From: a virus | Virus record (IMG/VR): IMGVR_UViG_3300027506_000003 | Coordinates: 1-64,000 of that record | Strand: one strand, 5' to 3' | Length of the DNA stretch: 64,000 nucleotides | Part shown: positions 1 through 64,000 of the stretch, one piece after another | Layout of the letters: each line of letters begins with the position of its first letter | How positions within the stretch are numbered: the stretch's first letter is position 1 | Program-made: the position numbers and the translations under genes | Notes under the pieces: model-generated | What the model saw: the letters and a program-made list of their open reading frames with translations, nothing else | Told to the model about the DNA's origin: nothing | The model's database searches: none

Positions 1-1009
1 TAGCAGTTCCTGCTAATCCTGTTGTATCTTGGTTAAGTGTTCCAATTGTAAAGTCTAAGGTGTTATCTGCATCTTGGTAAGCAACTGTAATACCACTTTC
101 TGTATTTGATGATACCATTGCACCAACTGTATCTGCAATATACTCTGAAGATACTGCAAGGTCAACTGCACCGTCACCAGCATCATCATAAGTTGCTGTA
201 AGACCAGTGTGTGAACCGTTAGTTGCTAATTGACCACCAACTACATCTTGAACTCTTTCTGAAGTATGATAGAGGTTAGTTGAACCTTCACCCAAGTCAT
301 CTGAATCAAATGCACCCATGTTTACTGAGATTGCATCTGCAGCTACTGAGATACCTGTTCCACCACCAATGTTTAATGTCGCAGCTCCACTTGTTGCACC
401 ACCAGTTAAACCCGAACCAGCAACTACTGATTCGATGTCACCAGCATCGTTTGTGAAACTGAATACACCAGTTGAACTGTTGTATGATATATCACCAGTT
501 GCTGATAGAGCAGCTCTTGCTCTTGCATCTGTAAAGTAAAGGTTACTTGAACCTTCTGTAATTTCGTCTGAATTGTCTTTTGTTAGAATACTTGCATCAA
601 CATAAGCTTTAATTGATTGTTGTGATGCAGCGTGAGATGCACTGTTCGAAGACATATCGTCTTCGTCTTTAAGGTCGATTGCAATGTCATCTGCATTTAC
701 AGTAATACCTGTACCAGCACCGATGTTTAATGTTGCATCACCCGAACTTGCAGTACCAGTTAAACCAGCACCAGCATTAACTCCAGTGATATCACCTTGT
801 TGTCCGTTGATTGTAAGTGTTCCAGCAGCGTCGTCATATGCTAATGATACCCCTGTTCCTGCTGTTAGTAAGGTATTGACTTGGTCATCGATGACCTCTA
901 GAGCTGCACTACCGAAAGCACCTGCTACTAAGTCACCCGAACTATCTAGGACATCATTTGTTCCTACAGATAGACCGTTCTTAAGTATGAAATTCTTTTC
1001 GCCTGCCAT
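1..1009 (-). CDS. Tail-fibre-like virion protein, C-terminus cut by window edge
   Basis: The frame is open from an ATG at 1009 to the window edge, giving at least 336 residues, so the C-terminus is missing. The ATG overlaps the stop of the upstream gene (TAATG), which suggests translational coupling. The composition is Gly/Ala/Ser/Thr/Asp-rich with repeated motifs such as GAGTGI, GLTGTA and QQSIKAYVDAS, and LYFTDARARAAL, typical of beta-structured shaft segments in cyanophage-type tail fibres. It shares the KAYVD-type motif with the 538-residue protein at 3494-5110. The likely role is a fibre or receptor-binding structural protein; the exact part is unknown. Confidence 0.75.
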   Translation of the reverse strand, partial: MAGEKNFILKNGLSVGTNDVLDSSGDLVAGAFGSAALEVIDDQVNTLLTAGTGVSLAYDDAAGTLTINGQQGDITGVNAGAGLTGTASSGDATLNIGAGTGITVNADDIAIDLKDEDDMSSNSASHAASQQSIKAYVDASILTKDNSDEITEGSSNLYFTDARARAALSATGDISYNSSTGVFSFTNDAGDIESVVAGSGLTGGATSGAATLNIGGGTGISVAADAISVNMGAFDSDDLGEGSTNLYHTSERVQDVVGGQLATNGSHTGLTATYDDAGDGAVDLAVSSEYIADTVGAMVSSNTESGITVAYQDADNTLDFTIGTLNQDTTGLAGTA

Positions 1010-1227
1010 TAGATAGTACCCCCATCAATAACTGCATTTGATAATCTAGTATCAAATGAACTGTTAAATCTACTGTCTGTGAAGTATAGATTAGTTGAAC
1101 CTTCTGTGAGGTTATCTGAAGTAAGTAATGATATTGCAGTCGCAGCTAATTTTCCTGCTGAGGAAATAATTTCTGTCGACCCAACTGTCAGACCGTATTC
1201 TATTACGAATGTATTTTGTGTTGCCAT
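1009..1227 (-). CDS. Small tail-fibre-associated protein (72 aa)
   Basis: A 72-residue protein starting MATQNTFVIEYGLTVG, similar to the N-termini of neighbouring fibre proteins. It contains an LTEGSTNLYFTDSRF motif that is also in the following gene and ends in DGGTI, close to the DGGTF ends of the 538- and 81-residue proteins. A ribosome binding site (AAAGGAC) lies about 6 nt upstream. It looks like the N-terminal fragment of a fibre protein kept as a separate cistron, coupled by TAATG to the next gene. The role is inferred from context only. Confidence 0.65.
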   Translation of the reverse strand: MATQNTFVIEYGLTVGSTEIISSAGKLAATAISLLTSDNLTEGSTNLYFTDSRFNSSFDTRLSNAVIDGGTI

Positions 1228-1268
1228 TTATGTGTCCTTTTAAGGTTTACCTTGAGGGGTGATACATT

Positions 1269-1276
1269 TATTTATC
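1269..1276 (-). promoter_or_regulatory. T4-type late promoter, variant GATAAATA
   Basis: On the minus strand the octamer GATAAATA, one base off the T4 late consensus TATAAATA, stands about 40 nt upstream of the 72-residue gene. The predicted start leaves a leader of about 35 nt that includes the Shine-Dalgarno sequence. Confidence 0.5.
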
Positions 1277-1304
1277 GATTCTGCCCACTCATAAGTAACG
1301 TATT

Positions 1305-2138
1305 TTATGCATCTACTAAAATCTTTTTAAATTTATAGACGGTTGAATTTGTAGAAGCAGAAGTTACTCTAATTCTTAAAGTTCCTATATTGATATCTAC
1401 TCCAAATGTTGCAAGTTCTGAACTCCCTGTAAGGACTGTACCGTACTGAGACACACTTGCAGTTGTTCCATTATGAACAATTGATAATTCTGTAAATTGA
1501 TATACACCACTTGTTGCATCTGAAATAGATACTTCATACTTTGCACTTCTATATGCAGTAGTAGAGAATGTATCCATACTTGTTTCACTTGTAGATGTTG
1601 TGGTAAGTGTACCACCATCTAATCCAGCTGCTGATTGAAATGTTAATGTACCACTACCATTTGTAGTAAGTACTTGACCCGAAGTACCATCCGAGGTTGG
1701 ATAATTGATACTTGCACCTGTTAAACTATTTGTTGCAGTCAATGTTGTTGCAACTAAGTCACCAACATGTAAGTCTGCTAATGCATAACCACTTCCACTT
1801 AAATTAACAGTGGATGTAGGTTCTGTTTCTAATCCATCAAATAGTTTCCATGTCGAATCTGTAGCATCTCTGAATAGACCTGTGTATTCACTTGCACCCC
1901 CTTCTCCACTTAAACCATCATTATAGTTACCATAGATTCCTATGTCTACTGTATCTGCAGTGGTGTTACCACTTGCAAGTTCTATCAATGAATCTGTAAC
2001 CGATTGAGTTGTGGAATCTATAACTGTGTTAGTTCCATTTACAGTTAGGTCACCAGTGACTACGAGATTTCCACCAATAGATGTATCTCCCGATGTTTGG
2101 ATGCCTACGTCTGCAAAAAATTTGGATTGAGTTGCCAT
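1305..2138 (-). CDS. Tail-fibre protein with shared C-terminal domain (277 aa)
   Basis: The N-terminus (MATQSKFFADVGIQTSG) followed by NLVVTGDLTVNGTNT is the standard opening of cyanophage-type tail fibre proteins. Residues about 185-277 form a domain (YRSAKYEVSISD, TELSIVHNGTTAS, QYGTV, LATFGVDI, RIRVTSASTNST) that recurs in the next two upstream genes. The start is fixed by a TATAAATA late promoter that ends exactly 5 nt before the ATG, with no Shine-Dalgarno sequence, so the mRNA is predicted to be leaderless. A strong terminator lies just upstream of that promoter, making this gene its own late transcription unit. It is probably a receptor-binding or fibre-tip protein. Confidence 0.75.
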   Translation of the reverse strand: MATQSKFFADVGIQTSGDTSIGGNLVVTGDLTVNGTNTVIDSTTQSVTDSLIELASGNTTADTVDIGIYGNYNDGLSGEGGASEYTGLFRDATDSTWKLFDGLETEPTSTVNLSGSGYALADLHVGDLVATTLTATNSLTGASINYPTSDGTSGQVLTTNGSGTLTFQSAAGLDGGTLTTTSTSETSMDTFSTTAYRSAKYEVSISDATSGVYQFTELSIVHNGTTASVSQYGTVLTGSSELATFGVDINIGTLRIRVTSASTNSTVYKFKKILVDA

Positions 2139-2143
2139 AGTAC

Positions 2144-2151
2144 TATTTATA
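2144..2151 (-). promoter_or_regulatory. T4-type late promoter, start codon at +1
   Basis: TATAAATA on the minus strand, followed by 5 nt (GTACT) and then ATG at 2138. With T4 late geometry, transcription starts at or next to the A of the ATG, so the message would be leaderless. Confidence 0.7.
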
Positions 2152-2153
2152 GC

Positions 2154-2181
2154 AAAAAAAAGGGGAACCGAAGTTCCCCTT
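2154..2181 (-). terminator. Intrinsic terminator with TTCG loop
   Basis: On the minus strand AAGGGGAAC, a TTCG tetraloop and GTTCCCCTT form a perfect 9-bp stem followed by a T-run of about 8. It lies downstream of the 137-residue gene and directly upstream of the late promoter for the 277-residue gene. Confidence 0.9.
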
Positions 2182-2200
2182 AAAAGAATTTAATCTTTGT

Positions 2201-2614
2201 CTATGCGTCTACTGTCGTCCTAATAAATTTAGTAACGGTTGAAGTGGTACTAGCAGGTGTGATTCTCAATCTGAGGTCATCACCACTAATGTCAGCATCA
2301 AATGTTGCCAAAGCAGAACTACTTTTTAACGTGCCGTATTGAGTTAGTGTCACATCACTTCCATCATGAACTAACATGATTTCAGTCGAATGAAACTCTC
2401 CCGCCGAAGACATTGCAACCACATACCTTGCAGCTCTATGAGATGCATGGGCAAACGTATCCAAATTAATTTGGGTAGTTGCAGTCGTAGTGGCATCACT
2501 ACGTGTGGTATTCTTATCACTCATAGGTTTAGTCGTACTAATCTCATCTGTAGATGTATTATACTGTAAGACACGGATTAATTCTGCTATTTTAAATGCA
2601 TTAGATTTAGCCAT
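2201..2614 (-). CDS. Small virion protein made mostly of the shared fibre domain (137 aa)
   Basis: After a short N-terminus (MAKSNAFKIAELIRVLQ) the protein is almost entirely the domain found at the ends of the two neighbouring fibre proteins: HRAARYVVAMSS, TEIMLVHDGSDVT, QYGTL, LATFDADI, RLRITPASTTST. A Shine-Dalgarno sequence (GGGGGA) precedes the ATG, and the intrinsic terminator at 2154-2181 follows the stop. This domain type is common in cyanophage structural proteins; a beta-sandwich binding head is my inference. Confidence 0.7.
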   Translation of the reverse strand: MAKSNAFKIAELIRVLQYNTSTDEISTTKPMSDKNTTRSDATTTATTQINLDTFAHASHRAARYVVAMSSAGEFHSTEIMLVHDGSDVTLTQYGTLKSSSALATFDADISGDDLRLRITPASTTSTVTKFIRTTVDA

Positions 2615-2627
2615 AGTTCAATCCCCC

Positions 2628-3455
2628 TTAAGAATGTCTAATTTGGAATGTATCAATTGTAGTGTTAGTATTGGCTGGAGTTACGAGTAATCTCATATTC
2701 CCCGAATCAACATCTGCACTCAATGTGAACAAACTTGCTGTTGAATACACATCTCCGTATTGTACGAAGTATGCATTCGAGCCGTTATTAATAAGTAAAA
2801 CTTCACATGCATGTGTCCCTGCCGAAGCATGAGTTGCATTAATTACATACTTGATGCCCTTAATTGCAACTGCATTTGAAGATAATACTTGGTCTGCTGT
2901 GGTCGCAGTTAAAACAGATGCAGTATAATAACCTTGTACAAGGTTAGCTGCTTCTGTAATTGCTACTACTTCTAACACATCTCCACTTAAAGCATTTGCT
3001 TGTAGTGTGATGGTAGTACTATTGGTTGCAGCGTAGTCGACACTTCCATCGATTAACTTCACACCATTCAAATAAACTTGTTCCGTACCTGCTGTATAGA
3101 GCAACGCATTACTATTATCATCATTGCCTGAGATAACAGTAGTTGTTGAACCAATTGTGTAGGTAAACGTTACAACTCCACTTGATGCTTGAGAAGAAAA
3201 TGATATTGCGCCTGAACCATCTGTTTGTAGTACTTGGCCAGAAGTTCCGTCACTAGTAGGAAAGGAGTAGGCATCATTAACAGAAAGAGTTTTAGGGTTA
3301 GAACCGATTTCAGTAATCGCTGCTGACCCATCGTTCTTCTCAGTATACATTCTACCATGATAGGTATTAATCGCGACTTCACCTAGTGATAAATCACCAG
3401 TAGTCGGGACTGCATTCTGAGTCGAACTTCTTTTAAAATTAATAACTGTTGCCAT
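2628..3455 (-). CDS. Tail-fibre protein with KRS-type N-terminus and shared C-terminal domain (275 aa)
   Basis: It begins MATVINFKRSSTQNAVPTTG and continues DLSLGEVAINTYHGRMYTE, the phage fibre N-terminal module (KRS, then LxxGE, then xxGxxY). The C-terminal 95 or so residues (IKGIKYVINATH, CEVLLINNGSNA, QYGDV, FTLSADVDSG, RLLVTPANTNTT) are the most divergent copy of the domain shared with the next two genes. A clear Shine-Dalgarno (AGGAGAG) supports the start. It is probably a fibre or tip protein attached by its N-terminal module. Confidence 0.75.
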   Translation of the reverse strand: MATVINFKRSSTQNAVPTTGDLSLGEVAINTYHGRMYTEKNDGSAAITEIGSNPKTLSVNDAYSFPTSDGTSGQVLQTDGSGAISFSSQASSGVVTFTYTIGSTTTVISGNDDNSNALLYTAGTEQVYLNGVKLIDGSVDYAATNSTTITLQANALSGDVLEVVAITEAANLVQGYYTASVLTATTADQVLSSNAVAIKGIKYVINATHASAGTHACEVLLINNGSNAYFVQYGDVYSTASLFTLSADVDSGNMRLLVTPANTNTTIDTFQIRHS

Positions 3456-3493
3456 GTTACTCTCCTAGTATTGATTGATTAGTGAAATATTAA

Positions 3494-5110
3494 TTAAAAT
3501 GTTCCGCCGTCAATACCAGTGATAGCTACTGCACCCGAAGTTACCGTGAAGTTTGCAGAAGCAAAACTTGCGATACCTTTGTTAGATGTTGTTGCATCTT
3601 CACCAGCGACTGTTACTGTTCCGCCAGAGTATGATGCATCCATCCCTTCTCCAGCTGCAACGATAACGACACCAAGGTTAGAACCTGTACCAACTTCTGA
3701 AGCGATTGTAATCGCACCATCAGCATTAGTTACATCAATTCCTTCACCAGCAGTTAGAGTTGCAAGTTCCATGTCTCCATTAGAACCATTACCAACCATC
3801 AACTGTCCAGCTGTTGGAGCTGCACCATCGATAGATGTAATTGAACCACTTAATGCAAGACCAGTACCTTCGATTCCACCAAATGCTACATTACCAGCAC
3901 TTCCACTGAAGACTGAAGATGTATCTGTTGCATCTTGGATAAATGTGAATTTACCAGTTGAATCGTCTAAACCAAAGAAACCAACTTTAGCAGCTGACCC
4001 ATTGTGCCAGTTGAATTTGATACCTCTGTCTAAGTTATCGTCTGAAGTTCCTTCACCGATTTCAAATACAGGGTCATCAATTTCTACTGTTGTAGAGTTA
4101 ACTGTTGTTGTTGTTCCGTTTACTGTCAAGTTGCCAGAAACTGTTAAGTTGCCTGAAGCTGCAATGTTAGTAGATGTGATGTCATCCGATGTAAGTGTTC
4201 CATCAACGTCTACGTTGTTGAAAGTTACGTTAGATGTTGTTGCAACTGCCTGACCAATAGCGAAAGTCGCTGCTTGACCCGATACAGAAGTTGTTACACC
4301 AGTTCCACCAGTAAATGTGATTGACTGAGAGTCTAAGTCGACTGCACCAGTTCCACTATCACCAGCAAGGTCTAAGTCCTGTGCTGTTACTTGTGAATCT
4401 ACATATGCTTTAACAGATTGCTGAGAAGGAACTTTGACTGCAGAGTCAGAAGCCATATTGTCTTCGTCTACAAAGAAGTCGATTTTTCCTAATGTTACAT
4501 TACTGTCTAGAATCTTAGCAGTTGTAACTTTATCGTTTCCGATTGTTACTGCACCACTAGATGCCATAGTAACGTCACCACTCATTGATACGTTGTCAAA
4601 AGAATTACTTCCGTCATGAACAAGTAGTTGTCCACCTGTTGGAGAAGAAATATCTGAATCCGTTGCACCTGCTAGTGTTGATGTTGTTGATAAGAATGAT
4701 AAGTTACCACTGCCATCTGTACCGATGACTTGGTTAGCAGAACCATCCGCTGTAGGTAGAGTAAAGGTTGTCGAAGCACCTAATACGTCAGCAGCTTTTA
4801 ATGCAACGAAGTTCGTTCCATTATCACTGTCTTCCATTAACTGTACACTTGCACCTGCTGTAGCACCATTACCAACTTTGAAGTTGGATGGAGTTGCAGC
4901 TGAACCTGCTAACATATCCGTATAATACTTACCACCGATGGCTTGTATTAATGGAGTACTGTTATCAGAATCTACGGATTCAATATAAAGTTTTGCTCCG
5001 GCACCCGAATTCGACCTATCCTGTACGTACGCTAATTCACCTTCCGAAAGGTCGGAGATAGCTGGTGCAGATACACCTGTACTTCTTTTAATCTGAATTA
5101 CTGTTGCCAT
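3494..5110 (-). CDS. Tail-fibre protein (538 aa)
   Basis: The N-terminal module MATVIQIKRSTGVSAPAIS with DLSEGELAYVQDR matches that of the 275-residue neighbour. The body has repeated shaft-like motifs: NLTVSGNLTVNGTTT, QQSVKAYVDSQ, LDGTLTSDDITS, and an EIDDPVFEIGEGTSDDN segment often seen in cyanophage fibres. It ends GIDGGTF, a C-terminal tag shared with two small neighbours. Shine-Dalgarno AAGGAAAA supports the start. It is likely a long trimeric fibre subunit; the binding target is unknown. Confidence 0.75.
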   Translation of the reverse strand: MATVIQIKRSTGVSAPAISDLSEGELAYVQDRSNSGAGAKLYIESVDSDNSTPLIQAIGGKYYTDMLAGSAATPSNFKVGNGATAGASVQLMEDSDNGTNFVALKAADVLGASTTFTLPTADGSANQVIGTDGSGNLSFLSTTSTLAGATDSDISSPTGGQLLVHDGSNSFDNVSMSGDVTMASSGAVTIGNDKVTTAKILDSNVTLGKIDFFVDEDNMASDSAVKVPSQQSVKAYVDSQVTAQDLDLAGDSGTGAVDLDSQSITFTGGTGVTTSVSGQAATFAIGQAVATTSNVTFNNVDVDGTLTSDDITSTNIAASGNLTVSGNLTVNGTTTTVNSTTVEIDDPVFEIGEGTSDDNLDRGIKFNWHNGSAAKVGFFGLDDSTGKFTFIQDATDTSSVFSGSAGNVAFGGIEGTGLALSGSITSIDGAAPTAGQLMVGNGSNGDMELATLTAGEGIDVTNADGAITIASEVGTGSNLGVVIVAAGEGMDASYSGGTVTVAGEDATTSNKGIASFASANFTVTSGAVAITGIDGGTF

Positions 5111-5255
5111 TTTTATTTTCCTTTAAATAAAATTAATTAGTTGTGTTTCTCGTTCACTATCCCGAGAAGTTGATTGCATAATATAGTCTGTCCACTCACA
5201 ATGTGGGTCGTTGTCTCACTGTCGACAACCTTGATTTGTACTAGTATTTAGACAA
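5111..5255 (-). other. Non-coding leader with hairpins
   Basis: 145 bases between two fibre genes hold no plausible reading frame. On the minus strand they contain short perfect stems: GTTGTC with GACAAC, CCAC with GTGG, and TTCTCG with CGAGAA, before an AT-rich stretch and the Shine-Dalgarno of the 538-residue gene. A weak late-promoter-like CTAAATAC lies at the start. It could be a structured 5' leader or a processing site. Confidence 0.4.
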
Positions 5256-5501
5256 TTAAAACGTTCCACCGTCTAGTACGGTAGTTGTTGTCCACTTATC
5301 TGACGTTGCATCATATGATAAGAGTCCGTCATCTGTTTCAGATGCGTTTACGTCTGCAAGTTCATTGATTGATTTTGCAGTAATGTCTGTTGAAGATGCA
5401 GAAGTTCCACCCATAGCAACCTGTGTTGCTTTGATGTTTCCACCACCAGTGACTTTACCACCAACGGTTACAACTCTACTTAATGTTCCTCTAATTGCCA
5501 T
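5256..5501 (-). CDS. Small fibre-associated protein (81 aa)
   Basis: An 81-residue protein beginning MAIRGTLSRVVTVGGKVTGG and ending VLDGGTF. The middle contains INELADVNASETDDGLLSYD and SDKW, a module frequent in phage structural proteins (LxDVxxxxPxxGxxLxYDxxxxxW). The Shine-Dalgarno GAGGTGAT precedes the ATG. The shared C-terminal DGGTF suggests it is related to, or interacts with, the long fibre made by the next gene. Confidence 0.65.
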   Translation of the reverse strand: MAIRGTLSRVVTVGGKVTGGGNIKATQVAMGGTSASSTDITAKSINELADVNASETDDGLLSYDATSDKWTTTTVLDGGTF

Positions 5502-5505
5502 ATTA

Positions 5506-5835
5506 TCACCTCGTTACACTTGGGGTTACGATGGCTTGTCCTTCTATTACTCTAGTAGTTGTTGAACCACTAGTTACAGTCATATCATATACATAACGAC
5601 CTGGCTCCAATGCTCCGCTTTGTGCATCAGTTAATGATAATGTTACCTTACCATCGGATGCTGATACTGATGTTGTAAATGTTGCACTTGCACTTGAGGA
5701 AGTATAAGTCTTTCTCATTTGTGCTGCTGCAGTATAACCTGTTAAGTTAAGAACATTTCCAGTTGCATCGGTTACATCTACAGTAATACTGAAGTCTGTA
5801 TGTTGGTCGATGAATATGTTTGCAAGAATAGCCAT
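5506..5835 (-). CDS. Baseplate/fibre protein resembling BppU-type N-terminal domain (109 aa)
   Basis: MAILANIFIDQHTDFSITVD, then LTGYTAAAQMRKTY and LEPGRYVYDMTVTSG, resembles the small immunoglobulin-like or BppU-like domain (LTGYTxxxQxR, GxYxYDxxVT) found at the N-termini of phage baseplate upper proteins and in cyanophage fibre clusters. The late promoter TATAAATA ends 5 nt before the ATG and there is no Shine-Dalgarno, so a leaderless late message is predicted. The likely role is an adaptor or decoration of the fibre; the assignment rests on motif resemblance. Confidence 0.6.
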   Translation of the reverse strand: MAILANIFIDQHTDFSITVDVTDATGNVLNLTGYTAAAQMRKTYTSSSASATFTTSVSASDGKVTLSLTDAQSGALEPGRYVYDMTVTSGSTTTRVIEGQAIVTPSVTR

Positions 5836-5840
5836 GTAAC

Positions 5841-5848
5841 TATTTATA
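5841..5848 (-). promoter_or_regulatory. T4-type late promoter, start codon at +1
   Basis: TATAAATA on the minus strand followed by 5 nt (GTTAC) and the ATG at 5835, the same geometry as at 2144 and 26162. Confidence 0.7.
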
Positions 5849-5871
5849 CCTTTTTAAGTTTTACTTAAATG

Positions 5872-7056
5872 TTAACCACCAAACTCGCCCTCTGAATACT
5901 GAGCAGTTGGTATAGATTGGTGAACTTTTCGTGCTGTTCCACTATCGTTTACGTGAACCTCGTCTAATTTTCTTAAAGTTCCACTATCGTTTACAAAGAC
6001 ACCTTTAACTTTTGCATGTCTAGGTATGACTCTAGTAGTAGTATAAGTGACTTGATATGTGAATGGACTTCTATGTTGATATGTTACTTGACTACCAGCA
6101 TTATAAAAGAAAGGTGTTTGATTGTTTCTAATATTAGGTTCTTGTCCTTGTACTGAGTTTTGATAAGTGAAAGGTGACCTATGTTGATAAGTAAACGGTG
6201 TTTGTCCATTTGCAATGTATGGATATGGTAATTGCCTACTTCTAATATTAGGTTCTTGACCACTTGCAATATATGGGTAAGTTACATTAGTATTAGCAGG
6301 TATAGGGTTTTGTCCAGTTCTTTGATACGTAAACGGACTTCTATGCTGATAGGTAAATGGTTGTCGACCAGTTCTTTGATATGTGAATGGAGTCTGACTT
6401 GCCTTTACAACATTTGTCTGTGCATTGCTAGGATTTCTATATGTAAACGGAGACTGATGCTGATATGAAACAGGTGTAAGTGCTTGTCTTGCATACGTAA
6501 ATGGTGACCTATGATTATAAGTTAACGGACTTCTATGTTGATATGATGCAGGCTGTCTAGCATTCACTGGGTTCCTATAAGTGAAAGGTGACCTGTGATT
6601 GTATGTAAACGGTGCTTGATTGTTTCTAATATTAGGTTCTTGTGCATTACGTATATTAGGTTCTTGTTGATTTCTAATATTTGGTTCTTGTGCATTCACT
6701 GGATGTCTATATGTAAATGGTGACCTGTGATTGTACGTAAACGCTGTTTGACTGCTCCTAATATTTGGTTCTTGTGCATTTACAGGGTTTCTATAAGTGT
6801 TAGGTTGCCTTGCGTTTGCAATACTTGGTTCTTGTCCATTCACTGGACTTCTATACGTAAATGGTGACCTAAAGTTGTACGTAAACGGTGTTCGACCAGT
6901 TCTATCATAAGTAAAAGGTTGTCGTGCATCCTTAGTCTCGTTTGACTGTGCATTTGCTATATACGGATATGGTTGCTGTGCGTTCACAATGGAAGGCATC
7001 GCATAATCAACGATTAACGGATTTCGATATGGATATGGTTGTTGTCCTGTTGCCAT
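5872..7056 (-). CDS. Tyr/Pro/Gln-rich repeat fibre protein B (394 aa)
   Basis: Residues about 1-335 consist almost wholly of short repeats with a pitch near 8 residues: RSPFTY occurs exactly seven times and QEPNIR six times, mixed with QPYPYIANAQ, RNPVNA and QRTGRQPFTY. The protein is rich in Q, P, Y, N and R and nearly lacks hydrophobic-core residues and cysteine. The last 50 residues change character (VKGVFVNDSGTLRKLDEV then HVNDSGTARKV), two copies of a small beta motif common at phage protein ends. The ATG overlaps the stop of the related 576-residue gene (TAATG). It is probably a fibrous, possibly adhesive, virion protein; I know of no functional assignment for such repeats. Confidence 0.7.
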   Translation of the reverse strand: MATGQQPYPYRNPLIVDYAMPSIVNAQQPYPYIANAQSNETKDARQPFTYDRTGRTPFTYNFRSPFTYRSPVNGQEPSIANARQPNTYRNPVNAQEPNIRSSQTAFTYNHRSPFTYRHPVNAQEPNIRNQQEPNIRNAQEPNIRNNQAPFTYNHRSPFTYRNPVNARQPASYQHRSPLTYNHRSPFTYARQALTPVSYQHQSPFTYRNPSNAQTNVVKASQTPFTYQRTGRQPFTYQHRSPFTYQRTGQNPIPANTNVTYPYIASGQEPNIRSRQLPYPYIANGQTPFTYQHRSPFTYQNSVQGQEPNIRNNQTPFFYNAGSQVTYQHRSPFTYQVTYTTTRVIPRHAKVKGVFVNDSGTLRKLDEVHVNDSGTARKVHQSIPTAQYSEGEFGG

Positions 7057-8786
7057 TATACAAACGGCCCCCCACCGCCACCGCTACCGCCATTATTAAA
7101 TGCTTTTGCATAAACAGTTCCAGCACTATAACTAGTATACAATGATGTTTCTCCTGTTTTAGAAACTCTTACCACAAAACTAGTACCAGTACTGGTTACT
7201 GTTGCTTCTGCTTCACCTTGGTTACTCACAGATGCTGTCCAGTGAAAAAATGCAGCATTTTGTGTAGTCCCATTCCATAAATTATAATATGTATTTTTTG
7301 CTTTGTATAAATTAGAGGTTGTTGCATACTCATGAGGCGCAAAAGCGATGCCTTTGGAGCTATACCCAAACTCTCCAGTAGAATTCCATTTTACTGCCCA
7401 TGACCACGTACTGTCAATTCCTGCTGGGGAATGATGGTTTATAGTATCTGAATATGTAGGGGCGTGGGAAGTATCTGTACTCTCTATGCCGTACCATTTG
7501 GCCTTAACAGTAGCTGCTGTTGTTCCATTATAAAAGAATTCCATAGCAACTTTGGTATTGCAAGCGCTACCAGACTGAGTATTGACTTCTTTATTCCAGG
7601 CTCTGGTTGGAGAGACTGGGAGCATTGGAGTTGCCCCAGCGTTAGCAAGTGTAGCAGCTGGGTTGCCAGGGCCCCAAATTGTAGTTCCAGTTGGATTTGA
7701 ATCATCCCCATCGATACCATCAAATATGTAAGGTCTCTGAGCAATCAAAGGTTGTTGTTGTGATGTAGTTGCTGGTGTTTGCAAAGAATAAGTAAACGGG
7801 TTTCGGCCCTGTCTTGCATACGTAAACGGTGACCTATATTGATAAGTAAACGGTGTTTGTCCATTTGCAATGTATGGATACGGTTGTTGAGCACTCTTAA
7901 TCGTAGGTTGTTGTGCGTCTACAGGATTCCTATATGTGAAAGGAGTTCTCAGTTGATATGTAAACGGAGTCTGACTATCCACTGGATTCTGATAAGTGAA
8001 CGGACTTCTATATTGATATATCGCAGGTTGTCTTGCCTCTCTAATATTAGGTTCCTGTGCGCTTACAGGGTTTCTATAAGTGAACGGAGACTGGTGGTCA
8101 TAAGTCAATGGACTTCTATGATTGTACGTAAACGGTGACCTATGTTGATATTCTGAAGGTTGACGTGCCTGTCTAATATTAGGCTCTTGTCCATTCACTG
8201 GATTTCTATAGGTGAAAGGTGTTTGACTGTTTCTAATATTAGGTTCTTGTTGACTTCTAATATTTGGTTCTTGTCCAGCTGCAATGTACGGATACGGCAC
8301 CTGTGCATCACGTATGTTTGGTTCTTGTGCGTTTACAGGATTCTGATAAGTAAAAGGACTGGGATGCTGATAAAACCCAGGCTGTCTTGCATTTGCTATA
8401 TACGGATATGGTTGTTGTGCAGACTTAGTCTCGTTTGACTGGGCAGCTGCAATGTATGGATATGGTTGTTGATGTTGATATATCGCAGGTTGCTGTCCCT
8501 GTCTTGCATACGTAAATGGACTTCTATGTTGATAAGTTGTTGGTGTCTGACCTTGTCTTGTATAGGTAAAAGGTTGACGTGCATCTCTAATATTAGGTTC
8601 CTGTGCGCTTACAGGATTGTTGTATATAAATGGAGACCTATACTGATATGTTGATGGTTGTCGACCCGATGCAGGGCCCTGAACTTCCATTGTTCGAATG
8701 TTCGGTTGTTGAGCATTTACAGGGACACGGGCAATGTATGGTTGCTGTACCTCTGTTGCTATATTTACAAATAATTCTTCAGACAT
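7056..8786 (-). CDS. Tyr/Pro/Gln-rich repeat fibre protein A with globular tip (576 aa)
   Basis: Residues about 15-345 carry the same repeats as the downstream gene (RSPFTY, QEPNIR, QPYPYIA, RNPVNAQ), starting with the degenerate VQQPYIARVPVNAQQPNIR. From about residue 350 a non-repetitive domain begins (YIFDGIDGDDSNPTG), with many Trp and Gly residues (WSWAVKWNSTGEFGY, FFHWTASVS), and the chain ends in a glycine-rich GGSGGGGGPFV. The layout resembles a repetitive shaft plus a binding head. It follows the 540-residue fibre gene with 1 nt between the two genes. Late expression as a virion component is inferred from position. Confidence 0.7.
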   Translation of the reverse strand: MSEELFVNIATEVQQPYIARVPVNAQQPNIRTMEVQGPASGRQPSTYQYRSPFIYNNPVSAQEPNIRDARQPFTYTRQGQTPTTYQHRSPFTYARQGQQPAIYQHQQPYPYIAAAQSNETKSAQQPYPYIANARQPGFYQHPSPFTYQNPVNAQEPNIRDAQVPYPYIAAGQEPNIRSQQEPNIRNSQTPFTYRNPVNGQEPNIRQARQPSEYQHRSPFTYNHRSPLTYDHQSPFTYRNPVSAQEPNIREARQPAIYQYRSPFTYQNPVDSQTPFTYQLRTPFTYRNPVDAQQPTIKSAQQPYPYIANGQTPFTYQYRSPFTYARQGRNPFTYSLQTPATTSQQQPLIAQRPYIFDGIDGDDSNPTGTTIWGPGNPAATLANAGATPMLPVSPTRAWNKEVNTQSGSACNTKVAMEFFYNGTTAATVKAKWYGIESTDTSHAPTYSDTINHHSPAGIDSTWSWAVKWNSTGEFGYSSKGIAFAPHEYATTSNLYKAKNTYYNLWNGTTQNAAFFHWTASVSNQGEAEATVTSTGTSFVVRVSKTGETSLYTSYSAGTVYAKAFNNGGSGGGGGPFV

Positions 8787-8787
8787 A

Positions 8788-10410
8788 TCATATCACAAAC
8801 CATATGTGCCCAACTTCCGTACTCCCTACAGATGTAGGTGCGCTCGACACTATTTCATAATCCAATTTAATTTTATCACCAACACCACTGCCTGAGTGTG
8901 TTAACCCATCGCCTGGGTCGGTATCAAATCTCAATGTGTTTCCATCTCCAGTGTACGTTTCGGTAATACCAGTACCACCCACTGTCAAAGCAGCGACATC
9001 ATCATCTCCATATAATGGTGGTGCATTTAGTAGAATCTTATCAGATGCATCGTCATAAGATGCAGTAATGTTTGTATGAGAACTATGGTTTAATAGACCC
9101 GATACTTTGTCTTGTGCGTATTCTTGGAAAGATACAGTGGCACCACTTACTTGGAATGTTAAATCACCAGCAATATCTACATCGCCATCGATGTCAACAT
9201 TACCACTAATATCTAAAGAACCTGCGTCAAGTTCTCCACTAAGTGTTATGTTTCTGAATCCAGTAATGTCTTTATTTGAATCTACTGCAACTACTTTACT
9301 AGCAATTACAGTTCCGTTTGTTAGGTCATCGATTTTTTCTAAATCTGTTTGGTCTATTCTTGCAGCTCCGATTACGAATTCACTTCCAGCAATTATGTCT
9401 GTAGATGAAGTAATGTCTCCAGTTGTATCAATGTTTCTGAATCCAGTAATATCTTTATTTGAATCTACTGCAACTACGTTACTAGCAGTAACAGTTCCTA
9501 ATGTGGTTCCGTCAAGATAGTTAATCTCTGTAGTAGACAAAGTTGCACCGTCTAGTATTTCTAGTTCGGCCTCATTTACTCTTGCACTTCCGATTACAAA
9601 TTCACTACCAGCAATTATGTCTGTAGATGAAGTAATGTCTCCACCAGCAGTTACCGTTGAAGTTAAAACTGCAGTTGTACCACTTAGATTACCGTTGAAT
9701 ATTGTTGAGGTGATAGAACTAAAACCTGTACCCACACCGCCTGTAATCGTTGCTGTTGAATCGGTGAAGGTTGGTGCAGTGATTGTATGTCCAGTGTCTA
9801 CTGTAAAGTTTCCATCATGCAATGTTTGACCATACATTGCAATTGTGTTTCCACCACTAAGAGCTGTTACCCTGTTGGCTGCATCTGCATAGTTACCATT
9901 TATAATAACACCACTATCGTTATTATTATAAATTGTATTTGCAGCGGTCTCTGTAAAGAACCCAATTGATTTAGCACCAATTGTAGATGTTCCTAAGTAT
10001 GAACCTGTGAATGAGTATACAACAAGTTTATCACCTGCTGATGCACCACTTGTTAGAGATAGTTTGAAATAAACGTTTCCAGTAACAGAAGATATAGAAT
10101 AATCTGCACCCTCTAATAATAGAGTAGAATTTCTGAATACTTGGAATCTATCCTTTCTTAATCTAAGTGGATTGTCGAAATCGTCAACTTCCATTGTTGT
10201 ACCCAAACCAAATTCAGTTTGGCCACTTGTACAAGTATAGATTAACTCTTGAAAGAAGAAAGACTTGTCTTCTAAACTATTCAGAGCATCAATAACTGTT
10301 TCTTGATTCTCTGTTCTCAGGCCAGAAATATCACCAACATTGACTGCCAGTTCATTGTACTTCGTTCTAAACTCTTCAATAGTTGAGTATGTGTCTACTG
10401 TTTTTGCCAT
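8788..10410 (-). CDS. Tail-fibre protein with internal duplication (540 aa)
   Basis: The N-terminus (YSTIEEFRTKYNELAVNVGD, then SGLRTENQETVIDALNSLE) and the following block with FRNSTLLLEGADYSI match the conserved N-terminal part of cyanophage-type tail fibres that attach to the baseplate. Inside, GDITSSTDIIAGSEFVIG and VVAVDSNKDITGFRNI each occur twice, a recent duplication in the shaft. The C-terminus contains a GDDDVAALTVGGTGITETY segment and ends SVGSTEVGHIWFVI. The start is next to the stop of the 66-residue gene. Likely a principal fibre subunit. Confidence 0.75.
   Translation of the reverse strand: MAKTVDTYSTIEEFRTKYNELAVNVGDISGLRTENQETVIDALNSLEDKSFFFQELIYTCTSGQTEFGLGTTMEVDDFDNPLRLRKDRFQVFRNSTLLLEGADYSISSVTGNVYFKLSLTSGASAGDKLVVYSFTGSYLGTSTIGAKSIGFFTETAANTIYNNNDSGVIINGNYADAANRVTALSGGNTIAMYGQTLHDGNFTVDTGHTITAPTFTDSTATITGGVGTGFSSITSTIFNGNLSGTTAVLTSTVTAGGDITSSTDIIAGSEFVIGSARVNEAELEILDGATLSTTEINYLDGTTLGTVTASNVVAVDSNKDITGFRNIDTTGDITSSTDIIAGSEFVIGAARIDQTDLEKIDDLTNGTVIASKVVAVDSNKDITGFRNITLSGELDAGSLDISGNVDIDGDVDIAGDLTFQVSGATVSFQEYAQDKVSGLLNHSSHTNITASYDDASDKILLNAPPLYGDDDVAALTVGGTGITETYTGDGNTLRFDTDPGDGLTHSGSGVGDKIKLDYEIVSSAPTSVGSTEVGHIWFVI
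9235..9660 (-). repeat. Partial tandem duplication inside the 540-aa fibre gene
   Basis: The block around 9250-9300 recurs around 9433-9485 with few differences, and that around 9365-9420 recurs around 9588-9645. In protein these are the doubled GDITSSTDIIAGSEFVIG and VVAVDSNKDITGFRNI motifs, consistent with shaft lengthening by duplication. Confidence 0.75.
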
Positions 10411-10610
10411 TACGTCCTATCCAATAATTGTTGAAGCATTCCTTTCATTTGTGATACTTCAGACTTAAGTGTGTCTATCTCTTCTCTCTGTGCTAGAAAC
10501 CTTTGTTTTCTAACTTTATGTAATCTATACTGTTCTACATCTGTATTTATAATAGCATGAGAAGATTCTTCTCTATAAAGATGGGATTGTCCTTCGACTT
10601 TAATACCCAT
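10410..10610 (-). CDS. Small coiled-coil protein (66 aa)
   Basis: A 66-residue protein starting MGIKVEGQSHLYREE, with a C-terminal half (LAQREEIDTLKSEVSQMKGM) that reads as a coiled coil. I prefer the ATG at 10610, immediately after the stop of the giant upstream gene, to the TTG at 10619. It sits between the DUF4815 protein and a fibre gene, as small linker proteins do in cyanophage tail clusters. It may trimerise a fibre or act in its assembly; no family was recognised. Confidence 0.6.
   Translation of the reverse strand: MGIKVEGQSHLYREESSHAIINTDVEQYRLHKVRKQRFLAQREEIDTLKSEVSQMKGMLQQLLDRT
10544..10551 (-). promoter_or_regulatory. Possible internal late promoter
   Basis: TATAAATA on the minus strand inside the 66-residue gene, about 130 nt upstream of the 540-residue fibre gene. 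It matches the T4 late consensus but is intragenic, so it may be chance. Confidence 0.35.
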
Positions 10611-10611
10611 C

Positions 10612-13600
10612 TTATGCAAGTGCCATACATCTAAGTGCAGTTACCGCTGGTACTATAGATGTACTTGTTCCTTGACCTACTATTTTAACCACAAACCCAC
10701 TAAACTCGGGTAAATCGTTTACAGTAAACTCGTACTCTTTAAAGTTCCTTGCATCTGACTCTGTAACGACATCGGGTGAACCATCGATGTTGAAATATTC
10801 AAAACCAACATCATCGAGTAAAGTTTCTTCATCATTCTTGATAATTTTATACATCAATTTAAGTTCAGTTGTTGGTGGTCTAAAGATATCTGCAATAACT
10901 TTTAAAGATGTTGCTGGAGTCTTAAGATTAACCTTTCTTGTAACATATACCATTGCATTATTATCACCCTCTGCTTCTGTTGATGGAATATATCCTGTAC
11001 CAACTGGAAGGGATTTTGTGGTACCGTTGTTTTTAGTACCATCTGCACTGTCTATGTTGTTAATTCTGTTTGCAATACCTAGACAACCCGCTGCTTGAAC
11101 ATCAATCATAGGTGATATATTAGGGTTGAATGACATTAACTGTAACTGTAAGTCAAATGATTTACTGGATGACATCTCTCTAGATTCATTTTCGGGTGAA
11201 GCTACGATGGATGGTGAACCAAAGAATACATTATCATTCAATGTTACAAATCTGTTTGCAGTTCTTCTTGTATATGCACCCCCATCAATAATACCTTCGG
11301 GTGAATATTGAGGTGTTGTAAGAACGTTTGCACTAATGATTGTCCCTTTCAAGTTAACTGAAGGAATCATTGTGTGCAATGAATCAAAGTAGTAGTTTCT
11401 TGTTGATGTTACATTCGAACCACCACCTGTTGTTGTTTCGAATGCATAAGAACTTGCAAATGAGTATCCTGCTAGAGATGGAGTAAATCTAAATGAATCT
11501 ATTCCTCTATCTGCAAGAGTGCTATGTAATGCATTGATTACTTCAATAGGACATCCACCTAAAGTGTCTTCGGGTGTTCCTAGTATTACACTTACATCTG
11601 CATTTGAACTTCCAATGTTTGTAATTGTAATGTTATCGGCTGCAGTATAACCCTGTCCACATTTGAGAATGTTTACATCTGTAATTGCACCACTTGATAT
11701 GATGACTTCACACTTGATTCCACTACCTGTTCCACCACTATGGGTATCACCTGTACAGTCGATTGTTCCATCTGCTGGTAGTGCATCACTACCAATCTGT
11801 GAGAAACTTGTTACTACTACCGCAGAATTCTGTTTATCTCCAATAACACCTGCTATTGTTACATTATCTTTGTTACTAGTATCGTCATACAAACCATGCA
11901 TGTATGAATACACTTTTAACTTGTTGTCTGCATATGTTTCAATTGGATTAACCTGTAACTTAGCTGCTGGTAGAGCATCGTTTTCAAAATGCACACTACC
12001 AACCTTATCAATCTGATATTTTGCAGACTTTATATCAAACTTAAGGTCATCTGTTTGTTCCGCAGTCCATGTTGATGCGTTCTGTGATAAGAACAATGAA
12101 CCAGCGTATGGTTGTCCACTAATAGTTTCTCCAGTTGTTATATCTGTTTCACCCATTCTTGAAATAAATGCTTCATATTCATTTGAATTAGAATAGATAA
12201 CAAAACAGTATTCAGTATCTTCTATCAAATGAACTGGAGAGTCAAATGTAAAGGTAGTTTTTAAAGAACCATCAGCTGATATATTAATATCATCGGGATT
12301 TTTAGTAACATCTGAGAATGGTAGTACTAACTGGCCTGGATATCCATTAACCATGTTTCTGATTTGTACTGAACAAGGCATGAAAGTATCTTTTGTTGCA
12401 AAGTATAAATCTATTGAGGTTAAATCTAATCCACCTACAGTGTCAACTAAGAATGATTGAGCAAGTGGGTCTCCCCATCCTCTTGGGTTACCACCATTAA
12501 CTACTTGAACCATAGGTCTACGTAGTTGCAATTCAGGCATCTCTCTTCTATCTTGGATGACCATTACTTGTGGCACGTGTGGTGGTGTTGGGAATGTTAT
12601 TACTGGCGGTACAAATACAACCTCTGGCGCTATGTTTGGAACCTCAAATAAATCTAACACACGTCGGCCTTCTTCCCATGGGTTCTCAATTGGGTCTGGA
12701 ACTGGTATAACTACTGGGTCTGGCGTTAAAATCGGAGGCCCAGGCACAAAGATAGGCCCTGTTGGGTTTCTTGGTGGCGGAGTGTTATCAACTGGTATTT
12801 CATTAATTGGTCTTGGTGGTAACTCGGGTGCAGTTGTATCGTGACGTTCAGAGTTTAGTCTCTCACCTCTTTTTGAGAAGTCTCTTGTTGATGAACGGTC
12901 TTCTCTAATTACTCTTGCATTTCTTGTAGAGATAACTTCTGTTTGAGATGCTTGTAAGATACCTTGAGCAGTATATAATGTGGTTCCCTGTGAAGAAGGG
13001 TTTGCCATATTATAGAAACTTGATGTAATTCTCAACTCTCTTGTACCTGTTGGGAATCTTTGAACTGCAGTATTAGGCAATTCAAAATAAGCTCTTAGTC
13101 TTCCATTACCATCTGTTTTAAGGTGAGATGCAGTAGTCGTACCACTATCTTGTGAATAGGCTGCACTGTAAGGTCTTACATATTTATTTACCATTATGTT
13201 ATCAAAGTAGAAGTAATGGTTTGAATTTGGTTTCAAGTTGGTTGCATCAATTTCAATAGTCTTTGCACGAATGAATGGTATCAAAGACATTGATACTACT
13301 CTATCATTTCTTGTTTCTACTAAATCTTCAACAACTGTAGTTGTTACACCAGTTCTTGTTTGAATTTCGGGTGTATCTGTAATCTCTCTAGTAATCTGTA
13401 ACCCAGCAACCCATTGTCCACCTTGTAGTGGGTCTCCACTCCATGAACCATTAGAAGTTGCTTGTACTTCTGTAGATGTAGTAGTAGGTTCTCCGACCCA
13501 TGTTGTTTGCCATGAGTTCCATACAGTTCCCAATGCATTAGCATTTTCAGCCATTACTGCATCAAAGTTACCCTCTCTGTTTACTGTAACTTCAGGCAGT

Positions 13601-16600
13601 CTTTCTGTGTCTTGCCAAATATCTGTATCGGGTGATAACTTAATATTACCAATAAATGCAAACACATGATAGGGGTTAACATTTATTGAACGTGATGCTT
13701 TATTTTGGTTCACATAACTAACTTCATCATATGGTAAAGTAATTATATCACCAGTTTTCTGATAGTTTGATGATGCACCTTCGTTCTGTGTAACACCAAA
13801 GAACTGTGTGAATGACTTAGGTCTTAACATACCCATTCCAGTATCAATAGCACAGTTATAGTCGGGATGGTTTACATCACCAATCTTGTGACCTCTAAAG
13901 TTGTCTACTAAGAAGCCTGACTTATATCTGTCGAAACCATCTGCATCTAAAATTTGTTTTGTTTGAGTATCCTTTTCTAATAGAGAAAGAGATGTAATTC
14001 TTTCAAGGTTAGTAACTCTGTTTTGTATCTTACCGATATCCTTCATGGTATATCGTCTATGGTCGAAGCTTCTTACTCGTATGTCTTTTAACTTGTTAGT
14101 ATAAGCTGGGACTCTAATTTCGAACAATTGAATACAGTCGTCTAACCCTGCTGGTTTAGTCGGTGACAATGCTGGTGTTCCTTGAGATATTTCAAACTTA
14201 CCTTTTTTATGTAAAAAGATTTTATCAATTCTTGGAACATAGAATGAGATGTCACCTTTAAGAGATGTTCCACTAACAGGAACGTCCACTGCGTTAGCAT
14301 TTGTTTCGGAGATACCAGTTCTTGCACCTAAGAAAGAACGACCAGTCTCGTAACCAAATGGTGCATACACTGCTCCACTAGTAGAGTTTGATAAGTCAAT
14401 TGGATTTGATGGGTCTTGTGAATTGTTTGTTCCGAATGTTGTTGTACCAATAATCTGACCTACCACTGGTCTAAAGTCTAGACAATCTGAAAGTTCAAAT
14501 GTTCCATCGGGTTCTAAACCACCCAAGTCTACTTTGTTTGGAGAGTAAACTGGAATCTGAGAATAATCGATTGCTGAATATGAGGATACATCAAAGAAGT
14601 CACCACCACCCGATACTCTGAAGTAATCGAACAATACCATGATTGGGCCGTTAGGTGTTGGTTGCCCAGGCTTCAATGTCATTTTTGATAAGTCATAAAA
14701 ACCATCTCTCTGACCATTGTCAAAGAAGTATCTATCTTTAATGTCGGGTGAACCTTGACTAATAGTTGCACCTAAAACTCCAACTGCAACGGATGTCTGT
14801 CCTACTACTGTTTCACCACCAACGAATGTTGCACCGTCTTTAGATGTATAATACCAATATGATGCATTACCACCACCGTTGTTAATGAGTATTGCTCTTG
14901 CGCCCGATGTTTGTCCTATGAGTTCTTCATAATTAACAAACGTACCACTTGATGTGGTAATAACACCGTTAGGTGTGATTGGTGTTCCGTCAACACCTTC
15001 GTATACTGCAATAATCTTATGTACGTCTGCAACACCTAATGTGATATCTTTATCATCGTATGCAGTTCCGTAGAACCCATTTGAAGTTCTAGGACTCCCT
15101 ACTTTAAGACATCTTGCTTGAGATAATGCTTTACCTCTTGCAGTCGGGTCTGAGATAGTAACTGTGTAAGTTACATCAATAACTGCATTGTTATTTGATG
15201 ATGCAACGGTGCATGCCAATGTTTCTGTTGAACCACTTGTAGTTATATTTGGACTCAAGTCTTCGATGTTTAGTACATCACCAGCTGCATAACCACCTGC
15301 TGGTTCTCTTACTGAGATTGCAAAATTGTCTGTGTTTCTTGCACCGAATGTTTCTCCAGCATTAGTAGTGATACTGAAACCACCACTGGAAACTAATTTA
15401 GTGACCTGTCTTCTTACTGTAACAAAATCTGGGCTGTGTGTTTTAACCCAATCTCTTGGCCATGCATGGATGTTTGCAGTTTGGTTTTGGTCAATCAGTT
15501 TTGCACGTCTTCGAACTGCATTACCACTGTATGAGTCTGTACCGCCAGAGGTCAAAGTTAAACTTGTTTCTGTTTCCACTGAAGCAATGGTATTAACTGC
15601 ACCTGCTTGGTCTAATAGTTGGTCACCTTCTTTTAATTCTTTTATGAACTGAGTTGCAAAACCTGTAACGGTAGTGCTATTATCCATTGTAATTGTTCCA
15701 GCTAGAACTTGGTCTGAATCTAAGAAGACATCTCCAGTAAAGATTTCTCTACCAGTAACGTTTGGTAATTGGGCAACTGACCTTGCACGGTCAATGTTGT
15801 ATGCTCTAACTGCAGTATTATTGGCTGCAGTAATTGTTGCATTGCTGGTTTGACCAACTGCTGTTATTGCATCATCAGTTATGAATGCACCCTGTACATC
15901 ATGAACAAATAGTCCTGCTGTGGTACCACTTCCTTCAATGTGATGAACTATAGCACTTGCACCACTTACACTACCAGTGACTTTATCACCTGCTGTAAAT
16001 GTATTTGTCTGTGTTCCAGTAATTTTAGTGAACATCTTGATATCGAACATATACAGATTGAATAATGTATCTGTACCATAGACATCATTTGTGTCTACAC
16101 CACTGACATGGTCTACGTTTCTAACTCTTGCAGTACCAATATTTCCAGTTGAAGATAATGATGTAGCATCTGTGTCTGATATACCTAAAGTTGCTTTTAA
16201 TCCATCATACAATAGTACTGGATTGTGTGGGTCGATAGTATCCTGTCCAGTTTCATTACCGAACTCGGGTAGACCATGAGCATTATATACTCGTAATTTG
16301 TTTCCTAATCTAATGGGTGCTGATACATTATTTAATGATTCTGTTGTTCTTGCTTTGTTTATGGTTAGAGTTGTTGTACCAACTTTATCAATCTCATATC
16401 CTCTTACATAAGCCTTGCCTGGCGACACCATGAATACAAATTTATCATCGTCTCCACCATTTCCTTTTGCATAAAACCCTAAGTTCTCACCAGTATCTAA
16501 ATGTTGTCTTGTAGATGCAGTGAACTGATTTACAACGAAGTCACCATTTGCATCGAAGGTTCTTCTTGCAAGAGTGTTTTCTATTTCTGCATATTTTGTT

Positions 16601-17481
16601 TTATCAATCTTGAGTGTTATAACACCTTGGATTACTCTTGTTAATTCAACGAAAGATGTACCCAACACTGAATCTAAGGTATGTTTACCTAGTACTAGAT
16701 TAAACTGTAATCTGTCTGCTCCACCAGCGTTCTCATTTGAGGAACCTGCTGCATTGTCTAATAATGAAAGGTCTGCAGATGAGGTCACCAATGTCTCGGT
16801 GATGTTTAGACCTACTTTGAAAGATGGAGCTCCATTGTATTTTTCTAACAGAATTATCTGTTTATCGACCTTTGTAAAAAATCCTCTTACAAATACAACA
16901 CCTTCTGATATCTCTGCAATTGATGCTCTACCTAAAGGTTTTTCTGATATTGGTTGAATTTCGAAATCATTATGAGAAGCTGAATCTGCAGTAACCGTAC
17001 CACTTGAATTGTAACCAACTAGTTCTAAAGTTTCTGATGCTGAGAACAAGAAGTCATTACTTTCATTCGTACCTTGTTGTACTGGTCTAACAAATAATGT
17101 TAGTTTATCGTCTGTAGTTTCTGCTGTACTTGTTACTACCTTTGCAACCACTCCACTAGTTTGTCCTCTGACATACTTATTATGAAATGATTCTCTATAA
17201 GTTTCTACTGCAGTATCACCAAGTGGGTTAGGATTTGAAGCCTTTACCTTGACAAAGAAAACTTCCATGTCGATGTTTGCTTGTGCGCCTTGGATGATAG
17301 TCCCTTCTTCAAAGAAGTGGTCTCCAAGTCTAGAAATTTGGTTTTGTAGAATTGACTGAGACTGTGTTAATTCCCTTGCTTGTAAAGGACGGCCTGCTCT
17401 ATAAAGAACTTTATGAAATTTCTTATCTTCGGAATAGTCGTCATAATAAGGTGATATATTTAAGTCTGTCTTCTCTGCCAT
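10612..17481 (-). CDS. Giant DUF4815-type baseplate/tail protein (2289 aa)
   Basis: The N-terminal 200 or so residues (SPYYDDYSEDKKFHKVLYRA, then GRPLQARELTQSQSILQNQI and GDHFFEEGTIIQGA) are the DUF4815 domain found in large cyanophage and other marine myophage structural proteins. A proline-rich segment near the middle (about residues 1530-1610, with PPPRNPTGPIFVPGPPI) looks like a flexible hinge. The downstream part (WGDPLAQSFLVD, GGLDLTSIDLYFATKD) resembles a beta-sandwich domain seen in phage tail proteins. Its place after gp8 is where T4 carries gp9 and gp10, so it may replace wedge or fibre-connector proteins. Function as a baseplate-to-fibre platform is inferred. Confidence 0.75.
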   Translation of the reverse strand: MAEKTDLNISPYYDDYSEDKKFHKVLYRAGRPLQARELTQSQSILQNQISRLGDHFFEEGTIIQGAQANIDMEVFFVKVKASNPNPLGDTAVETYRESFHNKYVRGQTSGVVAKVVTSTAETTDDKLTLFVRPVQQGTNESNDFLFSASETLELVGYNSSGTVTADSASHNDFEIQPISEKPLGRASIAEISEGVVFVRGFFTKVDKQIILLEKYNGAPSFKVGLNITETLVTSSADLSLLDNAAGSSNENAGGADRLQFNLVLGKHTLDSVLGTSFVELTRVIQGVITLKIDKTKYAEIENTLARRTFDANGDFVVNQFTASTRQHLDTGENLGFYAKGNGGDDDKFVFMVSPGKAYVRGYEIDKVGTTTLTINKARTTESLNNVSAPIRLGNKLRVYNAHGLPEFGNETGQDTIDPHNPVLLYDGLKATLGISDTDATSLSSTGNIGTARVRNVDHVSGVDTNDVYGTDTLFNLYMFDIKMFTKITGTQTNTFTAGDKVTGSVSGASAIVHHIEGSGTTAGLFVHDVQGAFITDDAITAVGQTSNATITAANNTAVRAYNIDRARSVAQLPNVTGREIFTGDVFLDSDQVLAGTITMDNSTTVTGFATQFIKELKEGDQLLDQAGAVNTIASVETETSLTLTSGGTDSYSGNAVRRRAKLIDQNQTANIHAWPRDWVKTHSPDFVTVRRQVTKLVSSGGFSITTNAGETFGARNTDNFAISVREPAGGYAAGDVLNIEDLSPNITTSGSTETLACTVASSNNNAVIDVTYTVTISDPTARGKALSQARCLKVGSPRTSNGFYGTAYDDKDITLGVADVHKIIAVYEGVDGTPITPNGVITTSSGTFVNYEELIGQTSGARAILINNGGGNASYWYYTSKDGATFVGGETVVGQTSVAVGVLGATISQGSPDIKDRYFFDNGQRDGFYDLSKMTLKPGQPTPNGPIMVLFDYFRVSGGGDFFDVSSYSAIDYSQIPVYSPNKVDLGGLEPDGTFELSDCLDFRPVVGQIIGTTTFGTNNSQDPSNPIDLSNSTSGAVYAPFGYETGRSFLGARTGISETNANAVDVPVSGTSLKGDISFYVPRIDKIFLHKKGKFEISQGTPALSPTKPAGLDDCIQLFEIRVPAYTNKLKDIRVRSFDHRRYTMKDIGKIQNRVTNLERITSLSLLEKDTQTKQILDADGFDRYKSGFLVDNFRGHKIGDVNHPDYNCAIDTGMGMLRPKSFTQFFGVTQNEGASSNYQKTGDIITLPYDEVSYVNQNKASRSINVNPYHVFAFIGNIKLSPDTDIWQDTERLPEVTVNREGNFDAVMAENANALGTVWNSWQTTWVGEPTTTSTEVQATSNGSWSGDPLQGGQWVAGLQITREITDTPEIQTRTGVTTTVVEDLVETRNDRVVSMSLIPFIRAKTIEIDATNLKPNSNHYFYFDNIMVNKYVRPYSAAYSQDSGTTTASHLKTDGNGRLRAYFELPNTAVQRFPTGTRELRITSSFYNMANPSSQGTTLYTAQGILQASQTEVISTRNARVIREDRSSTRDFSKRGERLNSERHDTTAPELPPRPINEIPVDNTPPPRNPTGPIFVPGPPILTPDPVVIPVPDPIENPWEEGRRVLDLFEVPNIAPEVVFVPPVITFPTPPHVPQVMVIQDRREMPELQLRRPMVQVVNGGNPRGWGDPLAQSFLVDTVGGLDLTSIDLYFATKDTFMPCSVQIRNMVNGYPGQLVLPFSDVTKNPDDINISADGSLKTTFTFDSPVHLIEDTEYCFVIYSNSNEYEAFISRMGETDITTGETISGQPYAGSLFLSQNASTWTAEQTDDLKFDIKSAKYQIDKVGSVHFENDALPAAKLQVNPIETYADNKLKVYSYMHGLYDDTSNKDNVTIAGVIGDKQNSAVVVTSFSQIGSDALPADGTIDCTGDTHSGGTGSGIKCEVIISSGAITDVNILKCGQGYTAADNITITNIGSSNADVSVILGTPEDTLGGCPIEVINALHSTLADRGIDSFRFTPSLAGYSFASSYAFETTTGGGSNVTSTRNYYFDSLHTMIPSVNLKGTIISANVLTTPQYSPEGIIDGGAYTRRTANRFVTLNDNVFFGSPSIVASPENESREMSSSKSFDLQLQLMSFNPNISPMIDVQAAGCLGIANRINNIDSADGTKNNGTTKSLPVGTGYIPSTEAEGDNNAMVYVTRKVNLKTPATSLKVIADIFRPPTTELKLMYKIIKNDEETLLDDVGFEYFNIDGSPDVVTESDARNFKEYEFTVNDLPEFSGFVVKIVGQGTSTSIVPAVTALRCMALA

Positions 17482-17500
17482 AGTCTTTTAGCCTTGGTAT

Positions 17501-17525
17501 GAAAATGTAAAGGGGATTACTCCCC
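17501..17525 (-). terminator. Possible weak terminator after gp8
   Basis: On the minus strand GGGGA, GTAA and TCCCC form a 5-bp stem followed by an imperfect T-rich tail (TTTACATTTT) just after the gp8 stop. Confidence 0.4.
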
Positions 17526-17529
17526 AGTA

Positions 17530-18999
17530 TTACATTTCAATAATTAATTTAATATCTTCGATTTGGTCTGCAGCTCTTGAAACAGCACCACGGTTTTCGA
17601 TGTACATGATGTTGCCTGAGTAAGCTTGAACCTCGGGGTGTGCAGCGTTAACTGAAGACACCGTACCAATGTTTGAACCACTCTTGTAAACTACGTCTGC
17701 TTGAGCAAAGTTTGCATAACCACCTTCACTGTTTGCTACAGGTATGTGAGATACAACTACTCCGTTTATAGAAACTATTCTAGAAACTGCTACTCCAACT
17801 CCGTCTGAAGATGCATCCATGATTAAATCATCGGGTGATAAACCACTTGTGCTTGATAAAGTCATTTGTGAATATGCTGTCATAGAAGGGTCTGAACCAA
17901 TAGTTGTTGTACCCTTTTTGAATGGGTCTTGTACTAATCCGATTCTTCTGAAGTCATTGTCTGTTGGGAAATCTCCACCACCTTCACCAAACTCAAATCT
18001 AGAGTTGATGATAATGTAGTTTCCACCTAGTTCTTCTACTGGGTCTGCACCATGTCCAATGATTGGTGAAAGGATGACTTTAATTGCTGCCCCAGTTCCA
18101 CCAGCTACTGCTGCTGCAATGTCTACACTTGCACGTCTGTAACCAGAGCCTGGTGTTGTAACTGTTACGTGTGTGATAGTACCACTGGATACATGTATTG
18201 AACATCTACCACCTGTACCATCTCCATCGATTACAACGTTTTCGTATGTACCATCTCCATCGGTATAACCACTGCCTGCTGAAGTTACTACTGCATGATA
18301 GATTGCACCATCTACTGAGTCATTTTCTACATCCCATTGTGCTGTACTATCATTTGTTGCAACGGTTCCTAATCCACCGTTCTCACCTGTTCCAAATATT
18401 TCGGTTTGAGCTCCAATTGTTTTAACTGGGATAAAGTCGTTAGTTACAAATTTGATTACGTCTGAAGCTGAGATTGAATACATGTATTTCCATTTGTATC
18501 CTCTACCTGTTCCCGCGTCTGCATCAGCAGTTTCAATAATTGCAGTTGAAGATGTACCACTAGGTGCTACAGTAGAGGCAACGACAGCACCGCCTGAACT
18601 TCTACCTGTTCTGATACATTTGTACACGTTGTAGTCTTCTGTCATCACATAAAATCTAGAATCGTAAACGTTTGATGCACTAGTTGCTGTTGAGTTGTTC
18701 CCAACTGCACCTACATCATGTTGATATTCGTCATAAGTTGTGTTTGCAGTCCAGTTATATCTAACTAAACCATGAGTTACATCGCCAGTAGGCACTTTCT
18801 TTAGTGCAATCATGTCTGACCATGCGTCTAACTCTTCACCAACTGAATTAGTTGGGTCTGTAGGTACTGCATCGTTTGGCCATGCAAATGACCTTCCTAT
18901 GAATATATAAGTTGAAGAGGAAGTTTCTGCTGATGAGAAGTCCTCTTTGAATTGTTTCGCGTTATGTGTACGAAACTTCTCTGTGATTATTGCTGCCAT
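17530..18999 (-). CDS. 8: Baseplate wedge protein gp8-like (489 aa)
   Basis: The N-terminus (ITEKFRTHNAKQFKEDFSSA, then YIFIGRSFAWPND) parallels T4 gp8 (ITSKFRTEKM, FITFGRSEPW), and the last residues (GNIMYIENRGAVSRAADQIE) parallel the T4 end (GEMIYMENRPP, AMDQTEEI). The motif GYKWKYMYSISASDV matches GYVWEYLFEIPPDV of T4. At 489 residues it is longer than T4 gp8 (334), with an inserted Gly-rich beta segment (AGSGYTDGDGTYENVVIDG). gp8 forms part of the baseplate wedge that binds gp7. A Shine-Dalgarno GGGAG and a late promoter at 19030-19037 precede it. Confidence 0.85.
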   Translation of the reverse strand: MAAIITEKFRTHNAKQFKEDFSSAETSSSTYIFIGRSFAWPNDAVPTDPTNSVGEELDAWSDMIALKKVPTGDVTHGLVRYNWTANTTYDEYQHDVGAVGNNSTATSASNVYDSRFYVMTEDYNVYKCIRTGRSSGGAVVASTVAPSGTSSTAIIETADADAGTGRGYKWKYMYSISASDVIKFVTNDFIPVKTIGAQTEIFGTGENGGLGTVATNDSTAQWDVENDSVDGAIYHAVVTSAGSGYTDGDGTYENVVIDGDGTGGRCSIHVSSGTITHVTVTTPGSGYRRASVDIAAAVAGGTGAAIKVILSPIIGHGADPVEELGGNYIIINSRFEFGEGGGDFPTDNDFRRIGLVQDPFKKGTTTIGSDPSMTAYSQMTLSSTSGLSPDDLIMDASSDGVGVAVSRIVSINGVVVSHIPVANSEGGYANFAQADVVYKSGSNIGTVSSVNAAHPEVQAYSGNIMYIENRGAVSRAADQIEDIKLIIEM

Positions 19000-19029
19000 T
19001 TTTATTTCTCTCCCGAAATTATATAATAC

Positions 19030-19037
19030 TATTTATA
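19030..19037 (-). promoter_or_regulatory. T4-type late promoter of gene 8
   Basis: TATAAATA on the minus strand about 30 nt upstream of the gp8 ATG, in the gap after the gp7-like gene. Here the predicted leader of about 25 nt contains a normal Shine-Dalgarno (GGGAG), unlike the leaderless cases. Confidence 0.65.
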
Positions 19038-19040
19038 ACA

Positions 19041-22000
19041 CTAACCCGACTTAACATAAGCGGAATAGGTCAAATTTGTTCTTTTATTTGCATAACTCTT
19101 CTCATATTCATCTGAATATCTATTTGGGAAGTAGTTATCAAAGGATGATATTCTCAGTCCTTCATATTTAGGTGTTTCCACCATTACGTTTCCATAGCCA
19201 TTTTCTAAGATGATACCATCATCACTCTCGTCTTTTAGATAATACGATATGTCATATGATTGTTGACTTGATAACATATTTAGTCGTCTTAATGTTGTTC
19301 CAAAACCATAATTCTGTTCTGCTCTTGCATAAGACTGAGTTCTTTCTGATACAAAATACTCTTCTTCTCTAGAGGTGGTTGCATCTTCCAAGAACATGAT
19401 TGTTCCATCTTCATATTGAATGAAGTCTCCTTCCTCTGCAGCTGTATTCTGTGCATGGGTAGGTTCCATTCTCATGAAGTTATCAATCTGTTCTTGTACA
19501 ATCTTGTCTCCATCTTCCAATACTAACCTTTCATCACTGAGTGTTTGTATTGAAGTCTGTACTTTACCATCTAAAGACGTTCTTGTTGGTAATGTGATAA
19601 GGTTTCCAGCAGTATCATAGATATTACTGTTCATATTACCACCAATACCCGATATCTCTACGTGAGTTCCATAAGCATCTGTTGGATATAAAGATAATAC
19701 CGTATCATATGAAGGAACACTTTTTGCAGCTCTTCCACCCATTCCAGCATGTAATGTACAATAATAGTAAAGAGTAGAAGGTGTTGTACCATCTACAATC
19801 AAATGAGTCATGTTATATAAATCAGCTGAATTATTGTGTGTGTAGTTTATAACACCACTTGTATAAATGGTACCACCACCGTGAGTTCCATCTGCGGTTG
19901 TTGAGAATTTTAGTACATGAGTTTTAGGAACCGTAAAGTAGTAGTTGTATCCTTGTTTGATTTGAATTGCACCTGCTTCATCGGCTAAGTCCATTTTAAA
20001 TCTACCACCACTGACTGTAACATTTACATGAGCGTGTTTAGGATTGGTATCAGTTCTTGTTGTTTTTCTTTGCAGTGGTTCAGACTTAGAAACAATTTTA
20101 AAAATGTTTACGTGTCTAGCCTGTAATCTAGTATGATGCAATATGGATGAAGCATCTAAGACTCCATCTGGCTCAGGTGACCCAGCATCCACATAGAATG
20201 TTATTGGGTCATTTATTCTAGCAGGAGCAATAAATCTTGCATCCGTAATTTTACTTTCGGGTCTTGCTAGTTCGTTGATAACTTTAAAACCATCCTCTAA
20301 TAGGATATTATTGTTTTCATATAACTTACCATCTTCTTGTGTCTCAAGAACCATGTAATCTGTAAGATAGGTTTGTAATTGCTTAAGTGTCTGTTTAGAG
20401 AAGTGGGCAAAGTTATCTCTAGAGTTTTCATTCTCTAGTAGATGTATATTTGATGTGGTATATAATTCGTTATCAACTGGAAGACCGTCTTCCAAGGCCA
20501 AGTGGTTTTCATTATTTCTATCTGAAGTTTCCAACAATACATTGTCTGTTGGGTGCAACTGCATAATAACCATAGGCACGAATGTAGTTGATATGATACC
20601 CATTCGGTTTTCGGGATTGAGGTCTTCGTCTGAAAAACGTCCTTCGGGTATGTCTGTACTTTTTACAACCTTTTGGATTGCAACTTCACCAAAGAATATA
20701 TGACCAGCTGGATGTAGTAAATCTTTAACTACACTTCTCCACTTGTTGATAGATTCACCAACTCTAACTATATAAGAATGTGATTGATATCTATGACTAT
20801 CATGTATGTTGGCTGCTGTAGCATCTAACCAAGACTTGTCACCAATGAAATGTTCTTGTACAACACCTTCACCACCAAACGTACCACGACCATTATAAGG
20901 GTCATCATACATTACTTCAAATGAATCTACATTGGCATATGCAACCCTTTCGTTGTTTTGAAAAGACCCCTTTAAATTTGTATACTTAAGAACGTGTCTG
21001 TCTTGGTCGTAACTAATAACTTCAGCAGTTGCTCCCGAAATGTCACCAACAATTTTTTCTCCTTGGTTTAGAGAGGATGTTGGAGTTGTAATCATCATAG
21101 GGAAAGTTGATGTAGGACTTGCGACTGTGTCTGAAGTAAATCTATTACCTTGGTCTAGAATGTTTAACTTTTCAATTGCACCAATAGTTGATGAGTAGGT
21201 AAACATTTTTGCACCGTTACCTGTTGAAACATTTTGATTACGAATAATTGCAGTTGCTTCAGAGGTGTTACCTTCGATTGGAGCTCCCTCTACGAACACA
21301 CCAGTATGAGTACTATCCCTAAGAATAGTCATTCTGTTTAGACGTAAATCTATTTCTAAAATCTTTCCTGTAGCAGTTATACTAAAGTCTTGTATCTGAG
21401 ATAACTGCTCACCTTCAACAAATGCACTAACATCGTCAAGGAATATATACCCGCCTGGATATACTTTAGGAAGAGTGTGATAACCAGCGCCAGGGTCTGA
21501 AATAAGAACTTCTCTGATTCTTCCATCGGTAGTATTATAGTTCATTGCTCTACCGTCTTCGTATACTATTCTATAGTATTCAATGACAATCTCTATAACA
21601 TCACCAGCAGAACATGGTTCTGTAAATACTACTCTATCATTTTTGTGTGAGTAGTCATGAACTGTATGTGAGGTATTAGCCTTTCTTTCTATACCATTTT
21701 TAAATACCTTAATGAAGTTATCATTAAAGAATAGGCTCTTTCCATGGATATCATTTCCATTGAAAAGTGTTTGGTCTGCAATTGCAATGAACTCGTACTG
21801 ACCAAAAGTTTCGTGGTTTTCTTGAATGACTTCGTCACCCACTGACCCTAAAACACCAGCTGCGCCCGAACCACCTGTGGCAAAGTTATCAAAGACAACC
21901 ATCTCTCCACCTTCGTAGTTCGTTCCACCAGTTTCAATAAATACTCTTTCAACTCCACCTAGTGACAACCCACTTACGTTGGTTACACATTCTACACTGT

Positions 22001-23276
22001 CTAGGTTGTCCTTTGCACCGATAAAGTTAATCTTATCAGCATTACTATACATGGAACCAGCATTTCCACCTTCAAGCAGTACACCACTGCCATCTTCCCA
22101 TAATAGGTCAAAGTCTACAGGTTCTTTTAAAATTAACCCACCGTCTTCTAATAATGCGTTGTCACCAGTTTCGGTTAGTATACTACCATCTTCTGAGTCC
22201 ACACCAACATAAGTTGAAGATGCATCGTGGTTTATAGAATGTACTAGACCTTGAAGTACCCCAGTCTCGATGGTCACACCATCTCTATCGACTAACTCTA
22301 CCGCTGCACCAGCAGTAAATGTTCCTTTGTGATTGTCTGTAATTTGTAATGAAAATTCATCGTTGCTGAGGTCAAGAACATATACGGATTCAACAACTGA
22401 CTCAGCTTGAATTGTAGTTCTAGTGGCATCTTTGTATTCTACAATTTTATCTGTAGCAACTGGAAGTCTACCTTCCTTATCCATCTTGACATTTACTCTT
22501 CTTTCTTGAGAGTAGTTTGAATCAGATGCAAATATTGTTTCGTTGTAGGGGTAACGCACCTCGGCATCGTCCCCATATAGAAGTCTCATCAAGAATTTTA
22601 ATGAGTCTTCTGTTCCCTTTTGTTGATATAGGTCTTTGATGTTTTTGATTGTGAGTCTCTTGTTCATTGTGAGACCCAAATCGAAAGCTGGTGCTAAATC
22701 TGTTTGGAAGTAATTTAAAAAATCTTCCGTTGTATGGTCGATATCAGAATAATCTAATAGTCGATTGTTTGCGAGAATTGTATTTTCTTTATATGAAACA
22801 ACGGAAGTTTCTCGTCCACCTTCTCGTCCTTTAATGATTTCACCCTTGGCAAAACCTGTTCCCGATATTGTTTGTAGATACAATGTGTTATTATTAATAA
22901 CTGTTATTTTAGAAACAGTTTTACTTGTGCTACCTACAATGTATTCACCAACTTTATATGGGTCGGTAAATGCATTTGTGCTATCATCATAACCATTGTA
23001 TAATACTTTTGAACTTTCTTGGTCGGGTGATGGCGAGACGGTAGCAGTTTCCAATAACATGGAACCTGTACCGTCTTCATTTAAAATACCATCTATGTCA
23101 CTCTTACTGAAATCAGATTTATTACTGACTTCGAAGACTAAGATTTCTGCTTCTAGATACTCAAAGTATGCATTGAGGAAAGCCTCAAACATCGGAGACT
23201 CTTCCTTCAAATACTCGGGAAGTAATGAAGGTAGTCTATGACTTAGTTTATCTATTGAAAATTCTTGGTGTGACAT
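19041..23276 (-). CDS. 7: Large baseplate wedge protein, gp7-like by position (1411 aa)
   Basis: The N-terminus (LSHRLPSLLPEYLKEESPMF, then FLNAYFEYLE and YQQKGTEDSLKFLMRLLYGD) is conserved in large cyanophage wedge proteins and in many baseplate proteins. The order gp6 - this gene - gp8 matches gp6-gp7-gp8 of T4. T4 gp7 has 1032 residues; this one is longer and carries many scattered LLEDG-like turns (NALLEDGGLIL, NILLEDGF, RLVLEDGD). A YHTLPKVYPGG segment and several GSGAAG turns suggest beta-rich insertions. Assignment to gp7 is by synteny and size as much as by sequence. Confidence 0.7.
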   Translation of the reverse strand: MSHQEFSIDKLSHRLPSLLPEYLKEESPMFEAFLNAYFEYLEAEILVFEVSNKSDFSKSDIDGILNEDGTGSMLLETATVSPSPDQESSKVLYNGYDDSTNAFTDPYKVGEYIVGSTSKTVSKITVINNNTLYLQTISGTGFAKGEIIKGREGGRETSVVSYKENTILANNRLLDYSDIDHTTEDFLNYFQTDLAPAFDLGLTMNKRLTIKNIKDLYQQKGTEDSLKFLMRLLYGDDAEVRYPYNETIFASDSNYSQERRVNVKMDKEGRLPVATDKIVEYKDATRTTIQAESVVESVYVLDLSNDEFSLQITDNHKGTFTAGAAVELVDRDGVTIETGVLQGLVHSINHDASSTYVGVDSEDGSILTETGDNALLEDGGLILKEPVDFDLLWEDGSGVLLEGGNAGSMYSNADKINFIGAKDNLDSVECVTNVSGLSLGGVERVFIETGGTNYEGGEMVVFDNFATGGSGAAGVLGSVGDEVIQENHETFGQYEFIAIADQTLFNGNDIHGKSLFFNDNFIKVFKNGIERKANTSHTVHDYSHKNDRVVFTEPCSAGDVIEIVIEYYRIVYEDGRAMNYNTTDGRIREVLISDPGAGYHTLPKVYPGGYIFLDDVSAFVEGEQLSQIQDFSITATGKILEIDLRLNRMTILRDSTHTGVFVEGAPIEGNTSEATAIIRNQNVSTGNGAKMFTYSSTIGAIEKLNILDQGNRFTSDTVASPTSTFPMMITTPTSSLNQGEKIVGDISGATAEVISYDQDRHVLKYTNLKGSFQNNERVAYANVDSFEVMYDDPYNGRGTFGGEGVVQEHFIGDKSWLDATAANIHDSHRYQSHSYIVRVGESINKWRSVVKDLLHPAGHIFFGEVAIQKVVKSTDIPEGRFSDEDLNPENRMGIISTTFVPMVIMQLHPTDNVLLETSDRNNENHLALEDGLPVDNELYTTSNIHLLENENSRDNFAHFSKQTLKQLQTYLTDYMVLETQEDGKLYENNNILLEDGFKVINELARPESKITDARFIAPARINDPITFYVDAGSPEPDGVLDASSILHHTRLQARHVNIFKIVSKSEPLQRKTTRTDTNPKHAHVNVTVSGGRFKMDLADEAGAIQIKQGYNYYFTVPKTHVLKFSTTADGTHGGGTIYTSGVINYTHNNSADLYNMTHLIVDGTTPSTLYYYCTLHAGMGGRAAKSVPSYDTVLSLYPTDAYGTHVEISGIGGNMNSNIYDTAGNLITLPTRTSLDGKVQTSIQTLSDERLVLEDGDKIVQEQIDNFMRMEPTHAQNTAAEEGDFIQYEDGTIMFLEDATTSREEEYFVSERTQSYARAEQNYGFGTTLRRLNMLSSQQSYDISYYLKDESDDGIILENGYGNVMVETPKYEGLRISSFDNYFPNRYSDEYEKSYANKRTNLTYSAYVKSG

Positions 23277-23291
23277 ATTTTTAGCTTAACC

Positions 23292-23765
23292 TTAAGTTAT
23301 AGTTGCACCATTCTTTGCCACAACAAACCAAGCAGTACCATTCCACATAAGTAGAACTGACTCTCCACGAGTATCCATCTGAATCTGAAGAGTTGTATCT
23401 GTGGAGTAACCCCAAGAAGCAACTTGAATCTGAGCTTTATGAGTTGAAGCTGGTTCAGTAGATAGTAGGATAATTTTTAACTGACCTACGTCTGTTCCGT
23501 TATCCAAAGTGAATTCAACATCACCACTGAATGCAGTTCCATCAATGAACGTTGCAAAAGTTGATGCAAGGTTTGATGCTGTTGCTGTCAATGTAGCAAT
23601 ATCATCTATCGCTATGTGAGTTGGAATGTTTTCAAACATCTGACCAATGGTCATCTTTTTGTTTACAGGAGTTCCGCCTGGGTTGTCTACAATGTGCAAT
23701 AAATCATCAGCACCGATTTCTGAATCGGCAACTGCTGTTAATGCTGTTATTTTCTTATCTGCCAT
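23292..23765 (-). CDS. Virion protein with phage fibre-type N-terminus (157 aa)
   Basis: It begins MADKKITALTAVADSEIGAD and DLLHIVDNPGGTPVNKKMTI, the short N-terminal module (KITxLxxV, DxLxIVD, xxxKKxTI) seen in many phage fibre and tail proteins. The rest is a small beta-rich domain ending LMWNGTAWFVVAKNGATIT, a pattern typical of fibre heads. It lies between gp6 and the gp7-like gene with a good Shine-Dalgarno (AGGAG). It is probably a small structural or decoration protein. Confidence 0.65.
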   Translation of the reverse strand: MADKKITALTAVADSEIGADDLLHIVDNPGGTPVNKKMTIGQMFENIPTHIAIDDIATLTATASNLASTFATFIDGTAFSGDVEFTLDNGTDVGQLKIILLSTEPASTHKAQIQVASWGYSTDTTLQIQMDTRGESVLLMWNGTAWFVVAKNGATIT

Positions 23766-23795
23766 TTTTATTTCTCCTAAAATTGACTAATTTAA

Positions 23796-23813
23796 TTAAA
23801 ACCTCTTTCGAGG
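23796..23813 (-). terminator. Possible weak terminator or GNRA hairpin after gp6
   Basis: On the minus strand CCTC-GAAA-GAGG is followed by TTTTAATT. The stem is only 4 bp, so function as a terminator is doubtful. Confidence 0.3.
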
Positions 23814-23863
23814 AATGCTACTCTAAGCACTGAACCTACAGTCTTAGACCACTCTATGCATAA

Positions 23864-25735
23864 TTAATATGTCGAGGATGATGTGGATTTGTATCCAACA
23901 CCAGCACTTGACTCACCACTTGCAATGGTGTCTACTTCACCTGTTACACTAACATCTGTTGGGTCGATATCCACTAGATTACCTAGTGTTGCAACCACAT
24001 CATTACCTGCTGGTATAACTGTGAAATCAATCGTTGAATCAGTATTGACCGTTGAGGTAATATTGATGGCATTGATTGTTATTTTCCCATTCGGATAATC
24101 CACTGTACCAGCTGCACTATCCAAATAAACTCTGGCCCCACTTGATAAGTAGAACCGTCTAAGAGTACCCTTACCGTCATCATCGAAATAATGAACGTTA
24201 ACTGTATCTCCTTGAGTATAGAAACCTGTTGTTTGGGTGATACCACCACCCGCTGCATTATATCCACTGTTTGGATTGTATAATGCATTACCGAAAGCAC
24301 TTAAATAACCAGTCTCTTGTCCAGTCTTTATAGTAGTTGCTTTCCTTAATCTGATATTACATGTATTAGATAGTATTGACCCATCTGTTTCATCGATAGA
24401 CTTAACAAGATTTGAATGTCTGAACACTGAATCAAAGTTTGCAAGATTAGTATTATCGAATGTGTTAATTGCACTCGTTACTAGTGTTACCAATTCTCCG
24501 TTAGAATATTGAGTTGCATTCTCGTTATACTTGAATACACATGTGATTAAAATTTTGACTATGTCTGCATCGATGATAGTAGGTCTAACAGTCAACATGT
24601 TTAGTTTGTTGAGTTTGCTTTGAACTAACTTCTTCTCTGTATCAGATAAGTAGTCTGCGTTCTTAGGTTTAAGTGCAATAAACACTTTACCATATTCGGG
24701 TGGGTCATTGTCTTCACCACCCCATACTGCAACTGCATCTGCATTCGGATAATACTCACTGACCTTTGCTTTGTAGTCATTCAGTGTTACCAGTCTGTTT
24801 TGAGATGTATAGAACTTCGTTGCTTTAAACTTGATAGAATCTATAGACTCTTTCTCTGCACCACCTGTAGCTGGAATAACTCTAGTTGTTCTTATATCTG
24901 AGAAACCATTGATACCACCCACCATTGTAAATAAGTTAGCACCATCTGCATGGTTTTCATCTACTACAATGTATGTCACTGCAATCGAATCCCCATCTTT
25001 GAGATTAGCACCAAGAACTCCATCACCAAAGTATAATTCAATATAACCTTCTTCGTTTTCTTGGGTATAGTATACTTTACTCGATGTTGTAATTGCAGAG
25101 ATGTTTGTTGATAAAGCATAGTTAGATGATAAACCACCACTTGTAACTACAACACTCAATTTAGATTTGTCTACCCTTGCATTACTAAGTACAAACTTTG
25201 AATTTGCAATTTGATTATCAAAAACAAAAATGTCTGTTGCATAAGTTCCTTGTACAAGGTTTACGTCCGTGTAATTGTAAGTAGTTCCATTCTGGCTAGG
25301 TCTTACTGTTGATGATACTACAAAATCGTAGTTAGTTCCATCATACACTGTCTGAAAAACTGTTCCTCTCAATAGTTGCATTTCAGCTGTAGTTGGAGAA
25401 GTACCATTTGCATTTCTAACTCCACTACATGCAACATCAATTGTTGCTTCAGAGGCTGATTCAGACGCTGGAATGAATCCTAAATCCTTTGCACGAGATA
25501 CTACATTCTTTCTCATCTGTGCAGAGTCTAGGAATAATTCCGAAGCTGCTATGTTTGTATTGATTGCACCTATGTGAGATGCATATGCGAGAAGGTCAAT
25601 CAAGACTGACATGTTTGACCCTTCAAAATCATAATCTTTGAATTGAGACTGACCTTTTAGATATCCCTTTAGGTTATCTGAAATTGAATCAAAATCTAAA
25701 TCTGTTACATTTATTTGTGAACTGTTTGTTGCCAT
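23864..25735 (-). CDS. 6: Baseplate wedge protein gp6 (623 aa)
   Basis: Motifs typical of gp6 / baseplate J-like proteins are present: LLAYASHIGAINTNIAASEL near the N-terminus, MRKNVVSRAKDLGFIP, and YFGDGVLGANLKDGDSIAVT followed by ADAVAVWGGEDNDPPEYGKV. At 623 residues the length is close to T4 gp6 (660). gp6 forms the inner ring of the baseplate with gp53 and gp25. It follows gp25 with 1 nt between the two genes, as expected for an operon of wedge proteins. Confidence 0.9.
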   Translation of the reverse strand: MATNSSQINVTDLDFDSISDNLKGYLKGQSQFKDYDFEGSNMSVLIDLLAYASHIGAINTNIAASELFLDSAQMRKNVVSRAKDLGFIPASESASEATIDVACSGVRNANGTSPTTAEMQLLRGTVFQTVYDGTNYDFVVSSTVRPSQNGTTYNYTDVNLVQGTYATDIFVFDNQIANSKFVLSNARVDKSKLSVVVTSGGLSSNYALSTNISAITTSSKVYYTQENEEGYIELYFGDGVLGANLKDGDSIAVTYIVVDENHADGANLFTMVGGINGFSDIRTTRVIPATGGAEKESIDSIKFKATKFYTSQNRLVTLNDYKAKVSEYYPNADAVAVWGGEDNDPPEYGKVFIALKPKNADYLSDTEKKLVQSKLNKLNMLTVRPTIIDADIVKILITCVFKYNENATQYSNGELVTLVTSAINTFDNTNLANFDSVFRHSNLVKSIDETDGSILSNTCNIRLRKATTIKTGQETGYLSAFGNALYNPNSGYNAAGGGITQTTGFYTQGDTVNVHYFDDDGKGTLRRFYLSSGARVYLDSAAGTVDYPNGKITINAINITSTVNTDSTIDFTVIPAGNDVVATLGNLVDIDPTDVSVTGEVDTIASGESSAGVGYKSTSSSTY

Positions 25736-25736
25736 C

Positions 25737-26156
25737 TTATCGTGCCCTTGTTACTGTGAATGTCAAATCGTTATTTGGAACACCCTCGTTAATGTTGTAG
25801 AATACTGTTACATCCATATTGTTGTCATCCACATCATCAAATTTTATAGTTACATTTGAGACTCTTGGTTCGAACTTCTCTATAGTATCTGCTAAGACTC
25901 TTTTCATTCTACGTACCTTTCTATCGGTATCTAATTCGAATAACATGTTTCTGATAGACCCACCAAAGTTTGGTTTAAATGGTCTTTCATATTTGTTGGT
26001 TAGAACAATGTTTCTTACTGCTCTACGTATTGCATCCGTATCCGTTTTAATGGTTACATCACCTGTGACTGGATGAGCTCTCATAGTGATATCCATATCA
26101 GAGTGTATGTTTTTGTTTGCAACGGTCTTTCCGTTATTTACTAGTTGGTCTGACAT
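25737..26156 (-). CDS. 25: Baseplate wedge protein gp25 (139 aa)
   Basis: gp25 / lysozyme-like wedge family: DTDAIRRAVRNIVLTNKYER, PFKPNFGGSIRNMLFELD, then EPRVSNVTIKF containing the EPR motif conserved from T4 gp25 to type VI secretion TssE. The length matches the family (about 130 residues). In the baseplate it binds gp6 and gp53 near the sheath initiation site. The ATG lies exactly 5 nt downstream of a TATAAATA late promoter with no Shine-Dalgarno, so the gp25-gp6 mRNA is predicted to be leaderless. Confidence 0.92.
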   Translation of the reverse strand: MSDQLVNNGKTVANKNIHSDMDITMRAHPVTGDVTIKTDTDAIRRAVRNIVLTNKYERPFKPNFGGSIRNMLFELDTDRKVRRMKRVLADTIEKFEPRVSNVTIKFDDVDDNNMDVTVFYNINEGVPNNDLTFTVTRAR

Positions 26157-26161
26157 ATATC

Positions 26162-26169
26162 TATTTATA
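26162..26169 (-). promoter_or_regulatory. T4-type late promoter of gene 25, start codon at +1
   Basis: TATAAATA on the minus strand followed by 5 nt (GATAT) and the ATG of gp25 at 26156. Confidence 0.75.
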
Positions 26170-26184
26170 CTCGCTTACTTATTA

Positions 26185-27522
26185 CTAACTTGGTTTTTCT
26201 GACTCATTCTTTTTACCAGCATTCGTACCTTGACCAGTATCCATAGATATTGTTTTGTGGGTATGAGTTGAAAGTTTAGGTTTATTATTCTGTAGGGTTT
26301 GTATCTCTCCGTCTGCAACTATAGATTTCTTATTAGTCTGAGCTCCAGTGATATGAACCGTACCGTCAACTGTTAGATTTGTAGTCATTTTTGTAGTTGG
26401 TGAAGTGAATGTTGTATTACCCACTACATCTGCATTTAGTGTTCCACCTATCTGTGCATCTACGTTACCTTCGGTCACATCTAGATTGACATTACCTTTT
26501 GATACGGTTGTGAGAACATTTCCTTCTGATACTGTCGTGGTCATGTCTCCCTTCAATATGTCTGTTGTTACATTTCCTTCTGCTACTGTTGTGTGTACAT
26601 TTCCTGTATTCACATTGATAGTTACATTACCTTTCTCTACGATTATGTCTGCATTACCAGCTATGAAAATGCTCTCGTTTTTACACACTACTTGATAGTG
26701 GTCATTTACTATTCTAGAAACTTCTGACCCATCGGGATGTATCTCATGGAATGTTCCCGACCTGTGATGTATGTTTAGTCTTTCTGCAGTTGGAGTATCA
26801 TCAACTTCAATTAGATGACCCGACTCTGTTGCTGTAACTTTGTTGTATGGGTAGACTGGTGCTTCTGCACTATCTAAGAATCCTTCTAAGTTGTCTGATA
26901 GTTTATGCTCATAAAGAGTACCCTCTTTAGATACACCTCTTGCAAAACTTGACAAATCAGATTGGTCGGTGTATAATGGATAGAAAGGCAAATCATCTTC
27001 TGTTAGTTCTGTCTCTTCAATGGTTGAACCTGTTGCATCATACTTGATGTCAATTGTTTTGGGTTCTTTGGGTGCAGTATCTAATGCACTCGTTAAACCA
27101 AACCCTCTTCTAACATCCTGTTTTGGATTGGGCCCATCGGATGTATCATTGTAATCTTCTACGGTTAACTTTCTAGGGTCATTGAACCCTCTATCAGTTG
27201 CCCTACTAATAAGTTCGTCTGTAACAGATTCTTTGTATCCCACTTGAGGGATACCTGCTGTTGTTCCCAGTATGATAGGGTCTTGTTTTAAATCACCATC
27301 TCTGAAATAACCAAATACTGTAGAACCTTCTATAAGTCCGTGTTGAGTTCCTATACCCGAAAGTGCAGCTGCAGTGGTTGGAAGAACTACTTGACACCAC
27401 GGTAAATCGGGTGTTGCAATTAACTGTTTGTTGTCGGTATGTATTCCGTGTATACGTACACGAACCCTACCTATCATAAGAGGGTCTTGTCTGTCTTCGA
27501 CTATACCATAAAAATAATCCAT
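26185..27522 (-). CDS. 5: Baseplate central spike gp5 without lysozyme domain (445 aa)
   Basis: Residues about 1-95 form the OB-fold of gp5/VgrG spikes (YFYGIVEDRQDPLMIGRVRV, then DLPWCQVVLPTTA, VFGYFRDGDLKQDPIILG). Residues about 225-270 (SGHLIEVDDTPTAERLNIHH) and 275-390 (VTINVNTGNVHTT and repeated EGNV/KGNV turns) are the triple-stranded beta-helix needle. The lysozyme domain that T4 gp5 carries between these parts is absent, as in cyanophage-type gp5. Lysis and entry enzymes must therefore come from elsewhere. A 44-bp stretch (26843-26886, LDSAEAPVYPY) recurs in the carbamoyltransferase gene. Confidence 0.88.
   Translation of the reverse strand: MDYFYGIVEDRQDPLMIGRVRVRIHGIHTDNKQLIATPDLPWCQVVLPTTAAALSGIGTQHGLIEGSTVFGYFRDGDLKQDPIILGTTAGIPQVGYKESVTDELISRATDRGFNDPRKLTVEDYNDTSDGPNPKQDVRRGFGLTSALDTAPKEPKTIDIKYDATGSTIEETELTEDDLPFYPLYTDQSDLSSFARGVSKEGTLYEHKLSDNLEGFLDSAEAPVYPYNKVTATESGHLIEVDDTPTAERLNIHHRSGTFHEIHPDGSEVSRIVNDHYQVVCKNESIFIAGNADIIVEKGNVTINVNTGNVHTTVAEGNVTTDILKGDMTTTVSEGNVLTTVSKGNVNLDVTEGNVDAQIGGTLNADVVGNTTFTSPTTKMTTNLTVDGTVHITGAQTNKKSIVADGEIQTLQNNKPKLSTHTHKTISMDTGQGTNAGKKNESEKPS
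26843..26886. repeat. 44-bp segment shared with 55110-55153 (copy in gene 5)
   Basis: 41 of 44 bases are identical to 55110-55153, in the same orientation and the same reading frame on the minus strand, encoding LDSAEAPVxPY in both proteins. The two genes are otherwise unrelated. Confidence 0.8.
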
Positions 27523-28970
27523 TATGTCTCCTTCACTGCTTTGTCACTTGATTCTATGCCCGGCGCATCTGCTATTTCCATTGTGTAACTTTCTTTAACA
27601 CACTCTAAATGCATTATACCCGAAGCAGCTGCTGGTTCGAAATTTAAGCTCATGTCCGTAATCAAATACCTGTCATCGTTTAGATTGCTACTTACATTAC
27701 CATCCAATGTTTCTGCGCCTGGAATTTTTAATTTAATAACCGTTCCAGCAGAGATGTCGGTTCTCAATGGTATGGTTACTATCATCTTATGTTGTTCAAG
27801 AATTTCTAGTAATGCTCTTCTCTCTAGTTTTGCATTGTCTTTGTTTTTAATTCCTTGGAAGACTTCATCTGTTGCAATGGAATCTGCATTATCAAATGTG
27901 TGGTTTGATGTGTAAGTATAATCTACGATAGTTTTGAATTCTTTATTCATTGCAAGGTCTACATCTACTTCAATTGTATCGGGTGATGTCCTATCATCTG
28001 ATTGGTTGTGAGCAGATAGACTAACTTCATCTTCATCTGTTACGATAAGTGGGAAGCCAGAAAGATGTGTTCCTCTTGCCATGGTTTCCTTGTAATCATA
28101 AATCACATCTTCTTCCAATTTTCTAACTGGGTCATAGACTTTCATTGAGGCACCATATGCACCACCAATCATAGCACTAAGAGTATCCATCAATTGTGGT
28201 TTGAAGTAACTTAGAATTCTACTATTAAGACCGCCTGGAGCATTCAAATCTTTTTCATGTGTGTCCACATCTGCAGATGTTGGTTTAAATGAAAACTCAA
28301 CTGGAAACTCTCTTTGGAACATTCCATCAATTGACCCGAATCTAAATCCACCATTAAGTGTTTGATAAAAAAACATAGAGTTTCTCCACCCATCACTTTT
28401 TTCTGAATGAGAGGTGGTGATACACCAATCCATAAATCGATTAACTGTCCAGTTAGGACAAATGAATTGATGGTTTGCTGGGGTAGTCTCTTCCCATAAG
28501 TCAAACTCTTCGGGATAGAAATGTGTTTCATCTAATAATGCATCTTGTAGCATTTGACCCTTTGTACCCCTAAAGGTTTTACTCAATCGTTTTTTGTTTA
28601 CATAAAATTGTCTAGGGTCACAGAAGAACATAACAAATGTTTGTGTACTCTCTTTAGGTCTCTGAACGTTTTCTACTTTATAAACTCTAAATGACTTGTC
28701 AATCGTAAATTCCTTTGCAGCCTCTTCATCAAATCCTTCTTTCTGTTTAATAGATATACGAATATATTCTTGACCAGTAAATCTGTAGTTCTTTAATATG
28801 TCTAAGCCATCAAGAATAGATGCTTGACCTGAGCAGAACTTTGAGAATATCGATTCGTATAAGGTTACACCCACAGTCAAAGCATCAATAACAACTGACT
28901 CTCCATGTTGATTGATTAGTGTGAATGCTTCGATGGAAAACCCACCTTCAACAAAATTACCTTGGGCCAT
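27522..28970 (-). CDS. Baseplate hub protein, gp27-like (482 aa)
   Basis: The N-terminal barrel (FSIEAFTLINQHGESVVIDA, then VTLYESIFSKFCSGQASILD and FTGQEYIRISIKQ) is typical of the gp27/gpD hub fold: a first beta-barrel, then a peptide-wrapped middle part (FVNRFMD-like VNRFMDWCITTS) and a C-terminal barrel (TIPLRTDISAGTVIKLKIPG, then YLITDMSLNFEP). It lies directly upstream of gp5 with overlapping stop and start, as hub and spike genes often do. The hub holds the spike and starts the tail tube. T4 gp27 has 391 residues; this version is larger. The gp27 identity is inferred from fold-type motifs and context. Confidence 0.65.
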   Translation of the reverse strand: MAQGNFVEGGFSIEAFTLINQHGESVVIDALTVGVTLYESIFSKFCSGQASILDGLDILKNYRFTGQEYIRISIKQKEGFDEEAAKEFTIDKSFRVYKVENVQRPKESTQTFVMFFCDPRQFYVNKKRLSKTFRGTKGQMLQDALLDETHFYPEEFDLWEETTPANHQFICPNWTVNRFMDWCITTSHSEKSDGWRNSMFFYQTLNGGFRFGSIDGMFQREFPVEFSFKPTSADVDTHEKDLNAPGGLNSRILSYFKPQLMDTLSAMIGGAYGASMKVYDPVRKLEEDVIYDYKETMARGTHLSGFPLIVTDEDEVSLSAHNQSDDRTSPDTIEVDVDLAMNKEFKTIVDYTYTSNHTFDNADSIATDEVFQGIKNKDNAKLERRALLEILEQHKMIVTIPLRTDISAGTVIKLKIPGAETLDGNVSSNLNDDRYLITDMSLNFEPAAASGIMHLECVKESYTMEIADAPGIESSDKAVKET

Positions 28971-29680
28971 TATGAACTCATTATTTTATCAAACTCTTGC
29001 ACAACTCTTCGGATGTATTGTGGTCTGATAATTTTTATTAATCTTTTTGTATCGTTTTTATCGAACTCGTCTTGCCAGAGTGTTACTGCAGTATAACCAT
29101 TTACAAAAGTGTTAGACCGTAATCCTTCATCATTCTTGTAGTATGATATACCATCAATTTGATTGATTGCACTTAAAATGGTTGCAGTTTTTTCTGAACC
29201 TGTTATGGTGTCTCCACCAATAAAGTCTATTCTACCATCAACACCAATTCTATTATATGTAGGTTCCACTTTAATGACATGTGCTGTGTTACCAGTATTA
29301 GATTTAATTTCTTCTCCTAATAGGAACTTCCCATCTTCATCAATCATATCAGACGTATTACTAAAGGTTAGGTATTGGCCTGGGTATTTTTCCTTTAGAT
29401 ATGCTTCAAAGGTTGGAGTGTCTTTATGCCAGTCAAAATATGATTCCATTTCATTGACTAGTAGTAGAGTCCAGTGTAAATCACCGTTACCATACAATTT
29501 GGTTGCAACTACATCGGGTCTTTCTCCATCCTGTAGTTCATAGTATTCATAATCAATAACTTTGTGTAAAGCACCTTGGTCTATCTTTGACTTTCTAAAA
29601 AAGTCTTTGATGGTAATCCACTTACCATTAGCTAATTTGTATTGAGTTGTTGGAAAATTTTCGAAATATTGATTTGCCAT
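28970..29680 (-). CDS. 53: Baseplate wedge protein gp53 (236 aa)
   Basis: Contains the gp53 signature DVVATKLYGNGDLHWTLLLV followed by NEMESYFDWHKDTPTFEAYL (T4: LANAIYGNPQLYWVLLMCND, YDPYYGW). The C-terminus (LIKIIRPQYIRRVVQEFDKI) also fits (T4: QIKIIAKSDINSFMNDL). At 236 residues it is slightly longer than T4 gp53 (196), with an inserted beta segment around residues 110-180. gp53 links wedges around the hub. It overlaps the hub gene by one nucleotide. Confidence 0.85.
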   Translation of the reverse strand: MANQYFENFPTTQYKLANGKWITIKDFFRKSKIDQGALHKVIDYEYYELQDGERPDVVATKLYGNGDLHWTLLLVNEMESYFDWHKDTPTFEAYLKEKYPGQYLTFSNTSDMIDEDGKFLLGEEIKSNTGNTAHVIKVEPTYNRIGVDGRIDFIGGDTITGSEKTATILSAINQIDGISYYKNDEGLRSNTFVNGYTAVTLWQDEFDKNDTKRLIKIIRPQYIRRVVQEFDKIMSS

Positions 29681-29683
29681 AGT

Positions 29684-30820
29684 TTAACCCCCACCACCAT
29701 TGGCACTTTTATCTCTATTTGATGCTGCAACGGTTTCTTGTCTTCTTTCAGCCAATGAGGTCATCCCACCACCTAAGTCTTGTTTCTTTGCTGACTTGGA
29801 TATTGTCTGATAGTTTTCCTGTGTAAGTATTTTGATTTCTGTGAAACTTAGTGACATTTTTGTTGATATTGGATACCCATCTTCAAATAGTTTGTTTGAA
29901 TGCGAGACGTTACATGATGTACATACCATGGGTAAGAAGTCATCAAATTTATCTGCAATTGGGCCCTCCCATTCTAATTTAAACATGTTGGGATAGTTGA
30001 AATAATTTTCAATTGCAGTATCACCTTCTGCTTCTCCATATGTGTCGGGTAACATTGCAGTCTTGAATCCCCATACGATATCTTTCACTGCAGTTGCTTC
30101 GTCACTATTTCTAGGGAAAAACTCATATTCAAAAGAAAAATCTCTGAAACCCACTCCTTCGAACATCTGTTCTTCCATAGGGTTGGCTGCTCTTCCAGCA
30201 AGGAAGTTGTTTGCACCGCCAGTGAGCATAGAACCTAGTTTGTTCATACCATCTTGGACTGCTCCCTCTAATGCAGTTCCAGTTGCTTGTAATGTTGAAC
30301 CATCCATTTTACCATTGAATGAATCTTTTATCTCAAGTCCTCGTCTAATACCAGCACCAACACCTTCATTCTTGTAGGTTGCCTTCACATCCCCTTCACT
30401 TATTTCATCGGGAACATATAGTGCAATCTCAACTGATTCTGAGGACAATAAATTTTTGTTATTAGCACCATCTGCGTTTCTAGCAGTTCTAGGTAAAGTG
30501 GTGAATACAAGATAATTCTGTAACTCTTCCCCAATAGGGTACTGCAGTTCTCTAACTCTTGTCTCGGGTGATTTTTTCCCTTGTTGTTTTGCTTGTTTCG
30601 ATGCTTTATTCTTCTCTAAAGAAGACCGTCTTTTGTCTAGTGTTGCTTGTGCTTCTTCTGCTTGTTGGGCAAGCTTGTCTGCAACATCGGATAATGACCC
30701 CGATGCTAGATTTTTTAAGTCGTATCCCTTTCCAGTAAGTTTTGCTTGAATACCCTTAAGAGATTTCACTGCACTTTTAGCTTGACTTACTTTATTGAGT
30801 ATTTTGTTGATATTCGGCAT
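29684..30820 (-). CDS. 48: Baseplate tail-tube cap gp48 (378 aa)
   Basis: After a coiled-coil N-terminus (residues about 1-90, rich in K, Q and A) comes the tube-like domain: MFEGVGFRDFSFEYEFFPRN, EATAVKDIVWGFKTAMLPDT, YFNYPNMFKLEWEGP and YPISTKMSLSFTEIKILT. These are conserved in gp48 of T4-like phages, including cyanophages. gp48 caps the hub and seeds gp54 and the tail tube. T4 gp48 has 364 residues. Its start region faces the plus-strand gp4 gene across divergent late promoters. Confidence 0.8.
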   Translation of the reverse strand: MPNINKILNKVSQAKSAVKSLKGIQAKLTGKGYDLKNLASGSLSDVADKLAQQAEEAQATLDKRRSSLEKNKASKQAKQQGKKSPETRVRELQYPIGEELQNYLVFTTLPRTARNADGANNKNLLSSESVEIALYVPDEISEGDVKATYKNEGVGAGIRRGLEIKDSFNGKMDGSTLQATGTALEGAVQDGMNKLGSMLTGGANNFLAGRAANPMEEQMFEGVGFRDFSFEYEFFPRNSDEATAVKDIVWGFKTAMLPDTYGEAEGDTAIENYFNYPNMFKLEWEGPIADKFDDFLPMVCTSCNVSHSNKLFEDGYPISTKMSLSFTEIKILTQENYQTISKSAKKQDLGGGMTSLAERRQETVAASNRDKSANGGGG

Positions 30821-30830
30821 TCAGAATCCC

Positions 30831-30838
30831 TATAAATA
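30831..30838 (+). promoter_or_regulatory. T4-type late promoter for gene 4 transcript
   Basis: Plus-strand TATAAATA within CTATAAATAG, 29 nt before the gp4 start codon. It would drive the plus-strand virion genes starting at 30868. Confidence 0.65.
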
Positions 30839-30862
30839 GTTCTTGTTAATTATGGTTACTGT

Positions 30863-30870
30863 TATTTATG
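30863..30870 (-). promoter_or_regulatory. Possible late promoter for gene 48 (CATAAATA)
   Basis: Minus-strand CATAAATA overlapping the gp4 start codon, predicting a leader of about 36 nt for gp48 with AGGGAT before its ATG. Together with 30831-30838 it forms a divergent late promoter pair. Confidence 0.5.
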
Positions 30871-31317
30871 GCATATTCGGGTAAGTTCAAACCAAAGAAC
30901 TACAAAAAATACAAAGGAGACCCCACAAAAATCTACTATAGGTCTTTATGGGAGCGTAGATTCATGGTTTACTGTGATGAGAACAGTAATATCTTGGAAT
31001 GGGGCAGTGAAGAAATCATAATTCCGTACATTTCACCACTAGATAAGAGACCACATAGGTACTTTCCCGACTTCTATATAAAGTATAAGAATGCAGCAGG
31101 CAAAATACTACGTGAAATCATTGAGGTCAAACCAAAGAAACAAACTAAACCCCCAAAACAACCCAAAAGGAAGACACAACGTTACTACAAGGAAGTTGCA
31201 ACCTATGTTGTCAACGAAGCAAAGTTCAAAGCTGCAGAAAGTTTCTGCAAAGATAGGAAACTGGGTTTTCGCATACTAACCGAAGACCACTTACTACCGA
31301 GGAAAGAGAAAAAGTGA
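30868..31317 (+). CDS. 4: Head completion protein gp4 (149 aa)
   Basis: Close match to T4 gp4 (gp50/65 family): FKPKNYKKYKGDPTKIYYRS, LWERRFMVYCDENSNILEWG, then HRYFPDFYIKYK and EIIEVKPKKQTKPPK. T4 has KPKNPEKYKGDPTKI and HRYFPDFYVKFK at the same places and is about 150 residues long. The EVKPK and PDFY motifs belong to a PD-(D/E)XK-like nuclease fold. The protein acts in DNA-filled head completion and joining head to tail. It is the first gene of the plus-strand block, driven by the late promoter at 30831. Confidence 0.93.
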   Translation: MAYSGKFKPKNYKKYKGDPTKIYYRSLWERRFMVYCDENSNILEWGSEEIIIPYISPLDKRPHRYFPDFYIKYKNAAGKILREIIEVKPKKQTKPPKQPKRKTQRYYKEVATYVVNEAKFKAAESFCKDRKLGFRILTEDHLLPRKEKK

Positions 31318-31895
31318 AAAAATTATATGTATTTGATTTAGATGGAGTCTTAATTGACTCAAAAAGTAACATGGAGAAGTCATTTATCTCCTTACAAACT
31401 GGAAAACCATTTGAAGACTACTTCAAGCACATCGGGAAACCCTTCAAAGACATCTTAACTGAGATGGGTATACTCACTGACCAAGATGAACTGATGGCAC
31501 AGTACAATAGAGCATCTGCAGAGAACTCCGATATGATAAAGTATTACGATGGTGTCGAATCACACTTACAACATTTAAAGGCTGAAGGTAAAAAGTTAGC
31601 GGTGGTAACTTCAAAGCATTCAGGCAGAGCTCATGTTATTTTGGATGCGTTAGATGTTGAGTTTGATGCAGTCGTTTGTCCCGATAATGATTGGAGAGGT
31701 AAACCAGCACCCGACCAATTATTGATTGCACTTGCACATTGTAATGTAGACCCAAAAGACGCAGTCTATGTGGGTGACATGCAAGTCGATATGGATTGTG
31801 CAGACAGAGCTGGTGTTGATTTTATTTACGCAGAATATGGATATGGAGATATAGAATGTTGTTGGAACAGAGCAAGTTCAATCGAGTCGGTTTAA
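31314..31895 (+). CDS. HAD-family phosphatase (193 aa)
   Basis: Haloacid dehalogenase superfamily, subfamily with an alpha-helical cap. Motif I is DLDGVLIDS (residues 8-16, Asp8 nucleophile and Asp10), motif II is VVTSK (97-101), motif III is the Lys in RGKPAPD (Lys130), and motif IV is GDMQVDMD (154-161). It resembles phosphoglycolate phosphatase/beta-phosphoglucomutase-type enzymes, not the capless KdsC. It starts with GTG overlapping the gp4 stop, and its end overlaps the cytidylyltransferase gene by 40 nt. A joint role in making or activating a sugar acid is inferred. The substrate is unknown. Confidence 0.85.
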   Translation: MKKLYVFDLDGVLIDSKSNMEKSFISLQTGKPFEDYFKHIGKPFKDILTEMGILTDQDELMAQYNRASAENSDMIKYYDGVESHLQHLKAEGKKLAVVTSKHSGRAHVILDALDVEFDAVVCPDNDWRGKPAPDQLLIALAHCNVDPKDAVYVGDMQVDMDCADRAGVDFIYAEYGYGDIECCWNRASSIESV

Positions 31896-32596
31896 TACCT
31901 GCCCGTTGGGGTTCATCTAGATTTGAGGGTAAACCCCTTGCATTAATCTGTGGTGAATCTATGATTAAGAGAACCTATGACCGTGCATCGATGTCGAAGA
32001 AACTAGACAAGGTCTACGTGGTTACGGATGATAACAGAATCGAATACCATTGTGAGATATTTAACATCCCTTGTATAAGAGTTGATGATGATTGTGCAAC
32101 TGGTACAGATAGATGTGCAATTGCATCTAAACAAATAGACGCAGATATTTATGTCAACATACAAGGTGATGAACCCTTGATTGACCCCGAAGCAATTGAT
32201 AGACTATGTGATTACTTTAACCCCACACTTGGTGTTGCAAATGCATATGTGATAATCAAAGAGCCATATAAGGTAATGGACAACGATGTAGTAAAGGTTG
32301 TGTTCGATTCACATCATTGTGCAATGTATTACTCACGTCTTGGTATACCTTTCCCACGAGGTGAGGATGCAAAGGTAAATCAACAACTTGGTTTGTATGC
32401 ATTCAGTAAAGAACGTCTACAAGAATTCTCAACATTACCTATGCAGACTTTAGAGAGAGCTGAAAGTGTTGAGATGTTAAGGTTCCTAGAACATGGGTAT
32501 AAGGTTCTAATGGTTCATGTAGATGATGATGGTCTATCAGTAGACACCCCCAAAGATATTAAACTAGTAGAAGAGAGAATTAATGGATATAACTGA
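31856..32596 (+). CDS. kdsB: CMP-KDO synthetase-like cytidylyltransferase (246 aa)
   Basis: KdsB family: IPARWGSSRFEGKPL (residues 14-28), the nucleotide-binding loop, then TGTDRC (82-87), NIQGDEPLI (101-109), YSRLGIPFPRG and QLGLYAFSKERL. The length matches bacterial KdsB (about 248). KdsB transfers CMP from CTP to KDO (3-deoxy-manno-octulosonate), the activated sugar for lipopolysaccharide core; related enzymes activate other sugar acids. The start is supported by GGAG 7 nt upstream inside the HAD gene. A phage copy in a virion gene block suggests host envelope or virion glycan modification. Confidence 0.88.
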   Translation: MLLEQSKFNRVGLIPARWGSSRFEGKPLALICGESMIKRTYDRASMSKKLDKVYVVTDDNRIEYHCEIFNIPCIRVDDDCATGTDRCAIASKQIDADIYVNIQGDEPLIDPEAIDRLCDYFNPTLGVANAYVIIKEPYKVMDNDVVKVVFDSHHCAMYYSRLGIPFPRGEDAKVNQQLGLYAFSKERLQEFSTLPMQTLERAESVEMLRFLEHGYKVLMVHVDDDGLSVDTPKDIKLVEERINGYN

Positions 32597-33299
32597 GGAT
32601 AAATTACAGAGTGCTTTTGAAGAGAAGTCTAAAACATCTATTCCTAAGTTTGCAACCCTAGGTGAATGTAAGCAATGGCACCCATATCATCCTAAGATGT
32701 TTGCAAAGAATTTGCTGGAAACTATACATCATAAAGATGTTGCAATCAATAGAACAGATGAAGATAGTAGAAGAAACGAATCACAGAAATTAGTGTGGTT
32801 AATCGACCAATACAAATCAGTGGGATTTTACTCTACACCCCAAGCTTGGATTAAACCTAATGGTAGGTGGAGAGTACATCCAGGCTCCGTTCGTGTAAAT
32901 GCTATGATACAATGTAAAGCTTATGAATCAAAATTCGTCATTTGGGATGACTCAAATTATCTTCCCGACAATAAACAAGTTACATATCAAGAATGGTTAG
33001 ACCAGTTCCCCATACCCGAAGGTAGGACTGCAAGGTTTTTTGATGTTGAGGGTATGATTGAATTCCACATATCTGAAGACCGTCCTACAATGTATGAATA
33101 CTATCTAGACCTTAGAAAATTATATGATGGTAAACGTCCTAAACTGATAGGAACCTGTGATGATAGTATTAAAGATTTATTCGGAAGTGGCCCAGTGACC
33201 GTTCGTGGTCACATCACTGAAGATGAGTTAGGTTCCTTCCTAGAACTAAATCCAAATAACAGAAAAGTTACTGAAACTAATTTTACTATTGTAGGCTAA
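32583..33299 (+). CDS. Unknown protein with WRVHPGSVR motif (238 aa)
   Basis: No family recognised. The protein is hydrophilic with no membrane segment. Notable segments are QKLVWLIDQYKSVGFYSTPQ, then KPNGRWRVHPGSVRVNAMIQ and RTARFFDVEGMIEFHISEDR. The WRxHPGxxR motif faintly recalls ParB-like or sugar-related phage proteins, but I cannot assign it. It overlaps the end of the kdsB-like gene by 14 nt, so it is co-translated with that pair and may belong to the same pathway. Confidence 0.7.
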   Translation: MDITEDKLQSAFEEKSKTSIPKFATLGECKQWHPYHPKMFAKNLLETIHHKDVAINRTDEDSRRNESQKLVWLIDQYKSVGFYSTPQAWIKPNGRWRVHPGSVRVNAMIQCKAYESKFVIWDDSNYLPDNKQVTYQEWLDQFPIPEGRTARFFDVEGMIEFHISEDRPTMYEYYLDLRKLYDGKRPKLIGTCDDSIKDLFGSGPVTVRGHITEDELGSFLELNPNNRKVTETNFTIVG

Positions 33300-33303
33300 A
33301 ATG

Positions 33304-33311
33304 CATAAATA
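33304..33311 (+). promoter_or_regulatory. Late promoter variant CATAAATA, start codon at +1
   Basis: Plus-strand CATAAATA followed by 5 nt (GTTCT) and the ATG at 33317, the same spacing as the minus-strand leaderless late promoters. Confidence 0.6.
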
Positions 33312-33316
33312 GTTCT

Positions 33317-33889
33317 ATGGTATCTAAAGTATTATCAACTGTAGCAAAAATGTTACCCGAAGAAATAGAATCGGGAACCGAAGATAGTCTGCAATGGTTT
33401 AGACAAAACGTCCGTGATTTAAAAATCAAACCAATAAAGATTATGAAAGGATTAGACACAGTCACTAATACTGGACTGAGACAAGGTGGAGTATACATGT
33501 TCCATTATGATGCAAAGTGGAAAGACACATTGCCGTATTGGGATAAGTATCCAATTGTCGTACCATTAGAATTATACAACAATGGATTTTTGGGAATCAA
33601 TATCCATTACATCTCACCTACAATGAGAGTACCTTTGTTAAGTAAGTTATTTGAATTTACTATGGAAGGTGAGGATGATGATAGAATGCTTGTAGACTAT
33701 GACTTGACCCAAATAGAAAGTGGTCTAAGAAATGCCGGGCCGTGTATCAAAAGATATTTAACATCTCATATCGGTGCAAGAATTGTTAAGGTACCAAGAG
33801 AACAATGGGAAACATTAATGATGATGCCAACAGCACAATTTAATGTAAACGCAAACACTGTATATGCAGACAGTAGAAGGAAAATTTAA
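33317..33889 (+). CDS. Conserved T4-like phage protein of unknown role (190 aa)
   Basis: Conserved-looking motifs are GGVYMFHYDAKWKDTLPYWD, PIVVPLELYNNGFLGINIHY and ISPTMRVPLLSKL. I recall similar proteins in tail-gene regions of cyanophage-like myoviruses but cannot give a proven function. No signal peptide or membrane segment is visible. It sits between the sugar genes and the tube-initiator gene and starts 5 nt after a late promoter, so late expression and a virion or assembly role are likely. Confidence 0.7.
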   Translation: MVSKVLSTVAKMLPEEIESGTEDSLQWFRQNVRDLKIKPIKIMKGLDTVTNTGLRQGGVYMFHYDAKWKDTLPYWDKYPIVVPLELYNNGFLGINIHYISPTMRVPLLSKLFEFTMEGEDDDRMLVDYDLTQIESGLRNAGPCIKRYLTSHIGARIVKVPREQWETLMMMPTAQFNVNANTVYADSRRKI

Positions 33890-34674
33890 TGAGTATAACA
33901 ATAGACACATTTAAAGCAAACTTTGATACAGGTGCAAGAGCAAACCTATTCGATGTTCATCTTATGTCACCATCAAGCCTAGGGTGGCAATTCTCAGAAG
34001 GTGATATGCTTAGATGTAGGTCAATAACTATGGAAGGTTCATCTGTAGGAACCAATACAAGAGACCAATACAATTCGGGATATGAAATCCCCGATGGAAC
34101 TGTAGACCAAGGTGGGTTTGTTGAGATATCATTTCTCTGCGACCAATCATTCCATGACCGTGCATTAATAGAAGCATGGCATCAATGGATTTACCAAGGA
34201 ACAGATGCCAATTCCAGAGCTGGGTCAGCACAGATACCAGTAATGAAATACTTAGATAGTTTTATCGGTACAATGGAAGTGTATGCATTGAGAAAGGATG
34301 AGACAAAGTCAATGAAATATACGTATTATGATGTGTACCCTTCATCATTTGATGCAATGGATTTTGGTGCAGACGAAGAAGGAATCTTAGAAATTACTGC
34401 AACATTCCAGTATAGAAACTGGACAACCGAATACCTAGTAGAAGAGAGAAAACCAAACAGAAGCTATCAAGAAGAGTATGATAAGTTACAAACTAAAAGG
34501 GAAAAATTGCCTCCGTTGAAAACTATAAATAGAGGTGGACAAGTTTTAGATGGAACGCTTTCAGCATTAAAAGTTGGTGGACGTTTCAATAAAAAGACTG
34601 ACGGATACTTTAAGAAGTTAAGTCAAGTCGATTCAGCTGCAAACAGATTTAGAAATATATTTGGTGGCGGTTAA
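33889..34674 (+). CDS. Tail-tube initiator/tube-like protein (gp54- or gp19-like, 261 aa)
   Basis: The tube fold is suggested by ARANLFDVHLMSP, then RCRSITMEGSSVGTNTRDQY, FLCDQSFHDRALIEAWHQWI, and MKYTYYDVYPSSFDAMDFGA. These features are shared by gp19, gp54 and gp48-type proteins (the central YPSSFDAMDFGADEE and FQYRNW). At 261 residues it is longer than gp19 (163) and shorter than T4 gp54 (320). A C-terminal tail with INRGGQVLDGTLSALKVGG follows. I favour the gp54 tube initiator because gp48, gp26 and the tape measure are nearby. Confidence 0.65.
   Translation: MSITIDTFKANFDTGARANLFDVHLMSPSSLGWQFSEGDMLRCRSITMEGSSVGTNTRDQYNSGYEIPDGTVDQGGFVEISFLCDQSFHDRALIEAWHQWIYQGTDANSRAGSAQIPVMKYLDSFIGTMEVYALRKDETKSMKYTYYDVYPSSFDAMDFGADEEGILEITATFQYRNWTTEYLVEERKPNRSYQEEYDKLQTKREKLPPLKTINRGGQVLDGTLSALKVGGRFNKKTDGYFKKLSQVDSAANRFRNIFGGG
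34524..34531 (+). promoter_or_regulatory. Possible internal late promoter before gene 26
   Basis: Plus-strand TATAAATA inside the 3' part of the tube-like gene, about 165 nt upstream of gp26. It matches the consensus but is intragenic. Confidence 0.35.
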
Positions 34675-34693
34675 TTACAATATGGAGTAAATT

Positions 34694-35401
34694 ATGGGAT
34701 TACCAATCCAATCAGCACCCACCTATACGTGTGTGCTACCAAGTAACGGAACTGAAGTAAAGTTTAGACCGTTTCTTGTAAAAGAACAAAAGGTATTGAT
34801 ACTTGCACGTGAGAGTGAAGACACTGTACAGTCATTAAGAGCTGTAAAGGATTTAATACATGCAGTGACTTATGAAAAGGTAAATGCAGATGAACTTGCA
34901 ATGATAGATTTAGAATATCTATTCTTAAAGGTTCGTTCTGTATCGATAGGTGAAACGATAGAACTATCGTTAACATGTAGAGACCAAGAATGTAATGGGA
35001 CTGAGAAAGTTTTAATTAACTTGGATGAGATTGAAGCAAGCGGGGAACAACCTACAACCAATACAGTCATGATAAATGATACTGTTGGTATTGAAGTAAG
35101 AACACCGTTAGTTAAAGACATCAAGTTAACTAATCAGAATCAAGCCGATGCAGATGTTGGTTTAGATGTAGTTAAAAATTCTATCACATCTATTTTTGAT
35201 GAAGAGCAAGTTTATGATAAGAGTGATATGAGTAAATCTGATTTAGATGACTTCATTGATTCTCTAACTTATAAGCAGTTGGAGTTATTAGGAGACTGGT
35301 TTGATGACCTACCTAAACTTTCTCATACTGCAGAATGGAAATGTAATGTTTGTGAAAGAGAAAACAAAAGAGTATTAGAAGGTATAAACTCTTTTTTTTA
35401 A
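34694..35401 (+). CDS. 26: Baseplate hub / tape-measure chaperone gp26 (235 aa)
   Basis: T4 baseplate gp26 family: LPSNGTEVKFRPFLVKEQKV, then VQSLRAVKDLIHAVTYEKVN, LEYLFLKVRSVSIGETIELS and a Cys-containing LTCRDQECNGTEKVLINLDE. A late CNVC...C pair (WKCNVCERENKRVLEGI) may bind metal. The gene ends in TCT TTT TTT TAA, and the TAA overlaps the ATG of the next gene. Just before the stop is a U UUU UUU slippery site that would fuse gp26 to the next 59 codons by -1 frameshift. The family acts in hub assembly and probably as a chaperone of the tape measure. Confidence 0.85.
   Translation: MGLPIQSAPTYTCVLPSNGTEVKFRPFLVKEQKVLILARESEDTVQSLRAVKDLIHAVTYEKVNADELAMIDLEYLFLKVRSVSIGETIELSLTCRDQECNGTEKVLINLDEIEASGEQPTTNTVMINDTVGIEVRTPLVKDIKLTNQNQADADVGLDVVKNSITSIFDEEQVYDKSDMSKSDLDDFIDSLTYKQLELLGDWFDDLPKLSHTAEWKCNVCERENKRVLEGINSFF
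35392..35398 (+). other. Candidate -1 programmed frameshift site (T TTT TTT)
   Basis: The gp26 frame reads TTT TTT TAA. Slipping back one base on the heptamer T TTT TTT gives TTA then ATG GCT, which is exactly the frame of the next gene. This mirrors the G/GT tail chaperone arrangement of many tailed phages. Confidence 0.65.
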
Positions 35402-35580
35402 TGGCTCTTTCTCATGAGGGATTAGTAAACTATTACAATACTAATTTCCAAATGATGCAACATCACAAATATTCATTGAGTGAGTTAGAAGACATGATGC
35501 CATGGGAAAGAGAGATTTACATTAAGCTCCTTTTGAACCACCTTGAAGAGGAGGCCGAAAGGAATAAACAAAACAGATAA
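35401..35580 (+). CDS. Small gp51-position chaperone partner (59 aa)
   Basis: A 59-residue protein (MALSHEGLVNYYNTNFQMMQ, then KYSLSELEDMMPWEREIYIK, ending in an acidic helix LEEEAERNKQNR). Small proteins of this kind follow gp26 in cyanophage-like phages, at the position of T4 gene 51. Its ATG shares a base with the gp26 stop. It could be made alone by stop-start coupling, or as a gp26 fusion by the -1 shift at 35392-35398. PWERxIY motifs occur in tail assembly chaperones. Its role in tape-measure folding is inferred. Confidence 0.75.
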   Translation: MALSHEGLVNYYNTNFQMMQHHKYSLSELEDMMPWEREIYIKLLLNHLEEEAERNKQNR

Positions 35581-35597
35581 TATTAGAGGACACACTA

Positions 35598-35978
35598 ATG
35601 AGCGAAATAGATAAATTCTCGGGGGACATGAGTCGTAACGAGGTTGAAATTGACTTGAAGAAGTTCATGGCAATGGTAACAGAGATTGGCGAACTTAAAC
35701 AAGAAATTTTTGAATTAACAAACGAAGATAGAAAGAACCCTTGGCAGAAATGGATATTTGCAGCCAAGACAATTGATGCATGGAGAATTATACCTCGTGC
35801 ATTCCTAGGTATTTACATGTACCTACTTTATTATGCAACATTTTGGTTCATGGACTTAGCAGACCCAACACTAGAACAGTCGGGATTGATTTCCGTACTA
35901 GTCGGTGCTGGAGCAGCTTGGTTTGGACTATACACTTCAAGTGCAGCGAAAGAACACGGTGACACAAACCCCAATTAG
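35598..35978 (+). CDS. Small membrane protein, holin-like (126 aa)
   Basis: An amphipathic N-terminal half (EIDLKKFMAMVTEIGELKQE) is followed by two hydrophobic segments, IIPRAFLGIYMYLLYYATFW (about residues 65-85) and GLISVLVGAGAAWFGLYTSS (about 96-116), and a short charged tail. The GAGAAWFGLYxxS motif is seen in phage holin-type three-helix proteins. It lies between the tail chaperone and tape-measure genes, an unusual place for a holin. An alternative is a membrane protein used in tail or head assembly. Confidence 0.65.
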   Translation: MSEIDKFSGDMSRNEVEIDLKKFMAMVTEIGELKQEIFELTNEDRKNPWQKWIFAAKTIDAWRIIPRAFLGIYMYLLYYATFWFMDLADPTLEQSGLISVLVGAGAAWFGLYTSSAAKEHGDTNPN

Positions 35979-35988
35979 GATATAACCA

Positions 35989-38397
35989 ATGGCAGGAAGA
36001 GACAAAGGAATTACTGAAGCAGAAAAAGACCAGCAACGCAAATTAGAAACATTAAATACCAACTTGGAGAAAGCTTCGGGTAAACTTAATGGTACTTTTG
36101 CTAATCTTGTAGCTAATGTTGCTGAAACGAATAGAGAGTATGCTCTTGAGCTTGCAGAAAAGCGTCTAGAGACTCGTGCTACATTCTCGGGATTTCTTGC
36201 AAGAAGTAAACTTGCTGCACACACTAGAGAGTTTCTGGCAGATAATGCTGACTCAGAGAAGGAAAGAGCAGAATTAAAAGCAAAACTTCTAAATGACGAG
36301 AAACTTGAAATTAATCGTAACAAATCACTAAATGCAATGAAAGACAAAGTGTTTAGTAAGCAGTTCTCTATTGATAACAATATCACTATGGGTATTGAAG
36401 ACCGTCTTAAGAAACAAACAGAGATTGACGCGATACAGCAAGAGGTTGATGCAAAGGAATCTGAAATTAAGAAGTTCCGTGCGAAACAATTTGCAAAAAT
36501 TAGTAAAGAAGAAGAACAAGCACAGGAAGATTATACAAAGATGCTTAATGAGGCTTCTAAAAGTGAGGACTTTGATAAGTTTTCGGGTTCAGTAAAGAAC
36601 CTTACAGGTGGTCTTCTAGATATCGGTGGTATGCTTGATGACGTTGTTAAGTTCGGTGAAGATTTACAAAATGTTGCCAAAGGGATTCAGAGTGCATTTG
36701 GAAAGATTTCCGAGCTCAGTAATAAACTTGGTAACTTTATTGGTGACAGTCTTAAAAGCTTTGCAAGTGAGATAGGCAATTTCTTCAAAGCTGGATATGC
36801 GAAACTTGAAGACCTACCAATAGTTGGTGGTGCTTTCACCAAATTGAAAGATATAGTCATGAGTCTCATAGGTTCTATTGGTGCTTTATGGTTAACCATG
36901 AAAACTAAGATGAAAGATTTAGTGAGTGGTATTAAAACTAAAGTTAAAGATGGTACATCTAAAGTCGGTGAGAAGTTCAAATCTGCAAAGGAAAGTATTA
37001 CTAGTAAAGTCGGAGAGAAGTTCCAACCTGTTAAAGATGTGTTCTCTGAGAAAGCAAAACTCTTTCAAGGTAAGATGTCTGACTTAGGTAACACTATGAA
37101 GAACGGTGCAAAGACTATGGGTGGTAAAGGACTCAAAGCAATTAAGATGGCACCTAAGATGTTAATGAAAGGTGCAACAAGGTTTGTATCTCTACTTGCA
37201 CGAATCCCAGCAATGTTAGCTGCAATCCCAGCATTACTTGCATCACCGTTTGTATTAATCGGTGCAGCGGTTCTACTTCTTGCAATTGGTTTAGTTCTCG
37301 TATGGATGAAGTTCAAAGACCAAATCATGGAAAAATTTGAAATGATGAAGACTAAGGTGACGGAAGTAGTTACCAACATTGTAGATGGTTTCCTAGATGT
37401 CTGGCAAAGAGTAAAGAACTGGTTCTCTGATAAGGTGTTCGGTATTAGAAGTTTCTTAGGTCTAACCTCTGAGGAAGAAGAAGCAGAACATGCTAAACAA
37501 GAGGTAATCAAAGAAAAAGAAAAAGAAAAGGAAAGACTTAAAGAAGAACAAAAAGAAATCGCCATGCAGGCAAAAGAAGCTGAAATCGATGCACAGTTAA
37601 AAGCAGAGTTTGGTGAAGACGCTCTCAACTGGGGCTGGGGTAGAGGTGACTCTGATGCAAAAGATATGAAGAAACAGATGATGGAACAAGCAGAAGCTGA
37701 CATTGACCAAGACATGGCAATGGATGATATCTCCTCTAAGGATTTACTTAAAGAAAGGAATCAATCTGAAGATGATTATGATAATGTTCAAAATGTCATA
37801 GATGCAAGACAAAAAGAAGTTGAGAATAAGGTTAAATTTAGTAACTTAAAAATCAATGGTGAGGATGCAACCGAAGAACAGAAGAGAGAGTACTTTCAAG
37901 AACAAGCAGACAAGGGACAGTTAGATGGTCGACTGGGCGGTGGACTAGAAAGATTCGAAGGAACAAAAGGAGTAACCACTCAAGAGCTTCGTGAAGAACA
38001 AGCAGCCGAAGTCTTAGATATTAATAGAGCTCAGAAAGAACTCGATACAAGAGAAGACTACATCCCAATGAACAGGGGTGACAATGCCACAATAGCGAGA
38101 AGAAATGAACTCCAAGGAATACAATCAGATGATGAGGTCTTTGGTGATGGTGAAGGTCTTACAGAAAAAGAGAAGATGGAACTGACTCGTTTAGAGAGAG
38201 ACCAAGGTGATAGGATTAAAGACTCAGCAGACCGTGCTAAAGAAATGGGGCCCAAGAGACCCGACCCTAGTATTAATACATCTGTTGCACAACAAAACAC
38301 TAATAACAATGTAACTAACAATACGATATCTGCATCACCTAATCCTAGACCCACAGATAGAACTATTAATAGAACTGCTACTGTAAATCAGAATTAG
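35989..38397 (+). CDS. Tape measure protein, gp29 position (802 aa)
   Basis: The protein is mostly helical: coiled coil for residues about 1-200 (AEKDQQRKLETLNTNLEKAS), amphipathic repeats of T/S/K-rich type (SKVGEKFKSAKESITSKVGE), a long hydrophobic block around residues 405-445 (SPFVLIGAAVLLLAIGLVLV) and a highly charged C-terminal half with K/E-rich coiled coil. This is the composition of a tape measure, which sets tail length and inserts in the host membrane. Position after gp26 and its partner matches T4 gp29 (590 residues). The C-terminus is N/T-rich (NTNNNVTNNTISASP). Its stop overlaps that of the convergent gene (TTAG). Confidence 0.75.
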   Translation: MAGRDKGITEAEKDQQRKLETLNTNLEKASGKLNGTFANLVANVAETNREYALELAEKRLETRATFSGFLARSKLAAHTREFLADNADSEKERAELKAKLLNDEKLEINRNKSLNAMKDKVFSKQFSIDNNITMGIEDRLKKQTEIDAIQQEVDAKESEIKKFRAKQFAKISKEEEQAQEDYTKMLNEASKSEDFDKFSGSVKNLTGGLLDIGGMLDDVVKFGEDLQNVAKGIQSAFGKISELSNKLGNFIGDSLKSFASEIGNFFKAGYAKLEDLPIVGGAFTKLKDIVMSLIGSIGALWLTMKTKMKDLVSGIKTKVKDGTSKVGEKFKSAKESITSKVGEKFQPVKDVFSEKAKLFQGKMSDLGNTMKNGAKTMGGKGLKAIKMAPKMLMKGATRFVSLLARIPAMLAAIPALLASPFVLIGAAVLLLAIGLVLVWMKFKDQIMEKFEMMKTKVTEVVTNIVDGFLDVWQRVKNWFSDKVFGIRSFLGLTSEEEEAEHAKQEVIKEKEKEKERLKEEQKEIAMQAKEAEIDAQLKAEFGEDALNWGWGRGDSDAKDMKKQMMEQAEADIDQDMAMDDISSKDLLKERNQSEDDYDNVQNVIDARQKEVENKVKFSNLKINGEDATEEQKREYFQEQADKGQLDGRLGGGLERFEGTKGVTTQELREEQAAEVLDINRAQKELDTREDYIPMNRGDNATIARRNELQGIQSDDEVFGDGEGLTEKEKMELTRLERDQGDRIKDSADRAKEMGPKRPDPSINTSVAQQNTNNNVTNNTISASPNPRPTDRTINRTATVNQN

Positions 38398-38615
38398 ATT
38401 AAGTCTGGGCCTCTAAGGATATCTGCTTTAGATACCTTTCGATTGTATTTGGTTTTGTCTTTTTGGACTTGAGTAAGTCCATGTGATGGTGTAGTCTTTC
38501 TAACCTTTATTTCAGTTTTCTTCTTACCAAAGATTGCTTCCCAATTATCTGAGTATGCTTTCTCGTTAGAATTTCTACGTTTAGAACCTTTTCCGCCATG
38601 CCATTGTTCTGCCAT
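38394..38615 (-). CDS. Small basic phage protein (73 aa)
   Basis: A basic 73-residue protein: WHGGKGSKRRNSNEKAYSDN, then WEAIFGKKKTEI. Small proteins with this WHGGKGS and NxxxYxxNWexIFGKK pattern recur in marine and enterobacterial phages without known function. It follows bS21 closely and shares a stop-codon overlap with the plus-strand tape measure gene. The basic charge would permit nucleic-acid binding, which is speculation. Confidence 0.7.
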   Translation of the reverse strand: MAEQWHGGKGSKRRNSNEKAYSDNWEAIFGKKKTEIKVRKTTPSHGLTQVQKDKTKYNRKVSKADILRGPDLI

Positions 38616-38619
38616 AATC

Positions 38620-38865
38620 TCAACCTAACGGCCCTCTGAATCCACGTCTACCCATTGATGCTCTCTTAGCATCTAACTTCTTACGTCTTTTTAGTTGTTG
38701 GTTCTTTTCGTTTTTGATAGTGTTAGGTTTGATATGATACTTCCTATCCCTACACTCTTGAACTATATTTGCCCTTTCACATTCCTTTTTGAATCTGCGA
38801 AGTAGTTGGTCGAACCCTTCTACGTTCCGATTCTTTGGATTTATTTTTGGTGTTACACTTGGCAT
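38620..38865 (-). CDS. rpsU: Ribosomal protein bS21 homologue (81 aa)
   Basis: Core matches bS21: VEGFDQLLRRFKKECERANI, VQECRDRKYHIKPNTIKNEK, then a basic tail KRRKKLDAKRASMGRRGF. E. coli S21 has PFDVALRRFKRSCEKAGVL and ERRFYEKPT-type motifs at the same places; this protein is slightly longer (81 versus 71) through a charged N-terminus. S21 sits on the 30S platform near the anti-Shine-Dalgarno end of 16S rRNA and helps initiation. Phage S21 copies are known in marine phages and are thought to favour phage mRNA. The gene is preceded by a candidate structured leader. Confidence 0.93.
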   Translation of the reverse strand: MPSVTPKINPKNRNVEGFDQLLRRFKKECERANIVQECRDRKYHIKPNTIKNEKNQQLKRRKKLDAKRASMGRRGFRGPLG

Positions 38866-39038
38866 AATTGTTCTCTTAAAAAGTGTGATTTCGCCCCGCG
38901 CCTTACAGCAACCCGCTCTTCACCGACCAACCCGCTATATGCTGTTAGTCTTTCCCTTACTGAGTACCCCCAATTTTTTTCCACGGTCTCAGTGATGCAG
39001 TCGTCTTTTTTCAAGGACACATTTTGAATATACACGAC
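38866..39038 (-). ncRNA. Candidate structured RNA or leader upstream of rpsU
   Basis: 173 bases with no convincing reading frame and visibly higher GC than the flanks. On the minus strand three nested-end stems occur in series: arms 38997-39004 with 39034-39041, 38959-38964 with 38988-38993, and 38905-38910 with 38940-38945. The last loop holds a 9-nt direct repeat (AGCGGGTTG on the minus strand, at 38909-38917 and 38928-38936). A TATAAT box at 39045-39050 would start transcription at about 39038. It could be an S21-controlled leader or an independent small RNA. Confidence 0.5.
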
Positions 39039-39044
39039 TGCCCC

Positions 39045-39050
39045 ATTATA
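39045..39050 (-). promoter_or_regulatory. Minus-10 box (TATAAT) before the rpsU leader
   Basis: Perfect TATAAT on the minus strand, just after the gp32 stop codon. I see no good -35 hexamer at 16-18 nt, so it may be a middle-type or activator-dependent promoter. Confidence 0.45.
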
Positions 39051-39063
39051 AGAAACTTAACTA

Positions 39064-39963
39064 CTAACTATCAGCAGCCAGTTTCTTAAAGTAGTCCATC
39101 GCATCATCTTCCGTATCAATCGGAGTAGATTCAGCTGATGCAACTACAGGTTCATCAGCAACTGACTCTTTGTTTACATCTGCCCAAGGAACTTCTTCCA
39201 TGTCATTTGCAACTGATTCAGCTGTTGAGTTAGTTACTGCACCTGTTAATCCAAGAACTCTATCGAGTTTCTCTTTTAACTCTTCGTAAGATTTAAACTC
39301 ACTTGGTGCAATAATTCCACTTAAGCTATGTAGGTTGTTTACCACATCTACAAGCTTTTGCTCATCATCAAATAAAGGTGCTTGTGTATCAAATTCAGAT
39401 TTGTCATAGTTCCAGTAACCATCTACCTTTCTAATTTTAATCTTAAAGTTTGCACCTTCTTCTCTGAGGTCAAAAGGATTGATTGCTTTCTCATCTTCAA
39501 ATGCTGGTGAGATTGCTTCCTTGAGTGCTTCAAAGATTTTTTTACCGTAACGATATTTGAATACTTTACCTTCGTTAGCAGGATTTTTAGGGTCTGAGAT
39601 AACAAGGATGTTAGACACATAATGTAAACGTCTTTTCTGTTTACGTGCTTGGTCTTTGTTTGCCTCAACACCAGTATTCCATAACTGAGTATTGTATTCA
39701 GACACAGGGTCTTGTTTATTGACAGTCGTTAAAGACTTCTCAATATACCATCCGCCTGGGCCTTGGAAACCGTGGTCGAAATAAGATACCCATGGCATCT
39801 CTTCTCCCTCGGGGGTGGGTAAAAAACGAACTACAGCGTAACCGTTACCACTCTTATCGAGTTCGGGTTTCCACATAGTATCGTCTGAGTAGGATTTTTT
39901 TTCTCCGCCTGTTGGGGAAGCTGTTTCCATTGCAGCTCTTAGTTTATCTAAACTACTTGACAT
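39064..39963 (-). CDS. 32: Single-stranded DNA-binding protein gp32 (299 aa)
   Basis: gp32 family: SGNGYAVVRFLPTPEGEEMP, WVSYFDHGFQGPGGWYIEKS, then YNTQLWNTG and KRRLHYVSNILVISDPKNPA, and a later YGKKIFEALKEAISPAF. The zinc-binding Cys/His cluster of T4 gp32 is not evident; the NTQLWNTGVEANKDQAR region lacks cysteines, as in cyanophage versions. The acidic C-terminus (MDYFKKLAADS preceded by DTEDDA) binds partner proteins. It coats ssDNA in replication and recombination. A strong promoter and a good Shine-Dalgarno (AGGAG) precede it, and gp59 lies upstream. Confidence 0.93.
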   Translation of the reverse strand: MSSSLDKLRAAMETASPTGGEKKSYSDDTMWKPELDKSGNGYAVVRFLPTPEGEEMPWVSYFDHGFQGPGGWYIEKSLTTVNKQDPVSEYNTQLWNTGVEANKDQARKQKRRLHYVSNILVISDPKNPANEGKVFKYRYGKKIFEALKEAISPAFEDEKAINPFDLREEGANFKIKIRKVDGYWNYDKSEFDTQAPLFDDEQKLVDVVNNLHSLSGIIAPSEFKSYEELKEKLDRVLGLTGAVTNSTAESVANDMEEVPWADVNKESVADEPVVASAESTPIDTEDDAMDYFKKLAADS

Positions 39964-40140
39964 TGTATTCTCCTATTGTATTACAATTGTATTTGCATTT
40001 TATCGCATTATATCAAGATACTCGTAAGTATCCATTCTTCACTACTTTCATAGTATAATTCATTATAGTCTACTTTCATGAAACCGTCAATAGGCTTTTT
40101 CAATAGACTGTAATGTATTATTTAGGTAAAGCTAAAACTC
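39964..40140 (-). promoter_or_regulatory. gp32 leader region
   Basis: 177 bases without a gene. They hold the promoter at 40062-40090 and an AT-rich leader of about 90 nt. In T4 the gp32 leader is an autoregulatory site bound by gp32; the unstructured AT-rich run next to the start here would suit that, but no pseudoknot was identified. Confidence 0.45.
40062..40090 (-). promoter_or_regulatory. Sigma70-like promoter of gene 32
   Basis: Minus strand TTGACG, 17-nt spacer, TATAAT. One mismatch in the -35 box and perfect -10 and spacing. Confidence 0.8.
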
Positions 40141-40734
40141 TTATGTGGAACATATTTCTAGAAGTTTTGCTTTGTATTTCTTTTGGTCGTATGTTACAAA
40201 CGACTTATATTTGTTAATTCTAATGTGTAAGTCGGGATAGACTACCTTCTCTGAGATAAGTCTTTCCCAATCTTTAGTGAAACCAATTATCTCATCCATG
40301 ATGCAAATGGTTTCTAAACTTACATCCTTACTCATGTAAGCTTTCAGTAGTCTAGGGTGTTGACCATCTACTACCTTAAGTTGTGTTTGAATCTTGAACT
40401 TTCGTATCAAGTCATTCACCTCTGTTTCAAACATATAACCAAGCTTCTGATTTCTCTTCTTCCATTCCTTATATCTCTTATCACATTCTTTGTCTAGAAG
40501 GTCACCCGCCCAGAAATCTTTGTAAGATAGATTTGCAATGTAGAAGTCTTGTAGTTCTTGTTTATATGTTCTGAACAACTTACCAAAATGGTATTTGTCT
40601 TTACGTTTAAGAAAGGATTTGATATCCGACTTTACTTTTCCGTTGTACTTGACGAAATCATAATCCTTAGAGTGGAAGTGAAGTTTTATACCTAAGTATA
40701 AAGTGTACGCATCATATCCTTCTCTAGAAGTCAT
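40141..40734 (-). CDS. 59: DNA helicase loader gp59 (197 aa)
   Basis: gp59 family: MTSREGYDAYTLYLGIKLHF, YDFVKYNGKVKSDIKSFLKR, DKYHFGKLFRTY, then FWAGDLLDKECDKRYKEWKK. The protein is basic and helical, near T4 gp59 in size (217). It loads gp41 helicase on forks coated by gp32; adjacency to gp32 is conserved in T4. The start overlaps the stop of the next gene upstream, giving tight coupling. Confidence 0.92.
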   Translation of the reverse strand: MTSREGYDAYTLYLGIKLHFHSKDYDFVKYNGKVKSDIKSFLKRKDKYHFGKLFRTYKQELQDFYIANLSYKDFWAGDLLDKECDKRYKEWKKRNQKLGYMFETEVNDLIRKFKIQTQLKVVDGQHPRLLKAYMSKDVSLETICIMDEIIGFTKDWERLISEKVVYPDLHIRINKYKSFVTYDQKKYKAKLLEICST

Positions 40735-41042
40735 TAAGTAATAATCTTCTTCTCTGCTGGAACTTCAACTCTAGGAGCTTCTTTCTTTCCTGTTGCAATG
40801 TCATATGCGTCAGCAACACCTTTGTTTGATTCTGTCACAAACACATAGTTGTTAAACACAATCGACTCGGGAGCTTCACATCCTGTTACCGCTACACCTC
40901 TTGCAAATCCCATCCCACCATCGGGGTTTGAAACTATCATTTTTGGTTGAGTCAATGTAATAGTTGTATCCAACTGACTGTCGAACTCACCTACGTACTC
41001 ACCACTAATTGCCACTACTGTGACTGTATCACCTTTTTTCAT
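40734..41042 (-). CDS. Conserved phage protein of unknown role (102 aa)
   Basis: Starts MKKGDTVTVVAISGEYVGEF, followed by TITLTQPKMIVSNPDGGMGF and ARGVAVTGCEAP. The pattern of short beta strands (VTVVAxSGEYVG, TxTLxxPxMI) suggests a small Sm-like or OB-like barrel. Similar proteins lie near gp59/gp33 in cyanophages without known function. Operonic with gp59 and gp33. Confidence 0.7.
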   Translation of the reverse strand: MKKGDTVTVVAISGEYVGEFDSQLDTTITLTQPKMIVSNPDGGMGFARGVAVTGCEAPESIVFNNYVFVTESNKGVADAYDIATGKKEAPRVEVPAEKKIIT

Positions 41043-41048
41043 AATTAC

Positions 41049-41285
41049 CTACTTGTTAAAGAAACCTGTAATGGTTCCTTGTGCTGATGAACCCCTGTTT
41101 ATCATTTTCAAACCAGTTGCTTCTGCTTCTAATTTTTCTTTGAGAGGTTGGGATATTAACCTCTTTGCTGATTCGGGTTCGACCTTGTTATCGTCACAAA
41201 CTTTTATGATTGCTCCCATAACATCTGTCTTACCACCTATCAATAACTTTTCCACTTGTTCCGTAAATTCTTTTTTACTTATCAT
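41049..41285 (-). CDS. 33: Late transcription co-activator gp33 (78 aa)
   Basis: Small helical protein with DVMGAIIKVCDDNKVEPESA and KRLISQPLKEKLEAEATGL, as in gp33 of cyanophage-type myoviruses; synteny with gp59 also matches T4. gp33 bridges host RNA polymerase (beta flap) and the gp45 sliding clamp to activate late promoters. The C-terminus reads QGTITGFFNK (residues 69-78), a perfect QxxIxxFF clamp-binding box. At 78 residues it is shorter than T4 gp33 (112). The late promoters seen in this window imply an active gp33/gp55/gp45 system. Confidence 0.85.
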   Translation of the reverse strand: MISKKEFTEQVEKLLIGGKTDVMGAIIKVCDDNKVEPESAKRLISQPLKEKLEAEATGLKMINRGSSAQGTITGFFNK

Positions 41286-41617
41286 CGGTACAGTGCCTCT
41301 CCGTCTTTGATAAACGAATGTGTAACTTCTGTAAAACCTTTTCTATCTGAAATCCAATCCTCTTCATCATCAAATGTTTCTGAGTACTCAATGAGTTCTC
41401 TAATAGCATCATCAACATGATAACCATTGAGGTGTGCATAGTGTGGGTCAATTACGTTTTCTATTTCAAAACCAACTTCGACTTCTCCATCCTCGATGAA
41501 CTCTTCAATCATGGTATCACATATACCTAAAACGTCTAGTGCTTCTGCACTGATTCTCTTTTCTTTTATTAATGAAACATGATGTCCTTCATGCACTCTT
41601 ATTCTGATATCTTCCAT
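41282..41617 (-). CDS. Acidic protein of unknown function (111 aa)
   Basis: Strongly acidic: FIEDGEVEVGFEIENVID, then IREYIE-like IRELIEYSETFDDEEDW. It has an HEGHHVSLIKEKRISAEALD start region and no membrane segment. The gene overlaps gp33 by 4 nt and sits between gp33 and an exonuclease, so it belongs to the replication/transcription operon. DNA mimicry by its acidity is possible but unproven. Confidence 0.65.
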   Translation of the reverse strand: MEDIRIRVHEGHHVSLIKEKRISAEALDVLGICDTMIEEFIEDGEVEVGFEIENVIDPHYAHLNGYHVDDAIRELIEYSETFDDEEDWISDRKGFTEVTHSFIKDGEALYR

Positions 41618-41618
41618 A

Positions 41619-42287
41619 TTATACTCCGTGAAGGTTACCGTACTGTTCTCTTAACTTATATAAATCTTCAACATAGTCCATAGGGTCTGCTGAGAAGATT
41701 TGAAAGCTCCCGTTTTCTAGACTCACAATAGCAGTAATCTCTTCGATTGGTGTTCCTGTAAGTTCTTCCACCATAACTGCATATGCAGTCATTTGATAGA
41801 ACCAAGGTTTTGCCATATACTCTTCCTTAAAAGAAGCTGAGGTCTTGAAATCTATAATGGATAATGCATCTTCGAACACTCCGATGCAATCCACACGTCC
41901 AGCCATTTCCAAGTGCCTAGAGAGCAATGGTGCCTCTAAAGCAATCGGTACTATTTCATCTAGTACTGGTTGAACTCCTTTAAATCTGTTTTCTTCGATG
42001 ATGTCGGTAAAGGTCAATTCCTTTCCTTCATATCTTAGGTAGTCTTCTACGACTTGGTGGAATGATGTACCACGTTTGGCTGCACCAGTTGATATACGAT
42101 TGGCTGTATCTTCACCAACTCGTTCTCTCCACAATTTGATATGTTCTCGATTGAGTAAACCAACAACGGTTGTTACACTTGGATAGTGAAAGTCTTCATC
42201 ACCATTTGTGTAAAATCTCTTACCGTCTTTTTGAACGGTATGTAAATCTAAGTGTTCTAATTCCCACAGTTCTAATAAATTACTCAT
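41619..42287 (-). CDS. PD-(D/E)XK exonuclease, Cas4/RecB-like (222 aa)
   Basis: Conserved nuclease layout: KRGTSFHQVVEDYLRYEGKE (the early His-containing helix), GRVDCIGVFEDALSIIDFKT (the D-x(n)-DxK active site), then WFYQMTAYAVMVEELTGTPI (QxxxY motif). This is the phage exonuclease family widely found in cyanophages and related to RecB/Cas4 nucleases. It probably degrades or trims host or phage DNA in recombination. The N-terminal FHYPSVTTVVGLLN segment is also typical of the family. Confidence 0.85.
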   Translation of the reverse strand: MSNLLELWELEHLDLHTVQKDGKRFYTNGDEDFHYPSVTTVVGLLNREHIKLWRERVGEDTANRISTGAAKRGTSFHQVVEDYLRYEGKELTFTDIIEENRFKGVQPVLDEIVPIALEAPLLSRHLEMAGRVDCIGVFEDALSIIDFKTSASFKEEYMAKPWFYQMTAYAVMVEELTGTPIEEITAIVSLENGSFQIFSADPMDYVEDLYKLREQYGNLHGV

Positions 42288-42296
42288 AAGTCTATT

Positions 42297-42605
42297 CTAC
42301 TTCTTTCTTGATTGAATGTCTAGATGCTTTTTAACTATTTCTTTAGTCTTAACTTCTTTGACTCCACGTTGTCTATGTCTGTCCATAGGTGAGCCTGGGT
42401 TTGCAGAAGAAATTTTATTGAGGACTTCTTTGAAGCCATTATCAAGTTTCACCCTGTCACCATGACCACCAACAATGCTTGGCGTTCCAAGTATAACTTG
42501 TTTGAGGTGTGGGTTGTCTTCTTTGAATTGGTCGAGTTTGGTATAAGACATATTATGCTCTTCAATCTCACCAGTTTCATTATTTAAAAAATCATATAGA
42601 GGCAT
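42297..42605 (-). CDS. FmdB-like small phage protein (102 aa)
   Basis: I start the gene at the ATG at 42605 (MPLYDFLNNETGEIEEHNMS), not the upstream one at 42683, because the family begins MPxYxFxNxxTGE. It resembles the FmdB-type regulatory/zinc-ribbon family by its first strands, but the cysteines are lost. The rest (NPGSPMDRHRQRGVKEVK) is basic. It overlaps the upstream gene by 14 nt. Function unknown. Confidence 0.7.
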   Translation of the reverse strand: MPLYDFLNNETGEIEEHNMSYTKLDQFKEDNPHLKQVILGTPSIVGGHGDRVKLDNGFKEVLNKISSANPGSPMDRHRQRGVKEVKTKEIVKKHLDIQSRKK

Positions 42606-43128
42606 ACATAAACTCGGGTGTTGGTCTTGCAGTCCATACTGCAAAATCTTTTTTGTATTTGTTGTAGTATTTATGGTAACCATCTATAGATGATTTCATT
42701 TTGACATCATCGGGCATACATTGAGGTGGTTCTCTCCACGCACAAAGGTCAATATTGTTTGGTAACTGGTTTAGTAAATCCAGTAGTTTTTCCTGCGTTA
42801 AATGGGCCCTGGCATAACGATGGGTGTACTCCTTACACAAAGCTGCAAATAGGTCATATACAAATTGGTAGTGAACTGCGTTCTCTCGAACCCATATATT
42901 GGATGGGTGGTTGACGTGTGAAGCCTTGTATAAGTTTTCCATTTCACCTTCAAGTCTCCATCTTTGAATTCTACGACCACTCGAATCGTCAATATAATGT
43001 TTACCATCTAACATTCTATGTGCAGTGGACAAAAGCTGAGCGTATTCTATAATCATTTTGACTACATGTTTGTCGCAATGTAGTTCAGCTGCAATTTCGG
43101 GTTCTTCGTGTAAGTAAAATATATTCAT
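42592..43128 (-). CDS. Conserved phage protein, CDKHVVKM family (178 aa)
   Basis: Begins MNIFYLHEEPEIAAELHCDK, HVVKMIIEYAQLLSTAHRML, then NHPSNIWVRENAVHYQFVYD. This family is widespread in marine and T4-like phages with no proven role; the His/Cys motif CDKHVVKM near the start and NHPSxxWVR are its most conserved parts. A nuclease or DNA-glycosylase-like fold has been suggested for relatives from memory, but I cannot show it here. It overlaps the endolysin gene (ATGA). Confidence 0.75.
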   Translation of the reverse strand: MNIFYLHEEPEIAAELHCDKHVVKMIIEYAQLLSTAHRMLDGKHYIDDSSGRRIQRWRLEGEMENLYKASHVNHPSNIWVRENAVHYQFVYDLFAALCKEYTHRYARAHLTQEKLLDLLNQLPNNIDLCAWREPPQCMPDDVKMKSSIDGYHKYYNKYKKDFAVWTARPTPEFMYASI

Positions 43129-43628
43129 TTGTAAAAGATGTGGTTGTTAATAGTTACAGTCTCATTCAATGAGTCTGCCCAATACGGATGTACACTGTCA
43201 TTATGATAATGTGTGGCACCCTCGGTGATATCACCGTAATTATTCCATATAACTGCCCTTGCAGTCATAAGTGCAATATCCCATGTGACACTATCTTCGG
43301 GTATATCGGATTTACCATCACAAAACCACGAAAATTGACACATATGCCTCACTGGCATTGGATTGCCTTTCCAATTGGTGGCCCACTTGGCCTGAAAAAC
43401 AACTGCACAAATATCATCGGGGTAATCTCTACTTTTTACTCGATTTTGCACGACTTGTGCTACTGCAATTTTACCAGCTACCGGCTGATTACCTGCTTCG
43501 AAGTAGATATTCTTTGCCATGCAGAAAATTTCACCATTTGGGTCGGAGGCCTGAACCTTCTGAGAGAAGGAACCAGTCAAAAACCCTAAAATTGCACCAA
43601 AAACTAAATAGTAATGTCTCATTTTCAT
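43125..43628 (-). CDS. SleB/CwlJ-type endolysin with signal-anchor (167 aa)
   Basis: Hydrolase_2 (SleB/CwlJ) family: CMAKNIYFEAGNQPVAGKIA, VAQVVQNRVKSRDYPDDICA, then MCQFSWFCDGKSDIPEDSVT and GATHYHNDSVHPYWADSL. Glu44 in YFEAGN is the expected catalytic residue. The N-terminal YLVFGAILGFLTGSFSQKVQ is a signal peptide or signal-anchor, so export would not need a holin pore for the enzyme. It cleaves peptidoglycan, probably at lysis. gp5 lacks a lysozyme domain, making this the only wall hydrolase recognised in the window. Confidence 0.88.
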   Translation of the reverse strand: MKMRHYYLVFGAILGFLTGSFSQKVQASDPNGEIFCMAKNIYFEAGNQPVAGKIAVAQVVQNRVKSRDYPDDICAVVFQAKWATNWKGNPMPVRHMCQFSWFCDGKSDIPEDSVTWDIALMTARAVIWNNYGDITEGATHYHNDSVHPYWADSLNETVTINNHIFYK

Positions 43629-43831
43629 GATTTATACTCCACCCAAGCCTTAAAAACTGTTTCTGCCTGTTCCCTAGAAAAACCGAAGTTTTCCCTTAAC
43701 CATCTTGGGGCTCCAAACATGTTAATTTCACCACTTTCCTGTAATAGGTCTAATTCGGGAAACCATTCTGCTGGTTCGAACGGCAAATCTGCCGATGATA
43801 GTTGATTTTGGTTCAAATGAAAATTACTCAT
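43625..43831 (-). CDS. Small acidic phage protein (68 aa)
   Basis: LPFEPAEWFPELDLLQESGE and INMFGAPRWLRENFGFSREQ. Trp-rich and acidic, with the MFGAPRWLREN motif recurring in marine phage small proteins. It overlaps the endolysin start (ATGA-type) and is co-transcribed with it. Function unknown. Confidence 0.65.
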   Translation of the reverse strand: MSNFHLNQNQLSSADLPFEPAEWFPELDLLQESGEINMFGAPRWLRENFGFSREQAETVFKAWVEYKS

Positions 43832-44052
43832 AAGTTTTCTATCTCCTTCAGATGGAACTCAACGTCCTCGTCTGATAAATGTCCTAAGACATCACTAGTT
43901 ACACTAGTATTATAACACAACTCACCGTTTTTGAGAACCGCCAATTCCCATAAATCGTTTTTTCCGCCATATGACATGTCATGCTTGACTACACTGGCAC
44001 CGTAACCATTATGAAACTGGTGTACAATCTGTACACCGTTCAATTCTAACAT
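43828..44052 (-). CDS. Unknown small protein (74 aa)
   Basis: I favour the ATG at 44052 (MLELNGVQIVHQFHNGYGAS) with GAAGAG upstream over a GTG at 44073. The segment HDMSYGGKNDLWELAVLKNG is typical of phage small proteins of unknown role. The C-terminus is acidic (SDEDVEFHLKEIENL) and the gene overlaps the next by 4 nt. Confidence 0.6.
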   Translation of the reverse strand: MLELNGVQIVHQFHNGYGASVVKHDMSYGGKNDLWELAVLKNGELCYNTSVTSDVLGHLSDEDVEFHLKEIENL

Positions 44053-44069
44053 TGTGTTCTCTTCAACAA

Positions 44070-44237
44070 TCACGTGTTGTCGCCATCTTTATATTTGACA
44101 TCATCTTTGTCAAACTGTTTACGTTTTTCCCATGGAAACGGTTTATTAATGTGTAAACCTGCGAAGGTTAAGGACGCCATAATTACACATAAGAGAAACC
44201 CACCAATCGCACTAATTTGTACTACTTCCTGTTCCAT
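44070..44237 (-). CDS. Small single-span membrane protein (55 aa)
   Basis: Start chosen at 44237 (MEQEVVQISAIGGFLLCVIM), just after the stop of the upstream gene (TAAT ATG). One membrane span (about residues 8-28) is followed by a charged tail (PWEKRKQFDKDDVKYKDGDN). An earlier ATG at 44312 would overlap the upstream gene widely and is rejected. Function unknown. Confidence 0.6.
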   Translation of the reverse strand: MEQEVVQISAIGGFLLCVIMASLTFAGLHINKPFPWEKRKQFDKDDVKYKDGDNT

Positions 44238-44238
44238 A

Positions 44239-44451
44239 TTAATACCCACTCGTTGTGTGAGCGTATTCATCGGGACAAGCTTCTTCCCCACAGATGCATA
44301 CGTTCTCATCAAATTCCAATTCCGTTTGGAATGGATTCATATCAGCAGCGTTGGTAGTACCATACGTTGCTAGATTCATGACATCGTCGGCTGTCAATTT
44401 ACCTTCTGTACGTTCTGCAATTAGTTTTGCACTTTCGTAATCTAAACTCAT
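44239..44451 (-). CDS. Small Cys-containing protein (70 aa)
   Basis: Residues about 50-62 read VCICGEEACPDEYAH, a short Cys cluster (CxCxxxxC) that could bind a metal. The first half (YESAKLIAERTEGKLTADDV) is helical. No family recognised. It follows the 119-residue gene by 9 nt in an operon of small genes. Confidence 0.6.
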   Translation of the reverse strand: MSLDYESAKLIAERTEGKLTADDVMNLATYGTTNAADMNPFQTELEFDENVCICGEEACPDEYAHTTSGY

Positions 44452-44460
44452 ATTATTCTC

Positions 44461-44820
44461 CTATGAATTTGCATTGTAGTCGGCTTTGATATTACCACCA
44501 ACAATTAGGTTTACTAAATCATCTGCAATGTAGGACTTTCCACCTACATGCCATTGACATTCGTTTAGAGGGACATGTCCGTCCTTCCAGTTATAAATCG
44601 TGACCAGTTCACGGTCATAGTCATAGTCTTCCATACCTTCTTCTTCGAAGTACTTGACATTCAGCACCCACTCGCAATTAACCTTTGCATATGGGTCTGC
44701 ATCTGTGTAGGTTGGTTTACCAAACAATGACACTAGAGTGTCATAACAAGTGGTTACATAACCTTTGAGTGATGTCCCGCCGACACCCTCTGATTCAATT
44801 TCGTATTCTTTTATTATCAT
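44461..44820 (-). CDS. Conserved phage protein of unknown role (119 aa)
   Basis: Motifs TTCYDTLVSLFGKPTYTDAD, PYAKVNCEWVLNV and VTIYNWKDGHVPLNECQWHV, then GKSYIADDLV. Proteins with TxxYDxLVxxFGxPTYTDxD are recurrent in phages, including cyanophages, with no known function. It overlaps the start of the next gene by 4 nt. Confidence 0.65.
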   Translation of the reverse strand: MIIKEYEIESEGVGGTSLKGYVTTCYDTLVSLFGKPTYTDADPYAKVNCEWVLNVKYFEEEGMEDYDYDRELVTIYNWKDGHVPLNECQWHVGGKSYIADDLVNLIVGGNIKADYNANS

Positions 44821-45170
44821 ATTGCATTTACCTCGCTAATTAATTCTGACACATCGCCCACCCATGTAGGATTGTCGATTTCATCGGAACGGAAAGTTCC
44901 CTCGATTTGTTCAATCGAAGTGATGTAGTCGAATGAACCATTCAACCCATTATACCTATTGACATGTTTCATGACCAATGCAGCTGCACTAGCCTCAGTC
45001 AAACTAGGTGCATGGTAGTAAGAGTGTTCGCCCTCACCATAAGCATTCTCCTCGTACACGAGGGTTTCGACATCGAACCCAATGACGTAGTCTGACCCGC
45101 CCTTGAACTTATGGAAGTTGTCCCCATACTCTTCAAGATTTTGGGTGGTGATTACATATTGGTTTCTCAT
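44817..45170 (-). CDS. Unknown protein (117 aa) under early promoter
   Basis: Start fixed at 45170 (MRNQYVITTQNLEEYGDNFH) by the Shine-Dalgarno AAAGGAAAG 5 nt upstream; the longer frame to 45212 would begin before the transcription start. It has FHKFKGGSDYVIGFDVETLV and SYYHAPSLTEASAAALVMKH. No family recognised. The promoter 45203-45232 gives a leader of about 25 nt. Confidence 0.65.
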   Translation of the reverse strand: MRNQYVITTQNLEEYGDNFHKFKGGSDYVIGFDVETLVYEENAYGEGEHSYYHAPSLTEASAAALVMKHVNRYNGLNGSFDYITSIEQIEGTFRSDEIDNPTWVGDVSELISEVNAI

Positions 45171-45202
45171 AATTCTTTCCTTTGTTTTTTCATTATATAC
45201 AT

Positions 45203-45232
45203 AGTATATCAAAAAGCCAGGGCCATTGTCAA
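45203..45232 (-). promoter_or_regulatory. Sigma70-like promoter with conserved spacer (family member 1)
   Basis: Minus strand TTGACA, 18-nt spacer ending GGCTTTTTGA, TATACT. The spacer pattern (C-rich, then GCTTTTTG) recurs at 46125, 46457 and 52315. Confidence 0.8.
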
Positions 45233-45472
45233 GGCATTCTTAATTAAAAATAGTAGACCTACTGCATTGAGTAGTATCAATGCCCTGTCGTTCCATATAA
45301 AGGACACCCACAACCACAAAGTAATTCCAATCATAGAAAGACCTAGGTCATAGTGTGCCATACCCTCGATACCTCTTAGAGACATCGCTGCAAGAACGAA
45401 TACACATGCAGCCCACTTAACATACCAATCAGTGGTATGCTTAGGGGTTACACTTTTTTTCAAATTTTTCAT
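45209..45472 (-). CDS. Small multi-span membrane protein (87 aa)
   Basis: Starts at 45472 (MKNLKKSVTPKHTTDWYVKW), the ATG that overlaps the upstream stop (ATGA). Three hydrophobic segments follow: AACVFVLAAMSLRG, LSMIGITLWLWVSFIW and ALILLNAVGLLFLIKN. The WYVKW, SLRGIEG and LSxIGxxLWLWVSxxWNDRAL pattern is common in marine phages. Role unknown; membrane location is clear. Confidence 0.7.
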   Translation of the reverse strand: MKNLKKSVTPKHTTDWYVKWAACVFVLAAMSLRGIEGMAHYDLGLSMIGITLWLWVSFIWNDRALILLNAVGLLFLIKNALTMALAF

Positions 45473-45843
45473 TTCAGATAATCCGGCCCGTACTTTCTCA
45501 TTCCAGTGATTTTGTATCCACCGTCCATGAAGAGATTTCCTCTTGCTGAATTTAATGCTGGGGTTGCCCATCCAGCAGACATAAGAACGTCACCACACAA
45601 AAAGGTAGTATCTTTCTTATTAGTCCATTCTGACTTATTAATGAAACCCCAAACTGATTTTTGGTTTCCACTGTCGGTGATAATCTTAATATACTTCCTA
45701 GACACTTTATAAGAGTAGGAATAATCAGTAAGAGTTGGGAACTGCTCAAGATGAGCAGCCGTCAAGTCTTCAACCAAGTTGTCACACAATTGAAGCAACT
45801 CTTGTTCTTGGTTTACTTCGTTCACTAGTGCTGACAATTTCAT
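45469..45843 (-). CDS. Unknown phage protein (124 aa)
   Basis: Starts MKLSALVNEVNQEQELLQLC. The central part VSRKYIKIITDSGNQKSVWG, FINKSEW and FLCGDVLMSAGWATPALNSA, ARGNLFMDGG resembles a conserved small phage protein that has no assigned role. The gene begins at the stop of its upstream neighbour and ends overlapping the membrane protein gene. Confidence 0.65.
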   Translation of the reverse strand: MKLSALVNEVNQEQELLQLCDNLVEDLTAAHLEQFPTLTDYSYSYKVSRKYIKIITDSGNQKSVWGFINKSEWTNKKDTTFLCGDVLMSAGWATPALNSARGNLFMDGGYKITGMRKYGPDYLK

Positions 45844-46094
45844 TACGCTGCCTCCAACATAGTTAAAGGAACTGAATATCTACCCTCTGGCAGTTCTACA
45901 GTTGCTCTTGATATCTTGACTTTAATTAAAGTCCCCAAAGTCCTTTTAGTCTTTTGGACTACGTAGACTTTTGCACCTTCGACCAAAGAGGTCTTGGCAT
46001 TCAGTTTCTTCACTTCATTACAAAGTGCGATAACTTCATTCAACTCTGCAAGAGAGCTTAAAGAAGTGATTTTGGTTTTTAATGATTGGTTCAT
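45843..46094 (-). CDS. Unknown small protein (83 aa)
   Basis: Start at 46094 (MNQSLKTKITSLSSLAELNE) with AAGGAGA 6 nt upstream. The second half (EGAKVYVVQKTKRTLGTLIK, then KISRATVELPEGRYSVPLTM) resembles a small SH3-like or KOW-type barrel. Such small early proteins are common in cyanophages. Promoter 46125-46154 gives a short leader of about 24 nt. Confidence 0.65.
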   Translation of the reverse strand: MNQSLKTKITSLSSLAELNEVIALCNEVKKLNAKTSLVEGAKVYVVQKTKRTLGTLIKVKISRATVELPEGRYSVPLTMLEAA

Positions 46095-46124
46095 AGTGTC
46101 TCCTTGATTTTTCATTATATACAT

Positions 46125-46154
46125 AGTATACCAAAAAGCTTAGCCTGCTGTCAA
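46125..46154 (-). promoter_or_regulatory. Sigma70-like promoter with conserved spacer (family member 2)
   Basis: Minus strand TTGACA, 18-nt spacer ending AGCTTTTTGG, TATACT. The downstream bases ATGTATATAATGAA are shared with the promoter at 45203. It lies across the 3' end of the upstream gene. Confidence 0.8.
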
Positions 46155-46421
46155 GGCCTCACGCTCTTTAATATATGCAAGTACTGAATCTTGTTCAAGG
46201 GGGGTTAGGTCGTTCACTGTCTTGAACCTCGAATAGGTCAACCCTATCGTGGTCATTTTATTGCCTGCTGTGACCGCTGCATTCCATAGACGTAGTGACT
46301 CTTCGTCATTGCCTGGATGTAGTTCACCCATCTCACAGGCGGTTATAATCTCCCTACCTAACTTAACAATGTGCATTTGGGATTCGGGGGACGTGTATAT
46401 ACTATCACGATGTTTTCTCAT
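46140..46421 (-). CDS. Unknown protein (93 aa)
   Basis: MRKHRDSIYTSPESQMHIVK, then LRLWNAAVTAGNKMTTIGLT and DLTPLEQDSVLAYIKEREAL. Helical and soluble, no family recognised. Shine-Dalgarno AGGAG precedes the ATG, and promoter 46457-46486 drives it. The stop overlaps the next promoter. Confidence 0.65.
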   Translation of the reverse strand: MRKHRDSIYTSPESQMHIVKLGREIITACEMGELHPGNDEESLRLWNAAVTAGNKMTTIGLTYSRFKTVNDLTPLEQDSVLAYIKEREALTAG

Positions 46422-46456
46422 GTTTAACTCCTAAAGTTATTTCTTTATTGGAGTAC

Positions 46457-46486
46457 AGTATATCAAAAAGCGGGGGGTGCTGTAAA
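46457..46486 (-). promoter_or_regulatory. Sigma70-like promoter with conserved spacer (family member 3)
   Basis: Minus strand TTTACA, 18-nt spacer with a C-run and ending CGCTTTTTGA, TATACT. Located just after the stop of the 81-residue gene. Confidence 0.75.
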
Positions 46487-46492
46487 GGCCTT

Positions 46493-46738
46493 TTATAAAC
46501 TCTTTTGTATGTCGTCTAGTTCTTTAAGTTTCTTATTGATGATGTCTACTCTATTGGGCCAATAGATATAGTCCTTGTCTGAATCCTTTGCAAGATTCTC
46601 AAGTAGGGGTCTCACAAAATTATCAAGTTTGTTGATTACATCCGTTGCAGTTGTAGTCTTCTCAATAATCTTTGTATCAATGGCTGCAAGTTCATCTGCA
46701 TCCATCGCTGTAAATCCGAAATCGTTGTATTCTGTCAT
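46493..46738 (-). CDS. Unknown helical protein with late promoter (81 aa)
   Basis: MTEYNDFGFTAMDADELAAI and NKLDNFVRPLLENLAKDSDK, then YIYWPNRVDIINKKLKELDD. Helical and soluble; the last part resembles conserved small phage proteins (YIxWPNRxxxIxKQI). The ATG is 5 nt after a TATAAATA box, so it is a late and leaderless gene in an otherwise early-looking cluster. Confidence 0.7.
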   Translation of the reverse strand: MTEYNDFGFTAMDADELAAIDTKIIEKTTTATDVINKLDNFVRPLLENLAKDSDKDYIYWPNRVDIINKKLKELDDIQKSL

Positions 46739-46743
46739 AGTAT

Positions 46744-46751
46744 TATTTATA
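46744..46751 (-). promoter_or_regulatory. T4-type late promoter, start codon at +1
   Basis: TATAAATA on the minus strand followed by 5 nt (ATACT) and ATG at 46738. Confidence 0.75.
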
Positions 46752-47343
46752 ACGAATCAGTGTGTAAATGATAGTAAACTTCCTTTAAAGTTTCCTTGTC
46801 ACTCTGCACGTCTTGGTAGTTTGCATGTGCTTGTAGTGTCACGTCTGCAATCTCATAGTCGGGGTAGGACGTAATCAGTTTGTAAATAAGTCCAGCAACA
46901 TCTTGGTGTTTGACACTAGGTAGATTATCATCGTTGAGAAGACCTAAATTAATTGTGGTCATTTTATATCTCTTCTTAGAATTGTATTGTAGATTGTTTG
47001 CAAGATGATTGAGTTGTGCTTTCTCTGATGCGTAAACAAATCCTTTTGAAATATTCGGCTGGGCTGCTCGACTTGAGATATTGATAATAGTCTTAGACTT
47101 GTCTGTCTCCCATGCCTTATGTGCAATCGATAGAATCTTAGATTGGTCTACATGTGCAAGATTGATTAGAACATCACAAGGTCTATGACCGCTGCTGAAT
47201 AACCAGCAGTTAGTTCCATTCATTGTAATGTCTTCACAACGAATTGTGTCTACTGTAATAACCTCTCCTTGAAAGGGTGTTGCTTCTAGTGTGTCTTTGA
47301 TTGTCTTTGCAAGACCACTACTTCCTGTTATTGCTACTCTCAT
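46747..47343 (-). CDS. SDR/NAD-dependent epimerase-like protein (198 aa)
   Basis: The nucleotide-binding start MRVAITGSSGLAKTIKDTLE is a Rossmann motif (TGxxGxxG-like). Later ISSRAAQPNISKGFVYASEK and KAQLNHLANNLQYN match the short-chain dehydrogenase layout, where Ser-Tyr-x-x-x-Lys is expected; here FVYASEKAQ gives Tyr-x-x-x-Lys. I use the ATG at 47343. It overlaps the radical-SAM gene by 26 nt. The substrate is unknown; a sugar or small-molecule oxidoreductase role is plausible. Confidence 0.75.
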   Translation of the reverse strand: MRVAITGSSGLAKTIKDTLEATPFQGEVITVDTIRCEDITMNGTNCWLFSSGHRPCDVLINLAHVDQSKILSIAHKAWETDKSKTIINISSRAAQPNISKGFVYASEKAQLNHLANNLQYNSKKRYKMTTINLGLLNDDNLPSVKHQDVAGLIYKLITSYPDYEIADVTLQAHANYQDVQSDKETLKEVYYHLHTDSL

Positions 47344-48274
47344 AATATTCACTCACTATGTCGAAAGATTGCTTGCCGAACAAGCTGCCATCGACACTGC
47401 ACTTGTTACAGGGGGACATAGACCTGTCACCCTTCATTAATTTCTTTCTAATCTTATTCATAGGTTTAGAGAACCATACATTATGTAGGGTCTCTGATAA
47501 CAAGTTGCCTACAACATGTTCTCTACCCCAGTCATTGGAACAGAATAAAACATCACCATTCCAATCAACAAACATTTTATAAAAAGGATAATGACACGGT
47601 TTACCTTGTAACGCTTCAATTGTACTCTCCTCAATTCCTACCCAATCCATTACACCACTTCTATTGTTTAGTATCAATCCATGATTTGCCATGTCACCCC
47701 AATGCATACGATACTTGTATTTCGTTTCGGGAATCGTTTTCATTATCTTATCGAAGTGTTCCATCTGTTCGATACCATCATATAGATTGATGTAGAGTAA
47801 ATCCAATCCACTAAATTCGAATAACTCTTCTGCATATTCTCTAGTGAGTTTATCTCCGTTCGTGTTGCATTCTATTGTTGCATAAGGAACTGCTGACCTA
47901 AAGGTATGAACGATTTCTCTGAACCTTGGGTTAAGTAGATTCTCTCCGTATCCACTTAAAGATATCTTCCCTCTAAATCCATTCTTATGTAATTCATCTC
48001 CAATGGTCTTTGCAGCCTTGGGAGTCATATGTAAATTTCTATTTGGGAATACTTCGGGATTTGCACGTGGACAAAATGAACATGTCCTGTTGCATAACTC
48101 TGTAGTGTTAACTTCAACTGTAAGAATAGAACTGAGTTCATTCAGTTGGTCTTGTCGACTCCAATGTTTCTCTTCCTGTTCTCTACGATGTTCTAGAAAG
48201 TCGTATTGGTCTACTGCTTTAATCGGTATGTTACGTATCGACACGCCTGCACCTAATGTGTCTTTCTTCTCCAT
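47318..48274 (-). CDS. Radical SAM protein with SPASM-type C-terminus (318 aa)
   Basis: The CNRTCSFC motif (Cys61, Cys65, Cys68 from the ATG at 48274) is the CX3CX2C 4Fe-4S site of radical SAM enzymes, followed by SLSGYGENLLNPRF (the GGE-like SGYGE loop) and TIECNTNGDKLT. The C-terminal part has CHYPFYKMFVDWNGDVLFCS and SPCNKCSVDG, a SPASM/Twitch-type second cluster. Such enzymes modify peptides, sugars or carbohydrates. A TTG start at 48316 also exists but its Shine-Dalgarno is distant. Co-translated with the SDR protein. Confidence 0.85.
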   Translation of the reverse strand: MEKKDTLGAGVSIRNIPIKAVDQYDFLEHRREQEEKHWSRQDQLNELSSILTVEVNTTELCNRTCSFCPRANPEVFPNRNLHMTPKAAKTIGDELHKNGFRGKISLSGYGENLLNPRFREIVHTFRSAVPYATIECNTNGDKLTREYAEELFEFSGLDLLYINLYDGIEQMEHFDKIMKTIPETKYKYRMHWGDMANHGLILNNRSGVMDWVGIEESTIEALQGKPCHYPFYKMFVDWNGDVLFCSNDWGREHVVGNLLSETLHNVWFSKPMNKIRKKLMKGDRSMSPCNKCSVDGSLFGKQSFDIVSEYYESSNNRK

Positions 48275-48683
48275 CCAAAACCTGTTCTTGGTAAGAAAAC
48301 TCGATTGTGTCGCCAATGTCGATTACTCCTTCAGTAAAGTATTGTGGTATGATAAAAAACTGTGCTGATTTGTCTTCTGAAATCATACAACTTTGTGGGT
48401 CACCATGTCTATTATAAAGATATGGTCTAATGTGTAATCCGTCTGTTTGCCTGTCGTGTGCTGAGAAAATTAACTCACCATCTTCAAGATAGAGATTTAC
48501 AAAGGGGGTATCGTATTGGATTCCTAAGCGGATTGTATATTCAAGGGGAAAGTTTAAACGTAGAACGTCATCTTCAATATCGTGAAAACGTTCTACGTAT
48601 CTGTGACTTACTTTGTCTAATTCAAGGGGTAGTACTTCTGATTCCTTAGAAGTAACCACCGTCTCGCACAGTATCATTGTCAT
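48231..48683 (-). CDS. Unknown protein (150 aa) overlapping neighbours
   Basis: Start chosen at 48683 (MTMILCETVVTSKESEVLPL) because AAGGA lies 7 nt upstream. The protein is beta-rich: DDVLRLNFPLEYTIRLGIQY, DTPFVNLYLEDGELIFSAHD. No family recognised. It overlaps the 495-residue gene by 38 nt and the radical-SAM gene by 44 nt, which implies a single tightly packed transcript. Confidence 0.6.
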   Translation of the reverse strand: MTMILCETVVTSKESEVLPLELDKVSHRYVERFHDIEDDVLRLNFPLEYTIRLGIQYDTPFVNLYLEDGELIFSAHDRQTDGLHIRPYLYNRHGDPQSCMISEDKSAQFFIIPQYFTEGVIDIGDTIEFSYQEQVLDGEERHIRCRRVDT

Positions 48684-50133
48684 TATCATTTCCTTCATCA
48701 CTGTCGACTGCTGATACGAATGACCCATCATCCTGTAGTGATTGTATTAATTCATCTGTTTGGTCTTGAAATGATTCAATCAATTGTGCTTTTGTTTGAG
48801 ACTTATCAAGTGTAAAGTTTAAATCCGTTCCAGCTTTAATAATAGCACTCTTAGTCATTGCATCTAATTCTGCACTAGACGGAATTGTAATTTCGTCATA
48901 TACTTCTTCTTCTTCAATGTCTGTTTGTGCATCAATCTTTGCTTGTGCAGCTGCAAGTAATTCTTCTTCACTATCATATGAAGGGATTGTCTTTTCAGCT
49001 GGTGCCTTTACTGAGTCACCTGTCTGTAGAGTTTCTGCTCTTGGTTTAAAATTACCACCAGTGATTACTGGTTTTGCTAAGGACGATTCAGTTCTAGTAT
49101 CTTCTTCCTGTACTGAGAACTCTGAACCTAATGGTTCTACTTCGTCTGATACTTCAAACCCTTGGTCTTCTTCAATCTCTTGTCTGAATGCCTGTTTGGT
49201 TTCTTCTACCCTTGCATTGAAATCTGCATCGGTTGAGATTGCTTCATCCCACTCTTCGGGTGTTGCATCATTGATTGATTTGTAGGACTCATCCGTAATC
49301 ACTTCGTCAGCAAATGCAACTTCGTTAACTCTATCAACTTCATCAAAGAAAGACTCGGTTGTATTCCCTTGTGGTTGATATCTTGTATCAGACTGTGGTG
49401 TATCTAAAGGAACGAAAGGTTCGACTTCTGTCGGGTCAACAAATGTTGTTTCATTTACTTCTACGTCTGTTCCAACATCAACTGTATCTTCTGTAGCAGG
49501 ATTCATTGCACGTGCAAGACCCATGTTACCTGTTGCCTTACTAGGTTTTGCTAGAGGGGTTTGTTGTACAGGTGCTGGTTGTGGAATTTCGTATCCATGT
49601 TTCTTGGCAAGTATTGCGACTTCGTCAGCAGACATTTCAACAAAACCATCTTTGTTTAATGTACCTTGTTTAACACCGATAACTCCGTCACCGTTTAAGT
49701 CAACACCAATCCCATGTGATGCAAGAACAGCTTCAAGTTGTGCAATCTTATTGTTTGCTTCTTTCCTTGCAATCCTTTCGTCTGCAAGTCTTTGCTGTTG
49801 TTCTTGTTGTGATTTTTCAAATGCCTGTGCCTTTGCAAGTTGGTCAGCAGCGATAAGTTCTTGAGACCTACGTTGTGCATTCTCGACAATCTGATTGTAC
49901 TCTGCTAATCCAGCAGCGTATTCTTCGGTTACAGTATGCAATGGTACAAGTTCACCTTGGGTGACCTTACCACTTTGTAGATGTGATTGAATCAGTGCAT
50001 TAACAACCCCAGCACTGTTGACGGTAAATCCTACTTTGTAGTCAGCAATTCTTTGTTGAATTCTTTCTAACTCTGTAGGTTCGGGTTTTTCTTGTGCAAA
50101 CTGTGACACAGTTTGATTTTCATTTGTTGCCAT
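48646..50133 (-). CDS. Large acidic protein with coiled coil and EF-hand-like loop (495 aa)
   Basis: The N-terminal 130 residues form a Q/E/A-rich coiled coil (KSQQEQQQRLADERIARKEA). Residues about 143-155 read VDLNGDGVIGVKQ, a dockerin/EF-hand-like calcium loop (DxNxDGxI). The long middle is acidic and low complexity (FDEVDRVNEVAFADEVITDE), and the C-terminus has a small helical motif (ELDAMTKSAIIKAGTDLNFT, LDKSQTKAQLIESF) resembling SAP/HeH-type domains. Related proteins occur in marine T4-like phages near replication genes without clear function. Structural or scaffold roles are possible. Confidence 0.65.
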   Translation of the reverse strand: MATNENQTVSQFAQEKPEPTELERIQQRIADYKVGFTVNSAGVVNALIQSHLQSGKVTQGELVPLHTVTEEYAAGLAEYNQIVENAQRRSQELIAADQLAKAQAFEKSQQEQQQRLADERIARKEANNKIAQLEAVLASHGIGVDLNGDGVIGVKQGTLNKDGFVEMSADEVAILAKKHGYEIPQPAPVQQTPLAKPSKATGNMGLARAMNPATEDTVDVGTDVEVNETTFVDPTEVEPFVPLDTPQSDTRYQPQGNTTESFFDEVDRVNEVAFADEVITDESYKSINDATPEEWDEAISTDADFNARVEETKQAFRQEIEEDQGFEVSDEVEPLGSEFSVQEEDTRTESSLAKPVITGGNFKPRAETLQTGDSVKAPAEKTIPSYDSEEELLAAAQAKIDAQTDIEEEEVYDEITIPSSAELDAMTKSAIIKAGTDLNFTLDKSQTKAQLIESFQDQTDELIQSLQDDGSFVSAVDSDEGNDNDNDTVRDGGYF

Positions 50134-50243
50134 AATTTAGGTTTCTCCATGGAGCAGAACTAGACTAGAAAGTTGTTTACTGAAGTTGATATATCAACTT
50201 CCCTTTTTAATATGTATAGTCTCGGTCTACTGTAATTATTTAG
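50134..50243. promoter_or_regulatory. Intergenic region with a 20-bp perfect palindrome
   Basis: 110 bases without a gene. At 50182-50201 is the perfect palindrome GAAGTTGATATATCAACTTC, next to a T-run on the plus strand (CCCTTTTT). It could be an operator, or a terminator for any plus-strand transcript. No strong promoter is visible. Confidence 0.45.
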
Positions 50244-50759
50244 TTAACAATTAATCTCGGGAAAGGCTTCTTTCACGATATTTGCTGTGATATTTGGGAA
50301 TGCCCAAGTACCGTCTTTAACGAGGTCAAGCAGTTCTGCTTCTTCTTTAGGGATGCCTTCAAGAAGACCAATCCACATTGCCTCTCTCTTAGTTGCAGAG
50401 ATTTGTTCCGTAACAAAATACTGGAACAACCTATGTTCAAATCTAAGTGATGTTTCTGTTAAATCAGAGCTAGGTGCTGAGTTCTCTCTGTAAGGTGTTT
50501 TGCCTTCGGGTAAGACGGTTGTAATATTCTCATCGAATTGCCACTGCAATACTTTCTTAACTCCACCGTTAGTTTCATTGAATACTTTCAATCCGTTAAC
50601 TGCTTTTGCTGAATCAGTCTCAGCAACGATATTTGCTTGACATAGTATTTCATATACGTCTGCATTTTTCTGAAGCTTTACTCTTTCGGTAATCAACTTC
50701 ATTTTAGGTTTATTGGGAGCTCCCTTCGGTCTTCCTCTTCCTCTTTTTTTCTCGGTCAT
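50244..50759 (-). CDS. AT-hook-like DNA-binding protein (171 aa)
   Basis: The N-terminus TEKKRGRGRPKGAPNKPKMK is an AT-hook motif (GRGRPKG). The remaining part is globular with VLQWQFDENITTVLPEGKTP and SLRFEHRLFQYFVTEQISAT. Similar proteins next to rnh occur in cyanophage-like genomes. It presumably binds the AT-rich phage DNA in replication or packaging; the partner is unknown. It overlaps RNase H by 4 nt. Confidence 0.7.
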   Translation of the reverse strand: MTEKKRGRGRPKGAPNKPKMKLITERVKLQKNADVYEILCQANIVAETDSAKAVNGLKVFNETNGGVKKVLQWQFDENITTVLPEGKTPYRENSAPSSDLTETSLRFEHRLFQYFVTEQISATKREAMWIGLLEGIPKEEAELLDLVKDGTWAFPNITANIVKEAFPEINC

Positions 50760-51598
50760 AATGTAAAATCCTCTACATGGTTTAACAACTGGTCTAGTCG
50801 ATGTGTTCTTAAATAATCAAAGACTTTACCCTTTACTGGTGCTGTCTTTTCAAACTCATCTAATATATTCTTTTCTATATCAGTTGGTATAAACTCTAAA
50901 TCAATTAGAGTTTGGTTTCTTAAATAGTTACGATAGTATTTATCGTCACTCTCAATTGTAATTCTTAAGTACTTATCTTTGACAGGCTTCCTTAAAGGTG
51001 TTTGTCTAATACCTAAGTCCAAGCAATCATCATTAGATAGAATGTTTGGAACTCCGTCTGACTTATCACCAGTAAGAATATGTTCTCTCAAAAATAAATC
51101 GGGGTCTTCAACTGTAATAAGTTTATTAAGGTTGGGACTCCATTGAGTTACGTACTTGTATTTATGGAGTTGCTGAAAGTCTTTATCTCCACTTACTATC
51201 ATGACCTTCTCTCCGAAGGGTGCATGTTTAGTTAACACTGCAATGATATCATCAGCTTCACACTTCTCGACATACATATAACGGTATGGAAAGTTCTCTT
51301 TGATTTCCATCTTCACCTTATGAAGTGTATCAAATATTAATCCCCAGTCTTTGTTATCTGCTTCTCTAGACTTCTTACGATTTGCTTTGTACTGTGGGAA
51401 GTAGTCTCGTCTCCATGGATGTGATGCATCCGTACAAAGAGTAATCTCTCCATACTCTGCAGCGTACTTCCTTTGATATCCTCGAACTGAATTGAGAATC
51501 ATGTGTCTTAACATGTCCTCACTTACTTCTCCGTTGTTCATTTTTAGTTGAACCATTAAACCAGCAATGATGGTTTGTGTAAAGTCTATTAGAATCAT
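50756..51598 (-). CDS. rnh: Ribonuclease H / 5' flap nuclease (280 aa)
   Basis: T4 RNase H family (5'-3' exonuclease fold): MILIDFTQTIIAGLM, EITLCTDASHPWRRDYFPQY, KANRKKSREADNK, then VEKCEADDIIAVLTKHAPFG and MIVSGDKDFQQLHKY. The acidic residues in D5, D57, EADD and SGDKD form the two-metal site. T4 RNase H has 305 residues and removes RNA primers. HILTGDKSDGVPNIL is the helix-hairpin region that binds DNA. It lies in an operon with the AT-hook protein. Confidence 0.92.
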   Translation of the reverse strand: MILIDFTQTIIAGLMVQLKMNNGEVSEDMLRHMILNSVRGYQRKYAAEYGEITLCTDASHPWRRDYFPQYKANRKKSREADNKDWGLIFDTLHKVKMEIKENFPYRYMYVEKCEADDIIAVLTKHAPFGEKVMIVSGDKDFQQLHKYKYVTQWSPNLNKLITVEDPDLFLREHILTGDKSDGVPNILSNDDCLDLGIRQTPLRKPVKDKYLRITIESDDKYYRNYLRNQTLIDLEFIPTDIEKNILDEFEKTAPVKGKVFDYLRTHRLDQLLNHVEDFTL

Positions 51599-52308
51599 TT
51601 TACCACTTTCAATAATAATGTATTTTTGGTAATCAAGTCGTTTCCGTCTTTCAACTTCGACCTAGGAATCTCATCCATAAATCCACGAGCAATAATATTA
51701 CCACCTGTTACTAGTCTATCAAGCAACTTGTAATCTGTCAAGGTCTTTTCTTTACATGAGTCATACCCAGTAATTCTAGAACCTTTGACTGCAAGATGTC
51801 CACTGAAGTGTGTAAACTTTTTAGATGCAGTATTGTATGTGAACAAGTCTAATGCTCTTGGTATCTCTTCCTTGTCTATAGACTTGTAACCTTCCCACTC
51901 TTCTAAGAACGGAAGCTTCCTTACCATTCTCTTAGGGGTCATAGGTCTGACCTTACGAACTGGTTTATACTCTGAACAATACTTATCGATATCGGATTCG
52001 ATACCCTCTAAGAATTTGATGTAGTCTTTCTTTTGTTTCTTGGTAAGGAAATTAAAGGCTTCTTCTAATTGTTCACAACCTTCTTTGTTCTTAACTTCGA
52101 GTTGTGCTTGAAGAGTCTTACCTTGCATGAAGGTTACAACCTTACTACTATACTCTAGTTGTTTGAGATACTTGTACATAGAGAAAGAAGATTTCTTTTC
52201 ATCAATAAACTTATCAATTTGAAATTCGACTTCATCATAGGCATCGATTGCTTTCTCACGCATTCGGTCTTGGATATTTATTTTTTTGGGTTCAGTTTTC
52301 ATAATCAT
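51595..52308 (-). CDS. Unknown protein under leaderless early promoter (237 aa)
   Basis: I place the start at 52308 (MIMKTEPKKINIQDRMREKA), where the -10 box at 52315-52320 puts the A of ATG at +1. The protein is helical and basic (EGCEQLEEAFNFLTKKQKKD) with a beta-rich C-terminal half (FTHFSGHLAVKGSRITGYDS). Similar proteins occur near rnh in marine T4-like phages. No family recognised. Confidence 0.7.
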   Translation of the reverse strand: MIMKTEPKKINIQDRMREKAIDAYDEVEFQIDKFIDEKKSSFSMYKYLKQLEYSSKVVTFMQGKTLQAQLEVKNKEGCEQLEEAFNFLTKKQKKDYIKFLEGIESDIDKYCSEYKPVRKVRPMTPKRMVRKLPFLEEWEGYKSIDKEEIPRALDLFTYNTASKKFTHFSGHLAVKGSRITGYDSCKEKTLTDYKLLDRLVTGGNIIARGFMDEIPRSKLKDGNDLITKNTLLLKVVK

Positions 52309-52314
52309 GTGAGC

Positions 52315-52344
52315 AGTATATAATAAAGCCAGGGGCGTTGTCAA
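52315..52344 (-). promoter_or_regulatory. Sigma70-like promoter with conserved spacer (family member 4)
   Basis: Minus strand TTGACA, 18-nt spacer with CCCCTGGCTTT, TATACT, then 6 nt (GCTCAC) and ATG at 52308. It predicts a leaderless early/middle transcript. Confidence 0.8.
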
Positions 52345-52357
52345 GTTGATTTATAAA

Positions 52358-53740
52358 TTAACTATCATCCCTTTCATCACGTTTGTTTGTAATCATGAAC
52401 TTACGTGCTGGGTTTATCATTAAGTTTGCACGTTGCATCAAGTCACGGTTCGCAAGAAACGGTATTGCACCTCTAGTATCTAAACTAACTTCTTGTTCGT
52501 ATATAGTGTTTAGGAAATTTAACTCAAGTTCTACGACTGGTCTGTCTTCAGCTGGTTTCAATAAAGTAACCATTCTCTTTAATGGTTTCTTATACTTAAC
52601 ACCCTCTGTTGTCCATGTAACTATCTTACCCTTGACCTTTAAATCTTCTGCATGAAGTGAACAAGCTGAAACTGAATTACCTGTATCTAACTTCACTGTC
52701 ATCTCTTGACCTTCAATCTCTATGGTTTCTAATACACCACACTCTGTTGGTGACTTCTTCCATATGTCTCGGTCTTTGTAAATCTTAAGAACCATCTTAA
52801 CAATGTCCTCACCGATAACACTAGAGATTCCTTCAGTGCCTGGCGAATGATTTACTTCCAATAGGTATGGTGGTTCGGTCTTTCTGTTTTTGCTAGGAAT
52901 AAAGTCGACACCACACCATTGTCCGTTGACGGCTTTGCTAGCTCTTAGACAAATATCTTTTTCCATCTCTGTCAATGTAACTGATTGTGCATCTGCACCT
53001 TGGGATACATTACTTCTGAAATCATCTGTAATTTTGTTTCGTCTCATTGCACCAACAATTTCTCTGTTGACAATGACAACACGTACATCGTAATCTGATT
53101 CGATATACTCTTGTAATAGAATATCACAGTAAGGGTCAATCTTATAAATCAAGCTGACCTGTGATTGTAATGAACGTTCTGTTTCGATTAATAGAACACC
53201 CACACCTTTAGAACCCTGTAATGTTTTAAGTATCATCGGGAAGTTATTATCTAATGCTTCGTGAGCTCTATCTACAGTCTCGGGTTCATCGTTTGGAATC
53301 AATACGGTACGTGGTTGGTTTAGACCTATCTCTTGCAGTCTCAGATACGTTCTAAACTTGTCTGAACAAACTTCGATACATTCCCTAGGGTTACACGTTG
53401 CAATGCCGTAGCGTTCAATCTGAGAGATTAAATCGAGGTAGGAATCTTTAGTGTTTACTGCACCACGAATCATAACTAATGTGTCTGCATCAATCTCGAA
53501 TCCTTTCTCATCGTCTGCATTGTGAATAGTAATCTCACCACTATCCTCATCACGTTCTAAGTATGCACCATTGATACGCACGTTGTAAACATCCATGCCC
53601 ATCTTCTCTGCAACACTAACTATCTTACCACTGGTAGATTTCTTTGATTGTTTCTTAGGACGTTCTGCAAGAACGACAAGGCGATAGGGGTCGGACTTCT
53701 TAATGTCTTCTTCGACTATTAATTCTTGAAATGATTTCAT
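52358..53740 (-). CDS. rimK: RimK-like ATP-grasp ligase fused to RimB-like retropepsin domain (460 aa)
   Basis: Residues about 115-325 are an ATP-grasp glutamate ligase: GSKGVGV (176-182) with Lys172, LLQEYIESDYDVRVVIVN (208-225), GVDFIPS (277-283) and LEVNHSPGTEGI (294-305), as in RimK which adds glutamate to ribosomal protein S6. Residues about 335-455 match the RimB/ATP-dependent protease family (DUF785): VKLDTGNSVSACSLHAEDL with the DTG catalytic triad (352-354) and a late LANRDLMQRANLMINPARKF. So the ligase and the partner peptidase are in one chain. The N-terminal 110 residues resemble the RimK pre-ATP-grasp domain. With bS21 elsewhere in the window, it suggests control of the host ribosome. 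Confidence 0.88.
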   Translation of the reverse strand: MKSFQELIVEEDIKKSDPYRLVVLAERPKKQSKKSTSGKIVSVAEKMGMDVYNVRINGAYLERDEDSGEITIHNADDEKGFEIDADTLVMIRGAVNTKDSYLDLISQIERYGIATCNPRECIEVCSDKFRTYLRLQEIGLNQPRTVLIPNDEPETVDRAHEALDNNFPMILKTLQGSKGVGVLLIETERSLQSQVSLIYKIDPYCDILLQEYIESDYDVRVVIVNREIVGAMRRNKITDDFRSNVSQGADAQSVTLTEMEKDICLRASKAVNGQWCGVDFIPSKNRKTEPPYLLEVNHSPGTEGISSVIGEDIVKMVLKIYKDRDIWKKSPTECGVLETIEIEGQEMTVKLDTGNSVSACSLHAEDLKVKGKIVTWTTEGVKYKKPLKRMVTLLKPAEDRPVVELELNFLNTIYEQEVSLDTRGAIPFLANRDLMQRANLMINPARKFMITNKRDERDDS

Positions 53741-54117
53741 TTCTTTAATCCCACCTGTATGGCTTGTTCTTCTAATGGGGTTAATGGTTTCTTATGCAAC
53801 TCTACAAAGTATTCTGCATCCACCAACACCAATGGTTTACTTCTATTTCTTTTAATCACAACAATGGGTTCGTACTTACCACAATTGCTTTCTGCTTGTG
53901 TATATGCATTCCACACGTTAACTGCTTCTTGGTTCTTGCACTCTACACTGTATGGAAATAATCTTCGGGACTCTGTACCTAGGATGATGTCCTCGCCTTG
54001 AGAACCCATAGGTCTTGATTCAGAATCTTCGGGGTCTAAGTCTAACTTCTCTACAAGTAAGTCCCTAAACCACTGTTGTAGTTTACGACCTTTAGCTTTT
54101 GCTGATGATGTCTTCAT
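53737..54117 (-). CDS. PD-(D/E)XK nuclease, Holliday-resolvase-like (126 aa)
   Basis: MKTSSAKAKGRKLQQWFRDL, ESRPMGSQGEDIILGTESRR, then PYSVECKNQEAVNVWNAYTQ. The E-x(n)-GED-x(n)-ECK pattern is that of small phage resolvase-like or VRR-type nucleases. It likely cuts branched or replication DNA in recombination or packaging. The start overlaps the end of the IscA-like gene by 26 nt. Confidence 0.8.
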   Translation of the reverse strand: MKTSSAKAKGRKLQQWFRDLLVEKLDLDPEDSESRPMGSQGEDIILGTESRRLFPYSVECKNQEAVNVWNAYTQAESNCGKYEPIVVIKRNRSKPLVLVDAEYFVELHKKPLTPLEEQAIQVGLKK

Positions 54118-54418
54118 TAAATTTTATACTCACTCCACAACCACAACTGGCTTCTTCATTTGGATTCTGAAACGTAAATGTTTCATTCAATCCTTGTTTC
54201 TCATAATCTAGTGTCATTCCATTTAAAAAAGGTTGACTCATTGTATCTATTAAAAATTTAAAGTTACCGTAATCTAATTCTAAATCACCGTCTCTGAATT
54301 CATCTTCTACAAAAACATATTCATAACCACTGCAACCACCACCAGTAACACCCATTCTAACTGAGTCTACTTTCTTCTCTATAAGCTTTGCAATTGCAAT
54401 GTCTGTGACTTCTATCAT
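54092..54418 (-). CDS. IscA/HesB-type iron-sulfur carrier (108 aa)
   Basis: A-type carrier: MIEVTDIAIAKLIEKK, VTGGGCSGYEYVFVEDE, and a C-terminal SCGCGVSIKF. Cys29, Cys92 and Cys94 are the three expected ligands. The length (108) fits IscA/ErpA/HesB. Such genes (hesB) are frequent in cyanophages and may help mature Fe-S proteins such as the radical SAM and ribonucleotide reductase systems. Start fixed by a late promoter 6 nt upstream; this is a late gene. Confidence 0.88.
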   Translation of the reverse strand: MIEVTDIAIAKLIEKKVDSVRMGVTGGGCSGYEYVFVEDEFRDGDLELDYGNFKFLIDTMSQPFLNGMTLDYEKQGLNETFTFQNPNEEASCGCGVSIKFNEDIISKS

Positions 54419-54424
54419 AAGAAG

Positions 54425-54432
54425 TATTTATA
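54425..54432 (-). promoter_or_regulatory. T4-type late promoter, start codon at +1/+2
   Basis: TATAAATA on the minus strand followed by 6 nt (CTTCTT) and ATG at 54418. Confidence 0.7.
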
Positions 54433-55078
54433 CTTCTGACTCCCACACACCATCTTGTTCTGCATCATTTTTTAAATCTTTTGATTTCTTAGGTCGAATT
54501 AATTCGTATGGAATACCATCTGGCTGGTCTTCGGGTACGTAAAGGAATCCAATGTCGGAACGATTACATGTGTCGACTGCATCAAAGATTGTTTCCACTA
54601 GAGCTTCTCCACCTAAATTAAATGAAGTATTAAATATAATGGGGGTGCCATTCTTTTCACCCAAGGCTTTAATTAAATTGTAATAATTTTTATTCTGCTC
54701 TTGAGTAACAGTTTGAATACGACATGTTCCGTCTGCATGAACGATAGCAGGAATCTCTTTGTATGCTTTCTCTTTGCATTGAATTGCAAACGACATATAA
54801 GGTGACTCTTCTAACTGCAACATCTCAAAATATTCATGTGCATGTTCTTTTAATACAGTACCAGCAAACGGTCTATAATATTCTCTCTTCTTAATTGTAT
54901 TTACAATTTGCTTTGCATCGGGATTAGTAGGGTCAAATAAAATACTACGATTACCTAATGCACGTGGGCCCCATTCAGAACTACCTTGGAACATTGCAAC
55001 AACTTGTTTCTCTTCAACCAGTAATCTAATTACTTCGTCTTGGTCTCTAATGATTTCTAATATTCTATTCTTACTCAC
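54428..55078 (-). CDS. Carbamoyltransferase C-terminal half (216 aa, GTG start)
   Basis: Matches the C-terminal domain of NodU/CmcH-type carbamoyltransferases: VAMFQGSSEWGPRALGNRSI, LFDPTNPDAKQIVNTIKKRE, YYRPFAGTV, then GTPIIFNTSFNLGGEALVET. In other phages the two domains form one chain of about 570-600 residues. Here it starts at a GTG overlapping the stop of the N-terminal gene (GTGAGTAA) in the +1 frame. The halves may assemble from two proteins, or be joined by frameshifting. The enzyme transfers carbamoyl from carbamoyl phosphate to a hydroxyl group, on a sugar or nucleotide. Confidence 0.8.
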   Translation of the reverse strand: MSKNRILEIIRDQDEVIRLLVEEKQVVAMFQGSSEWGPRALGNRSILFDPTNPDAKQIVNTIKKREYYRPFAGTVLKEHAHEYFEMLQLEESPYMSFAIQCKEKAYKEIPAIVHADGTCRIQTVTQEQNKNYYNLIKALGEKNGTPIIFNTSFNLGGEALVETIFDAVDTCNRSDIGFLYVPEDQPDGIPYELIRPKKSKDLKNDAEQDGVWESEV

Positions 55079-56339
55079 TGTCTGTTTCCTCTGTTGTTGC
55101 TTCTTCCTTGTATGGATGGACTGGTGCTTCTGCACTATCTAAGACTCCTTCCTTTACTGGTTCGAAGTATTCGTTTTCTAAATGATAATGTAACCAAAAT
55201 GCAGCTCCAACTGCAGTACCACCATCATGGGGTACAGGGTCAACGAATATATTTAATTCGGGAAACTCTTGTAGGTATCTGTAATTGTTTGTACAGTTTA
55301 ATGAGAAGCCACCACTGAGAACTAAGTTCTTACAGTCGGGATTTAATTCTACTGCACGTCTGATAACATTACATGCATTCTTAAATGATTCTTCCTCACA
55401 CATCTGTGCAACGATATGTCTATCAAACCTATCGGGTCTGTCTTCGTATAGTCTTCCGTATGATGCCATACCCATGACTTTACCCGCTGCACGTCCATGA
55501 ATGTCTGCACCGAAGGCATAACTCATGTTACTGAAGTTCATACCGCTAGAAGGGAAGCTAGTGAACGTAACAGGCAGTCCATCAATCTCTGTCTCTAAGT
55601 CTGTGAGACAATGAGCTGAGTCGTAGTACATGTTAGGAAAGAACGTATTGGATACGTCACCTAACATACGGTGATTAGACATCTTCTTCCACTGGGGAAC
55701 AATAGTCTTAGTGTCAAAGTCACACTTCCAAATAGATTCAATCTCTTGATAGTTCGGATGTGTTTCATGATAACACTTAGCACCACCACCATCCCATGCA
55801 ATAGCCATTGCATCCTCACCCTTGTCAAAGAAAGGACTGAGATAATATCCACTGTATGCATGATACATGTGATGTTCTGTGTCAAAGTGATACTGGTCTA
55901 CATCAAAGAACTGTTTACACATCTCATCATGAATGGTTTCATCCATTTCTTCGTGCCAGTCTTGTTTGAGTCCCACTTTGGGATAGGCTTTAATTAATTC
56001 TTGGATTCTTGCTGAGGTTAATTGTTCCTTTGCAAGTTCATCTGCAAACTCTTGTGCAATGAGACGATTATCCATAAGATAATCTAAGTCCATTTCAAGT
56101 TTCATGTCACGTCTATCGAACGATGCAAAGATTAACTCTCCCTCTACATTGCCTTCATCGTCTACCAATGAGTCTGCAAGACCTTTAGAGTCGATTACAT
56201 GTAGGTGGGGGGACTCTAAAGTCGGTGAATAATACTTATCACGTCTTTCTCTTTCTTCTTCGAAGAGTTCTACGACTTCTCCGTCTTCCATAATACATAA
56301 ACTGGTATCATGGCTGGAATTAATTCCAATTATTCTCAT
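55071..56339 (-). CDS. Carbamoyltransferase N-terminal half (422 aa)
   Basis: Kae1-like domain of the NodU/HypF-type family: MRIIGINSSHDTSLCIMEDG (the GxNSSHDxSxC motif), EEERERRDKYYSP, FDTEHHMYHAYSGYYLSPF, then AIAWDGGGAKCYHE and NLVLSGGFSLNCTNNYRYLQ. Domains and active-site His residues look intact. The last 30 residues (VLDSAEAPVHPYKEEATTEE) do not belong to the family and include the LDSAEAPVxPY segment shared with gp5. The gene ends in a stop just where the C-terminal half would continue. Good Shine-Dalgarno (AAGGATATATT) at the start. Confidence 0.85.
   Translation of the reverse strand: MRIIGINSSHDTSLCIMEDGEVVELFEEERERRDKYYSPTLESPHLHVIDSKGLADSLVDDEGNVEGELIFASFDRRDMKLEMDLDYLMDNRLIAQEFADELAKEQLTSARIQELIKAYPKVGLKQDWHEEMDETIHDEMCKQFFDVDQYHFDTEHHMYHAYSGYYLSPFFDKGEDAMAIAWDGGGAKCYHETHPNYQEIESIWKCDFDTKTIVPQWKKMSNHRMLGDVSNTFFPNMYYDSAHCLTDLETEIDGLPVTFTSFPSSGMNFSNMSYAFGADIHGRAAGKVMGMASYGRLYEDRPDRFDRHIVAQMCEEESFKNACNVIRRAVELNPDCKNLVLSGGFSLNCTNNYRYLQEFPELNIFVDPVPHDGGTAVGAAFWLHYHLENEYFEPVKEGVLDSAEAPVHPYKEEATTEETDSE
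55110..55153. repeat. 44-bp segment shared with 26843-26886 (copy in carbamoyltransferase)
   Basis: 41 of 44 bases identical to the copy in gene 5, same orientation and frame. It forms the extra tail of the N-terminal half gene, exactly next to the break between the two halves. Confidence 0.8.
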
Positions 56340-56360
56340 AATATATCCTTGGTGTTGTTT

Positions 56361-56534
56361 CTACTTTTCTTTTAATCGTTCGTAGAAGGTTATTATTTGC
56401 TGTGGGTCGACAATATTGTCGTCCATGAGCGTTTGAAGTAGTTCTGCATGTCCATGTTTGACACCACTACGGTGTACGAAATAGACTAGTGCTAGGATAA
56501 ATCCTAAATGAATCAATATTAATTCTATACTCAT
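56361..56534 (-). CDS. Small single-span membrane protein (57 aa)
   Basis: MSIELILIHLGFILALVYFV then HRSGVKHGHAELLQTLMDDN and IVDPQQIITFYERLKEK. One membrane span is followed by a soluble helical tail. It has GGAG 12 nt upstream of ATG. Conserved sequence unknown. It is the first in a run of tiny early genes. Confidence 0.6.
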   Translation of the reverse strand: MSIELILIHLGFILALVYFVHRSGVKHGHAELLQTLMDDNIVDPQQIITFYERLKEK

Positions 56535-56550
56535 GGTTTTATTTATCTCC

Positions 56551-56673
56551 TTAAAATTTAAAGTATTTTTTGATTAAATAATCAATGTAAAATACGAGAC
56601 CAACCCATGCAACACCGCTACCGACAAATGCAATGACATAAAACGGTAACAAATACCAATCAAAGATACTCAT
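56551..56673 (-). CDS. Tiny membrane protein (40 aa)
   Basis: MSIFDWYLLPFYVIAFVGSG then VAWVGLVFYIDYLIKKYFKF: nearly all hydrophobic with a basic tail. It overlaps the upstream gene by 14 nt in a different frame, so it is probably translated by coupling. Membrane location is the only clear feature. Confidence 0.55.
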   Translation of the reverse strand: MSIFDWYLLPFYVIAFVGSGVAWVGLVFYIDYLIKKYFKF

Positions 56674-56824
56674 TATCGAGATACTCCCTTATTTTTGTAA
56701 GATTATAGTACAATGAAGAGTAGACTCGGGTACTATTCGGTGTCTCCACAATAAAACGTGGAATGCCAGCGGGTGAACGGTCTTGAAATATCCTACAACC
56801 TAGGTAGGATTCTAATAATAGTCT
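56660..56824 (-). CDS. Small protein of unknown function (54 aa)
   Basis: Start at 56824 (MRLLLESYLGCRIFQDRSPA) with AGGAAG 6 nt upstream. GIPRFIVETPNSTRVYSSLY suggests a small beta-rich, basic protein. No family recognised. Confidence 0.55.
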   Translation of the reverse strand, partial: RLLLESYLGCRIFQDRSPAGIPRFIVETPNSTRVYSSLYYNLTKIREYLDNEYL

Positions 56825-56828
56825 CATG

Positions 56829-57017
56829 TTATACTTCCTCATCGATGATTGAACCCTTGGATGGTACGTCTGCACCAATTTCATTTATATAGGGGACTTT
56901 ATTTTGATTATACATTGCTTCATGTTCTTTATTCATTCTATCTGCTGTTCGTTGCATACCACGTTCTAACATTCTTTCGAATTCTTTTTCTATTTTTCGT
57001 AGTATCCAACTGAACAT
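56829..57017 (-). CDS. Small helical protein (62 aa)
   Basis: MFSWILRKIEKEFERMLERG and KEHEAMYNQNKVPYINEIGA. An amphipathic N-terminal helix rich in charged residues and an acidic tail. It lies between two other tiny genes with 2-5 nt gaps. No family recognised. Confidence 0.55.
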   Translation of the reverse strand: MFSWILRKIEKEFERMLERGMQRTADRMNKEHEAMYNQNKVPYINEIGADVPSKGSIIDEEV

Positions 57018-57019
57018 GA

Positions 57020-57322
57020 TTATCTCCCTATGTGTTTCACCTCTGAACGTGGTATCACTTGGTAGGCACCCTTATTATAAGACGGTGCAATGGTATACTC
57101 GGACGAGATACGTTGTCGTTCTTCTTTACTTAGGGTATTTAGAGTCTTAGGACTGTCCACACCACACGCCGACGGATAGTATACACTCTCACGCACGTAA
57201 GGAGCTACCGTTTTCACACTCGTCTCCCAATTATAATCCTTAGCGGTCTTAGTACGAACCTTCCAAGCATTCGTCTTACGTTTCTTACCACTAAAAGAGT
57301 GTGTCATAGAACCCTGTCTCAT
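57020..57322 (-). CDS. Basic protein of unknown function (100 aa)
   Basis: Start at 57322 (MRQGSMTHSFSGKKRKTNAW) with a GGGGAAAT purine-rich region upstream. It is strongly basic, and APYVRESVYYPSACGVDSPK, LNTLSKEERQRISSEYTIAP are the other features. It probably binds nucleic acid or is a virion-internal protein; no proof. Confidence 0.55.
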   Translation of the reverse strand: MRQGSMTHSFSGKKRKTNAWKVRTKTAKDYNWETSVKTVAPYVRESVYYPSACGVDSPKTLNTLSKEERQRISSEYTIAPSYNKGAYQVIPRSEVKHIGR

Positions 57323-57323
57323 A

Positions 57324-57626
57324 TTATTTCCCCTGTACACACATAGTGTACTGTTCTAGAGTGCCTGGTCTTATTAACCACTCACACCTCTGAGTATTCT
57401 GTTTGTAATCTTTAGGTTTATGGTAGGGTGACACCAAGTCTTTATGCAATGTATCTAATATTATTATAGAGTCTTTGATATCTTTAGGTTTCGAAACGTC
57501 TTCGAGTATCTTCACACTACGTTCTAAACGTTTAAGGTCTTCCACAGCATCCAATACATCCCAAAAGTCTGCATAAGAATGGGTAGGTATCAGTAGCAAT
57601 GTAAGTATTAACAATTTGTATTTCAT
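57324..57626 (-). CDS. Secreted small protein (100 aa)
   Basis: MKYKLLILTLLLIPTHSYAD is a Sec signal peptide with an AYAD-type cleavage site at about residue 19-20. The mature part is helical and charged with two Cys (QRCEWLIRPG, YTMCVQGK) that could form a disulfide in the periplasm. The ATG lies 6 nt after an extended -10 (TGGTATAAT), so the transcript would be leaderless. A periplasmic role such as superinfection control is only a guess. Confidence 0.65.
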   Translation of the reverse strand: MKYKLLILTLLLIPTHSYADFWDVLDAVEDLKRLERSVKILEDVSKPKDIKDSIIILDTLHKDLVSPYHKPKDYKQNTQRCEWLIRPGTLEQYTMCVQGK

Positions 57627-57632
57627 AAGTCT

Positions 57633-57641
57633 ATTATACCA
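57633..57641 (-). promoter_or_regulatory. Extended -10 promoter with start codon at +1
   Basis: Minus strand TGGTATAAT (extended -10), then 6 nt and the ATG at 57626. A possible -35 (TTCCCA) is weak at 17 nt. Confidence 0.55.
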
Positions 57642-57737
57642 TAAAACTGGGGGGATGGGAATACGGTTTCACGCATGTCGTGTAAGTATTTGTGGACTTG
57701 GTGATGTTCGATTCCCTGTCCCCTTCCCGAGTGAGTG

Positions 57738-57968
57738 CTATGATGCACCACCCCTATTATAAAAATGTCTACGTATGATATACACACGTGTGTATGCAAC
57801 GACTGTCATCCATGCAGTAATGGTAGTACCTATCTGCAATGCATTCGTCATATGTAACTTATCTATGCATATCCACAGACCTATTAGATTCAGTGGATAG
57901 TTAATTAACAAGCCAGTGAAGACTGTGGTAAAGGTTTCTCTGTGTATTCTTCGTGATTTCTCTGACAT
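57738..57968 (-). CDS. Small membrane protein, DUF7220-like pattern (76 aa)
   Basis: I start at 57968 (MSEKSRRIHRETFTTVFTGL) because the family opens SxxRRxSxxEx, with the membrane segments FTGLLINYPLNLIGLWICID and TTITAWMTVVAYTRVYIIRR. An upstream frame to 58091 exists but lacks any signal. Proteins of this style are common in marine phages; role unknown. Confidence 0.65.
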   Translation of the reverse strand: MSEKSRRIHRETFTTVFTGLLINYPLNLIGLWICIDKLHMTNALQIGTTITAWMTVVAYTRVYIIRRHFYNRGGAS

Positions 57969-58100
57969 ATAAAAAGGTCTTAAGGTTAAAAATTTACCCG
58001 AAAAAAAAATTCTCGGTAGTAGTATAGAATGCTTCACAGAGCTATAGAGGTAGGGGGTTGAGTTGCTGCCCAGATACCCTAGGAGTCCCACAGCACTGTT

Positions 58101-58274
58101 CTAAGAGGCTTTCCGTAGTTCGACTACGTGTTTGTACTCCTCTAACTCTGCACACAGTCTGAGCGCCTCTGAGAGACTCACAGGTTTCACCGTACGCTTA
58201 AGCAGTTCATGTGACCCATCTATGTTGGTCACCTTCGTATCTATACTGTATACATCTACAGTATTCCATTGCAT
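58101..58274 (-). CDS. Small protein under strong promoter (57 aa)
   Basis: MQWNTVDVYSIDTKVTNIDG then SEALRLCAELEEYKHVVELR. The purine-rich GGAG lies directly after the -10 box, 9 nt before ATG; with the promoter at 58288-58316 the leader would be about 7 nt, so near-leaderless. No family recognised. Confidence 0.65.
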   Translation of the reverse strand: MQWNTVDVYSIDTKVTNIDGSHELLKRTVKPVSLSEALRLCAELEEYKHVVELRKAS

Positions 58275-58287
58275 AGGTTAACTCTCC

Positions 58288-58316
58288 ATTATAACATACT
58301 TTGATGCTCTTGTCAA
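58288..58316 (-). promoter_or_regulatory. Consensus sigma70 promoter
   Basis: Minus strand TTGACA, 17-nt spacer, TATAAT: perfect in both boxes and spacing. Confidence 0.88.
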
Positions 58317-58319
58317 GGC

Positions 58320-58460
58320 CCTCGTAAACCCTTATATAGCAGGGCCTAGAGGGGTGGCGCTTCTCATCGCCACGCGTGCTTTCGGTAACAACCCACTGAG
58401 ACTTAACTCATAGCAATCCACGGTACAATTCTCAGTTCAACTCCCGTACATATAAAGTAT
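58320..58460 (-). ncRNA. Candidate non-coding RNA between two strong promoters
   Basis: The promoter at 58467-58495 would start a transcript at about 58460 with no start codon followed by a real frame. On the minus strand it contains GTGGCG-ATGAGAAG-CGCCAC (a 6-bp stem) and a second region where AGGCCCT can pair with AGGGCCT across about 18 nt, in a GC-rich stretch unlike the surroundings. It ends at the next promoter. It could be a regulatory RNA or a structured leader of the 58101-58274 gene. Confidence 0.45.
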
Positions 58461-58466
58461 ACACCT

Positions 58467-58495
58467 AGTATAACATATCAGCACCTGCCTGTCAA
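58467..58495 (-). promoter_or_regulatory. Sigma70-like promoter for the candidate RNA
   Basis: Minus strand TTGACA, 17-nt spacer, TATACT. Confidence 0.85.
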
Positions 58496-58502
58496 CTGGC
58501 TC

Positions 58503-58712
58503 TTAGTGGAATACACGCTTGATTCCATCCAGTACCAACCAATCGATGTCTATAGCACCAATGACTCTTATGCCAGTACGGTCTTCAACCATCTCCATAG
58601 CGGTATCCCAGCCGTCTGTACTCTGCATAACATAGTGAACTTCCCACTCATTCAATTCAATCTCTACAGGCTGGTTAGTAGCAATGTGAGTACCAATAAT
58701 TCCGTGTCTCAT
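58503..58712 (-). CDS. Unknown small acidic protein (69 aa)
   Basis: MRHGIIGTHIATNQPVEIEL then EWEVHYVMQSTDGWDTAMEM and RVIGAIDIDWLVLDGIKRVF. Compact alpha/beta composition; no family recognised. Its ATG overlaps the stop of the 32-residue leaderless gene (ATGA), suggesting coupling. Confidence 0.6.
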   Translation of the reverse strand: MRHGIIGTHIATNQPVEIELNEWEVHYVMQSTDGWDTAMEMVEDRTGIRVIGAIDIDWLVLDGIKRVFH

Positions 58713-58807
58713 AGTATTTCCCCTAGCGTAATAAGAACCAATAGTCCTATAACAGGTTGAATGAAGTCTGCATCAAGCAGTCCGTGTTGTTTAATAATCT
58801 TTATCAT
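58709..58807 (-). CDS. Tiny leaderless protein with membrane segment (32 aa)
   Basis: MIKIIKQHGLLDADFIQPVI followed by GLLVLITLGEIL. The ATG is exactly 6 nt after the TATAAT of a consensus promoter, so the A is at +1, and there is no Shine-Dalgarno. The gene ends overlapping the start of the 69-residue gene (ATGA). The composition fits a small membrane peptide. Supported mainly by promoter geometry and coupling. Confidence 0.5.
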   Translation of the reverse strand: MIKIIKQHGLLDADFIQPVIGLLVLITLGEIL

Positions 58808-58813
58808 ACGCAT

Positions 58814-58842
58814 ATTATACCAAGATAGCGGTGCATTGTCAA
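58814..58842 (-). promoter_or_regulatory. Consensus sigma70 promoter, start codon at +1
   Basis: Minus strand TTGACA, 17-nt spacer ending TTGG (extended -10), TATAAT, then 6 nt to ATG at 58807. Confidence 0.88.
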
Positions 58843-59138
58843 GGCTTCTCGCCGAAGTTCTGCGGATTTCTTTGTGTTGCTAGATGACCAGCACGTCAGG
58901 CACTCGGAGTTTCCCTAGCGAAATCAATGCGCCAGCCTTGCTATTACGGGCTTTCTGTGTTATACTGTAGCCCCTCTGAAACCCTCTGAGGTGCCTTGAC
59001 TCCGAACTAAATCTCTGATTAACCTCTCCGAACACAAGCACTCAAACCCACTTTATTCCACTTTCTCCCATCAAGTCTAAATACCATTATTATTACACAC
59101 TTTACCACACTATACCACACATTATATTAGAGACCACC
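58843..59138. promoter_or_regulatory. Divergent intergenic region upstream of the plus-strand oxygenase
   Basis: 296 bases without a gene and GC-richer than its surroundings in the first half. It contains plus-strand TTGCTA-17-TATACT (58932-58960) and, nearer the gene, a weak TTTACC-16-TATATT (about 59101-59128) that ends 10 nt before the ATG. Short inverted pairs (CCG/CGG) occur near 58855. No coding potential seen. Confidence 0.4.
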
Positions 59139-59777
59139 ATGATACCCTTTGAATTATATTCCATATCCCCTTCTATCAACGATTACGGACACATATACTC
59201 CATACCTAACTACTACACCCCCTCTGAGATGTCTTCTGTACAGTCTCAAATACAATCTCATATGGACAAAGCATCCTATAATTCAGTACCCTTAGAAGCA
59301 TGGCCGTCTCTACGTGTTGACTTATTTGATGGTAAACAACCATTCGTTTCTGAGAAGTCTCAATGGTTATTGGATAATTGGTCTGAGATACATGAGTTGA
59401 CCTATACGGATGATATAGAGTACTATAGAGATGGGTCATGTGTACCCGAACATGTACAAGAGTCTGCACGTGGTACTGGTGGTGGTAATCGTTTGTATCC
59501 CTCTCATAATGATAGAGGTGCTTTGAAGTTATTGACTATTCTAGTTCCTCTCGTTGATGTTGGATGTCCTACTCGCTTTCATGGTCGTAAGGAAAATTCT
59601 CAGCTCGAGTCTCGTGTATGGTGTCACGAATGGGCGTTGAATAATGCGTATATGTTTAGACCTTCTGAGAGGTCATATCATTCGTATCAGAATACCATGG
59701 GTATTGATAGGTGGATTAGTAATATTAATTTGTGTGGTCGACTTGAGAATGGTCAACAAGTCAATGATGGGTATTAG
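59139..59777 (+). CDS. 2OG-Fe(II) oxygenase-like protein (212 aa)
   Basis: HxD-type motif in LYPSHNDRGALKLLTILVPL and a distal YMFRPSERSYHSYQN carrying the third ligand candidate, the layout of small prolyl/aspartyl hydroxylase-like phage proteins. N-terminal IYSIPNYYTPSEMSSVQSQI looks like the helix-strand lead of 2OG oxygenases. Substrate unknown. It is the only plus-strand gene in this part and converges on another oxygenase-like gene with overlapping stops (TTAG). The region upstream is a divergent promoter area. Confidence 0.6.
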   Translation: MIPFELYSISPSINDYGHIYSIPNYYTPSEMSSVQSQIQSHMDKASYNSVPLEAWPSLRVDLFDGKQPFVSEKSQWLLDNWSEIHELTYTDDIEYYRDGSCVPEHVQESARGTGGGNRLYPSHNDRGALKLLTILVPLVDVGCPTRFHGRKENSQLESRVWCHEWALNNAYMFRPSERSYHSYQNTMGIDRWISNINLCGRLENGQQVNDGY

Positions 59778-60487
59778 TCTCTACTGACTTCTATATGGAG
59801 AAAGTTACGTAGCCCTTCCACGTGGTTGTATACTTCTTTGGATTCTAGGGATGTATTCGTGAAGTGTCCGTCTAGGTGTATGTCGAATGCTTGAGACATT
59901 CTAGGCTCCTGTCTCGTGTTAGAGTCTACGGAATGCACGATGAGTGGACTGAATAGATGCAAGTCACCTCTGATATTCTCTACCCAACCTTTGCCTTGAT
60001 AGTAAGTACCGTATTCTCTATGGTCGTTATCACTAAGGAATACATTACCGCTAATCATGTGTTGTCTACAATCGTCTTCTGCGTGTTTATGTTCTTGAAT
60101 AGTCACCCATTCGTATTGCCCTATCTGTTCCATATCCATCGCTGCATGTCGATGGGGTTGAATGCCTTCTCCTTTGTCCCATAGGTTGCACCATGATTTT
60201 ATAAACACATCGTTCACGTCTCGTGTGTCTATCTGTTCCATGATTCTTTGTACTAGGTTGATACCTAGGTTGTCTTCTATGAGGGGTATCCAGTTGAAGG
60301 TTGAATGGAGTGCGGTGAGTCCTGTGTATCCATTCGAATCAGCCCATACAGACGAATCGGGAGAATACTCCCGAATTAAGTCGTCTGAATGTTCTGAAAT
60401 AAGTTCACAGATTGAATTGCATTCTTGGTCTGTATAGAACTTGGGGATGACTATGTGATAGTCTTCGGATTGTCTTATAGAACCCAT
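59774..60487 (-). CDS. 2OG-Fe(II) oxygenase (237 aa)
   Basis: YHIVIPKFYTDQECNSICEL at the N-terminus, the first ligand region WDKGEGIQPHRHAAMDMEQI (HxH-like), then GDLHLFSPLIVHSVDSNTRQ with the distal His and EPRMSQAFDIH carrying the Arg that binds 2-oxoglutarate. Phage oxygenases of this type (often TIGR02466-like) hydroxylate proteins or nucleobases; the substrate here is unknown. It overlaps the next gene (60475) by 13 nt. Confidence 0.75.
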   Translation of the reverse strand: MGSIRQSEDYHIVIPKFYTDQECNSICELISEHSDDLIREYSPDSSVWADSNGYTGLTALHSTFNWIPLIEDNLGINLVQRIMEQIDTRDVNDVFIKSWCNLWDKGEGIQPHRHAAMDMEQIGQYEWVTIQEHKHAEDDCRQHMISGNVFLSDNDHREYGTYYQGKGWVENIRGDLHLFSPLIVHSVDSNTRQEPRMSQAFDIHLDGHFTNTSLESKEVYNHVEGLRNFLHIEVSRD

Positions 60488-61350
60488 AGTTGTAGATATC
60501 TATCCGTAGTAGGACACGCATCACCTTTAAGATGTACGAAACTACATTGTTGACTGATATCTCTGTACTCGTGTTCGAACTCGATGAACCTTGCTTGTTG
60601 GTCTCCACCTAGTCCTCTCCATTCTCCTTCATTCTCGAATGATGGTCGTACATTGGTTTCCCATTTCTGATTCATGTCGATGTTTGCAAACTCATCACCG
60701 ATTACATATTGACCTACGATACCATGGTTAGTGTTTAACACCATACCGCTGTTCTCTGCAATTTGGTCTTCGATGTATTGCTGTACGTTTGAACCATACT
60801 TTTCTTGAATGCCTGCTTTGTCGGCTAGGAAATTGTCAATAATGTATTTTGCATCACCTTGTACCCATCCACAGAAATGTGGGAAATACTGAGTATCACC
60901 GTCTTCCATCCAGTTTCTTTCTTGATAGAAGAAAGAGGTGTTGTTCTCTTTGATGGATGCTGTTTCTTCATCGGTGAATGTGAAATTGCATTCGTCTGTA
61001 GTACCTTTAGAAGGTAATCCTTCATAGATAACAGATGTACACATTTGTCTTGCAACAACTTTTGCATTGATATATGTGCATTTGGATTCATCTCTGAGTC
61101 CTTTCATGTCACCGTCAAATAACAAAGCCTGATACCATTCATCATGAATGATTTCGGGGTCTTTCATTAGTGGGATGACTCGGATGCCTTCGTCAAGACC
61201 TGTAGGGTCATCAGTATAACAAGACAACCTTGCAATAGTCATACCGTCATTGGATAGACTTCTCTGTCTATCAAGAGACAGCTTCAATCGGTTTACATCA
61301 TCGGATGTAACACCTAGACCATCGGTCTTAATCGTAATCACTTCAAACAT
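60475..61350 (-). CDS. Glycosyltransferase-like protein (291 aa)
   Basis: The opening MFEVITIKTDGLGVTSDDVN then IARLSCYTDDPTGLDEGIRV and EIIHDEWYQALLFDGDMKGL resembles the N-terminal half of a family of glycosyltransferases from marine bacteria and phages (VTVKTG, FxCFTDDPxGI, W.K). The DxD-like motif would be in LLFDGDMKG. The second half (FFYQERNWMEDGDTQYFPHF) is less clear. It may transfer sugar to phage or host structures; activity is unproven. Shine-Dalgarno AGGAG precedes it. Confidence 0.6.
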   Translation of the reverse strand: MFEVITIKTDGLGVTSDDVNRLKLSLDRQRSLSNDGMTIARLSCYTDDPTGLDEGIRVIPLMKDPEIIHDEWYQALLFDGDMKGLRDESKCTYINAKVVARQMCTSVIYEGLPSKGTTDECNFTFTDEETASIKENNTSFFYQERNWMEDGDTQYFPHFCGWVQGDAKYIIDNFLADKAGIQEKYGSNVQQYIEDQIAENSGMVLNTNHGIVGQYVIGDEFANIDMNQKWETNVRPSFENEGEWRGLGGDQQARFIEFEHEYRDISQQCSFVHLKGDACPTTDRYLQLWVL

Positions 61351-61359
61351 TTAAAACTC

Positions 61360-61419
61360 CTATAAAAATAATATATTTGATTTGTTCCATTTATTTAGGG
61401 ATATAAAAAAACCCTTCAT
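61360..61419 (-). CDS. Possible leaderless micropeptide (19 aa)
   Basis: The ATG is 6 nt after the TATAAT at 61426-61431 and opens a 19-codon frame (MKGFFISLNKWNKSNILFL) whose TAG overlaps the Shine-Dalgarno of the glycosyltransferase-like gene. This geometry suggests a leader peptide. It could be chance. Confidence 0.25.
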   Translation of the reverse strand: MKGFFISLNKWNKSNILFL

Positions 61420-61446
61420 ACTTCTATTATAAGATATATGAAGGGT
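61404..61446 (-). terminator. Intrinsic terminator containing a promoter -10 box
   Basis: On the minus strand ACCCTTCATA and TATGAAGGGT form a 10-bp stem (61437-61446 with 61411-61420) followed by a T-run. The 16-nt loop contains TATAAT, so the hairpin may end incoming transcripts while the same DNA starts new ones. Confidence 0.75.
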
Positions 61447-61454
61447 CTCGTCAA
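61426..61454 (-). promoter_or_regulatory. Sigma70-like promoter inside the terminator loop
   Basis: Minus strand TTGACG, 17-nt spacer, TATAAT, upstream of the glycosyltransferase-like gene. Confidence 0.75.
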
Positions 61455-61458
61455 TTGG

Positions 61459-61572
61459 CTATTTAAACATTTCTTGTACAAGAACGTGTACGTCACCACT
61501 CTTCATCATATCGTTAAATTTGTCTGCTAGTGTCCTAAGATACGAGGCAGACAATGATGCGTAATGTTGCAT
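61459..61572 (-). CDS. Tiny protein (37 aa) with strong ribosome binding site
   Basis: MQHYASLSASYLRTLADKFN and MKSGDVHVLVQEMFK. AGGAGATAAAA gives a perfect Shine-Dalgarno spacing, so translation is likely although the peptide is short. It ends just before the terminator-promoter at 61404-61454. Helical, soluble, no family known. Confidence 0.6.
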   Translation of the reverse strand: MQHYASLSASYLRTLADKFNDMMKSGDVHVLVQEMFK

Positions 61573-61702
61573 TTTTATCTCCTATATTTGTTGTAGCAAT
61601 CTGATACTCGGACTTCGAACTTAATCTACTTACTCTTGTATCGTACTTGTTACATAAGTGTGACATTTATGTGCCACACTTATATATAGGTGAATCAACA
61701 AC
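61573..61702 (-). promoter_or_regulatory. Region with inverted repeat after the barrel gene
   Basis: 130 bases without a gene. AAGTGTGACA (61656-61665) and TGCCACACTT (61672-61681) form a 10-bp inverted repeat with one mismatch and a 6-nt loop, without a T-run. It may be an operator or weak terminator for the barrel gene; the palindrome CAACTTCTAAGTTG also lies across the barrel stop codon. Confidence 0.35.
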
Positions 61703-62344
61703 TTAGAAGTTGTATAGTAATCCTACTGATATACTATCTGCAACTTGGTCTTCGAACACATCTTGACCAATTAAACCTGTTAAGGTAAAATTCTCATTCA
61801 AGTCATAACTCACATTGAGTTGACCGAATGTATCTTCACTGTCATATAGACCACCAATCAATGTTACGTCCACTACTGGAATGAACCATAGGTCATATCC
61901 AATCTCAGCGTAGTTATCATTCGTATCAATATCTTGATAGTATGATAAGGATAGATTGCCTATATATGCAGCTGCATATAACTCTTCAAAAGATTCCACT
62001 GACCCATCGTATGTATATCTGATATACCCAACGTTCAATGTTACCTTGTCGGTTATAGGTAGTAATAGACCACCATAGAAATCCGTCTCACTGGTTGCAT
62101 CATCAAACTCAACGTCTGAGTTCCATGCACCAACATATAGTCCAGTTCCCTCGTGAAGAACCATACCACCGACTGACAATGCTGGTTGGTTTCCTTGTGA
62201 GACACCTCTCCATACATAGTCTGATTTATAACCTATCTCACCAGTGAAAGAAAATGATGGTGTTGATTCCACTACCTGTCTTTCATTTGCTAAGACTCCA
62301 AATGACATTACTGTAAACAATAATGTTGCTAATATATTTTTCAT
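61703..62344 (-). CDS. Outer-membrane beta-barrel protein, TIGR02001/Gcw_chp type (213 aa)
   Basis: A Sec signal peptide ([20 protein letters not shown], cleaved near residue 20) is followed by [40 protein letters not shown] and [12 protein letters not shown], the signature of TIGR02001/Gcw_chp outer-membrane proteins; alternating strands continue to an aromatic C-terminus (SVGLLYNF, Phe at the end as in outer-membrane proteins). Such proteins insert in the host outer membrane as a barrel of about 8-12 strands. A phage copy may change receptors, block superinfection or affect nutrient uptake. Good Shine-Dalgarno (AAGGAG). Confidence 0.85.
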
Positions 62345-62376
62345 ATATTCTCCTTTCTTATTAATTTGATTACTAC

Positions 62377-62452
62377 TGGTGGAGCTAGAGGGAATCGAAC
62401 CCCCGACCTACTGATTGCAAACCAGTCGCTCTCCCAACTGAGCTATAGCCCC
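62377..62452 (-). tRNA. tRNA-Ala (anticodon TGC), CCA encoded
   Basis: The minus strand gives a 76-nt cloverleaf: acceptor GGGGCTA with TAGCTCC, D-arm GCTCAGTTGGGAGAGC, anticodon stem-loop CTGGTTTGCAATCAG (anticodon TGC), variable TAGGTC, T-arm GGGGGTTCGATTCCCTC, discriminator A and genomic CCA. It reads GCA/GCU/GCC/GCG alanine codons depending on modification. It lies between the 58-residue gene and the barrel gene. Confidence 0.95.
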
Positions 62453-62457
62453 AAGTA

Positions 62458-62634
62458 TTAACCGTTATTATTTATGTTTGGTTTGTACGACTTTTTCTTA
62501 GATTTGTAAACTCTCTTTTTTGACTCATCAACATCGGGTGTTGATTTATCATCAGCAATGTAACGACCTTTCTCGTCTCTTGCTCTAACAGTTTCGAATC
62601 CAAGGAAGTCTGTAAACTTTGTCCAAAATCCCAT
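62458..62634 (-). CDS. Small basic phage protein (58 aa)
   Basis: [20 protein letters not shown] then [20 protein letters not shown] and a basic tail. The module ARDxKGRYxADDxSTPDVxE is common at the ends of small cyanophage proteins. Shine-Dalgarno GAGGTAA fits. Function unknown. Confidence 0.65.
62469..62476 (-). promoter_or_regulatory. Possible late promoter (CATAAATA) before tRNA-Ala
   Basis: Minus-strand CATAAATA about 16 nt upstream of the tRNA 5' end, within the end of the 58-residue gene. It could start late tRNA transcription; single-base variant only. Confidence 0.3.
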
Positions 62635-62647
62635 AAATTACCTCGTT

Positions 62648-63061
62648 TTAATATCTGAACCCAAATGGATTCTTATATTGTAATGCATCGGGTGTATCCT
62701 TTGCATCTCTTATACACCAATATAATGGTATAAAGTTTAAGAGTGGTATTGGAAACAATAATTGCCACCAACCACTACGACCTCTATCATGCAATCTTCT
62801 TGCAGTCAATGTAATACTCTGTACTAGTGTTCCTAGTGTAAACAAGGCTACTAATACTCCACTCTCTCGTAGTTCTCCGAATGGTTCAAGTATACTAAAG
62901 AATGTATATCCTATTACATAATAGTCTAACGCCATCAGTCCAACCAAAATGATGGTTGCGTATAAAGTGAACCACCAAAATTCGGGTCTGTCTGACCTTC
63001 CGTCAATATCTGTTGCTCTATCGACCAACACCGTCTTCAATGTGTCAATAATATGACTCAT
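62648..63061 (-). CDS. DUF805 membrane protein (137 aa)
   Basis: DUF805 (YhaH) family: RSDRPEFWWFTLYATIILVG, SITLTARRLHDRGRSGWWQL and LLNFIPLYWCIRDAKDTPDA. Four hydrophobic segments; the conserved ARRLHDxxRSGWW lies after the third. Bacterial homologues are inner-membrane proteins of unknown function. Phage copies are known but their role is not. Confidence 0.88.
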   Translation of the reverse strand: MSHIIDTLKTVLVDRATDIDGRSDRPEFWWFTLYATIILVGLMALDYYVIGYTFFSILEPFGELRESGVLVALFTLGTLVQSITLTARRLHDRGRSGWWQLLFPIPLLNFIPLYWCIRDAKDTPDALQYKNPFGFRY

Positions 63062-63071
63062 AATTATCTCC

Positions 63072-63701
63072 TTACGTCTGAGCGTAATGTATATTTCCAG
63101 CTACCGATATCCTTTCACCTTGTGGGTCATGGAATGGGTAGACGGAATGATTCAACCACGATGGGAAGATTAGTATATCTCCTTTCTCGGGGTAATGATG
63201 CATGGAAGTCCAGTTCATAAACTGAGTCTCTCCATAATGCAAGTCTATATGACCCGCAAGTGCTTTTGATTCACTAGTTATATTTCTGTCGAACATATTG
63301 TCCGTAGCATCTTCTCTAGTGATTGTGTTTTTGGTATAGAATACAAAACTAAACATACCATCATGTGCATGGATAGGATTGTATTCAAATTCTTTCTGAA
63401 GGTTAACCCAAAGGCCCTCTATTTGCAGCTGTTCTGTATAGATTTCCATACCAATACTCTGGGCCCATGTCACTGCATGGTCTAGAATGTGGGTCTTTGT
63501 AGTGTCTGACACTACATCTTCGATGGTTATCTGTTCTTCTACTCTGCCTGCTAGTAAATCAGCACCTATTTTGGATTTAGGGTCACCTCTGCGTGATTCG
63601 ATAATATCGTTCACATCATTGATGATATCCTCATCCAACTTACCGACCCATACTGGTGGGCCGAAAGGTGAAATGATTTCACCTTGGGGTCTAGTTTTCA
63701 T
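63072..63701 (-). CDS. 2OG-Fe(II) oxygenase (TIGR02466-like, 209 aa)
   Basis: Typical ligand pattern: FEYNPIHAHDGMFSFVFYTK (HxH/D), GDILIFPSWLNHSVYPFHDP with the second His, and QGERISVAGNIHYAQT with the Arg for 2-oxoglutarate. The N-terminal FGPPVWVGKLDEDIINDVND resembles the TIGR02466 opening (IFPTPIWVxKxxDxDxIxxxL). Members occur in many phages; substrates are mostly unknown. It overlaps the next gene upstream by 11 nt. Confidence 0.82.
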   Translation of the reverse strand: MKTRPQGEIISPFGPPVWVGKLDEDIINDVNDIIESRRGDPKSKIGADLLAGRVEEQITIEDVVSDTTKTHILDHAVTWAQSIGMEIYTEQLQIEGLWVNLQKEFEYNPIHAHDGMFSFVFYTKNTITREDATDNMFDRNITSESKALAGHIDLHYGETQFMNWTSMHHYPEKGDILIFPSWLNHSVYPFHDPQGERISVAGNIHYAQT

Positions 63702-63927
63702 CTACCGTTCCTGTAAGGGTTGCAAATGGTAATCCATTCTTTCTTCTTCTCACGAACTCGTTTGCAATCTTCTGACGCAATTTACCTTTCCCTCGTTGTG
63801 TAAGTATCCTATTGTATTCTTCAATAAGCTCTTTCAGTGGAGTAGATTTCATATAATAATGTGTTACTGAAACTTTTCCTGTTCCACGTGCAACGGTTTT
63901 TTGGGTTGGTTTAAATTTTGTCGGCAT
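63691..63927 (-). CDS. Small basic phage protein (78 aa)
   Basis: Start at 63927 (MPTKFKPTQKTVARGTGKVS), with AAGGAG 6 nt upstream; the longer frame to 63996 has no ribosome site. It continues VTHYYMKSTPLKELIEEYNR and KLRQKIANEFVRRRKNGLPF. Similar small basic proteins occur in T4-like marine phages. Function unknown. Confidence 0.65.
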   Translation of the reverse strand: MPTKFKPTQKTVARGTGKVSVTHYYMKSTPLKELIEEYNRILTQRGKGKLRQKIANEFVRRRKNGLPFATLTGTVDEN

Positions 63928-64000
63928 TTTGCTCCTTGGTTCGGGGTTTATGTTTAACATGCCAGTCGTGACTACAATATGCATCACAAAAAACATGCAC
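63911..64000 (-). CDS. C-terminal end of an upstream gene, Cys/His-rich (29 aa visible)
   Basis: The frame entering at 64000 reads VHVFCDAYCSHDWHVKHKPR then TKEQNADKI and a stop at 63911-63913, overlapping the start of the next gene. The Cys/His pairs suggest a small zinc-binding end. Only the tail is visible, so this is uncertain. Confidence 0.4.
   Translation of the reverse strand: MHVFCDAYCSHDWHVKHKPRTKEQNADKI

Follow-up and report, generated by a model that had tools for sequence, protein, structure and literature searches.

A conserved slippery heptamer and a probable −1 frameshift into a gp51 tail domain at the end of gp26 in T4-like phages

The gp26-like gene of the viral sequence analysed here ends in a run of T, and the −1 frame at that point leads into a small open reading frame (ORF) of 59 codons, which raises the question of whether the two frames specify separate proteins or are joined by a programmed −1 frameshift. 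The window, that is, the whole 64,000-nucleotide stretch that was analysed, belongs to an IMG/VR virus record that is 66,485 bases long. The zero frame at the gp26 end reads TCT TTT TTT TAA, the −1 frame reads TTA ATG GCT, and the slippery heptamer is enclosed in a run of eight T (35392–35399). A first-pass annotation of the window had described a gp26 end of TTT TTT TAA with a heptamer, and a −1 frame running into the next gene; both were confirmed, at 34694–35401 and 35401–35580. The features of the locus are as follows.

34694..35401, plus strand: gp26-like gene, putative short form (TAC-N-like), 235 aa; PF12322 E 2.8e-53, phrog_150 E 3.3e-57
35377..35382, plus strand: SD-like AGAAGG, candidate upstream stimulator, from sequence; GAGG-rich, more than synonymous codons predict, at the same place in the set of 160 relatives
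35392..35398, plus strand: slippery heptamer T TTT TTT; T TTT TTN kept in 160/161 non-redundant sequences
35398..35580, plus strand: −1 frame continuation, 60 aa and stop, giving the predicted 295-aa gp26–gp51 long form; phrog_634, phrog_150 C-terminal end
35401–35580, plus strand: ORF in the −1 frame, 59 aa; the −1 frame of gp26 leads into it
35416..35449, plus strand: candidate downstream hairpin, from folding; some covariation in the window clade
35598..35978, plus strand: 126-aa ORF between the tail domain and the candidate tape measure, described in the first-pass annotation as a membrane protein; phrog_10198 (function unknown), E 2.6e-19
35989..38397, plus strand: candidate tape measure protein, 802 aa; weak PHROGs tape-measure matches, best phrog_4200 E 1.5e-7

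Among the 77 ORFs of at least 100 aa in a mechanical list for the window, T TTT TTN fell within the last five codons of gp26 alone. The sequence TTTTTTTTAATG occurs once in the window against 0.07 expected occurrences, and it is present in 7 of 100 shuffles as well. The −1 phase by itself counts for little, since a stop/start overlap of the TAATG or ATGA type always produces it, and the 59-aa ORF has its own ATG in the window, so the window alone is no proof of a shift. As far as sequence comparison can argue for a shift, the case is carried by conservation of the site in relatives that lack a start codon for the tail.

The gp26 product passed the Pfam gathering score of PF12322 (T4_baseplate) with 181.3 bits vs. 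24.5 over residues 9–235. The named relatives that it matched were all less than 60% identical, and of the 626 records matched, cyanophages contributed more than any other group. The 59-residue partner stands as an ORF but is not the anonymous product of the first-pass annotation: it matched phrog_634 ('baseplate hub assembly catalyst', gp51) with an E-value of 3.4e-26 at profile positions 58–115 of 121; a second match was to the C-terminal end of phrog_150 (E 9.2e-5). Judged by these matches, the frameshift partner is the C-terminal domain of T4 gp51; a match to this tail domain was present in 610 phage records. The full-length T4-type gp51 architecture, encoded as one uninterrupted ORF, is absent from the window, where body and tail are split between two frames, and a gp51-like architecture would be obtainable there only from the frameshift product.

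Relatives were collected from six IMG/VR scans and eight named stretches, giving 266 loci in total. With the window segment these made 267 sequences, of which 257 had a plus-strand gp26 match and 256 remained once L039, without a stop, was set aside; dereplication at 90% protein identity left 162, and removal of L175, which has a T4-type gp51, left 161, the window included. An initial inspection covered the window and 159 of the first 160 loci (a redundant sample; L039 is cut before the gp26 end), and every tail match in it was in the −1 phase of gp26. The results for the non-redundant set showed a zero-frame T TTT TTN near the gp26 end in 160 of the 161 sequences, which, being related, do not amount to 161 independent trials. 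The sole miss, L151, reads G TTT TTT and was omitted from the statistics on 160 sequences. The −1 frame remained open for at least 159 nt beyond gp26 in 161/161, the +1 frame closing at a median of 15 nt, and in 161/161 the −1 tail matched that of the window (blastp E ≤ 1e-3, in a search confined to that small set). When 45 tails were withheld from a profile, all 45 matched it, the weakest with E 2.5e-8. Comparing relatives for the T run and the −1 phase was the check suggested in the first-pass annotation for its programmed −1 frameshift in a G/GT-like layout, and the conservation found strongly supports that proposal. Among 15 named phages, which overlap with the 161-sequence set because L161–L168 were part of the input, the open −1 tail was present in all 15 and the heptamer in 14. 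The exception, Vibrio phage K444 (L271 2040–2255), has an open −1 tail, no T6 run and tandem ATG codons at the overlap, and frameshifting has possibly been lost in this phage.

Codon usage at the site differed from that in the remainder of the same genes. The first Phe codon of the site was TTT in 160/160 sequences vs. 1153/1643 Phe codons elsewhere, and the codon before it ended in T in 160/160. The last base of the heptamer was C in 89, T in 53 and A in 18 sequences (n = 160). The accompanying log10 probabilities assume independence and were not used as evidence.

The T4 group served as a natural negative control. In T4, 26 and 51 are two separate, divergent genes whose products both match PF12322; T4 gp51 in addition spans phrog_634 and almost the whole of phrog_150 (13–280 of 282). 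As T4 gp51 covers a gp26-like body together with the tail domain, it can be regarded as the in-frame long form, with T4 gp26 as the short form. The profiles of gp26 and T4-like gp51 align with 97.5% probability. The two T4 genes thus belong to the same protein family as gp26 of the window, but they are divergent, carry no heptamer and need no frameshift. Nine of the ten T4-group loci were readable (in L171 the sequence breaks off within gene 26), and the heptamer was found in gene 26 in 0/9, which represent fewer than nine independent cases because L169, L170 and L172 are 98–100% identical to T4 gp26. Phe-Phe was present in 6/9, always as TTC TTT, as in T4 itself, showing that Phe-Phe alone does not force the T run. 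At one T4-group locus (L177 2501–2860) the gp51 reading frame ends at 120 residues although the match runs on, which would fit a sequencing error or a broken gene. Frameshifting is reportedly kept in several T4-like groups, T4 using 26 and 51.

Upstream of the site, the mean anti-SD pairing of the preceding 24 nt was −6.45 kcal/mol vs. −5.10 kcal/mol for synonymous versions (n = 160), and none of 40 synonymous sets was as strong; five control positions differed from their own synonymous versions by at most 0.33 kcal/mol. The Glu codon at −4 was GAG in 68/95 cases vs. 944/3602 elsewhere. Downstream, the 16 codons after the slip folded across the set at −7.49 vs. −3.61 for synonymous versions, and z fell below −2 in 46% of the set vs. 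4–12% at five control places with synonymous controls. Dinucleotide shuffles gave a concordant result, 51% at the site vs. 2–17% at seven other places (the place with 17% partly overlaps the site).

A single conserved RNA structure was sought and was not found; hairpins vary by lineage. An 11-bp stem five nt past the heptamer was common to 14 relatives, with a double-sided change at one pair in two sequences, and its 96.8% pairing is not independent evidence because the 14 were chosen for pairing (at least 9 of 11 pairs). The downstream fold of the window itself was weak (z −0.63 vs. synonymous codons). In the window clade (30 sequences at least 42% identical to the window; 29 aligned, L046 omitted), RNAalifold gave no consensus structure, and a weaker stem lies about 17 nt past the heptamer. 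Double-sided changes in this stem occupied 21 cells vs. 10.9 in shuffled alignments (0/500 shuffles), in a test that favours the stem because the structure came from folds of members; two of five measures were not above shuffles (both-sided pairs, 195/500; further types, 79/500). A control slid by −3 gave a covariation of 0.183 vs. 0.167 for the stem, with far fewer paired cells. These data support the putative stimulators at the level of the family; in the window sequence they are candidates.

If no programmed shift took place, the 59-aa protein would be made by TAATG coupling and the T run would represent Phe-Phe in an AT-rich genome. The window does contain TAATG, whose overlap gives the −1 phase automatically; an ATG, GTG or TTG is within reach of the tail in 57/160 sequences, and several named phages carry ATG at the overlap. 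However, these start codons are absent for 103 of the 160 tails (searched in the −1 frame between its upstream stop and the fifth codon after the slip, ATA, ATT and the like not being counted). Simple stop/start coupling was rejected on this ground, and the TAATG-coupled small protein proposed in the first-pass annotation is not a conserved feature. TTC accounts for 490/1643 Phe codons elsewhere in the same genes yet never serves as the first site codon, and the Phe-Phe pairs of the T4 group are TTC TTT in 6/6. In addition, the SD-like AGAAGG of the window lies 18 nt before the ATG and 9 nt before the heptamer. We consider it extremely unlikely that coupling without a shift accounts for this locus.

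The long form could also arise by RNA polymerase slippage on the T8 run and not by ribosomal slippage, and eight T are indeed present in the window and in 40/160 sequences. Yet 107/160 have just six T, which is short for polymerase slippage, while the zero-frame T TTT TTN register is kept in 160/160, and ribosomes would be the target of the SD-like element and the downstream structure. Because of the T6 runs, polymerase slippage was rejected as a general mechanism, and as the source of the long form it is very improbable. Compatible with ribosomal frameshifting is the production in the window of both the fusion and a free 59-aa protein that starts at the overlapping ATG, which is intact and in frame. 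This is unlikely, since the ATG looks incidental (the commonest post-slip head is LIALSH, in 23/160, vs. LMALSH in 2/160) and no SD at initiation spacing was seen in the window sequence.

We infer, with a probability of roughly 0.93, that the locus encodes a tail assembly chaperone with gp26 as its short form and a gp26–51 long form produced by a −1 slip. Most ribosomes would stop at the TAA past Phe-Phe and yield the short form; a minority would move back one base on U UUU UUU and translate 60 further codons to give the 295-aa long form, whose tail would be the domain found at the T4 gp51 C-terminus. The slip would probably be stimulated by the SD-like element lying some 10 nt ahead of the site and, for many lineages, by a downstream hairpin as well. 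The lambda G/GT pair suggests a role for the two forms, in which they would load the tape measure protein and bring in subunits of the tail.

The recoding geometry of dnaX has three parts. The chances seem to us about even that the T4-like chaperone shift uses a three-part dnaX-like site, comprising an SD-like element, a fixed U UUU UUN and a lineage-specific hairpin repeatedly rebuilt elsewhere, and that the T4 group escaped via gene duplication, 51 being frozen as the long form and the heptamer erased from 26.

The predicted structure of gp26 (mean pLDDT 88.1; alignment with 85 of 157 references) was compared with known folds. Residues 1–85 of the model matched the HK97 tail assembly chaperone 2ob9 (Z 7.6, rmsd 3.9, 83 residues aligned), which, with Z under 8, may reflect a common arrangement. 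The other leading match was 3fgx, an uncharacterised protein (Z 7.7), and the next rows were at 2.9. Foldseek against the PDB gave nothing significant for the gp26 model (E 0.7), nor did Foldseek for a T4-like gp51 model, which carries, at low confidence, three extra C-terminal helices. Searches of the PDB by sequence gave no relatives for the gp26 profile and three chance-level rows for the tail profile.

The surroundings of the locus differ from lambda G/GT in that one ORF lies between the tail and the candidate tape measure gene; the slippery sequence of lambda G/GT also differs from that of the window. Close to the tail genes, at 31314–32596, a HAD-type phosphatase (PF13419, E 2.4e-32) overlaps a cytidylyltransferase (PF02348, E 3.2e-42), and the two resemble enzymes of sugar-nucleotide metabolism of the KdsC/KdsB kind. 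A 149-aa ORF at 30868–31317 matches a TnsA-like endonuclease N-terminal domain (PF08722, E 1.3e-22).

Atkins 2016 places the −1 shift of lambda G/GT near the 3′ end of the gene, has both products binding the tape measure protein, and describes the G-T shift as conserved widely 'except T4'; lambda likewise has a short form and a frameshift-extended long form. The first-pass annotation knew of no description of such a shift for T4-like gp26, but shifts of this kind are in print: poly-T is a known −1 signal in T4-like short-form genes (Vladimirov, Gautam & Davidson 2022, as cited in PMC12846349), and the slippery sequence of the window is likewise poly-T; PRFect (PMC10885494), also citing Vladimirov 2022, mentions some T4-like phages with short and fused long chaperone genes instead of frameshifting. 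In a different phage family, PMC12846349 describes the TAC gene of Pseudomonas phage Adele (Vandenendeviridae), for which −1 PRF is likewise proposed, with a conserved GTTTTT and a misannotated tail ORF. Experimental proof of the slip was not found in the accessible portions of the literature examined. The window appears to be a clear new case of this already reported T4-like chaperone frameshift.

The open −1 tail has no annotated gene in Aeh1 (L165 3217–3400), Acidovorax phage ACP17 (L168 3262–3420) and S-WAM1 (L162 2501–2695), and in Aeh1, where it occupies the −1 frame, the overlap offers it no usual start. Among other records examined, the tail domain is annotated with a late start in Mosig and Melnitz and elsewhere as a separate 'gp51'. 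In Sullivan 2010, cyanophage gp51 is about 20% of normal length and Aeh1 is seemingly without gp51; the frameshift would give a reason for both. T4 gp26 and gp51 appear in a 2010 review as hub assembly chaperones, gp51 being 'of unknown function', and the frameshift offers a concrete, testable reading of T4 gp26 and gp51 as short form and long form.
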